Notes under the pieces: generated by a model
What the model was told of the DNA's origin: nothing
Database searches by the model: none
Seen by the model: only the letters and a program-made list of their open reading frames with translations
From: Nitrospirales bacterium
Lineage (GTDB): Bacteria > Nitrospirota > Nitrospiria > Nitrospirales > UBA8639
Assembly: GCA_029261255.1 (NCBI GenBank)
Contig: JAJDBQ010000144.1
Span: forward strand, 1-37,457
Length of the DNA stretch: 37,457 nucleotides
Direction of reading: 5' to 3'
Position numbers and translations under genes: made by a program
Part shown: one piece after another, positions 1 through 37,457 of the stretch
Layout: the number at the start of each line of letters is the position of its first letter
Numbering within the stretch: the first letter of the stretch is position 1

Positions 1-1
1 T

Positions 2-19
2 TTCATGCAGAACACATAA
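2..19 (+). CDS. possible last codons of an upstream gene
   Basis: The frame starting at base 2 reads five sense codons (F M Q N T) and then TAA at 17-19. The Shine-Dalgarno of the next gene overlaps this stop, as in a tightly packed operon. It may be the 3' end of a gene lying outside the window. It is too short to identify and could be chance. Confidence 0.2.
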   Translation, partial: FMQNT

Positions 20-31
20 AGGATGCATCAT

Positions 32-2356
32 ATGGAGTTACGGCCTCAAGAGTGGTTTCAAACAATTCAACAAGAATATCTCCAACGATTTGTTGGACAA
101 GGTGGCTCCTCTGTGAAGTTTGTGGTGACACCGTCTGAAACAGATTGCTCCCAGGTGCAAGATCAATTAGTGGCACTGGCGGAGAAGGAACACTATGCCT
201 GTGTTCGTGTTGATGCCAAAGATACCAAGATCCACATGATGGATAAATTTTTCCATGAAGTCGCACGTCGGGTACCATGGGATGAGTTGGCTTCGCAATT
301 CGTCCGACGGCTTCTTCAAGAAAATGGCTATAAAATTCCTGAAGAAAAAGAAGAATTTTCAATGGCAGGCGTCGCTCGGATGAATGAACGAGCAGAGCCA
401 TTGTTGCGACGTGATCTAAATAGCTGGCTCGAACGAGCGATTTATCGAGATACGCACATGTGTCAAGAATTTCGCATGGCGATGATTCGTCTCTGTTTGG
501 GGCAAATGGATTCTGCTGCGGAAAGTCCGTTTATGACTGAACCGGTGAAGACATGGTTGTGTGGAGAATTGCGTCAGATTTCCTCATTAAAAGAGGCGCT
601 CATTTTCCAAAAAATCGTTCGCACTAACGCTCGATATATGTTTGCGTCGTTGTCCCGTTGGTTGAGGCTTGTTGGGAAGACAGGGTTAGTCGTGTCGTTG
701 GATTTGAGTCGATGCTTGGAAAGCAAGAAACCTTCTTCACCCGAAGGCTTGTATTATGGAGTGTCAGCAACGATGGATGCCTATGAAATGCTGCGTCAAT
801 TTATTGATGGAACTGATGACCTCCAAGGTCTCTTGTTGGTCGTCATGGTTCCTCCTGAATTTCTCACAGATGCGCGACGAGGTCTGAGTCGATATGAAGC
901 ACTGAAATTGAGAATTTGGGATGAAGTTCGAGACCGACAATATCAAAACCCACTTGGTGCGCTCATTCGATTAGCCGCTTGTGGCCATGATTTAGAAGAA
1001 GTCGGAGGACTTGATGACTCCTATGAGCAGACGGCGATGGCGAATGGGGACGTGAGTCATCAACGGACGATGGAGGCCTTACGTTCTGGTGTTCCGAATC
1101 GAGATGTCGTGAAAGTGTTGGGTAGTCACCAGCCAGATCTCGAAGGAAAGTTTCGTCGATTGTTGCAAGAAATGGAGAGTCAGGTTCCACAAGGGAGTCC
1201 GACGAAAGGGTTGATCATTGAAGGGGGCTTTGGCAGCGGGAAATCACATCTCTTGAAAGCCTTACAACATGTGGCAGTTGAGCAGCAGTTCGTCTGTAGC
1301 CCGATTGTCATTAGTAAGGAAACGCCTCTCTATAATGTCGCTACGTTGTTTCGATCGGCCATCACAGATGCCCTGGTCCCGGGAAAGCAAGGCGATGCGT
1401 TAACCGAAATCGCGGGAGAATTGAATTTTCAAAGCCCACAGTATGCCGAACTTTATGATTGGGTGCATCGAGCGGATTCAGGCTGCGACGCGCGGTTTGC
1501 TGCAACGTTGTATCTCTATGAACGGATGATTAACGATCCTGAATTGAGTCATCGCATGATTAGGTATTGGGCTGGTGATCCAATAAGTAATGGACAACTC
1601 AAGAAGTATCTTCAAGGTTGTGCTCCAGAGATACCCTATGTCTTTGAGAAAATCTCACCACAAGAGTTGGCTTGGCAGCGTTTTCAATTTGTCTCTCGAT
1701 TGGTGATGGCGGCTGGGTACAAGGGATGGATCTTGCTGATTGACGAAGTCGAAATTATTGGCCGATATTCATTTAAGCAACGTATGAAATCATATGCCGA
1801 GGTGGCACGTTGGTTAGGAGCACGAGAAGACACTGTCTGTCCAGGAATTACTGGGATTGTGGCTTTGACGGATGATTTCCAAAGTGTTGTGTTAGAAGAA
1901 AAGCAAGATACTCACAAGATCGAGCAATTAGCTCAGAGTGAAGACGTGAGCGATCCTGCGAATCATGCCCATGCATCCCTTCGCGGCATTCGACTGATCG
2001 AAGAGGAAGGTGTAGAACTCACTCGACCCTATGAGACAATGGTTGATGCCCTCTATGAGCGACTTCGAGGATTACATGGGTCAGCCTATAGTTGGGATCC
2101 ACCACAGGTGTCAGCCGTGGAGAAGCTATCGAGTACGCGAATGCGCGAGTATGTGCGGGGATGGATTACTGAGTGGGATTTGCGGAGATTGTATCCTGAA
2201 GCGCAACTCGATATTGAGATTTTGGATGTTCGGCAGACATATGATGAAGATCAGGAGCTCGAATCGACCGGCTCTGAAGAATCCGATTCCTTGGCCAATA
2301 CCGAAGCTGAAGACGCGATGCTAGCCGTCGCACAACAAAATCAAGCTCCCGTGTAA
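32..2356 (+). CDS. BrxC/BrxD-type (DUF2791) P-loop NTPase
   Basis: This is a large ATPase of the family found in BREX phage-defence and TerB-linked stress loci. The C-terminal half carries EALRSGVPNRDVVKVLG, typical of the family, then Walker A GGFGSGKSH (Lys ~404) and Walker B LLIDEVE (Asp571-Glu572). The N-terminal ~350 residues look like a related domain without a Walker A. They include GGSSVKFVV near the start and a hydrophobic LLLVVMVPPEF strand, so this half may be a degenerate copy. I chose ATG at 32 because AAGGA at 19-23 lies 8 bases before it. The ATG at 23 has no room for a ribosome site. At about 774 residues it is much longer than single-domain BrxD. No partner gene follows, so any partners must lie upstream, outside the window. 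The family call is good; the defence role is inference. Confidence 0.8.
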   Translation: MELRPQEWFQTIQQEYLQRFVGQGGSSVKFVVTPSETDCSQVQDQLVALAEKEHYACVRVDAKDTKIHMMDKFFHEVARRVPWDELASQFVRRLLQENGYKIPEEKEEFSMAGVARMNERAEPLLRRDLNSWLERAIYRDTHMCQEFRMAMIRLCLGQMDSAAESPFMTEPVKTWLCGELRQISSLKEALIFQKIVRTNARYMFASLSRWLRLVGKTGLVVSLDLSRCLESKKPSSPEGLYYGVSATMDAYEMLRQFIDGTDDLQGLLLVVMVPPEFLTDARRGLSRYEALKLRIWDEVRDRQYQNPLGALIRLAACGHDLEEVGGLDDSYEQTAMANGDVSHQRTMEALRSGVPNRDVVKVLGSHQPDLEGKFRRLLQEMESQVPQGSPTKGLIIEGGFGSGKSHLLKALQHVAVEQQFVCSPIVISKETPLYNVATLFRSAITDALVPGKQGDALTEIAGELNFQSPQYAELYDWVHRADSGCDARFAATLYLYERMINDPELSHRMIRYWAGDPISNGQLKKYLQGCAPEIPYVFEKISPQELAWQRFQFVSRLVMAAGYKGWILLIDEVEIIGRYSFKQRMKSYAEVARWLGAREDTVCPGITGIVALTDDFQSVVLEEKQDTHKIEQLAQSEDVSDPANHAHASLRGIRLIEEEGVELTRPYETMVDALYERLRGLHGSAYSWDPPQVSAVEKLSSTRMREYVRGWITEWDLRRLYPEAQLDIEILDVRQTYDEDQELESTGSEESDSLANTEAEDAMLAVAQQNQAPV

Positions 2357-2945
2357 ATATGTTTTCTCATAGGTAGTCTTTCGAGTAACTACTTCAAAAA
2401 ATAGTGGGTCATCGAATAGGCCGAAAGCCGATTGGATGCCCCACAACTCAGTACGTATTGTTCTTCACACAGACAGGCTTTGTTTAATCCCCAACATTCC
2501 TGTAGCAACTTGGCCGTTCGTTCCCTCCCCTGAGTCTGTATTCCCATTCTGGAAATCTATGTAGCTATCCTCTCAAGTGATCGCGATTCGCTTGGCTGTA
2601 ATCATGAGACTGTCTGAATCCGGATACTTGTGTCATGTGTCGTCTGTTGCTTCAAGCTGCCTTGCTCGCATTGGTGATTTTGTGTGTGTGCTTCACGGCG
2701 ATAATGTGGCGAGGTTGTGTACGTGCAGGAGGCTGTTCCTCGTGTTGAATTGTATTCAGTGCAAATCACAAGTTGAAAGAAATTTAGAGTGATTCAGGCT
2801 AGATATGTTGAGTACGACAGAGTCCGTTTCGTGAAAGGATACTACATTTTTATCCAAAATTGTCCGATAATCTTGTTCAGGGGAGTGCTCTGCGCAGGGC
2901 ACATGCCTTCATTCGAATGCGAAAGCCATGTAAGGATAACAATCT
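2357..2945. other. 589-base intergenic stretch
   Basis: This stretch separates the NTPase from the heme-site kinase. Apart from one possible small membrane-protein gene (2635-2748) I see no RNA gene, clear terminator or mobile element. AAGGA at 2933-2937 is the ribosome site that supports the GTG start of the next gene. Confidence 0.5.
2635..2748 (+). CDS. possible 37-residue membrane peptide, Cys-rich tail
   Basis: ATG to TGA encodes a peptide whose first ~24 residues are almost all hydrophobic (MCRLLLQAALLALVILCVCF), followed by IMWRG and a short tail with three cysteines (GCVRAGGCSSC). This is what a single-pass small membrane protein looks like. The ribosome site is weak, with only a GGAT about 14 bases upstream. 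It is not recognised as any family. It lies just upstream of a sensor kinase that also has a periplasmic Cys motif, but a link is speculation. A chance open frame is quite possible. Confidence 0.3.
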   Translation: MCRLLLQAALLALVILCVCFTAIMWRGCVRAGGCSSC

Positions 2946-4667
2946 GTGTCGGAAGTGACGCTTGATAAAGAAGTTCCGCTGCCCTCATCCAGCATATGGG
3001 GGAAGTGTGCTGCGAGGATTCTTGGAGTACTAGAAATTCTCCACAATCAAACCATACCTATCCTCACTGTTCTTTTTGGGCTGTGCTTGTTGATTATTTA
3101 TACTCATATCACGCAGTTGAAAGCGCAAATGGTTGAAACTATTGCACTGCGTGGTGCAGATACCTATGCCAGAGAATCCAGTGATATGCGGGAATGGTAC
3201 GCCATCGAAGCAGTACAACGTCTTCATGTCCTCGGGATCAAAGCCTCTGGTGAAACAGACGGAGCCGTGCCCTTGCCTACGCTGCTCAGCTCGAACTTAG
3301 GTGCTCAATTGATCTCAGGAAGGTCTGGTGAGCGTGTGCGGTTGTCGAGCCAGTATCCATTTCCACAAGCAGGCGATTCTGAGCCACAAATGGATAAGTT
3401 TCAGCGTGAGGCCTTGGACTTTTTGACTCAACAGCCGGAGCAGTCCTTTTATCAGGTCGATCAAGTTGATGGTCGTCAATCCCTGCGTTTTGCCACCGCC
3501 AGTCGGATGCAAGAAGGATGTGTGACGTGCCATAACGAAAAAGCCGAGAGCCCCAAGCGTGATTGGCAGGTTGGACAAGTCGGAGGAATCGTGGAAGTCG
3601 TCTATCCACTAGATTCGTTAGAGAAAATTACGAGGATGAACTGGCTCGATTCTTACGGAATGATGGGCGTCTTGGTGGTCTTGTGGTTAGGCGGTTTTGG
3701 ATTAATCGTTTTAAAACTTCGCCGAGTGTCTGGCGAATTAGAGAGCCGAGTCGAGCAACGAACAGCCGATTTGAATGAATCACATCGACAATTAGAATTG
3801 GAAATACACGAACGGAAAGTAGCGGAGAATACGATTCGTCAGGCTCGAGATAATCTTGAAAAGCGGGTGCAAGAGCGAACGGCAAAGCTCGCCTCATCGA
3901 ATGCGGAGCTGATTCGAGAAGTGGCTGAACGAAAACGAGCGGAAAATGATACTCGAAGCCTCAATTCACAGCTCGTGCAGCGCTCAGCTCAATTGGAGGC
4001 AAGTAATAAAGAGCTAGAAGCCTTTAGTTATTCTGTTTCACATGATCTTCGTGCACCGTTGCGAGGGATCGATGGGTTTAGCCAGGCCGTGTTGGAAGAT
4101 TATGACGATAAGTTAGACGACTCGGGACGAAGTTATTTGCAACGGGTACGTGCTGCCAGTCAGCGCATGTCGCAGCTCATTGATGCCATGCTGAATTTAG
4201 CGCGACTCACGCGTGCGGATATTCATACTCAGGACTTTGACATGAGCACAATCGTCGCTGAAATACTTGACGATTTGCAGAAAATGGAGCCGGAGCGAGA
4301 AGTGACATGCGTTGTGGCTCATGATTTATATGCGACCGCCGATCCCAAGTTGCTTCGAGCCGTGCTGGAAAACCTGCTGGGCAATGCTTGGAAATTTACC
4401 CGTCTGCAAGAAGCTCCATGCATTGAATTTGGCCATGGTCAGTACAAAGGTCAGGCAGCATTTTTTGTCAAAGATAATGGGGCCGGTTTTGATATGACTT
4501 ATTCGCATAAACTGTTCGGCACATTTCAACGCTTGCATGCCTATACGGAGTATCCCGGCGTAGGAGTCGGGTTGGCCACAGTGCATCGTATTATCCAGAG
4601 ACATGGCGGGCAAATTTGGGCAGAGGGTGCGGTTGATGAAGGCGCGACTTTTCATTTTACTTTATAG
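2946..4667 (+). CDS. membrane histidine kinase with periplasmic heme-type CxxCH domain
   Basis: This is a sensor kinase of 573 residues. In order it shows a membrane segment (~37-53), a periplasmic domain (~55-237) resembling the DUF3365/Tll0287-like heme family, a second membrane segment (~239-258), a long charged coiled coil (~260-355), a HisKA domain with phospho-acceptor His366 in [11 protein letters not shown], and an HATPase domain. The HATPase has N box LLGNAWKF, G1 KDNGAGF and G2 GVGVGLA. The periplasmic domain contains CVTCH at 192-196, a single c-type heme attachment motif, so redox or small-gas sensing is likely. The GTG start has AAGGA 9 bases upstream. The receiver gene 20 bases downstream is its likely partner. 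Heme binding is inferred from the motif. Confidence 0.88.
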
Positions 4668-4687
4668 AAACACCGAAGGAGGGGAGC

Positions 4688-5137
4688 ATGGCACAGAAAC
4701 ACATTTTATTAGTTGAGGACCATCCCGATGATGAAGAGCTGACCATGAGAGCATTAAAGAAAAATAATATTATGAATGAAGTGGTGGTGGCACGTGATGG
4801 TGTCCAGGCTTTGGAATACTTATTTGGAACAGGAGCCCATGCTGGGCGTGATATGGATGTCATGCCTCAAATTATTTTATTGGATCTCAAACTTCCTAAG
4901 ATCGATGGCTTGGAGGTCCTCAGGCGGTTACGTGCAGATGAACGAACAAAGTTCTTGCCAGTGGTCGTACTCACATCCTCTAAAGAAGAGCAGGACATTG
5001 TGAAGAGTTATCAATTAGGAGCGAATAGCTATGTTCGTAAACCGGTAGATTTTCAGGAGTTTTCTCAGGCTGTGCAAAACCTGGGTTTATATTGGCTCAT
5101 CTTAAATGAGCAGGCTCCGGAGAGAGTGCCTGTGTAA
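4688..5137 (+). CDS. Rcp1-like single-domain response regulator
   Basis: This 149-residue protein is a lone receiver domain. It has the acidic pair Glu10-Asp11, phospho-acceptor Asp66 in IILLDLKLP, the switch Thr in VVLTSS and Lys118 in VRKPVDF. The DGxxALEYLFG insertion and the C-terminal LYWLILNE tail are typical of the Rcp1 group that partners phytochrome-type kinases. It has no output domain. The ribosome site GGAGGGG is strong and the gene starts 20 bases after the heme-site kinase, so the pair is almost surely one operon. It should accept phosphate from that kinase and pass the signal by binding or phosphotransfer. Confidence 0.92.
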
Positions 5138-5206
5138 TTACGCGTTTTTGTCGGTTACCTGATGTGGTGATGTTCCAGTTATTCTCACAATACTGTGTGT
5201 CTAGAA

Positions 5207-5241
5207 TGACAATTTTGTGTCAGTAGTCCCGACACCCTGTC
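5207..5241. promoter_or_regulatory. two adjacent TGACA/TGTCA dyads
   Basis: TGACA-N6-TGTCA (5207-5222) is followed nine bases on by GACA-N3-TGTC (5231-5241). Repeated dyads with the same half-site can be an operator. They lie in the 315-base gap (5138-5452) between the receiver gene and the zinc-ribbon gene, about 210 bases before the latter. Nothing else was recognised in that gap. AT-rich short dyads arise easily by chance. Confidence 0.2.
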
Positions 5242-5452
5242 AATATATTGAGGGCTCGTCCCCTCTACACAATGATTCCTGAAAAGGCTGATCCTTTCGG
5301 TTTGATGATGTGCGTCTCCGAAACATCTAGGGTTTTCCCTCATTCCTTCTAGAATAACACGGGCTAGCAGAGTCTGTTGTTGTCTAGGCATATCCCTTGC
5401 TGACATACAGATGGTGGAAGACCATCGCCTTTACGTTTCAAGGAGGAATGCC

Positions 5453-5845
5453 ATGAGACGACTCGTAAGACTGGAACCCGCCGAACCGGCTATTCTTTCT
5501 GAATATCGACGTCGTACAAGAAAAACGCCTACGAGTGATGGATTTGGTGCGAGGCTCTCAAAGCCTGGGAAAGGGAGTAGTTGCAGTATCACGAAATGTG
5601 GATACTGCGGAGGAGAGGTGAAGGTGCTTGTCTCCCCTCGGCGCAATCCACATTCCAATAAACTTGGTCGTGCCGTTTCGATGAAAGATCATGATTTGTG
5701 TAGGCGGTGTTGGCGACGGGTGATGCAGCAACAGCGAAAAGAAGGGATCACAATCCTGCCACTTTCGATGTTTATCGGAGGGACAAAATTGCGACCTCGG
5801 TTACTGATATCAAATCTGGGTGCACTGCCGAGAGAGGCTTCGTAA
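5453..5845 (+). CDS. small basic zinc-ribbon protein, unknown function
   Basis: I place the start at ATG 5453, where AGGAGG (5441-5446) lies 6 bases upstream. An in-frame ATG at 5411 has no ribosome site. The 130-residue product is rich in Arg and Lys and has two Cys pairs, CGYC and CRRC, about 40 residues apart, enough to build one zinc-binding ribbon. There is no signal peptide or membrane segment. The family is not recognised. A nucleic-acid or protein-binding role is plausible from the charge and the zinc ribbon, but this is inference. It stands alone between the kinase pair and convergent minus-strand genes. Confidence 0.6.
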   Translation: MRRLVRLEPAEPAILSEYRRRTRKTPTSDGFGARLSKPGKGSSCSITKCGYCGGEVKVLVSPRRNPHSNKLGRAVSMKDHDLCRRCWRRVMQQQRKEGITILPLSMFIGGTKLRPRLLISNLGALPREAS

Positions 5846-5906
5846 CCGACAATACGATAGGGTAAATGAGGTTTGGCGGTATTGGGAAAAGAGCCTGAAA
5901 GAAAAT

Positions 5907-6476
5907 TTATGGATTTGCTGAAAGCCCAGCCTGGGTTAGTCGGGAAAATTTTTCGGCAAGCCTGGTGTTTTGATAGACCACGTTGAGTGTCATATTGCCA
6001 AACTTGCGACGAACGATTTCTAATATAATCTGCCCATCCTCATAGCCTGCCTTGAGTTCTTGAAGCTTCTTGTCAAGAAACGCATTCATGGTTTCATCGG
6101 TGAAATCATGCGTGAGTCGATAGCTGTCGGCCATCATCATTTGTAACTGTTGATGCCACAGATCTGAATATTGCCCCATGTCAATGGTGATTTTTTCCAG
6201 TCGAGGCGGTTCGGAGGCTTGAGAGCCGCTTGTTTCTGCTTCTTTGTCATAGCTGAGGTGTAGGTAGCGAATTTTACCGGAAAGATCGTAGAGACATTCT
6301 CGAGAGGTCGAACAGGCTTCGAATTTCTTGACGTCTTCTTGGGTCATGCCGAATTTTAAATCACGAAAACCGTCGAGTGGTTCGGCACCGTAGACTGGAA
6401 GACAAACAACAACTAGTGCGATTGACGCAAGAAGCCAAATAGATGCAAGAGCATAGTTCCAACGAGCTTGACTCAT
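5907..6476 (-). CDS. secreted protein of unknown function
   Basis: The 189-residue product begins with a short polar stretch, a hydrophobic core (LASIWLLASIALVVV) and a probable signal peptidase site after PVYGA. The mature protein opens with a GFRDLKFGMTQEDV motif, a pattern common at the start of small periplasmic proteins in which the region after the signal forms a helix cap. Two cysteines (FEACSTSRECLYD) may form a disulfide. The rest is charged and probably helical. The function is unknown. It converges with the zinc-ribbon gene. Confidence 0.7.
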   Translation of the reverse strand: MSQARWNYALASIWLLASIALVVVCLPVYGAEPLDGFRDLKFGMTQEDVKKFEACSTSRECLYDLSGKIRYLHLSYDKEAETSGSQASEPPRLEKITIDMGQYSDLWHQQLQMMMADSYRLTHDFTDETMNAFLDKKLQELKAGYEDGQIILEIVRRKFGNMTLNVVYQNTRLAEKFSRLTQAGLSANP

Positions 6477-6678
6477 AGGAGAGAAGGTCTTTCTTTCATG
6501 GAGTATTCATCATCTGATTTTACCTAAAGAAGATTGTTTACCTTATCAGATTATGTTGAGAGATGGCGATCGAAATCACGATGTGGAAATTTTGTGAAAG
6601 AGGGTAAGAGAAGTAATCACTGGCTGTTGGGGGTAACACATAGAGTGCGGTGCTTGTTGGAAAAGTTTATTTTACATG

Positions 6679-6966
6679 CTAACGAAGATCATTCAGTAAC
6701 CACCAAGGTCGTCGATTGTAGCCCTTGTCTAACATGCATTGTTCAATCTGTTGTTTGAGTGTTTCTTGGTCCACATAATCCTGTCCTTTATTTGTCTTTT
6801 GTACGTGGAGCGAACATTCCAGTTGTTTATTTGGCGAGACTTCATGCCCATCTGTTTTTACCCAGAGTGAACGAGTGCACCCGACCATTGATCACCCAAT
6901 CAAGATCAATAAAGACAGAAAACAGAAAGAGCGAGCCGTAACGTGGTCAGGATGAATGTGAGACAT
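6679..6966 (-). pseudogene. small lipoprotein gene broken by an in-frame TGA
   Basis: Reading from ATG at 6966, the frame encodes a charged start, a hydrophobic core (SFCFLSLLILIG), TGA at 6892-6894, then SMVGC and the mature sequence to 6679. If TGA were TGG (Trp), this would be a standard lipoprotein signal peptide ending in a lipobox-like MVGC. The C-terminal part (TLKQQIEQCMLDKGY) matches the QCM-x-KGY ending common in small envelope lipoproteins. An ATG right after the stop (6888) could still start a 69-residue protein without a signal. It is either a recent nonsense mutation or a sequencing error. The flanks 6477-6678 and 6967-7257 hold nothing else I can support. Confidence 0.5.
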
Positions 6967-7257
6967 GGGGTATGAGCCTTGGGATTGTGTGAAGAGAAAT
7001 GAAATCTGGAGTCACTATGCCTAGAGGATCGTTCATTCTATAAGGATCAACTGCACCATGCGCTACATATGCAGCAATATCCAATATGCCATCTCATTGA
7101 CCTTAATGACATCTGTGACGGAACTTCAAATGAAAGTACTGTTTTTGAAAGGAGCAAGTCTTTGCAAACTGTCATATAAAAGAGGGTTGGATTGAATATA
7201 TTTTCCACATATTGTGTCATAAGATAAGTGAAGGATTTGTCTATTTCTGAGAAAACC

Positions 7258-9765
7258 TTATCGTGTCCTGATTCGGCGAGTGGGGACGGCCTGAAGTGGG
7301 TCATCAGGCCAGGAGTGCTTAGGGTACCGGCCTTTCAATTCTTTTTTAACTTCAGGATATCCAGTTTTCCAAAAGCTGGTGAGGTCCTGTGTGACTTGAA
7401 CCGGGCGACGAGCGGGCGAGAGAAGATGGATCAGGACAGCGATTCTGCCATTGGCAATAGTGGGTGTTTGGGTCATGCCGAATACTTCTTGTAGTCGGAC
7501 GGCCAATATTGGGAGGTCGCCAGTCGAGTAATCAAGCGAAATCTGTGATCCCGTTGGGACCGTGAATTGAGTAGGAGCGAGGGTGTCGATGGTTTGTCGT
7601 TGTTCGTGAGAGAGAAGGGCGTGCAATGGCCAAGTGATGTCTAATTTTTTCATTTTGGTAAAGCTGGAAATATCAGTGAGGTAGGGAGCTAGCCAGGTCT
7701 CCAGTGTCTCGAGAAGGGCGTTATCCGACACATCCGGCCACACCACTTCAGGTGCCATCGTTCGGCGAAGAAATTGTACACGGGCTTGCCAAGTGTGAAG
7801 AGTCTTTGTCCAAGGCAGACAGTCAAGGCCATGACTTCTGATACCTGTGACGAGAGTGGCAAGAATGAGTTCTGGGTTGGGTTGAGATAGGCCGCATTCC
7901 TCGAGAATGAGTTCTCCTAATCGTTCTTCCCGTCGTGCAATAACTGATTGTGATGTGGCATTCCATTCCACGCATTCGTGTGTTTGTAAAAGAGCAGCGC
8001 AATCATTGAACAGATCTTCACGAGAGATTGGGGCAGCTTTATAGATGCGAGAGAGAGGTTGTTTTCCATCAAGGTCGGTAATAACTAGGTATTCGTGATG
8101 TTCTAAGGGGTTAGGATAAGGAAATCGCGCCAAGCGTCCGTTGGCTAACTTGTACCGCCGACGATCATCAGCCTGTTGTTGCGCAATGCGATCGGGATAG
8201 GCCTGGGCTAAGAGCATTCCGATATGATCAATGTGCTGTTGTGGGTTGACTGAATCAGGTGTGATGCCGAGCTTTTTTTGCCACAGCTGAGAGGCTTGGC
8301 TGATGCGTTGGACCAATTGAGGTCTGGTGCGATCCTGTCTGTATTGATAATATTCCTCCATGCTACTTCGAAGATCGGCCTGGTCTTGGTGCGCAGTTCC
8401 CTTCAAGAGATCTCGCTCACTCAATACAGCTGCGAGATCACAAGCAAGAGCCCCGAGCTGCTTCTTGATTCCCTGAAAAACCATATGAGCGAGTCGAGGA
8501 TGGAGGGGAAGATGAGCCATCTTCCTTCCATGCTCAGTCACGCCGTTTGTTGGATTCAACGCGCCGAGAGATTGCAGCAAGTGGCGCGCTTGTGCCAATG
8601 CACCTGTTGGTGGTGGATCGATCCAGGAAAGTTCAGTTGGATCCTGGATTCCCCATACAGCAAGTTCCAAGGCGAGCGTGGTGAGGTCGGTGTCGAGGAT
8701 TTCCGGAGGTGTGCGACTGGTCAAGGTTCTTTGGGTCGATTCCATCCAACAGCGGACGCACAAGCCTGGTTCAAGTCGTCCCGCTCGTCCACGTCGTTGT
8801 TCAGCTGAAGCTTGAGAGATCGTGATGGTCGTTAACCGACTCATTCCACTACGAGGATCAAACCGAGACACTCGTGTCAGCCCTGTATCCAACACGATGC
8901 GAATGCCCTCAATGGTCAAACTGGTCTCCGCAATATTGGTGGAGAGGACGACTTTTCTCCATCCAGGAGGCGGTGGAAGAATGGCTTGGTCTTGCGCCTG
9001 AGGAGAGAGGTTCCCATAGAGGGGAGTGATTAGCGTGTGTGCGGGAAGAGGACAGGCGGAAAGGTCTCGTTCCACACGATGGATTTCGCTGGCTCCAGGG
9101 AGAAAAACCAACATATTCCCGATTTCAGTGTTCAAGAGCTGTGTGATTGTCTTGGCGATTTGTTGAGGGAATGCCTTCTCTTCGATTGATCCGATGTATC
9201 GGGTTTCAACCGGAAACATTTTACCTTCACAGGTGAGAATGGGGGCTTGCTTCAGCTGTTGAGAGAGGGTTCGCGTATCAAGAGTGGCGGACATGATTAA
9301 GAGGCGTAGGTCTGCTCGAAAGAGGGCTTGCGTCTGGAAGGCCAAAGCCAAGCCCAGGTCGCCTTGAATGCTTCGTTCATGAAATTCATCGAAAATAACG
9401 AGCCCGTATTCCTTCAAGGATGGATCATGTTGAAGAATGCGCGTGAGAATGCCTTCCGTTACCACCTCAATTTTCGTATGCGTACCAATTTTGGTATCCA
9501 ATCGCGTACGGTACCCAACCGTCACTCCGACGAATTCTTCTAAAAGCCGAGACATATATGTGGCCGCTGCACGCGCAGCCAATCGCCGTGGTTCTAACAT
9601 GATGATTTTTTTGTCTAGTAGCCACGGTTCGCCTAAGAGGGCAAGCGGTACCTTCGTTGTTTTCCCTGCGCCTGGTTCCGCGGTGAGGAGGGCAACGGAG
9701 TTGTGGATCAGTAACTCTTGCAGTTGGGACAAGACGTCGGTGATGGGTAGATGTGCGAATTCCAT
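7258..9765 (-). CDS. hrpB: ATP-dependent helicase HrpB
   Basis: This 835-residue DExH-box helicase has the usual HrpB length. Walker A AEPGAGKTT lies at ~29-37, motif II DEFHERS near 125 and motif III SATLD near 160. Motif V (STNIAETSLTIEG) and motif VI (QRRGRAGR) follow, then the helicase-associated region and the HrpB-specific C-terminal domain ending YPKHSWPDDP. The family unwinds nucleic acid using ATP; its cellular role in most bacteria is poorly defined. It has no obvious Shine-Dalgarno before ATG 9765. It is separated from dapF by about 120 bases and probably has its own promoter. Confidence 0.95.
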   Translation of the reverse strand: MEFAHLPITDVLSQLQELLIHNSVALLTAEPGAGKTTKVPLALLGEPWLLDKKIIMLEPRRLAARAAATYMSRLLEEFVGVTVGYRTRLDTKIGTHTKIEVVTEGILTRILQHDPSLKEYGLVIFDEFHERSIQGDLGLALAFQTQALFRADLRLLIMSATLDTRTLSQQLKQAPILTCEGKMFPVETRYIGSIEEKAFPQQIAKTITQLLNTEIGNMLVFLPGASEIHRVERDLSACPLPAHTLITPLYGNLSPQAQDQAILPPPPGWRKVVLSTNIAETSLTIEGIRIVLDTGLTRVSRFDPRSGMSRLTTITISQASAEQRRGRAGRLEPGLCVRCWMESTQRTLTSRTPPEILDTDLTTLALELAVWGIQDPTELSWIDPPPTGALAQARHLLQSLGALNPTNGVTEHGRKMAHLPLHPRLAHMVFQGIKKQLGALACDLAAVLSERDLLKGTAHQDQADLRSSMEEYYQYRQDRTRPQLVQRISQASQLWQKKLGITPDSVNPQQHIDHIGMLLAQAYPDRIAQQQADDRRRYKLANGRLARFPYPNPLEHHEYLVITDLDGKQPLSRIYKAAPISREDLFNDCAALLQTHECVEWNATSQSVIARREERLGELILEECGLSQPNPELILATLVTGIRSHGLDCLPWTKTLHTWQARVQFLRRTMAPEVVWPDVSDNALLETLETWLAPYLTDISSFTKMKKLDITWPLHALLSHEQRQTIDTLAPTQFTVPTGSQISLDYSTGDLPILAVRLQEVFGMTQTPTIANGRIAVLIHLLSPARRPVQVTQDLTSFWKTGYPEVKKELKGRYPKHSWPDDPLQAVPTRRIRTR

Positions 9766-9889
9766 AAAATGTGTTAAGGAATCGTGTTATAGATCGGTGT
9801 GGAGGTCTAAGGGCGAGAACGCTGATCTGAAATCAGAGGGCTGGGTAAATGAATAACAGAGCCGGATGTATGAAGTCAGGGAAGGGCGA

Positions 9890-10756
9890 TCAGAGATGCT
9901 GAATGAAGGCGGGGCTAATTTCTCCGCGGGCCACTTCCATCACAGGCCCCCTCATCGTCATGTTGTACTGGGGGTCTACGGTAATATCTAACGAGCCACC
10001 TGGGGCTTTGACTCGGACAGGGCTTTTGACCAGTCCTAACCGCACACCGGCGCAGGCAGCGGCACAGGCTGAAGATCCTGAGGCTTGGGTTTCGCCAGCT
10101 CCCCGCTCCCAAATAAGAATAGATATAGCTTTTGGACCAATGGGAACAGCCAGTTGGACATTCGTTCGCTTGGGGAAGATGGTGTGGTTCTCAAGCTCCG
10201 GTCCGATTTCCAATAAATCATCACGAGTCCATCGTTCCTCACGTTTTTTATAGACCACACAATGTGGATTCCCTACGCTCACTCCTGTGAACCGCAGAGA
10301 TTGCTCTGCAGCCTTCACAGGCTGTTGAATGAGTTCTGGCACGCGTAACGTACAAGGTAAGGCAATGGGTTGAAAGACTGCCCGGCCCATGTCGACAGTG
10401 GCTCCGCCCACCAATCCTTGGTCGTTCAACTCCAGATGAATTTCAACCAGTCCGCCTTTGGTTTCAACGGTAATGTGTTTCTTCCTCGTGTACTTGGTGT
10501 GGTAGAGATAACATCCAAAAATCCGTAATCCATTCCCAGACTTTTCGGCCTCGCTGCCATCTGGATTGTAAATCCGCAGCCCAAAGTGTGCTTTTTTTGA
10601 GGGAGTCAAGGCTAAGATGCCGTCGCTTCCAATGCCCCAATTTCGATCACACAAGGTTCGAATAATTCGAGGTGTCAGTTTAAATGAGAGTTTTTCGGGG
10701 TCGAGGGCAATGTAATCGTTACCTAAGCCATGTCCCTTAAAAAATTTATTCTTCAT
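9890..10756 (-). CDS. dapF: DapF-like epimerase with both catalytic cysteines replaced by serine
   Basis: The protein has the two-domain DapF fold signature. GHGLGNDYI comes at the start, NPDGSEAE near 64-71, GNPHCVVY in the middle and ERGAGETQ near 217-225. DapF interconverts LL- and meso-diaminopimelate with a pair of cysteine bases. Here the first is Ser73 (EKSGNGLR; E. coli has Cys73) and the second is Ser226 (ASGSSACA; the usual motif is ACGSGACA). The substrate-binding residues around them are kept. I chose ATG 10756 (288 residues) because GGAG lies just upstream and MKNKFFKGHG matches the family start; an ATG at 10801 adds 15 unrelated residues. It may be a divergent epimerase, a racemase for another amino acid, or an inactive relative. 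Confidence 0.85.
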   Translation of the reverse strand: MKNKFFKGHGLGNDYIALDPEKLSFKLTPRIIRTLCDRNWGIGSDGILALTPSKKAHFGLRIYNPDGSEAEKSGNGLRIFGCYLYHTKYTRKKHITVETKGGLVEIHLELNDQGLVGGATVDMGRAVFQPIALPCTLRVPELIQQPVKAAEQSLRFTGVSVGNPHCVVYKKREERWTRDDLLEIGPELENHTIFPKRTNVQLAVPIGPKAISILIWERGAGETQASGSSACAAACAGVRLGLVKSPVRVKAPGGSLDITVDPQYNMTMRGPVMEVARGEISPAFIQHL

Positions 10757-10904
10757 GCCTGCTCCACAATGGAATGGATCATTGCCAAGGACAAGGCCCA
10801 CACCTGAGCCAAACCCGACTATTTGGTAGGACCTGAATTATACGTAAAACAGGCCAAAGAGGAAAGTCCTATTTCTAAGGAAAAGTAGGAAAAACTGATG
10901 ATCG

Positions 10905-10935
10905 GCAAAAAGGACGGAGTTTACGCCCTTTTTGC
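10905..10935 (-). terminator. probable terminator at the end of typA
   Basis: A perfect 9-base inverted repeat (GCAAAAAGG at 10905-10913, CCTTTTTGC at 10927-10935) surrounds the typA stop codon. On the minus strand the 3' arm reads CCTTTTTGC, so a run of five T ends the hairpin. The stem is mostly A/T and the loop is 13 bases, so it is weak; it could act in both directions. Confidence 0.35.
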
Positions 10936-12756
10936 TTGATTGCGGTTGGCGCGGCGCTCGTTGTCGGTGAGATAGCGTTTGCGTAACCGAACGTTTTTCG
11001 GCGTGACTTCGACCAGTTCATCGTCTTCAACGAATTCCAACGCAAATTCTAACGACATTTCTCTAGGTGGGATGAGATTAATTGATTCATCGGTACCAGC
11101 AGCTCGGATATTCGTGAGTTTCTTCTCGCGGATGGCATTCACCACAAGATCGTTTCCTTTGTTGTTCACTCCGACTAACATTCCTTCGTAAATATCGTCG
11201 CCAGGGTGGAGGAAAATTTCCCCTCGGTCTTGCAGCCCCCAGAGGCCATAGGCTACCGCTTGTCCTGGCCCATGCGAAATGAGTACGCCGGCTGAACGAT
11301 GTGGGATGTCCCCTTTAAACGGCTGGTATTCATGGAAGATTTGTGACATGACGCCGCTCCCTCTCGTCATTCGCAATAATTCGCTGCGAAATCCAAGGAG
11401 CGCTCGTGAGGCAATGTGAAACTCCATTCTGACGGTGCCAACTGAACTAATTTGCAAGTCTTTCATGTCAGCTTTTCGGCTGCCGAGCGCTTCAATCACT
11501 GAACCCTGATAGCCGGGGTCTACTTCAATGACCACGAGTTCAATTGGTTCTAGAATTTCCTTTTCGATTTCTTTATAAATGACTTTGGGCGGGGACACTT
11601 CGAGTTCAAAGCCTTCGCGGCGCATTGTTTCGATGAGGATGGAGAGATGGAGTTCACCGCGTCCAGAGACTTTAAATCGTTCGCCGCCATCAGCTTCTTC
11701 CACTTTGATGCCCACATTCATCATAGCTTCGTGCGCGAGGCGTTCACGAATGTGGCGCGACGTGAGAAAACGCCCCCCGTCTTTGCCGGCTAGGGGACTC
11801 GTGTTATGGGAGAAGTTCATGGAAATAGTGGGTTCATCCACATTGACGGTGGGCAAGGCTGTCGGGTTTTGAGGGGAAGCGAGGGTTTCTCCAACCCGAA
11901 TATCGTCGACCCCGGCAAGGGAGATAATGTCACCGGCTTGTGCTGAGTCAGTCTCGACACGTGTGAGTCCTTGATAGGCCAGGATTTTAGTGACCTTTCC
12001 ACGTGCAATTGAGCCATCGCGTTTAACGGCGACAATCTGATTTCCTATTTCAACCTTGCCATGGACAATCCGTCCAACCGCCACGCGACCGATGTAGCTG
12101 TCATACTCCAATATTGTGACGAGCATTTGAAATGGTTGCTCTGGATCCGCAACAGGTGGCAGCACTCGATGGATAATGGTGTCCATTATGGGTTTCATGT
12201 CAACGGCGGGATCAGCCAGATCCATTGTGGCCAATCCTTCCTTGCCTGAGGCGTACACAATAGGGAAATCTAATTGTTCATCTGTCGCATTAAGCTCGCA
12301 GAACAAATCGAATGTCAGATTGACGACTTCTTCCGGCCGAGCATTGGGACGATCGATTTTATTAATGACGACAATAGGCTTGAGATGCAGCTCTAAAGAT
12401 TTCTTCAGGACGAATTTCGTTTGAGGCATTGGACCTTCAAAGGCGTCAACCAAGAGCAACACGCCATCGACCATTCGCAAAATTCGCTCAACTTCGCTCC
12501 CAAAATCAGCATGTCCAGGAGTATCGACGAGGTTGATGCGAGTATCTTTATATAGCAACGAGGCGTTTTTCGAAAAAATGGTAATTCCACGTTCTTTTTC
12601 TAAGGGATTCGAATCCATAATGACGGCTTCGCCTTCTTTGAACACATGTGCGCCTGTTTGTTTCAGCAACGCGTCGACCAAGGTGGTTTTCCCATGGTCG
12701 ACATGCGCAATAATGGCCACATTACGAAGGTCTTTTCGTCGTTTTTGATTCGGCAT
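10921..12756 (-). CDS. typA: translational GTPase TypA/BipA
   Basis: This ribosome-binding GTPase of the elongation-factor class has 611 residues, the normal length. G1 AHVDHGKTT lies at ~18-26, G2 RGITIF near 55, G3 DTPGHADF near 77 and G4 NKID near 132. An EF-Tu-like beta barrel, EF-G-like domains and the BipA C-terminal domain (GPGQAVAYGLWGLQDRG) follow. It helps 50S ribosome assembly and growth under stress or cold. The basic C-terminal tail (LRKRYLTDNERRANRNQ) is typical. It lies alone on the minus strand between dapF and the signalling island, with a 21-base palindrome upstream. Confidence 0.97.
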   Translation of the reverse strand: MPNQKRRKDLRNVAIIAHVDHGKTTLVDALLKQTGAHVFKEGEAVIMDSNPLEKERGITIFSKNASLLYKDTRINLVDTPGHADFGSEVERILRMVDGVLLLVDAFEGPMPQTKFVLKKSLELHLKPIVVINKIDRPNARPEEVVNLTFDLFCELNATDEQLDFPIVYASGKEGLATMDLADPAVDMKPIMDTIIHRVLPPVADPEQPFQMLVTILEYDSYIGRVAVGRIVHGKVEIGNQIVAVKRDGSIARGKVTKILAYQGLTRVETDSAQAGDIISLAGVDDIRVGETLASPQNPTALPTVNVDEPTISMNFSHNTSPLAGKDGGRFLTSRHIRERLAHEAMMNVGIKVEEADGGERFKVSGRGELHLSILIETMRREGFELEVSPPKVIYKEIEKEILEPIELVVIEVDPGYQGSVIEALGSRKADMKDLQISSVGTVRMEFHIASRALLGFRSELLRMTRGSGVMSQIFHEYQPFKGDIPHRSAGVLISHGPGQAVAYGLWGLQDRGEIFLHPGDDIYEGMLVGVNNKGNDLVVNAIREKKLTNIRAAGTDESINLIPPREMSLEFALEFVEDDELVEVTPKNVRLRKRYLTDNERRANRNQAKRA

Positions 12757-12800
12757 AACAGCAATTCCTTACATGAGGGATGAACGCAAAACACCAGCCG

Positions 12801-12821
12801 CTTAAACACTCAGTGTTCAAG
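12801..12821. promoter_or_regulatory. 21-base near-perfect palindrome upstream of typA
   Basis: Arms CTTAAACACT and AGTGTTCAAG flank a single C, with 9 of 10 positions pairing. It sits 45-65 bases before the typA start codon. It could be a repressor or activator operator, or a hairpin in the leader. No known consensus is matched with confidence. Confidence 0.3.
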
Positions 12822-12969
12822 TCGGATGGGTCATTATCGAGGCCGGTCTGCGGAGATTTGAGCAACGACACCGACCTGAATGGCCGGAGAATGGCTTGGT
12901 CTAACGAGACGGTCGATTCATCTATGAGGGTATAGGAAGAACCCGTTTAACGCAACTTGGGCATAGTAA

Positions 12970-13092
12970 GGCGTGAAATGTGAGGCGTTAGGTGTGAGGG
13001 GTTGAAGAGCGAGGAGAGAGGAAGATCGTAAGGCCTTTTTTGTTATTCGTTATATTTCTGATTTCCTCGCGCCCGAAGCTTCACGCCTCACG
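12970..13092. repeat. degenerate GGCGTGA / TCACGCC heptamer repeat, inverted arms
   Basis: Bases 12970-12997 read as four heptamers: GGCGTGA, AATGTGA, GGCGTTA, GGTGTGA. About 80 bases later, 13081-13092 read TCACGCC TCACG, the reverse complement of the same unit. The arms could fold into a long imperfect hairpin. The same unit recurs near 24430 and 27785. This repeat fills most of the 381-base gap between typA and the kinase gene; no gene was seen there. Confidence 0.6.
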
Positions 13093-13137
13093 ATTTTTGC
13101 CTGACTTTTTGAACCTTCCCGCATCTCATGGCCGAAA

Positions 13138-14448
13138 TTAAGTAGGAATCTCTACGAAGGTGACGGGGAGTTCGAGTGTGAAGGTTGCGCCCAGGCCTGC
13201 GCCATCACTAGCTGCAGTTAACGAACCGCCTAAATTTTTTGCAGCATTTGCATTATTGTGGAGGCCAGCACCCTGTCCGCTTCCTTCTTTCGATAACGAC
13301 TGGGCAAAAATTCGATGGAGATTGTCAGGGGGGATGCCAATTCCGGTATCAATGACTCGAATGCTAATGTGGTTGTCCTGTTCTGCATCTAATTGAATCC
13401 GGATTGTCAAACGATGGGGACCTTGGCCTTGTTGACGTATCGCCTCTGTGGCATTGGCGATGAGATTGGCCACAATCTGGCTGACCTGCTGCTTATCCGT
13501 GATCACTTGGGGCAAGTCCGCATAATCTCTGGTGAGAGCAATCTGATCCTTGTCGAATTCAGAGGAATGAGTCGCTAGAGCCGTTTCGACAAGATCTTTC
13601 AAGATGACAGGTTCCTGAATACTGGTTGCTCGAGCGACATCATTCTGTGCGGCAATGATGTCTTTGACATGTTCGATTTGACCTATGAGGGTATCCAGAT
13701 CCTCACACGTTTGAGCATGTTGATCTCGTAAATGTATTCCCAGTTGCATCAAAAATCCTGGAATGCGTTGGCCTTTGCTATCGTGGGTCAGAAAATTTCC
13801 CAAGTCATCCTGATGAGCTTCCAGAAGGGAGGACGCTCGATTCACATCTTGAATGGGCATGTCGCGAACATGTTGAGCAATGAGCCCGGCGGACACATTC
13901 AAGCTGTTCAAGACATTACCAACGTTATGTAAGACATCGCTGGCCACTTCAGCCATGCCTAAACGACGGGAGCTCTCCATCAGCTGTTGTGTTAACGCTT
14001 CACGCTCCATCAAAGATTTACGGCGTTCCCGTGCGTGACGAATGACTCGTTCAAGCAGGTCGGGGTTGGTTTCCCCCTTGATGACATAATCAGCGGCACC
14101 GAGCTTGATTGCTTGCAAATCGATTTCACGGTCTGTCGTCCCGGTCAGCATGACAATGGGCACACGGCATCCGAATCTCAGGGCTTCCCCTAAGACATCC
14201 AAGCCGGTTTCTCTTCCTAAACTATAATCTAAGAGACAAATATCGTGAGAATCGTCTTTCAATTTTTCCAGGCCTTGTCGGAACGTTGAAACCCACTCAG
14301 ATTCAAAGACAATGCCGTGAACCCGCGTCAGCATGGCTTGCGCAATCATGGCATCATCTTCATTGTCATCGATCAGGAGGACTTTGATCGCAGCATCGTC
14401 CACAACGGATGTGCTGGAATGTGTTGGCGAAGGATGTGTTTCCATCAT
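13138..14448 (-). CDS. receiver-histidine kinase (REC-HK), VLHNVGN type
   Basis: This is a soluble 436-residue protein. An N-terminal receiver (~20-140) has acidic residues Asp27-Asp28, phospho-acceptor Asp74 in CLLDY and Lys in YVIKGE. A coiled linker and a kinase core follow. The kinase dimerisation motif is SDVLHNVGNVLNSLNV with His174, a variant distinct from the SHDL type of its neighbours. The ATPase domain has NLIANATEA, DTGIGIPP and GAGLHNNANAAKNLGG. It should take phosphate on the receiver and signal through the kinase half, either on or off. It is the last gene of the minus-strand group, 133 bases after the previous one. That gap has a GATGCATGCATC palindrome (14518-14529) and no clear terminator. 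Confidence 0.9.
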   Translation of the reverse strand: MMETHPSPTHSSTSVVDDAAIKVLLIDDNEDDAMIAQAMLTRVHGIVFESEWVSTFRQGLEKLKDDSHDICLLDYSLGRETGLDVLGEALRFGCRVPIVMLTGTTDREIDLQAIKLGAADYVIKGETNPDLLERVIRHARERRKSLMEREALTQQLMESSRRLGMAEVASDVLHNVGNVLNSLNVSAGLIAQHVRDMPIQDVNRASSLLEAHQDDLGNFLTHDSKGQRIPGFLMQLGIHLRDQHAQTCEDLDTLIGQIEHVKDIIAAQNDVARATSIQEPVILKDLVETALATHSSEFDKDQIALTRDYADLPQVITDKQQVSQIVANLIANATEAIRQQGQGPHRLTIRIQLDAEQDNHISIRVIDTGIGIPPDNLHRIFAQSLSKEGSGQGAGLHNNANAAKNLGGSLTAASDGAGLGATFTLELPVTFVEIPT

Positions 14449-14581
14449 GCTCGGCTATTCCAAAAAATTGAATGTCTGTGGCTTGCAAGAAGAAGGCTGA
14501 CGTGGGGGTATTCGCTAGATGCATGCATCGCGGCTTCGATATTCAGCATGTGTCTCCCCATGAGGGATTTGTTTGTGTGAA

Positions 14582-15742
14582 TCATGCACATGGCAAGGTA
14601 AAGCTAAATGTACTCCCTTTCCCTAACGTACTCGTGACGGACATCGTGCCGTTATGAAGTTTGACTAATTCACGACTGACGAATAAGCCAAGGCCTAAAC
14701 CGCGTGAGAGTCCAGACGGATCCTTCTCGACTTGATACAGACGTTCGAAAATGCCAGCGAGTTGGTCTTGGGCAATACCAATACCCGTGTCTGCGATGGC
14801 GATGCGGATACGGCCGGGACAAAGCGAATCTTCGTCAGCCGTCACCAGAATGGTTCCTGTGGGCTCGGTGTATTTCAGAGCATTCCCTACAAGATGCAGT
14901 AGAATGAGGCGAACGCGCTGAACATCCATCATCACGTTTGGGAGATCGGGGGCTAATGACGTTTGCAGGAAAATACCTTTGGCCTGAGCTTGTGGATTGA
15001 GTGCACGCAAGGCATCAAAGATCACGCTGGGAAGTACTTCAGAGTCAATATCAAGATTCAGTTTCTCAGTTTTCAGTCGAGCGACCTCATGCAGGTCGTT
15101 GATATTCCGGTTTAAATGACCGCAGCTGCCGTGGATGAGATGGACGTAATCAGTTTGTTCAGCACTCAGTGTCCCAGCATGTCCTTCTAATAACAGATTC
15201 ACGAATTCTGATGCGGTTGCGAGAGGTGTTTTCAGTTCATGCACGACGAGGTCATAAAAGCGCTGAATCTCATCGTTTCGTTGTTGAAGCTCGCGATTCG
15301 TCCGTTCTAATTGACCTTGATAGGCTGTGAGCTCTGCTTGTAGACGAATTTTTTCGATGGCATGAGAAATGGCAAGCTGGAGATTCTGGGAAGAAATATT
15401 TCGCTTGGGAAGATAGTCAATGGCTCCTGACTCCAGTGCCTTGAGAACAAGTGTTTCATTGCCTTCGCCGGTCAACATGATGATGGGAGCATGACCCTGG
15501 TCCGTCTGTGCCTCTTGCAAGAAATCAAGCCCTGACCTTGATCCCAAATTATAGTCCAGTAACCCAATATCATGGCGATGTTCTTTCAGCCGAGTCAGGC
15601 CTGCCTCATATGAGCAGGCCCACTCTATTTCAAAGTGCGAGTCTGAGCTTTGTGCAAGCAGCGCTTGGGTAATAACGGCATCGTCTTCATCATCATCGAC
15701 CAGCAACACTTTGATAGCAGTTTGAGCGGCAGGGTGGGACAT
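14582..15742 (-). CDS. receiver-histidine kinase (REC-HK)
   Basis: The 386-residue protein has a receiver (~9-130) with Asp16-Asp17, phospho-acceptor Asp63 in GLLDYNLG and Lys in YLPKRN. A coiled coil (ELTAYQGQLERTNRELQQRN) leads to a HisKA domain with His168 in VVHELKTPLA, and an HATPase domain with NALKYTEP, DTGIGI and GLGLGLFVSRELV. It has no membrane segment and no output domain. It starts four bases after the stop of the single receiver gene at 15747, so the two are co-transcribed and probably form a phosphorelay. The riboswitch upstream of 16190 would control it as well. Confidence 0.92.
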   Translation of the reverse strand: MSHPAAQTAIKVLLVDDDEDDAVITQALLAQSSDSHFEIEWACSYEAGLTRLKEHRHDIGLLDYNLGSRSGLDFLQEAQTDQGHAPIIMLTGEGNETLVLKALESGAIDYLPKRNISSQNLQLAISHAIEKIRLQAELTAYQGQLERTNRELQQRNDEIQRFYDLVVHELKTPLATASEFVNLLLEGHAGTLSAEQTDYVHLIHGSCGHLNRNINDLHEVARLKTEKLNLDIDSEVLPSVIFDALRALNPQAQAKGIFLQTSLAPDLPNVMMDVQRVRLILLHLVGNALKYTEPTGTILVTADEDSLCPGRIRIAIADTGIGIAQDQLAGIFERLYQVEKDPSGLSRGLGLGLFVSRELVKLHNGTMSVTSTLGKGSTFSFTLPCA

Positions 15743-15746
15743 CGTC

Positions 15747-16190
15747 TTATGCTGCGCCCCGCTGTGTGATCGCCATTTGCCCTAAATCTTGGATGATACG
15801 CTGATATTCCTGAAAGGTTTCGGGTTTGTTGATGAAATCATAAGCCCCCAAGTTTTCTGAAATTTGAATGTCTAGTGGTTTTGTCGAATCGGAGAAAACT
15901 ACCGTGGGAATATGACGCCATACCGAATGTGTGCGAAGTTCGACTAACGCTTTCCGTCCATCCTTCCTGGGCATATTTAAATCCAAAAGGATCAGCCATG
16001 GCCACGGGAGTCTCATCATGCCTCGATACTTTCGACGGCGGAAGAGATAATCCAAAAGCTCTCGGCCGTCATGCACGATGCGAACATCAAAGCCTAATTT
16101 GCTTTCTTCCCATGCTCTCATGGCAATAAGACAATCGTCCGGGTTGTCATCAGCGATCAACACTGTAGGGACCTCAGTTTGTTTTGCCAT
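15747..16190 (-). CDS. Rcp1-like single-domain response regulator
   Basis: This is a receiver-only protein of 147 residues with Asp14-Asp15, phospho-acceptor Asp70 in LILLDLNMP, the switch Ser in VVFSDS and Lys in FINKPE. The DGRELLDYLFRR insertion places it in the Rcp1 group. It is the first gene of a minus-strand unit whose leader holds a GEMM-I riboswitch and an intrinsic terminator. AGGAGG lies 11 bases before ATG 16190. A TRP-rich stretch (LPWPWLILL) before the phosphorylation site is unusual. Its kinase partner is not encoded in the same unit unless it is one of the two receiver-kinases that follow. Confidence 0.92.
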   Translation of the reverse strand: MAKQTEVPTVLIADDNPDDCLIAMRAWEESKLGFDVRIVHDGRELLDYLFRRRKYRGMMRLPWPWLILLDLNMPRKDGRKALVELRTHSVWRHIPTVVFSDSTKPLDIQISENLGAYDFINKPETFQEYQRIIQDLGQMAITQRGAA

Positions 16191-16298
16191 CGCGCAGGAT
16201 CCTCCTCATGATGAGTGAGTTGGTATGGTTCGATTTCTCTCATCTTGCGTGATCGTCCGTGATCTCGATCTCTCAGCCAATCAGTCAGGGCTCAAGGC

Positions 16299-16331
16299 AA
16301 AAAAAAGCCCATTCTTGTTCGAAGAATGGGC
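16299..16331 (-). terminator. intrinsic terminator of the riboswitch leader
   Basis: On the minus strand a perfect 10-base stem (AAGAATGGGC 16322-16331 and GCCCATTCTT 16307-16316 on the plus strand, loop of five bases) is followed by eight T (16299-16306). It lies about 20 bases after the aptamer and about 110 bases before the first start codon, the normal place for a riboswitch expression platform. Confidence 0.85.
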
Positions 16332-16351
16332 GCAACTGGACTCGTCGTTTC

Positions 16352-16445
16352 GATAGCCAGTGGTAGCCGGGCGAACCTGACATTGGAGAAAGGTCCCTTG
16401 GCTTTGCGTCCCATCCTTACGAATGGTTTGCCCTTTTCATATCAC
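16352..16445 (-). promoter_or_regulatory. GEMM-I cyclic-di-GMP-type riboswitch aptamer
   Basis: The minus strand contains GGGCAAACC, a hairpin CCATTC-GTAA-GGATGG closed by a GNRA tetraloop, then GGGACGCAAAGCC, a second irregular arm (GGGACC pairing with GGT..CCC) and GGCTACC. These are the conserved parts of the GEMM-I class. A short outer helix GATA/TATC closes it. The base before the GCAAACC core is G where c-di-GMP binders have G20, which argues for c-di-GMP rather than cGAMP. Aptamer bases AAGGATGGG (plus 16410-16418) can pair with the 5' side of the terminator's complement, which suggests a switch. The rest of the 16191-16655 gap (mostly 16446-16655) shows only spacer and likely promoters for both strands. 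Confidence 0.88.
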
Positions 16446-16655
16446 TGATAGTATCGGTGCAATCTCAAAAATGCTTGAGTGGAAGGCAAGGGATAGAATG
16501 TTTAATACCTTGTAAATACAGGAGAATTACAGTGAAAGGCGTACCTCAAATGAGAGTGGGTAAGAAAAAGTGGAATTCTCTGGGACTTTGACCTCAAGAA
16601 GTGAAAAAATCGAACCGAAAAAAACAAGAACACAACAAGAGGGACCTCATACACC

Positions 16656-18587
16656 ATGAATGTAGACATTCTTGCAGATCACGTCACCATGCCCCTTCAA
16701 GTGATGCTCGATGCCGCGCCGAGTGGCATGATGTTAGTTGATGAGGCCGGCTTGATTGTCATGGCCAATCAACTACTGGCTATACAATTTGGTTATGTGA
16801 ATACGGAGTTGCTCGGACAACCCGTGGAAGTGCTCATTCCCGAGCGTCTTCGAACGAATCATCCTGATTATTTCAAAAGATTTTTTGCTGCACCTGCATC
16901 TCGACCTATGGGCTCGGGACGGGACTTATATGGAAAGCGAAAAGATGGGACGGAATTTCTCGTAGAAATTGGGCTCAACCCCCTGACGCATGACGATGTT
17001 ACCTACGTATTGGCTTCTCTTGTCGATATCACTGAGCGGAAAAAACGTGAGGCCCAACATATTGCGACTCTTTCGCAACGCCTGTTACTGGCTACGCACT
17101 CGGCTCAGATCGGCATATGGGAGTGGGATGTGGTGCTGAATACATTAACGTGGGATGCGCAAACGTATGCACTCTATGGTTTACCGGCTGAATCTCAGCA
17201 TGAACCCTATTCGACTTGGGCGAATGCCCTGCATCCAGATGATCGACAACCCGTAGAAGAGGCACTTCAACTTGCCGTTAAAGGCAAGCAAGACTATGTT
17301 GCGAAATTTCGGGTGATATGGCCGGACCATTCCATTCATTGGGTACATGGGGCTGGTTCTGTCGAGTGGGATTCGACGGGTCTACCGCTTCGAATGGTTG
17401 GGGTGAATTGGGATATTACCAATGAAAAAACCAGTGAGAAGGCTCTCCGAGACTCAGAGAAGTTACAGATGGCCATAATGGATTCTCTGTCAGCTCATAT
17501 TTGTGTTGTGGATCACCTAGGACGAATCGTAGCCACCAATCAACAATGGAATCTATTCGGTAGGGAGAACGCTATTTTTGGCGACTCGGGTGGAATAGGG
17601 ACGAACTATCTCAATATTTGTGAGCGAGCCAGTAATGATGGAGTTGAGGAGGCTCAAGATGTTGCCAGTGGTTTATGGGGAATTATTGGCGGAGAGAAAG
17701 ATGAGTTTTCTCTCGAATACCCTTGTCATTCCCCAACAGAGAACCGTTGGTTTATTTGCCGAATGAATGTGCTCGTAGATTCAAGTCCTCGAAAGGTTGT
17801 TGTCGCACATGAAAATATCACGGCAATAAAAGCAGCTGAACACGTGTTGATTGAATACAATCAGGAGCTGGAGAAAAGCAATCAAGAGCTGGATGATTTT
17901 GCCTATATTGCGTCACATGACCTCAAAGAGCCGCTTCGGGGTATCTTTAATTATGCCACGATTTTGCTGGAAGATCATGGGCAAAACTTGAATGATGATG
18001 GTCGGGCTCGGTGTGAAACGCTGTGTCGATTATCACGGCGTATGGAAGAATTATTAGATGGGTTGTTGTATTACTCTCGGACCGGACGAACCGAGCTGGC
18101 GATAAAGATGACGGATCTCGATCAGGTACTCGGCACTGTCCTTGAAACAGTGGATATCAGTCTGAAAGAGTCTGGCGTCCTCTTGAATGTGCCGCAGATT
18201 TTTCCAGAAGTGCATTGCGATTCAGTCCGCGTGGGAGAAATCTTTCGAAACCTCATCACGAATGCCATGAAATATAATGATAAAGCCGAAAAGTGGATTG
18301 AAATCGGATTTTGCGATGGAACGAATACTTCGCCTAGCACCAAAGGACATCCCTCAGGAATTCCGGTCTTTTACGTGAAGGATAACGGGGTAGGCATCAG
18401 AGAAAAACATTTCCAGAGTATTTTTCGGATCTTTAAACGATTGCATGGGCGCGATAAATTTGGGGGCGGGACTGGCGCTGGATTAACCATTACGAAAAAA
18501 CTTGTTGAGCGTCATGGTGGGCGGCTCTGGATTGAATCGACGGTTGGAGAAGGCTCAACATTTTTCTTTACTTTGCAAAAGGGGTAG
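16656..18587 (+). CDS. soluble triple-PAS histidine kinase
   Basis: The 643-residue protein has no membrane segment. PAS1 spans ~15-128 and ends VDITERKK. PAS2 (~140-262) has the GIWEWD...HPDDR pattern of PAS_3. A third, more divergent PAS (~272-395) follows. A coiled linker leads to HisKA with His421 in ASHDLKEPLRG, then HATPase with NAMKYND, KDNGVGI and GTGAGLTI. PAS1 keeps His69, Arg75 and Arg89, spaced as the heme His, Arg206 and Arg220 of FixL, though this spacing also occurs in PAS domains not known to bind heme. It starts the first of two identical three-gene modules and probably phosphorylates the receiver five bases downstream. Confidence 0.92.
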   Translation: MNVDILADHVTMPLQVMLDAAPSGMMLVDEAGLIVMANQLLAIQFGYVNTELLGQPVEVLIPERLRTNHPDYFKRFFAAPASRPMGSGRDLYGKRKDGTEFLVEIGLNPLTHDDVTYVLASLVDITERKKREAQHIATLSQRLLLATHSAQIGIWEWDVVLNTLTWDAQTYALYGLPAESQHEPYSTWANALHPDDRQPVEEALQLAVKGKQDYVAKFRVIWPDHSIHWVHGAGSVEWDSTGLPLRMVGVNWDITNEKTSEKALRDSEKLQMAIMDSLSAHICVVDHLGRIVATNQQWNLFGRENAIFGDSGGIGTNYLNICERASNDGVEEAQDVASGLWGIIGGEKDEFSLEYPCHSPTENRWFICRMNVLVDSSPRKVVVAHENITAIKAAEHVLIEYNQELEKSNQELDDFAYIASHDLKEPLRGIFNYATILLEDHGQNLNDDGRARCETLCRLSRRMEELLDGLLYYSRTGRTELAIKMTDLDQVLGTVLETVDISLKESGVLLNVPQIFPEVHCDSVRVGEIFRNLITNAMKYNDKAEKWIEIGFCDGTNTSPSTKGHPSGIPVFYVKDNGVGIREKHFQSIFRIFKRLHGRDKFGGGTGAGLTITKKLVERHGGRLWIESTVGEGSTFFFTLQKG

Positions 18588-18592
18588 CAATC

Positions 18593-19051
18593 ATGGTGAC
18601 ACCGAATCAACCCATTCTACTGGTTGAAGATAGTCCTGAAGACTTTGAGATGACCGTGCGAAGTCTCAAAAAAGCGGGACTCAAAAACCCTATTCATCAT
18701 TGCTGCGATGGTGATGATGCGCTGGATTACTTGTATCGCCGTGGAGCCTATGTCGATGCGATGGATGCTCGGTTGCCAGGCATCATTTTGTTAGATCTCA
18801 ACATGCCAGGCACCGATGGTCGTGAAGTGCTCGATGAGGTGAAGAAGGATCCGAACTTGAATCAGATTCCCGTGATTGTGCTGACCACATCGGGAGACGA
18901 ACGCGATGTCCAAGAGAGTTATGGCATGGGAGCCAATAGTTTTATCCAAAAGCCTTTGGACTTTGACGGGTTCATGAAAGCCATGACACGGTTAAATGAG
19001 TACTGGTTTGAAGTGGTCATTCTTCCGAAGGCCGCCGAGGCCGTTGGATGA
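18593..19051 (+). CDS. Rcp1-like single-domain response regulator
   Basis: This receiver-only protein of 152 residues has Glu12-Asp13, phospho-acceptor Asp68 in IILLDLNMP, the switch Thr in VLTTSG and Lys in FIQKPLDF. The DGDDALDYLYRRG insertion and NEYWFEVV tail mark the Rcp1 group. AAAGGGG precedes ATG 18593 by about 9 bases. It begins five bases after the triple-PAS kinase stop and overlaps the next gene by four bases (ATGA), so translation is coupled across the module. It is the probable carrier of phosphate between the two kinases of the module. Confidence 0.93.
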   Translation: MVTPNQPILLVEDSPEDFEMTVRSLKKAGLKNPIHHCCDGDDALDYLYRRGAYVDAMDARLPGIILLDLNMPGTDGREVLDEVKKDPNLNQIPVIVLTTSGDERDVQESYGMGANSFIQKPLDFDGFMKAMTRLNEYWFEVVILPKAAEAVG

Positions 19052-20211
19052 TCACCGAAGTCTTCAAAATTTTAATTATTGATGATTGCGCGGAAGATCG
19101 AGAAATCTATATTCGGTATCTTGGCCAACAGTCCGAGAGAGAATTTGAAATTATCGAATCGGAATCTGGAGAGGAAGGGTTGTTGCTCTGTAAACAAGAG
19201 CAACCGGATTGTGCCATCATCGATTATCAAATTCCTGATTTGGATGGTTTGGAATTTATTCAAGCGTTAGCGAATGATGAAGAGCAGCGTTACATCCCTG
19301 TGTTGATGTTGACAGGGCAAGGGAATGAAGGCGTGGCGTCAGAAGCCTTGAAAGGTGGTGCCAGTGACTACCTGGTGAAAGGAAAATTGACGGCAGAAGG
19401 ATTATATCGAGCGGTGACACAGGCCATTGAAAAATCAAACTTATTACGAACAAATGACAAACAGCAGCGTGAAATCGAACGGTCGTATCGTGAGTTAGAG
19501 CAGTTTGCCCATACCGCTTCACATGATCTCCAAGCACCAATCCGACGCATCTCCAAGTTTTTAGAGCTTATTCAAATGGATCTTCAGGAGTCGCTTTCAG
19601 AGCGATCCAAAGATTATTTAGATCGAGCCTTAAAAGGCGCGGCCCACATGCGGCGATTGATTCAAGATCTCTTAGACTATTCACTTGTGGGTGGGGCGAA
19701 AAATAGCATGGAGTCCGTGTGCCTCGAACATGTGCTCAAAGAAGTCTTGAGCCAACTTGAAGTGATGGTCATGAGTACCAATGCGACCATCGAAGTCGAT
19801 ATGCTACCCAAAGTGTTGGGGAATCAAACATTCCTTCAACAACTGTTCCAAAACTTAATTGCAAATGCGATCAAATTTCGGGGTGAACAGGCGCCACTCA
19901 TCAACGTGTTTGCCAACCGGACGGGTTCGAAATGGACGGTGACGGTCAAAGATAATGGTATTGGCATTCCGAATGATGCCTTTGACAGTATTTTTGGGAT
20001 CTTTCAACGAGTTGATTGTGGCAGTCAGGTTGAAGGGACAGGGATCGGTTTGGCTCTATGCAAGAAAATCGTAGAATTACACGAAGGCCAAATCTGGGTT
20101 GAATCCACGGTGGATGAGGGGACGGCATTCCACTTTACGTTACCGTCCTGCCTTGGACAGGCTGACGCCAAAATGCTTGAAACGGTGGCTGCTGCTATTG
20201 AATCTTCGTAA
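19048..20211 (+). CDS. receiver-histidine kinase (REC-HK)
   Basis: The 387-residue soluble protein has a receiver (~5-125) with Asp12-Asp13, phospho-acceptor Asp59 in CAIIDYQIP and Lys in YLVKGKL. A short coil (KQQREIERSYRELEQ) leads to HisKA with His159 in ASHDLQAPIRR. The HATPase domain has NAIKFRG, KDNGIGI and GTGIGLALCKKIV. Its start overlaps the preceding receiver stop by four bases. It closes the first module. No DNA-binding or enzymatic output domain follows, so the target of its kinase half is unknown. Confidence 0.93.
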   Translation: MITEVFKILIIDDCAEDREIYIRYLGQQSEREFEIIESESGEEGLLLCKQEQPDCAIIDYQIPDLDGLEFIQALANDEEQRYIPVLMLTGQGNEGVASEALKGGASDYLVKGKLTAEGLYRAVTQAIEKSNLLRTNDKQQREIERSYRELEQFAHTASHDLQAPIRRISKFLELIQMDLQESLSERSKDYLDRALKGAAHMRRLIQDLLDYSLVGGAKNSMESVCLEHVLKEVLSQLEVMVMSTNATIEVDMLPKVLGNQTFLQQLFQNLIANAIKFRGEQAPLINVFANRTGSKWTVTVKDNGIGIPNDAFDSIFGIFQRVDCGSQVEGTGIGLALCKKIVELHEGQIWVESTVDEGTAFHFTLPSCLGQADAKMLETVAAAIESS

Positions 20212-20327
20212 TGATAGAACTCACTGCTTCTCTATTTCATCCTAAATCGACAGATGAAGTCATAGTCATGTCTGGCCTCAAAAGACAAAAACACAAAAAA
20301 GTACGATACATGCACAAATTTTTAATA

Positions 20328-20356
20328 TTGTACAAGAATAATTGAGAGGGTAGAAT
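20328..20356 (+). promoter_or_regulatory. possible sigma70-like promoter for the second module
   Basis: TTGTAC (20328-20333) and TAGAAT (20351-20356) are 17 bases apart. The -10 box matches five of six consensus bases; the -35 matches three. A transcript would have a leader of about 280 bases before 20644. The rest of the 20212-20643 gap shows no convincing gene or RNA. Confidence 0.3.
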
Positions 20357-20643
20357 ACATTCTGGTCTTTGGTATCCGCTTCTTATATGAAGCTTCTCTT
20401 CTTCCAATTCACTTCCTTTGTGCAATCGAGTGGTAACGAGCCATTTGATCCAAGATTCAGTTCGACACCGACCGATACAATCCAAGCTCATAAAACAGCA
20501 GATTCAGCAGTAGCAAGTATTCCGAATAACATCTGCGGCGTTCTCAGCTCCTATGTTGATTGCATGGTCTATAACACCATACTGGTCTTGGTCTTGCCGG
20601 TGAGATCGTCTTACACGAAGACTGCGACAGATTTTCCATTGAG

Positions 20644-22824
20644 ATGACTGGAAACAAACCAACAATGGCACGACTAGACCAGCAGGTAGACGATTTGACT
20701 CAGACACGAAAAAAAATGGAGTTAGCGGGCACGCTTCGCTGGTTCCATTGGTTGATTGTGCTCTCTTCTCTTCTGCTGACTTTTGGAGCCTGGTATTTTT
20801 CTAAGACGCAATTGGACGCAAAAATCGAAGTGCAATTTGAACGCGAAATGGACCAGGTGGTTGATCTTATCGTCGATCGGATGAAAAAGTATGAAGATGC
20901 CCTGTGGAGTGGAGTGGGCCTCATTCAAACCACAGGTGGTGATGCGAGCTTTCCAGAATGGGAGACCTTTGCGACAAGCCTTCGGATTGAAGAAAGATAT
21001 CCAGGGATCAACGGCATTGGAGTGATTCATAGAGTGATACCTGAACAACTGGATGCATATTTAGAGCGTCAACAAGCCATTCGCCCTGACTATGCGATAC
21101 ACCCTCCTCATCAGGAGACTGAATATTGGCCGATTACCTATGTCGTTCCCGTTGGCCCTAATGCCAAAGCCATTGGCTTAGACATGGCTCATGAAACTAA
21201 TCGCTTTACCGCTGGCAAAAAGGCACGGGATACGGGCCTCGCTCAAATCACCGGACCAATCACGCTGGTACAAGACGCAGCTAAGACTCCCGGGTTTTTG
21301 TTTTATGCTCCCTTTTATTTAGGAGGACGATACGAGTCGTTAGAAGTTCGACAAACCGAATTCGTTGGGATGGTCTATGCCCCATTTATCGTGAATAAAT
21401 TGATGGAAGGAGTCTTGGCCCAACACAATCGCCACATCGGCCTTCGTATGAGCGACCAGGGGGATGTTCTGTATGACGAGCATACACAAGCAAATCTTGA
21501 CTTCGATTCGCATCCCCTTTTTCAGAAAGAGGTAGTCATTCCGTTATATGGACGAGATTGGTTGTTTGATATTCGAAGTACTCAAGCTTTTCGTACTGCA
21601 ACGTTCAATAATCAACCAACGATCATTCTCTTCGGCGGCTTGATTATTGATGGCTTGCTTCTGGTCATGTTTATCCTTATGTCACGTGGCAGTCGGAAGG
21701 CCATCACGTATGCCAATGAAGCCAATCGCCAAATCGTACAAGGGAGCCAACGTTTGCAAGCGGTCATGGACACGGCGGTTGATGGGATTATCACCATTGA
21801 TGACAAAGGGACCATTCAAGACTGTAATCCGGCCGCCAGTAGAATCTTTGGATATTCGCCTGAAGAGATGGTGGGACAGAATGTGAAGATGTTGATGCCG
21901 TCCCCTTATCATGAGGAGCATGATGGGTATTTGAACCGCTATCAGGAGACCGGAGAACAGCACATCATTGGCAGTGGGGGGCGCGAGTTGATTGGTAAAC
22001 GCAAAGATGGGACGACGTTTCCCATGGATCTGTCGGTGGGGGAAATGTTGCTGGAAGACCAGACCCTCTTCAGTGGATTAGTGCGCGATATCACGGAGCG
22101 AAAGGAAGCTGAAGAAGCACTGAAGGCGACCAATGAAGAACTCGAGCGCTTTGCCTATATTGCTTCTCATGATCTTAAAGCTCCCTTGCGTGTGATTGAT
22201 AACGCCTCTAAGTGGCTGGAGGAAGATTTAGCCGAACATCTGACTCACGACAATCGAGAAAATATGGATTTGATGCGAGGCCGGGTGAAGCGAATGAATA
22301 AGCTCTTAGACGATCTCTTGGAATATTCACGGGTGGGACGGGCCACAGATGATCGGTATCAGGAACAAGTGAATGGGATCATCCTTGTCGAGGAGATTGT
22401 GGAGTTGTTGGCTCCTCCAGAGGGTTTTACGATCGACGTGAGTCCAGCCTTCGCCTCGATTCAGTTTTTGAGGATGCCTCTTCAACAAATTCTCCTGAAT
22501 CTAATTAACAACGCTCTTAAGCATCATGATAAAGCGCACGGGTTGATTACGATCGGCGTTGAGGAACACATCGGGCATTATCGTTTGACTGTGACCGATG
22601 ACGGACCGGGCATCCCGCAGACCTTTCATGAGCAAGTTTTTGACATGTTCAAAACGCTTAAACCTCGAGACCAAGTAGAAGGCAGTGGCATGGGCTTGGC
22701 CATGGTCAAAAAGCATATCGATCTCGCGGGAGGAACCGTTCATCTCGAATCTACCGAAGGTCAGGGCAGTACCTTCATTATTCTCTGGCCTAAGCAGCAC
22801 ACCATGGAAGGAGTGCCAGCATGA
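20644..22824 (+). CDS. CHASE-PAS membrane histidine kinase with FixL-like PAS
   Basis: The 726-residue protein has a membrane segment (~34-52), an extracytoplasmic CHASE domain (~80-290; YPGINGIGVIHRV, FLFYAPFY), a second membrane segment (~322-342), a PAS domain (~365-485), HisKA with His509 in ASHDLKAPLRV and HATPase (NALKHHD, DDGPGIP, GSGMGLAMVKKHI). The PAS closely resembles FixL: DGIITIDDKGTIQDCNP, VKMLMPSPY and HDGYLNRY with His426 where FixL binds heme. Arg432 is conserved. The next Arg (447) is displaced by one inserted residue (HIIGSGGREL). CHASE domains sense small outside ligands; the PAS may add oxygen sensing. The exact start is uncertain (20644, or 20665). It opens the second module. 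Confidence 0.92.
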   Translation: MTGNKPTMARLDQQVDDLTQTRKKMELAGTLRWFHWLIVLSSLLLTFGAWYFSKTQLDAKIEVQFEREMDQVVDLIVDRMKKYEDALWSGVGLIQTTGGDASFPEWETFATSLRIEERYPGINGIGVIHRVIPEQLDAYLERQQAIRPDYAIHPPHQETEYWPITYVVPVGPNAKAIGLDMAHETNRFTAGKKARDTGLAQITGPITLVQDAAKTPGFLFYAPFYLGGRYESLEVRQTEFVGMVYAPFIVNKLMEGVLAQHNRHIGLRMSDQGDVLYDEHTQANLDFDSHPLFQKEVVIPLYGRDWLFDIRSTQAFRTATFNNQPTIILFGGLIIDGLLLVMFILMSRGSRKAITYANEANRQIVQGSQRLQAVMDTAVDGIITIDDKGTIQDCNPAASRIFGYSPEEMVGQNVKMLMPSPYHEEHDGYLNRYQETGEQHIIGSGGRELIGKRKDGTTFPMDLSVGEMLLEDQTLFSGLVRDITERKEAEEALKATNEELERFAYIASHDLKAPLRVIDNASKWLEEDLAEHLTHDNRENMDLMRGRVKRMNKLLDDLLEYSRVGRATDDRYQEQVNGIILVEEIVELLAPPEGFTIDVSPAFASIQFLRMPLQQILLNLINNALKHHDKAHGLITIGVEEHIGHYRLTVTDDGPGIPQTFHEQVFDMFKTLKPRDQVEGSGMGLAMVKKHIDLAGGTVHLESTEGQGSTFIILWPKQHTMEGVPA

Positions 22825-23270
22825 TGACGACGATGATGACTCAAGATACGAAACCCGTCACGATGGTTTTGGTTGAAGACGATGATGGAGATGCGAAAGC
22901 GTTCCAACGGGCCTTCAATAAAGCGAAAATTGCAAACCCGATACACCGCGCCGTTGACGGGCTGGATGCGTTGAAACTTTTACGGGGAGGGGACGGACAA
23001 CCCGGACTCTCTCGCCCATACATCCTCTTAGTCGATATCAATATGCCACGGATGAATGGTATCGATTTTGTCAAAGCCCTTCGTGACGATCCGGCATTGA
23101 AGTCAAGTATTGTGTTTGTTCTAACCACCTCCAAGAGGGATGAGGATAAGATCGCGGCCTATAATCTCAACGTCGCAGGATATATTGTTAAAGAAACAGC
23201 TGGCAGCGATTTTTTACAGTTGCTTGAACTGATGGATTGTTATTGGCGAATTGTTGAACTGCCAGATTGA
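22821..23270 (+). CDS. Rcp1-like single-domain response regulator
   Basis: This receiver-only protein of 149 residues has Asp20-Asp21-Asp22, phospho-acceptor Asp72 in YILLVDINMP, switch Thr in VLTTSK and Lys in YIVKETAG. The usual Lys-Pro is Lys-Glu here. Its start overlaps the kinase stop by four bases (ATGA), coupling translation. The first residues (MMTTMMTQD) offer three possible starts. Its place in the module is the same as that of the receiver at 18593, between a sensor kinase and a receiver-kinase. Confidence 0.92.
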   Translation: MMTTMMTQDTKPVTMVLVEDDDGDAKAFQRAFNKAKIANPIHRAVDGLDALKLLRGGDGQPGLSRPYILLVDINMPRMNGIDFVKALRDDPALKSSIVFVLTTSKRDEDKIAAYNLNVAGYIVKETAGSDFLQLLELMDCYWRIVELPD

Positions 23271-23285
23271 GAGAATCAGTTGAGC

Positions 23286-24383
23286 ATGAGAGGTGAAATC
23301 TTGAGGATTCTACTTGTGGATGATGATGAGGGGGATCGCAAACAGGTGTTGCGGGCTTTAAAGCAAACAGGGTTATCGGTGGAGGTCGTTGAAGTGTCTG
23401 GCATGGATCAAGCTATGGATGCCTGTCAGATTAAGAGTTTCGATTGTGCGATTGTGGATTATCATATGCCTGGCCAGGATGGACTTGCCGGGATCTCCGC
23501 TTTTCAAAGGCAGTTTCCCTACATGGCTACTGTAATGGTCACGGGGCAAGGTGATGAACTTGTCGCGGCGGAAGTTATCAAGCGTGGTGCCGGCGATTAT
23601 ATTCCGAAGGAACAGGTTAATGTCTCATCTCTCAAGCGGATTATTGAATATGTGCTTGAAAAAGCTGCGTTCCAAGAGAAACTTGATCAACAACGCAACG
23701 AACTTCAGAATTTCTCACGTGTGCTCGCACATGATTTGAAGTCTCCGACTCGGCATATCCGAGATATGATTGGGTTGATCCAAGAGAAAATGGCGGGGCA
23801 ACATCTGGATGAAGAAATCGTCCAATACATGGGGTATGTCTGTACGGCAGCCAATACGATGGACGCGTTGGTGGATGCGTTAACCGCGTACACCAAGTTT
23901 GACGCAGAAGTGGAGTTCCATGAGGTCTCGCTCGCGGAGTGTTTGACGAGCACGACAGCTTTGTTAGAAGGGGACATTCATCGGACGAATGCAAAGATCA
24001 TTGTTCAGGATTTACCAGCAATCTATGGGCATGAACCGCAACTCATTCAGCTGTTCCAGAATCTCATTGCCAATGCCCTCAAATATAATGAGGCCGACAC
24101 GCCGACGATTACCATTTTTGCTGAAGAAGAGGATGGTGGGTCTCGGATTGTTCTGCACGATAATGGCATTGGGATTCCAGAGAAGCACCAGAAGAAAATC
24201 TTTGAACCCTTTAAGAGGTTGCACGGCAAGGATAGTCAGTATGCGGGTTCTGGGTTAGGCCTGGCCACTTGCAAGAAGATCATTGAACGACATGGCGGCT
24301 CTATTTTCTGCCAATCAACTGGGCAAGGATCGACTTTTATATTGACGTTCCCCAGTTGTCTCGCTTCACCTGTTGCGACGTAA
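23286..24383 (+). CDS. receiver-histidine kinase (REC-HK)
   Basis: The 365-residue soluble protein has a receiver (~5-122) with Asp12-Asp13-Asp14, phospho-acceptor Asp58 in CAIVDYHMP and Lys in YIPKEQ. A coiled linker (EKLDQQRNELQNFSRVL) leads to HisKA with His149 in LAHDLKSPTRH. The HATPase domain has NALKYNE, HDNGIGIP and GSGLGLATCKKII. I prefer ATG 23286 to the TTG at 23280. It starts 15 bases after the receiver stop and ends the second module. The kinase domain is like that of the protein at 19048, which fits duplication of the module. Confidence 0.92.
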   Translation: MRGEILRILLVDDDEGDRKQVLRALKQTGLSVEVVEVSGMDQAMDACQIKSFDCAIVDYHMPGQDGLAGISAFQRQFPYMATVMVTGQGDELVAAEVIKRGAGDYIPKEQVNVSSLKRIIEYVLEKAAFQEKLDQQRNELQNFSRVLAHDLKSPTRHIRDMIGLIQEKMAGQHLDEEIVQYMGYVCTAANTMDALVDALTAYTKFDAEVEFHEVSLAECLTSTTALLEGDIHRTNAKIIVQDLPAIYGHEPQLIQLFQNLIANALKYNEADTPTITIFAEEEDGGSRIVLHDNGIGIPEKHQKKIFEPFKRLHGKDSQYAGSGLGLATCKKIIERHGGSIFCQSTGQGSTFILTFPSCLASPVAT

Positions 24384-24429
24384 TTGGTTTATACCTTTCT
24401 TGCGTTTCGAGAGTGAGGCTGAAAGGTGA

Positions 24430-24458
24430 GTCGTTAGGTGTAAGGCGTAAGGGGGTAA
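24430..24458 (+). repeat. degenerate heptamer repeat (GGYGTAA type)
   Basis: GTCGTTA, GGTGTAA, GGCGTAA and GGGGGTAA follow one another, the same unit family as at 12970 and 27785. A complementary arm is not clear here; a CTCTGAC pair near 24535-24550 is the nearest tandem. This is the only structure I see in the 345-base gap 24384-24728 between the kinase and ychF. Confidence 0.4.
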
Positions 24459-24728
24459 CGAAGCGTTCGGGAAATGACCGCGGAGATTGCTGCCTCTGTT
24501 TCTCTCTCTGTGTACTCTTGATGCCCCCTCAATCTCTGACTCTCTGACTGATTTTTTGGCATCGCCTTGCAGCTCCTAGCTAGCACGTCTCCTCTGCGTC
24601 TTTTTTGCGAGTCGATAATCATATTATCCAACACCTCCTTATTGTCTTGAATTTGCTTCTACATCGACCCGAATAGGGCTTTTGGCTTAGAGACCAGCCC
24701 TGCCTGAATTTGATACGTTGCGTGCCCT

Positions 24729-25799
24729 ATGGAAATTGGTATCGTCGGGCTTCCCAATGTCGGCAAATCGACAATCTTTAATGCACTCACCTCTGGAGGT
24801 GCGACCGCATCCAATTATCCATTTACCACGATCGAGCCGAATGTGGGCATGGTCGCTGTGCCCGATACCCGTCTGGCTCGTTTGACCGAACTCTTTCAAC
24901 CAAAAAAGACGATTCCCGCCTCTTGTCGTTTCGTGGATATTGCCGGCCTTGTCAAAGGCGCGGCTCAGGGTGAAGGTTTAGGCAATAAATTTTTAGCGAA
25001 TATTCGTGAAGTGGATGCCATCCTTCACATGGTTCGCCTGTTTGACGATGCTGATGTGGTGCATACCATGGGCAGCGTGGACCCCAAGCGTGATATCGAA
25101 GTGATTGAAATGGAATTGATGCTGGCGGATTTGGATAGCGTCACCCGGCAATTCGATAAAATTTCCAGTAAAGCCAAGTCTGGCGATAAGGCTTCAAGAG
25201 AGGTTCTGGCTGTTCTTGAAACGTTGAAAGCTGGCCTTGAAGAGGGCAAGCCTGCTCGAGCACTGGGTATCGAGCCAGAAATTTTAAACGAGTATTTTCT
25301 CTTAACAGCTAAGCCAATTTTCTATGTAGGGAACACCGACGAAAGTCCGGATCCAGCCGTCCTTGCTGATTTTGAGGCCTTTACGAAAGCCCGAGGTTCA
25401 GAGTCAGTGGTGATCTGCGGCAAGCTGGAAAGCGAAATAGCTGAGTTATCTGGTGAAGACCGTGACATGTTTATGAAAGACTTGGGATTGGAACAGAGCG
25501 GTCTGGAGAAAGTGATTGTCGGAGCCTATGCCACGCTGGGCCTCTGCTCGTATTTCACTGGTGGTCCGGAAGAGGTCAGGGCATGGACGATTCCGATTGA
25601 TGCCAAGGCCCCTCAGGCTGCTGGTGTGATTCATACAGATTTTGAGAAGGGCTTCATTAAAGCGGATATCTACGGGTTTACTGACATTGATCAGCACCGA
25701 TCAGAGACGGTCTTACGTGAAAAGGGCCTGATCCGTTCAGAAGGTAAAGAATATGTGATGAAAGACGGCGATGTCTGTCACTTCAAGTTTAACGTCTGA
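24729..25799 (+). CDS. ychF: ribosome-binding GTPase/ATPase YchF
   Basis: This 356-residue Obg-class NTPase matches YchF over its full length. G1 GLPNVGKST lies at ~7-15, the switch region NYPFTTIEPNVG at ~30-41, G3 DIAGLVKGAAQGEGLGNKF near 69-87, a helical insert, and the C-terminal TGS-like domain with TDFEKGFIKADI and a terminal HFKFNV. YchF prefers ATP to GTP, binds ribosomes and the 50S subunit, and affects stress responses. There is no strong Shine-Dalgarno before ATG 24729. It sits alone between the signalling island and the radical SAM gene. Confidence 0.97.
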   Translation: MEIGIVGLPNVGKSTIFNALTSGGATASNYPFTTIEPNVGMVAVPDTRLARLTELFQPKKTIPASCRFVDIAGLVKGAAQGEGLGNKFLANIREVDAILHMVRLFDDADVVHTMGSVDPKRDIEVIEMELMLADLDSVTRQFDKISSKAKSGDKASREVLAVLETLKAGLEEGKPARALGIEPEILNEYFLLTAKPIFYVGNTDESPDPAVLADFEAFTKARGSESVVICGKLESEIAELSGEDRDMFMKDLGLEQSGLEKVIVGAYATLGLCSYFTGGPEEVRAWTIPIDAKAPQAAGVIHTDFEKGFIKADIYGFTDIDQHRSETVLREKGLIRSEGKEYVMKDGDVCHFKFNV

Positions 25800-25988
25800 G
25801 TCTTTGGCCCCTTCCTCGGTCGTATCTTAATTTTTCTACCTCACCAATTTTCCGTTTAAAAATAAGGGCTTCTTGACCATTTGGCCCCTTTCAGCTAGGG
25901 TCTTGATGGAGGCCGTTTTTCTTCCTAAAGACATTTAATATACCACGCCCCCATTAATCCATCCCTCGAAATTTTTCTGGAGGTTTCT

Positions 25989-27581
25989 ATGCGCCCTCTT
26001 CGGGTGACAATAATTGACCTTGTGACCAAAGGTCCGACGAATTCGCTCTATGCTCGGATGATGAACCAAAACCTGGCCAGCATCATGCCCCAGGTGGTGG
26101 CGGTGTGGTGTGAAGAATTAGGCCACAAGGTTCGCTTCATCTGTTACACCGGGCGCGAAGATTTGCATCAGGAACTTGTCGAGGAAACGGACATTGTTTT
26201 TATCGGTTCCTTTACTCGTTCAGCTTTGACCGCGTATGCCGTTAGCAATCTGTTTCGCTCCCGCGGAGCGGTGACGGTCTTAGGGGGTCCTCATGCGAGA
26301 AGTTACCCACAAGATTCTGCTCAATATTTCGACTATGTACTTGGGTTTACCGATAAGCCACTGATCCATGACATCCTGACGGACTGTTCCCCGCACCGAC
26401 CGGTGGGGCAGCACCTTCAAGCCGCCAAGCAACCCATGGAATTACCTGGGGTCAAAGAACGCTGGAAGTTCATTGAGCCCACCATTGATAAATCCCCGGT
26501 GGACAGTTTTAAAATTGTTCCGATGATTGGCAGTATGGGTTGTCCCTATACCTGTGGCTTTTGTGTGGATGCAGAGGTGGATTACCAACCGTTGTCGTTT
26601 GATCAAATCAGTGAGGACCTTAAATTCTTATTGACCAAATTGAAACGACCGATTGTGGCTTGGCACGATCCGAACTTTGGTGTCCGGTTTAAGGAATACA
26701 TGGATGCCATTGATACCGCCATTCCTCCTAATCGAATTGATTTTATCGCCGAAAGTACGCTCTCCATTTTGACCGAGCCTCATTTGAAACGGATGCAACA
26801 GAATGGATTTAAAGCGATTCTGCCAGGTGTTGAGTCATGGTATGACATGGGAGGGAAATCGAAGACAGGGCGACAAGTTGGGGAAGAAAAAGTCAAACAG
26901 GTTTCGGATCATATTAATATGATCCTTCGATACATCCCGTATATCCAGGTCAATTTTGTGTTGGGGTTGGACTCGGAAGAAGGCTCAGAGCCATTTGAAT
27001 TAACCAAAAAGTTTTTGGATGCTGCCCCTGGTGCCTTTCCAGCCTTTTCGTTGCTGACTGCGTATGGGCAGTCTGCGCCGTATAATTTAACCCTTCAGCA
27101 AGACGGCCGCGTGCTTCCTGTGCCGTTTCATTTTCTTGATAATAATCATGCGATGAATGTGAAACCCCAAAATTATTCATGGCCTGAATTTTACGATCAT
27201 GTTATCGATATTTCCGAGCATGCGTTTTCATGGCCGATGATCGCCAAGCGGTTTATGAAAAACCGGGGAATGATTCCTAAATGGTATAATTTTGTGCGTT
27301 CGGTTTCTACCGGCGGATTCGGGCGGATTAACTACCACAAAAAAGTCCGAAAACAACTTGATATGAAAACCGGCCTCAGGCCATTCCTCGAAGGCGACAC
27401 GATGGAGATACCGTCCTTCTACCACAGAAAAATCCGAAAGAAATTAGGCCCGTTGTGGGAGATGCTGCCACCTCAATCGATCATGCATGATCATAAAGCC
27501 TACATGCATGCCCAACCGCTCTCGACAATCACCCCTCTGCCGCAAGATCCCCCACCAGCCGTGACAGAAGTGCCTGTGTAA
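25989..27581 (+). CDS. B12-binding-type radical SAM protein, unknown product
   Basis: The 530-residue protein has an N-terminal Rossmann domain (~1-150; VTIIDLVTKGP, VLGGPHARSYP) like the cobalamin-binding part of class B radical SAM enzymes. The radical SAM domain follows, with Cys185, Cys189 and Cys192 in CPYTCGFC, which hold the 4Fe-4S cluster. The C-terminal region is rich in His and basic residues. GGAGG sits 7 bases before ATG 25989. Such enzymes do methylations, cyclisations or other radical chemistry on lipids, cofactors or natural products. The substrate here cannot be told. It stands alone, without a partner gene. Confidence 0.85.
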   Translation: MRPLRVTIIDLVTKGPTNSLYARMMNQNLASIMPQVVAVWCEELGHKVRFICYTGREDLHQELVEETDIVFIGSFTRSALTAYAVSNLFRSRGAVTVLGGPHARSYPQDSAQYFDYVLGFTDKPLIHDILTDCSPHRPVGQHLQAAKQPMELPGVKERWKFIEPTIDKSPVDSFKIVPMIGSMGCPYTCGFCVDAEVDYQPLSFDQISEDLKFLLTKLKRPIVAWHDPNFGVRFKEYMDAIDTAIPPNRIDFIAESTLSILTEPHLKRMQQNGFKAILPGVESWYDMGGKSKTGRQVGEEKVKQVSDHINMILRYIPYIQVNFVLGLDSEEGSEPFELTKKFLDAAPGAFPAFSLLTAYGQSAPYNLTLQQDGRVLPVPFHFLDNNHAMNVKPQNYSWPEFYDHVIDISEHAFSWPMIAKRFMKNRGMIPKWYNFVRSVSTGGFGRINYHKKVRKQLDMKTGLRPFLEGDTMEIPSFYHRKIRKKLGPLWEMLPPQSIMHDHKAYMHAQPLSTITPLPQDPPPAVTEVPV

Positions 27582-27703
27582 GCTTTTGCGAGCGGGAAGC
27601 CTGGATGTTCGGGCATTTATTCTAGGTTTGAGGAGAGTGGAGCTTCATTCCCTACAAGGGTTTGTCGAAAAAACCGCCAGTAGTGTACGCTGCCTTAGTC
27701 AGG

Positions 27704-27896
27704 AGTGAAAGGTAGGGAGTAAAAAATACCAAAACTCCTTCCTCTTTTCCCAGCTTGCTTTCTCTGATACTCAATTTATACTTTTCACGCCTCACGCCTC
27801 ACGCCTCACGCCTCACGCCTCACGCCTCACGCCTCACGCCTCACGCCTCACGCCTCACGCCTCACGCCTCACGCCTCACGCCTCACGCCTCACGCC
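27704..27896. repeat. 16 perfect tandem copies of TCACGCC with upstream degenerate inverted units
   Basis: From 27785 to 27896 the heptamer TCACGCC repeats 16 times without a single mismatch (112 bases). At 27704-27724 the string GGAGTGA AAGGTAG GGAGTAA resembles the reverse complement unit GGCGTGA, so a large hairpin is possible. The array lies between the convergent radical SAM and ilvD genes, ending ten bases before the ilvD stop codon. It has no spacers, so it is not a CRISPR. The remaining part of the 27582-27905 gap shows nothing else. Confidence 0.95.
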
Positions 27897-27905
27897 TCTT
27901 CATCT

Positions 27906-29579
27906 CTAGCTTGTGACAGCGCCTAGCGAGGCGGACGATACCAACTTGGCGTATTTCGCCATGACACCGCTCGCGTAGCGTGGCTGAGGAGGCGTCCATT
28001 TTTTGAGGCGCGTCTGAATCTCCTGATCTGATAGTTCGACGTCTAAGCGGCGATTGGTAATATCCATCGTGATGATGTCTCCGTTTTGCACGGCGGCAAT
28101 GGGTCCTCCCTTTGCGGCTTCTGGTGCGACGTGGCCCGCCATGAGACCATGCGTTGCTCCGGAAAATCTTCCATCGGTTAAGAGTGTGACGGATTCGCCC
28201 AATCCCGCTCCAACAATGGCGCTGGTGACGCCCAACATCTCCCGCATGCCTGGTCCGCCTTGTGGACCTTCATAGCGAATGACTACGACATCGCCTGCTT
28301 TGATGCCTTCTTGTTGCACGGATTTGAAGGCGTCTTCTTCACATTCAAAGACTTTCGCCGGTCCCTTGTGGATTAATTTTTTTTGGCCTGCGACTTTGAC
28401 GACACAGCCTTCAGGGGCCAAGTTTCCTTTTAAAATGACCAAGCCTCCAGATGGTTTGATGGGATTCGCGACTGTGTGCAGTACGTTCTGTCCTGCCGTT
28501 TCTATGGCTGAGGATGCTTCCTCTTGCAATGTCAGACCAGTCACGGTGATTTGATCTCCTTGAAGATGTCCGGCTTCTAGGAGCCATTTCGCGACCAATG
28601 GCGTTCCGCCCGCCTTGTAGAGATCCGCTGCCATGTATTGCCCGCCAGGTTTTAAGTCGGCCAATAGCGGGACTCGACGGTTGATCGTATCAAAGTCATC
28701 AATGTTCAAGTCCAGAGAGAGTTCATGGGCAATGGAGAGTAAATGTAAGACACCGTTTGTGGAGCCCCCGGTTGTGGCGATGGCGGCGATGGCATTTTCC
28801 AAAGCGGGGCGTGTGATAATATCTCGAGGGCGTAGATCCTTTTTCAATAAATTGATCAAGAGTTCCCCGCAGGCTTTTGAGACTTCATGTTTCTTCGGGT
28901 CGAGCGCAGGAATGCCATTAAATCCCATGGGCGAGATGCCCAAAAATTCAAACGCAATGGCCATGGTGTTGGCGGTAAATTGTCCACCACAAGCTCCTGC
29001 TCCGGGACAGGCTCGTCGTTCTAATTCTGTGAGTTCTTCAGTACTCATTTTGCCTCGGGCATGTGACCCAACTGCCTCGAAGACGTCTTGAATCGAGACG
29101 GGTTTGCCATGGAATTCGCCGGGCATGATTGAGCCGCCGTAGAGCATCAGTGAGGGAAGATTGAGTCGGGCTAAGGCCATGACGCATCCTGGGATTGTTT
29201 TATCGCAGCCTGAGATGGCAATGACGCCATCAAAAAGATGGCCACGAACCGCGAGTTCAATAGAATCGGCCACGACCTCTCGGCTGATGAGCGAGGCTTT
29301 CATGCCTTCTGTGCCCATGCTTATGCCATCGGAGACGACGATGGTATTAAATTCAATTGGTGTCCCTCCTGCGTCACGAATACCTTGTTTGATACTGGCA
29401 GCCAGTTCGCGGAGATGAAAGTTACAGGGTGTGACTTCCGACCAGGTATTGGCCACAGCGATCAATGGTTTGTTGAAGTCGTCATCCACGAGCCCGACCG
29501 CTCGCAGCATGGCGCGGGCAGGGGCCCGGTCGGGTCCGTCTGTTAAGGTTTTGCTATTATGTTTCAGTGATTCAGTCAT
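27906..29579 (-). CDS. ilvD: dihydroxy-acid dehydratase
   Basis: IlvD removes water from 2,3-dihydroxy-isovalerate and 2,3-dihydroxy-3-methylvalerate in valine and isoleucine synthesis. The 557-residue protein has the family length and iron-sulfur cysteines in GCDKTIPGC and [16 protein letters not shown]. The end of the protein has [16 protein letters not shown] and the substrate region [16 protein letters not shown] lies 9 bases before ATG 29579. No other branched-chain gene is nearby. It converges with the radical SAM gene, with the TCACGCC array in between. Confidence 0.97.
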
Positions 29580-29683
29580 GAATGCGCACTCCTTGAATGA
29601 TATGTGTGTTCGTGTAGGGGAGAATTTCTGTTATTCACACGTTGGCATTATTTTGAGAAATACGAAGACTATCAATCCTATTT

Positions 29684-29760
29684 TCGGCATTTCTGCTAAA
29701 ACGGGATTCCAGGGGTCAGTGTCCAATTTTTGGATGCCTACTTTTGCGGGCCTGACGACG
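29684..29760. repeat. decayed palindromic intergenic repeat
   Basis: The left arm (29685-29711, ending GGGATTCCA) and the right arm (29731-29757, beginning TGGATGCC and ending CGGGCCTGAC) are imperfect reverse complements, joined by about 20 bases. The pattern resembles the widespread GTCATTCCCGC..GGGAATCCA type of intergenic element. It sits in the 301-base gap 29580-29880 before ilvD. An open frame across it on the minus strand is probably not a gene. Confidence 0.5.
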
Positions 29761-29880
29761 AGGTTGAGGGTCGTGTTTCTTTGCTTACCTACCTCCTTCT
29801 TGCGATTTGTTTCAGCCATAAATTTCTCACAACCGTATTCGAGGGGTCAATCGGACTACGAGGTGGTGTCTCTCTTGTAA

Positions 29881-30798
29881 TTACGCTGTCCGTGGGGATG
29901 GGGTAACTGAGGAAAAGTAGGTATGCAAACGACGCTTTCCTGCTTCTCCTGCGGAAGCTGGGACGCTGAGTATGAGCCAGTAGGGGTTCGGGAATCGGTA
30001 GACGTCGTCATGACGATGTGTATCGATAAACTCCCACAATTTGGGGTGTTGCCGCCATTTTGGAAGCGGCATGGTATCCATGACACTTTGTTGAAGGTAT
30101 TGTTCTAAGAGACGGTCTTCTCTGATGGAAATAGTATGCGTGCAGGGCAGCTCACGAATGATAGAAATGGCACCTTCTTCTTCTAACGCCGCTACGACCG
30201 CCTCAGCGGTTAGGTAGGGTGGGGGAGAGTGGTCAGCGCAATGCTCATAGAAGATTTGATGGATTTTTGGGAAAAAGGCTTCGCGCTTGGCGAGCAACAA
30301 ACAGGCGGTGCCGCGTGACGGGTGAAGTGTCTGAATGATTTGTTTCATGGCCGTGCGTAAATCGTCTTGTTCGAGGCAATACAATGATTGAATGGCCCAG
30401 GCCAGATCATAGAGGTTCCCCGTGAGAACCTTCTGTGAATGTTCGAGTGTAGCTTGCCACCCATAACGCGGAAGAAACGGTGGCTTGAGCGCCTGTTGGC
30501 AGGTCGTCAGACAATACTGAGAGGGATCAAGGTAGTCATAGTGAATGCGAAGGTTTGTGGGTAATTGAGGTTGGAGCATCTTTGGGAAACGTCCTGTTCC
30601 ACATCCTATATCCACTAGCTGAAAATCTTCGCGCTCAGGGTGAAACATTTCTTCCCAATTGATGGCCTCGATGAGTTGGGTGTAGTCAGATTCCACAATA
30701 CGGAACCAGGCCTCGGGTTGGAGCACCCCTTTTTGGTAATATTGTAGGGAACGCTGCAGGTTTTGGTTGTACTGTGGTGGTTGCGGTGAAGATGGCAT
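29881..30798 (-). CDS. SAM-dependent methyltransferase, class I
   Basis: The 305-residue protein carries motif I VDIGCGTGRFPKML (~62-75), an acidic residue at the end of strand 2 (HYDYLDPSQYC) and a motif IV-like region (LAWAIQSLYCLEQDDL). These define a Rossmann-fold methyltransferase. The C-terminal half is helical and likely forms the substrate cap. It most resembles small-molecule methyltransferases in general form; the acceptor is unknown. AGGGA lies about 8 bases before ATG 30798. It is alone, divergent from the secreted protein gene at 30880. Confidence 0.75.
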   Translation of the reverse strand: MPSSPQPPQYNQNLQRSLQYYQKGVLQPEAWFRIVESDYTQLIEAINWEEMFHPEREDFQLVDIGCGTGRFPKMLQPQLPTNLRIHYDYLDPSQYCLTTCQQALKPPFLPRYGWQATLEHSQKVLTGNLYDLAWAIQSLYCLEQDDLRTAMKQIIQTLHPSRGTACLLLAKREAFFPKIHQIFYEHCADHSPPPYLTAEAVVAALEEEGAISIIRELPCTHTISIREDRLLEQYLQQSVMDTMPLPKWRQHPKLWEFIDTHRHDDVYRFPNPYWLILSVPASAGEAGKRRLHTYFSSVTPSPRTA

Positions 30799-30879
30799 GA
30801 ATGGAATCCCTTTAGATGCGATGAGTCTCGCTTATGGTAGCGTTGTGAAGACTATAGGACAACCCAGAAAAAAAGAGCG

Positions 30880-31536
30880 ATGTTGAATAACTCTCAAAAA
30901 GTCAGGCTGAGGATGTTGGCGAGTGTGTGCTGCTTGGTTGTGGGAAGTGATCTGTTAGGTGAGCCACATGTTGCTGAAGCATTCGGACATTCAGGGCATC
31001 TGACAGATTCTCAGGGGAGCTTCGAGTTGTACGCTAAAAAACAGTCTCGAGTTTTATTGATGTCTGATCGGGCCAGTTCGAACATGATTGGAACAATCAT
31101 GACTCTTTTAGCGACATTTGATGAAGCTGGAATCTTGCCCCCTGAAGGCACCGCCCAAGCCAATCAAGTGATTCATGGATTGATCCAGTTGCAATCGACT
31201 TTGATGAAATCGGCCTCAGCTGAGTTGTCTGCCTATCAAATGGCTGCTGAAGATTCTTGGCTAAAGGATCATCAAGACATGCAGAATGGCGTATTACAGG
31301 AAAAGGGATTAACTCTCAGGGTGTTGGAGACGTTGATTATTTATGATCAGGAACACCCAATGTGGAACGATCCGAATATCGGATCGGCCATGCAGGAATT
31401 TAATGTCTCGGAGGCAGATTGGCTGTTCATTGTGGAGCTTTTTCATCAGGCCGATTCGGTGTTTCTTGAGCAAGGACGTTCCATTCATGCAGTGTACGAT
31501 GCATGGCGAATGAAATTTCCAGGTGGAAAAAATTAA
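30880..31536 (+). CDS. secreted protein of unknown function
   Basis: The 218-residue product has a basic start (NNSQKVRLRM), a hydrophobic core (LASVCCLVVGSDLL) and a probable signal cleavage site after AEAFG. The mature part is rich in helix-forming residues, with a repeated LIQLQSTLMKSASAEL character and no cysteines. No family is recognised. It ends four bases inside the 3' end of the converging oxidoreductase gene (stop codons overlap at 31533-31536), so the two mRNAs are antisense at their ends. Confidence 0.65.
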   Translation: MLNNSQKVRLRMLASVCCLVVGSDLLGEPHVAEAFGHSGHLTDSQGSFELYAKKQSRVLLMSDRASSNMIGTIMTLLATFDEAGILPPEGTAQANQVIHGLIQLQSTLMKSASAELSAYQMAAEDSWLKDHQDMQNGVLQEKGLTLRVLETLIIYDQEHPMWNDPNIGSAMQEFNVSEADWLFIVELFHQADSVFLEQGRSIHAVYDAWRMKFPGGKN

Positions 31537-32516
31537 TCTTGTGTGAATGATGCCGGAAGGTGGATAGACTGTCCGCTCTTTGCTGCTTGATGACAAGCCT
31601 CAGCTAGTTCCACTGCTCGTAGTCCTTCTTCTCCAGAAATGGATATTGGTTGGTCTGTTTGAAGTGCTTGAAAAAAATCTTTGAGCATCAATACGATTGT
31701 GGGAGTGGTCGGTACGGACTCTTGAGATGTGCGTTGTTCTTTTTCAAACGTTTCGAGCACCCCGTTAGTCCAATCACCTCGAACGGTTACATTCTCCCCC
31801 ACAATTTCAATATGAGTGACCCGCTGTGATCTTACTCTGGCAATATCCAAGTGACAGGTGAGTCCGGAAGACGTGGTGAGGGTGATGTCAGCATGGCTCT
31901 CTGGTGCGTTGGAAGATTGACGGGTCATGTTAGCGGATACGGTGAGAGCTGCTTTCGGCATCATCATACACACCCAATCCAATGCATGGATGCCAAATTC
32001 TAAAAGGATGCCATGGCTGGGCTCTTGGACTCCGATCGTCTCGGGTCGTTCTTCCAAATGCATTGTTGCGTTGAGGGATAGCCACGGACCAAGGGCTGAG
32101 CCCATTTCTTGAATTTTTTGAATCACTGGTTCGTATCGTAGGGTATGGCCGGTCATCAGGGGGACGCTTGCATGGTGTGCTGTCTTGACGATGTGCCTGC
32201 CTTCCGTGGAATTCAGCGTGAGAGGTTTTTCAAGGAGCACCGCTTTTCGGTGGGTGATCGCCTCTAGCGCAATTTTGGCATGCAACGCCGCCGGAGCGAC
32301 TATTAGTACGGCTTGGATGGCGGGGTTGGCGATAAGATCGCGATAGTCTGGGAAGAATTGAATACCGTGTTCAGCGGCTTGTTGGCGGCCTTTGTCCGCG
32401 TGTTGCCGACTGATGCCGACGAGTTTGCCACCTGTTTCTTCTTCGACAAGATGCCGGAGATATCGACTGCCATGTCGTCCAAGTCCGATGAGCCCTACTG
32501 GTATCGGTGTGTTCAA
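31533..32516 (-). CDS. Gfo/Idh/MocA-family oxidoreductase
   Basis: The 327-residue protein opens with the NAD(P)-binding motif VGLIGLGRHGSRYL. It has the EKPL motif (KAVLLEKPLT) with the family's conserved Lys, and GHTLRYEPVI and HALDW in the C-terminal alpha/beta domain. Such enzymes oxidise or reduce sugars, inositols and sugar nucleotides. The start is TTG 32516: AGGA lies 7 bases upstream and there is an in-frame TAG just before it, so no ATG start is possible. The substrate is unknown; the sugar-related genes to the right suggest a carbohydrate. Confidence 0.85.
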   Translation of the reverse strand: MNTPIPVGLIGLGRHGSRYLRHLVEEETGGKLVGISRQHADKGRQQAAEHGIQFFPDYRDLIANPAIQAVLIVAPAALHAKIALEAITHRKAVLLEKPLTLNSTEGRHIVKTAHHASVPLMTGHTLRYEPVIQKIQEMGSALGPWLSLNATMHLEERPETIGVQEPSHGILLEFGIHALDWVCMMMPKAALTVSANMTRQSSNAPESHADITLTTSSGLTCHLDIARVRSQRVTHIEIVGENVTVRGDWTNGVLETFEKEQRTSQESVPTTPTIVLMLKDFFQALQTDQPISISGEEGLRAVELAEACHQAAKSGQSIHLPASFTQD

Positions 32517-32546
32517 CGGACATTCCTATCAAAAGCTGGGCAGTTG

Positions 32547-32564
32547 AAAAAAGCCGCCAGCGGC
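32547..32564 (-). terminator. probable intrinsic terminator
   Basis: On the minus strand GCCG-CTGG-CGGC (32553-32564) forms a short GC-rich hairpin followed by six T (32547-32552). It follows the stop of the gene at 32636 by about 70 bases and precedes the oxidoreductase start, so the two minus-strand genes are probably separate units. Confidence 0.55.
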
Positions 32565-32635
32565 GTTCTCGGGTTTTTTGTCCCACGGGAACCCTATTAT
32601 TCAAGACTCCCAAGAAAGAAAAATTACTATGCTCA

Positions 32636-33331
32636 CTATCCGATTCGAACAAAACATATTGGATCTCCTACGAGTGCTGTCGGGTAGGTGGGTTCTTCAA
32701 TATAGTAAGGTTGCTGATATTGCTCGCACCAATGTTCAATCCAGGGAAGTTCCTCCACTGATGTTGTGAGTAACCCTGGTATGGTCAACTTGGCCATGCA
32801 ATTGGCAAATAATCGAATGCCGGCTTCTCGTTCAGATGAAAAAGCTGAGATGTCAAACGTCATGGGGTCAGCACGATCATAGGAAAAGAGCCTGGATAGG
32901 TTGGGGAACTCTTCCGGATCATTCAAGACGCTGACGATCCATAGGTGATCAAAGTTGCCTGTGGCAGAGTCTGCTGAACTCGAGAAGAATTGTATACTGT
33001 TATCTCCAACGGCTTGATTGAGGATCTCGACTTCTGCATGCCGAAGGTTGTAGGGGCACACCGTACGCTGCAATTCTAGGCGTTCCATAAGTAGCGGAGG
33101 AATTTCTGGAACGCCTGCGCCGACATATAAGCTGTGTCCTTGTTGGGGCAACCGGCTACGCAGAGCTTTGGCGATCGTGCTCCCTAGTTTTTGACATGGT
33201 CCTCGACGATCCTCCCAAAACGCGTCTCCGCCTTCGTCGCAATAAATTGGTCCGAGGCCTGCATAGTCAAGGGCTTGGTACGCTTGCTTGATTTGCTGAA
33301 TTGTTTTCTTTTCGAGTCGCGGTGTTGTCAT
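32636..33331 (-). CDS. uncharacterised protein, Rossmann-like motif
   Basis: The 231-residue protein is soluble and not recognised. HSLYVGAGVPEIPPLLMERL resembles the glycine loop of a Rossmann fold (possibly SAM- or nucleotide-binding), followed by PYNLRHAEVEIL, where an acidic residue could bind a ribose. The later part has FDHLWIVSVLND, like a methyltransferase strand 4 region. There is no signal peptide. No clear ribosome site precedes ATG 33331. A degenerate methyltransferase is possible. It is bounded by a terminator on one side and a divergent promoter region on the other. Confidence 0.7.
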   Translation of the reverse strand: MTTPRLEKKTIQQIKQAYQALDYAGLGPIYCDEGGDAFWEDRRGPCQKLGSTIAKALRSRLPQQGHSLYVGAGVPEIPPLLMERLELQRTVCPYNLRHAEVEILNQAVGDNSIQFFSSSADSATGNFDHLWIVSVLNDPEEFPNLSRLFSYDRADPMTFDISAFSSEREAGIRLFANCMAKLTIPGLLTTSVEELPWIEHWCEQYQQPYYIEEPTYPTALVGDPICFVRIG

Positions 33332-33710
33332 AGATCGTCTGGATGAATTTGTCAGGTTTTTACTGCGTTTTTCTCATGTGAAATAGAAGAAAACACACGT
33401 TTGGTGAGTGATTGCTGTATTGATTCCCGACATCTCATTCCCCTTGCTAGACTTGACCAAATCATAGAATTGGTGTATTCATTACTATCTTTCCTACGGA
33501 CATTTCTTTAACGCAGACGTTCCATTCCCCAAGCTGGTGAAACAGTTTCCCCTCGTGGTGCTTTTTTTCTCTTTTCACACATTTCATAGGCCAGATCTTG
33601 GTGCTAGAAATTCCTTTGGCTCTGTTTTTTTTACGCGCAGTCTGATGCTCAGATGATGCTTTGGTTGGTCTCAGATCCTGTAGGTAGGAGATAGAGAAAA
33701 ACATAAATTT
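33332..33710. other. divergent intergenic region, possible promoter
   Basis: This 379-base gap separates the minus-strand gene at 33331 and kdsD. TTGACC (33453-33458) and TATTCA (33476-33481) are 17 bases apart and could be a weak plus-strand promoter for kdsD. No RNA, repeat or terminator was recognised. A minus-strand open frame across it overlaps kdsD and looks spurious. Confidence 0.2.
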
Positions 33711-34676
33711 ATGGATATTCTCGAAGAACTTCGTCGAGTCATTCGCTTGGAGGCAAAGGCTCTTACCCATTTGCAAGAGAGTGTGAACTCTCAATTTGAA
33801 GACGCTGTGAGAATGTTACAGGCTTGCCAGGGGAAAGTCATCCTCATGGGCGTCGGGAAGTCTGGTCTGATTGCTAATAAGATTGCGGCCACGATGGTGT
33901 CTACCGGGACGCCTGCGGTGTTTCTCCATGGCTCTGAAGGCATGCATGGCGACATCGGCATTGTCGCCAAAGATGATATTGTCCTTGCCGTTGGAAAGTC
34001 GGGAGAAAGTGAGGAATTGCTGGTCCTGCTTCCCTTTATTCGGAAGATTGGGGCACGGATCATCGCCATAACCGCCAAGCTCGAGTCATCGCTCGCACGT
34101 GGGAGTGACCTCGTGCTCATCACGCCCATTGAAGAAGAAGCCTGTCCTCTGAACATGGCCCCTACCTGTAGTACCACCGCTGCTTTGGTTTTAGGGGATG
34201 CCATTGCCATGGCTCTGATGAAGCTTCGTGACTTTCAGCCGGATGATTTTGCGTTGTTTCACCCTGGAGGCCAACTCGGCAAGCGGCTGCTCTTGATGGT
34301 TCGTGATTGCATGCGCAAGGGAGAGGCCAATCCAGTGATTGATTTGTCGCAGTCCATTCGGATGATGCTCTGTGAGATGACCAGTAAGCGAGCCGGGGCA
34401 GTTTCTGTGATTGATGATGAATCACGGCTTCTTGGACTCATTACGGATTTTGACATTCGACGCATCTTGGAGCAAGGGAAGGATTTCTTCACGATGACAG
34501 TCACTGAAGTCATGAATGAGAAGCCTACGTTTATCTACGATGATGAAAAAGCTGTGAATGCGCTGGAGTTTATGGAAAAACGAGAAAAACCCATTTCGGT
34601 ACTGCCTGTTCTTGACCGCCAAGATAAAGTTGTCGGCATGATCCACCTTCATGACCTGATCGCGCGCGGGCTATAA
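33711..34676 (+). CDS. kdsD: arabinose-5-phosphate isomerase (KdsD/KpsF)
   Basis: This enzyme turns ribulose-5-phosphate into arabinose-5-phosphate, the first step to Kdo for LPS or capsule. The 321-residue protein has the SIS domain (~35-170; GVGKSGLIANKIAAT, GKSGESEELL, HPGGQLGKRLL) and two CBS domains (~205-262 and ~272-321), the normal layout. The catalytic His lies in HGSEGMHGDIG. It leads a plus-strand set of envelope-glycan genes, with the next gene 23 bases away. Whether it serves LPS (kdsD) or capsule (kpsF) cannot be told from sequence. Confidence 0.95.
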   Translation: MDILEELRRVIRLEAKALTHLQESVNSQFEDAVRMLQACQGKVILMGVGKSGLIANKIAATMVSTGTPAVFLHGSEGMHGDIGIVAKDDIVLAVGKSGESEELLVLLPFIRKIGARIIAITAKLESSLARGSDLVLITPIEEEACPLNMAPTCSTTAALVLGDAIAMALMKLRDFQPDDFALFHPGGQLGKRLLLMVRDCMRKGEANPVIDLSQSIRMMLCEMTSKRAGAVSVIDDESRLLGLITDFDIRRILEQGKDFFTMTVTEVMNEKPTFIYDDEKAVNALEFMEKREKPISVLPVLDRQDKVVGMIHLHDLIARGL

Positions 34677-34698
34677 GTGGAGCGTTTGTCGAGCTGAT

Positions 34699-35949
34699 TT
34701 GAAAACATTGAGTTCGTTATTATCATTGAGTGCTTTCAATCAGATTGATCGCATCCTTTCCTCTGGATTGGTCGTGCTGGCCTTCCTTTTATGTTTCAAT
34801 CTCTTGAACCATATTAGCGAGTATCTTTTTCTGACATTGGTGATTCTTGGACTACTCAAAATCTTTTACGAACAATCCCTTTCTCATATACCAACTTCCT
34901 TAGATCTGCCTCTTATCATTTTTCTTGGATGGATACTTCTCACACTCCCCTTTGCCCTCGACCCAAGCTATAGTTTTGTCGAATGGAGGAAGGCTCTCCC
35001 TCGGTTTTTGATGTTTTGGTTTGTCCTTCATGTGGTCAGAAATCAATCGCAGGTAAAGGCTATTCTGCATGCCTTTGTACTTGGCTTGGGCATCTTATGC
35101 CTCATCGAAGTGGTCGATTTTTTTGTTGTAGGGGGCAATGCATTCTCCATGGATGTTCGAGCCGGATCTTTTTTTGGTGCACATCAATGGTTGAGTAATT
35201 TTTTGATTATTGGTGGGCCGTTTCTGTGGCTCAGTTGGGTCAGTCAGGAATATGTGTGGGAAAAAGTTATGAATGGTCTTGTGGGGTGTGTGTACCCTCT
35301 CGCGGTATTTTTGGTTCATACTCGATCGGTATGGCTTGTGGTGTTGGTCCAGCTTGGGCTGTTTGTTTTGTATCGAATCACGGGAAAATTTTTACTGTCC
35401 CTTGGTGTTATCCTGCTCAGTGTTATCGCTCTATTCGTGACGTTGAATCTTTCCAGTGAATTTCAACGGAGCCTTTCCACGAATGATTTTTCGAATACAT
35501 CGACGTTGAATCTACGGTTCAATACTTGGAAGGTCGCGATAGAGGATATTCAACAGTCTCCCATTGTTGGCGCAGGATTTGGTAAGCATACCTTTCGAAC
35601 CCTTCATCCCGATTTACCAAAGGAGATTCATAAACATATTCATAATATGTTTCTTGGTGCGGCATTTCAGTTGGGTGTGCCTGGGTTTGTTTTTTTCTTA
35701 GTCGTGTTTTTGAAAACTCTTTCCGCTTCCGGAACTTGGCTGCGCGACTCTGTTGGACATGAGTCTTTTCATTCTCAGTTGGCCCTGGCCATAGGTCTTA
35801 TGACGATTGGTGTGATCGTCAGGAATAGTTTTGATGATATGTTTCATGGAGCCGTGGTCTATCTTTTTGTCCTATTCGTTGCGCTGGGGTTTTGTCTGAA
35901 TCGTGGGCAGGTCGAGGTTTGGTCGTGGTCCAGGGGTGAGGGTCGATAG
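34699..35949 (+). CDS. O-antigen ligase/polymerase-like membrane protein
   Basis: The 416-residue protein is almost all membrane helices (about ten). The large loop has RFNTWKVAIEDIQQSPIVGAGFG and KHIHNMFLGAAFQLGVPG, the Wzy_C/WaaL signature with an H-x-H-N motif needed for glycan transfer. Such proteins attach or polymerise O-antigen units on the outer leaflet of the inner membrane. The start appears to be TTG 34699, 23 bases after kdsD; there is only a weak GAG ribosome site. Ligase and polymerase cannot be told apart from sequence alone. Confidence 0.85.
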   Translation: MKTLSSLLSLSAFNQIDRILSSGLVVLAFLLCFNLLNHISEYLFLTLVILGLLKIFYEQSLSHIPTSLDLPLIIFLGWILLTLPFALDPSYSFVEWRKALPRFLMFWFVLHVVRNQSQVKAILHAFVLGLGILCLIEVVDFFVVGGNAFSMDVRAGSFFGAHQWLSNFLIIGGPFLWLSWVSQEYVWEKVMNGLVGCVYPLAVFLVHTRSVWLVVLVQLGLFVLYRITGKFLLSLGVILLSVIALFVTLNLSSEFQRSLSTNDFSNTSTLNLRFNTWKVAIEDIQQSPIVGAGFGKHTFRTLHPDLPKEIHKHIHNMFLGAAFQLGVPGFVFFLVVFLKTLSASGTWLRDSVGHESFHSQLALAIGLMTIGVIVRNSFDDMFHGAVVYLFVLFVALGFCLNRGQVEVWSWSRGEGR

Positions 35950-36019
35950 ATGCACCTGATGAGACTGCGGATCTCGATCTACATGTCGAACCTTTAACGC
36001 GAAGAAATTTTCCAAGATT

Positions 36020-37306
36020 GTGGCCAGTGTTTCAACAATACCCATCAAGGTTGCTCGAGTCATTGCTAGACTGAATACTGGTGGGCCTGCCATTCATGCG
36101 ATTTCTCTCGCCAAAGAGCTTCCCAAAAAAGGATTTGACTGCCGCTTGTATGCAGGTGTGATTGCGAAAGATGAAGGGGATATGTCGCCTGTTGCCGTCC
36201 AGCAAGGTATTCAACTATCCGTGATTCCCGAGTTATCGAGAGAGATCTCATTGATAAAAGACGTGCAGGCGTTTATTCGCTTGTGCGTCGAGTTAAGAAG
36301 GTTTCGTCCTGATATCCTTCATACCCATACAGCGAAAGCTGGTACCATCGGACGCCTGATCGCTTTGTTCGTGAAGATCCCTGTTCGGATTCACACGTTT
36401 CATGGACACGTCTTTCATGGGTATTTCGGGAATGTCAAAACACATGTATTCTTGTGGATCGAGAGAATGCTGGCTTGCTTCACGGATTGCGTGGTGGTGC
36501 TCTGTCAAAGTCAGAAGAGGGAACTCGTGGATACGTACAAAATTGCACCAGAAAAAAAAGTGCACATTATTCCGCTCGGTTTTGATTTTTCCTCATATCC
36601 CGCAGAGGAGAATTGTAGGGAAGAGAAACGACGAGAATGGCAGATAACACCTATGCAGTTTGTCTGTGGGTTTATTGGAAGACTCGTGCATATTAAAAAC
36701 CCTGCCTTGTTTGTTCAAGCCGTTCAGCTGTTGATACAAGAACAGAAGGCCGAGCCGGATCCGGATAGACAAGCTGATAGCCCCATCGCTGCCATTATCG
36801 TGGGGGGTGGAATTTTAGAACATTCACTGTCCACATTTATTGACGAGACGTCATGCAAAGCTCAGTTTTCATTGGTGGGTTGGCAGAGCGACATGGCTAA
36901 TATTTATGCCGCCTTGGATGTTGTCGTTCTGACATCATTGAATGAGGGCACTCCAGTTGCATTGATCGAGGCCATGGCTGCTGGTAAGCCATTTATATCG
37001 ACGAATGTTGGCGGCGTGAAAGACCTCATGGTTGGTAAAGGGAGTGTTTGCGCGGGGCATAATGGGGAGCAGTTTATGGTGCATGATAACGGCATTTTGG
37101 TAGAATCCCAGGATGTAAAAGGCTTATGTGGCGCTTTGCGATATCTGGCTAACAATCAAGAGCATGGGCGCCAAATGGGTAGGATTGGCCGAGCCTTGGC
37201 TTTGCGGGATTTTGGTTTGGATCGATTAGTGCAAGATGTTCATGATTTGTACGTGCATGTACTTGCTAATAAGGGTATTCTAGTGTCTGATGGTAAGGTG
37301 AGTTGA
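36020..37306 (+). CDS. family 4 (GT-B) glycosyltransferase
   Basis: This 428-residue enzyme has the GT-B layout. The N-terminal domain has LNTGGPAIHAISLAKEL and HTHTAKAGTIGR, for acceptor binding. The C-terminal domain has GFIGRLVHIKNP and NEGTPVALIEAMAAGKP, the E-x7-E motif that holds the sugar nucleotide. It likely adds a sugar to a membrane lipid-linked glycan. The start is GTG 36020, 70 bases after the ligase-like gene. It lies in the middle of the envelope-glycan cluster. Confidence 0.88.
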   Translation: MASVSTIPIKVARVIARLNTGGPAIHAISLAKELPKKGFDCRLYAGVIAKDEGDMSPVAVQQGIQLSVIPELSREISLIKDVQAFIRLCVELRRFRPDILHTHTAKAGTIGRLIALFVKIPVRIHTFHGHVFHGYFGNVKTHVFLWIERMLACFTDCVVVLCQSQKRELVDTYKIAPEKKVHIIPLGFDFSSYPAEENCREEKRREWQITPMQFVCGFIGRLVHIKNPALFVQAVQLLIQEQKAEPDPDRQADSPIAAIIVGGGILEHSLSTFIDETSCKAQFSLVGWQSDMANIYAALDVVVLTSLNEGTPVALIEAMAAGKPFISTNVGGVKDLMVGKGSVCAGHNGEQFMVHDNGILVESQDVKGLCGALRYLANNQEHGRQMGRIGRALALRDFGLDRLVQDVHDLYVHVLANKGILVSDGKVS

Positions 37307-37378
37307 GGCGAAAACGGAACGCCTTCATGAGATTCGGCAACATATGATCAATCGTCTTTTTCATCGAGGTGAGGCCAC

Positions 37379-37457
37379 ATGAAAATCTTAATTACTGGTG
37401 GAGCTGGATTCATTGGGTCACATTTGGCGGAGGCCCTGATCGAACAGGGTGATGAAG
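37379..37457 (+). CDS. NAD-dependent nucleotide-sugar epimerase/dehydratase, 5' end only
   Basis: The window ends after 26 codons. The start MKILITGGAGFIGSHL has the GxxGxxG NAD-binding loop of the extended SDR family (UDP-glucose 4-epimerase, dTDP-glucose dehydratase or UDP-glucuronate decarboxylase type). AGGTGAGG lies just before ATG 37379. It continues the glycan cluster beyond the window. Confidence 0.9.
   Translation, partial: MKILITGGAGFIGSHLAEALIEQGDE

Follow-up and report, generated by a model that had tools for sequence, protein, structure and literature searches.

The closest described counterpart of the leader considered here is the Cd1 riboswitch that stands before flagellar genes in C. 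difficile. As set out in PMC9262584, Cd1 is a GEMM-I aptamer followed by a separate terminator that is stabilised by ligand, the antiterminator takes up an aptamer strand, and the outcome for the motility genes is OFF; the antiterminator pairs G86 and C87, the latter being the ligand-pairing base. The pilM cGAMP riboswitch of Geobacter, treated in the same account, has a homologous GEMM-I aptamer but is an ON switch, with an aptamer strand inside the terminator fold. Bc1 of Bacillus thuringiensis, before mcpE, is a c-di-GMP-I riboswitch that also works through terminators, with a long platform and two of them (PMC11218506). For Bdellovibrio the mapped FliA consensus is TTAAG-N16-CCGATA, and the attack-phase programme includes a massively expressed c-di-GMP riboswitch RNA (PMC3627812). 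In that paper the Bdellovibrio merRNA has, unlike the leader described below, no conserved downstream ORF, no FliA promoter is marked for it in the table, and it is proposed to be a c-di-GMP store rather than an OFF switch.

The window (the whole stretch of 37,457 nucleotides analysed, from a Nitrospirales bacterium) carries, between 16478 and 16299 and read along the minus strand, a promoter-like motif, a GEMM-I aptamer, a short hairpin region and an intrinsic terminator, with three genes following from 16190 (Table 1). The leader is probably (about 0.72) a c-di-GMP-I riboswitch that serves as a transcriptional OFF switch and is transcribed from a FliA/sigma28-type promoter. By sequence and fold alone the Cd1-type OFF design is present, that is, a separate terminator and an antiterminator that takes an aptamer strand; c-di-GMP as ligand and the OFF direction are predictions for this leader. 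Rfam and Pfam bear out the original prediction that a GEMM-I aptamer precedes a receiver / receiver-kinase operon. They also agree with it that the phosphorelay has no GGDEF or EAL part, as none of the three operon proteins has a match to either in Pfam at E 0.001. That prediction had the aptamer, the terminator and the existence of their pairing right; it missed the extension of this pairing into the ligand pocket, the sigma28-type promoter and a sister switch elsewhere in the genome. The gene types of the riboswitch operon recur in a divergent array at 16656-24383, made up of histidine kinases with PAS and CHASE domains, receiver-kinases and stand-alone receivers.

Table 1. Features of the leader and of the operon behind it, in window coordinates
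Feature	Position	Strand	Basis
FliA/sigma28-type promoter (predicted), TCAAG-N16-CCGATA	16452..16478; -35 16478-16474, -10 16457-16452	minus	motif search and FliA consensus
c-di-GMP-I (GEMM-I) aptamer	16358..16441	minus	RF01051 62.3 bits, gathering 35; RF03167 62.0 bits, gathering 59
P2 hairpin, CCATTC-GTAA-GGATGG	16411..16426	minus	fold; -7.6 kcal/mol when the hairpin is folded by itself
Aptamer switching strand: P2 3′ strand AAGGATGGG and pocket junction (A)CGCAA	16404..16418	minus	pairs with 16322-16335, 14/14
Hairpin ACTGG...CCAGT, absorbing the P1 3′ strand in ligand-free folds	16335..16361	minus	folds
Terminator 5′ arm with 5′ extension TTGCG (antiterminator strand)	16322..16335	minus	folds; leader comparison
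Intrinsic terminator: GCCCATTCTT/AAGAATGGGC stem of 10 bp, then eight T	16299..16331	minus	fold, hairpin -15.3 kcal/mol
Stand-alone receiver, 147 aa	15747..16190	minus	PF00072, 3.3e-13
Receiver-HisKA-HATPase protein, 386 aa	14582..15742	minus	PF00072, PF00512, PF02518
Receiver-HATPase protein, 436 aa	13138..14448	minus	PF00072, PF02518

The GEMM-I assignment, for which the Rfam model had been suggested as a check, holds on the minus strand with a score well above the RF01051 gathering cut-off. In Rfam it is c-di-GMP-I-GGC (RF03167) that stands at the top of the clan (E 1.9e-12). That label was set aside: in the alignment the consensus of the model has G (ACGCGAAG) where the window has A (ACGCAAAG), and for this reason the aptamer is filed as an ordinary c-di-GMP-I. 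The name GGC is taken here to mean a G in place of the A47 of ordinary aptamers. By Vc2 numbering, positions 20 and 47 are represented by 16432 and 16405, and the pocket bases there are G and A. A47 stacks between the two guanines of the ligand. With G at position 20, c-di-GMP is the predicted ligand, A at this position being the mark of cGAMP-type (GEMM-Ib) aptamers. The P1 helix has few pairs and has lost its pocket-adjacent pair relative to the sister locus G039 (GTG there, ATG in the window); a CAGTG/CACTG pairing, partly 5′ of the expected transcription start, could close it. The window's genome has five GEMM-I matches and, as read from seven matches of which two lie within one open frame, six GGDEF genes. 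Another of its GEMM-I aptamers (C26:4715-4792) has A at position 20 (TA-GCAAACT), and by these bases the genome may possess both c-di-GMP-type and cGAMP-type aptamers.

The pairing on which switching would depend had been located correctly on the minus strand, with AAGGATGGG at 16418-16410, CCCATTCTT at 16330-16322, AAGAATGGG at 16316-16308 and the eight T at 16306-16299, and folding returns the terminator that had been described. The nine pairs proposed between AAGGATGGG and CCCATTCTT also form. Their number was too low, however, as beyond them TTGCG (16335-16331) is complementary to CGCAA (16408-16404) and the helix runs for 14/14 pairs into the ligand-pocket junction. The antiterminator is then 14 bp with A16409 bulged, nine of the pairs being in P2 and five in the junction; in the window the UUGC of TTGCG falls outside the terminator stem. 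When the antiterminator fold is enforced, the terminator 3′ arm pairs with the P2 5′ strand and the two hairpins swap strands, which accounts for the earlier remark that this arm is a near copy of the aptamer strand. The choice of strand differs from that of Cd1: in the folds the window antiterminator pairs with the 3′ strand of P2 and with the P2-P3 junction, not with the ligand-pairing 3′ strand as in the Cd1 type. Another difference from Cd1 is that in the five nearest loci (G000, the window's own, and G039, G040, G033 and G042) the P1 3′ strand can enter a separate hairpin just 5′ of the terminator. This hairpin is ACTGG/CCAGT in three of the five and CCAC/GTGG in the other two; elsewhere the hairpins are different or weaker.

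Ligand-free folds of the growing RNA, in which polymerase-covered RNA is treated as free, have the antiterminator as the minimum-energy structure at nine of ten sampled lengths between 121 and 148 nt, with 10-13 of its 14 pairs held. It is preferred at 121-136 nt and again at 142, 145 and 148 nt, the T-run ending at nt 147; the terminator is preferred at 139 nt, where its 3′ arm is just complete, and at 151 and 154 nt. At full length (155 nt) the calculated energies are -52.2 kcal/mol for the antiterminator and -54.1 for the terminator, which is ahead by 1.9 kcal/mol without ligand. By these modelled energies the switch is poised, and since the terminator is favoured at full length even when ligand-free, switching would need kinetics. 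Without ligand, the emerging TTGCG would first pair with the open pocket junction CGCAA, after which CCCATTCTT would displace the P2 5′ strand from AAGGATGGG. The 14-bp antiterminator would then block the terminator while polymerase crosses the T-run, and the receiver / kinase operon would be made. With c-di-GMP bound, the junction, A47 equivalent included, would be occupied, the antiterminator would be unable to nucleate and the 10-bp terminator would form. We infer this order of strand exchange, with nucleation at the junction; TTGCG emerges first, so that the order of synthesis fits it. The switch offers a clean test case for antiterminator nucleation at a ligand-pocket junction.

GEMM-I aptamers were found in 32 of 48 genomes of the family; the other 16 gave no match, and they include all 14 genomes of genus g2. 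Of the 138 matches, G026:C129 (partial, below cut-off and without a locus), G033:C36 (unparsed) and G031:C364 (without downstream sequence) were left out of the counts. The fold and score counts cover 135 leaders (14 + 5 + 29 + 87) and the promoter count 137 (14 + 5 + 29 + 89). The 14 are aptamers upstream of relatives of the window's receiver gene. The 29 are defined by a tblastn match to a sigma gene of the window's genome, described below, so that for them a following sigma gene is true by definition. The five are further loci chosen after their leaders had been viewed. In one of these, G021 (L127), NCBIfam identifies the first gene downstream as a receiver-kinase; in three (G025, G023, G024) it is judged to be one from size and N-terminus alone.

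For chance pairing, the aptamer strand was scored on a fixed scale against the 75 nt that follow each of 87 other GEMM-I aptamers in family genomes. Against its own downstream the window strand reaches 33.5, and against the 87 controls it has a median of 14 and a maximum of 23. When the window was cut into 998 tiles covering both strands, only two attained 33.5. Position and score identify one as the complement of the aptamer itself and the other as the real terminator arm; the next-best tile has 31.0. All 87 controls are outscored by 11 of the 14 receiver-gene leaders, two of the five further loci and 12 of the 29 sigma-gene leaders. Minimum-energy folds with at least eight aptamer-platform pairs occur in 9/14, 5/5 and 17/29 of these classes respectively, against 6/87 of the other GEMM-I leaders. 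With dinucleotide-shuffled downstreams the corresponding counts are 51/280, 22/100, 65/580 and 220/1,740. For the window locus alone the fold has 14 pairs, where the best of 20 shuffles has 12. Since as many as 51 of 280 shuffles have at least eight pairs, significance for single leaders from folds was given up in favour of the fixed-score comparison and conservation. By fold count the class as a whole stands out clearly, and the effect at a single locus is moderate.

Within the receiver-gene class TTGCG is kept in 12 of 14 leaders and TGCG in 13. The sister loci G039 and G040 have switching elements nearly identical to those of the window. In G023:C5 two antiterminator pairs are altered on both strands, from G-C to A-T; the terminator arm (T5) is nearly invariant, and the covariation therefore rests on few, related events. 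The three competing helices have strands in common. A T-run, taken as five or more T in the first 75 nt downstream, is present at eight of the 14 loci and missing at six, five of them of genus g9 (G021-G025) and the sixth G020, which has four T. One internal pair is broken in G022, G024 and G025 of g9, with A opposite C, and in G021 the leader comparison detected no platform. At the position-20 equivalent, leaders with a promoter of this kind have A in G033:C370, G042:C68, G024:C10 and G022:C152, and C in G029:C1:2463565 and G023:C25. The related leaders form a natural series in which the specificity base varies with receiver gene and promoter constant. One aptamer of the sigma-gene class, G025:C61, has C at the specificity position and is without a FliA-type motif.

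Judged by a conserved motif at a near-fixed distance, the leader promoter is of the FliA/sigma28 type. TNAAG-N15-17-CCGATN stands 9-12 nt 5′ of the aptamer at 14/14 receiver-gene loci, in whose leaders the motif was first spotted, and at 5/5 further loci, a count less independent than the 14/14 given how those loci were chosen. In the window it lies 9 nt upstream of the aptamer, and the spacing would put the transcription start near 16445. Shuffled upstream sequences match the motif in 12 of 27,400 cases (0.04%), and it is in none of the sigma-gene leaders (0/29, one of which has just 3 nt of upstream sequence). Among the other GEMM-I loci 13 of 89 have a FliA-type motif, at 26-32 nt upstream. 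Five of these distant motifs read TCAAGTTTT...CCGATA and eight T(C/T/A)AAGGATC...CCGATG. The window promoter is one base different from the Bdellovibrio FliA consensus. A search of the window's genome gives 42 occurrences of the pattern and 18 of the reversed control. One occurrence (C244:42781) is just 5′ of a gene with weak likeness to FlgM (24 bits, where the cut-off is 40.75). A one-mismatch motif is found about 120 nt before a flagellin gene, a weak case as that 4.5-kb locus has four such matches in all.

A sister GEMM-I aptamer in the window's genome (C54:9823-9913; L086/L250, 9823-10877) lies upstream of a FliA/WhiG-family sigma gene. The encoded protein scores 204.9 bits on TIGR02479, above the FliA/WhiG cut-off of 189.6, and 196.9 on the narrower FliA model PRK06986, just under its cut-off of 201. 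In the sister platform, which is similar, the helix again crosses the junction, with 13 of 15 positions paired, and a T-run follows; in ligand-free folds the antiterminator is preferred at 135-143 nt and the terminator from 147 nt. An aptamer precedes a relative of this sigma gene in 29 of the 48 family genomes, the window's included, with a T-run in 28 of the 29. High c-di-GMP would terminate the sigma gene and lower that sigma, and would terminate the sigma28-type window operon again in its own leader, which would make a coherent feed-forward loop. This supposes that the window promoter is read by the C54 sigma, either instead of flagellar FliA or alongside it, a link that family and motif suggest. 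A tentative extension, with odds well against it as a whole, is a motility-type circuit gated at two levels. A riboswitch would act on the FliA-type sigma and the same pocket-toehold platform on the target operon, and the target aptamer would have drifted (G, A or C), tying the operon to different messengers in relatives. If the feed-forward loop is real, a Nitrospirota lineage uses c-di-GMP to gate both a motility-type sigma and its target operon by RNA, with no protein receptor at either step.

The leader could instead be an OFF switch without a feed-forward loop, flagellar FliA alone reading the promoter and the C54 sigma serving other genes, so that the genome would have two independent c-di-GMP switches. 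This has a substantial chance, somewhat short of even. A second FliA match in the genome, on C151, outscores the C54 protein (265.5 against 204.9 bits on TIGR02479, and 249.5 against 196.9 on PRK06986) and adjoins genes recognised from sequence, which we take to be flhB, flhA, flhF and flhG. Against an exclusive role for it, the segment MLDEIRAMDWVPRS is identical in the two sigmas, and 12 of the 14 genomes with a window-type locus also have the sigma-gene switch, the two exceptions being 83% and 64% complete. Decay is a different matter: the terminator may act as a constitutive attenuator behind an aptamer that no longer switches, as the weakened P1 of the window and the decayed platform of genus g9 might suggest. 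This is unlikely for the window itself, with its 14/14 pairs kept, 62 bits to Rfam and nearly the same switching elements in G039 and G040.

The remaining alternatives concern ligand and direction. That the aptamer mainly answers another cyclic dinucleotide, such as cGAMP, is quite unlikely; at the position-20 equivalent the same class does include leaders with A, in G033 and G042, and one with C, in G029, but the G of the window lacks the GEMM-Ib mark. PMC9481103 describes such a change in the pocket, and PMC9262584 reports that a change of the Cd1 equivalent, G11, had no large effect, so the position-20 base alone proves neither ligand. Least probable is an ON switch in which ligand binding prevents the terminator, the logic described for pilM, where the aptamer-stabilising strand is within the terminator fold (PMC9262584). 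It was rejected because aptamer (ending at 16358) and terminator (starting at 16331) have no bases in common; in the folds the terminator arm finds its strongest alternative pairing with the P2/pocket strand of the aptamer.

The c-di-GMP-I class and OFF logic before motility genes are already known from Cd1; the choice of strand and the two-level wiring look new. Literature searches combined riboswitch with FliA, GEMM with sigma28 or flagellar, antiterminator with c-di-GMP riboswitch, and Nitrospira with riboswitch and c-di-GMP. Among the matches listed, no such leader had a FliA-type promoter or an antiterminator that uses the pocket junction with the 3′ strand of P2, and none had a FliA-type sigma gene under a paired switch, which is no proof of novelty as subscription papers were mostly outside their scope. 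For a c-di-GMP riboswitch of Nitrospirota these searches gave no match.

Beyond this family the platform probably occurs as well, to judge from a strict pattern (aptamer core and TGCGYYYAT arm) searched in GTDB contigs. The pattern returned 43 stretches, by title 24 Nitrospir-, three Nitrospinota and 16 others, of which 19 were inspected by eye. A similar aptamer and terminator arm are seen outside Nitrospirota in L185 and L204 (Omnitrophota), L205 (a deltaproteobacterium) and L187 (Desulfuromusa), and L180 and L207 are possible cases. In L182, L196 and L209, among others, the last element of the pattern seems to match by chance. The deltaproteobacterial GEMM-I of L205, near 6646-6743, has a FliA-type motif upstream as well as the similar terminator arm.

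At the other end of the window, 23-2356 holds a 777-aa BrxC/BrxD-like ORF that begins at the contig end (its Pfam match is above cut-off; NCBIfam BrxD, at 94 bits, is below). In G027 (L162) a GEMM-I aptamer is followed by a protein that is equal in length to this ORF and shares its best match, and in G020 (L157) an N-terminus resembling it, by eye, is downstream of an aptamer.
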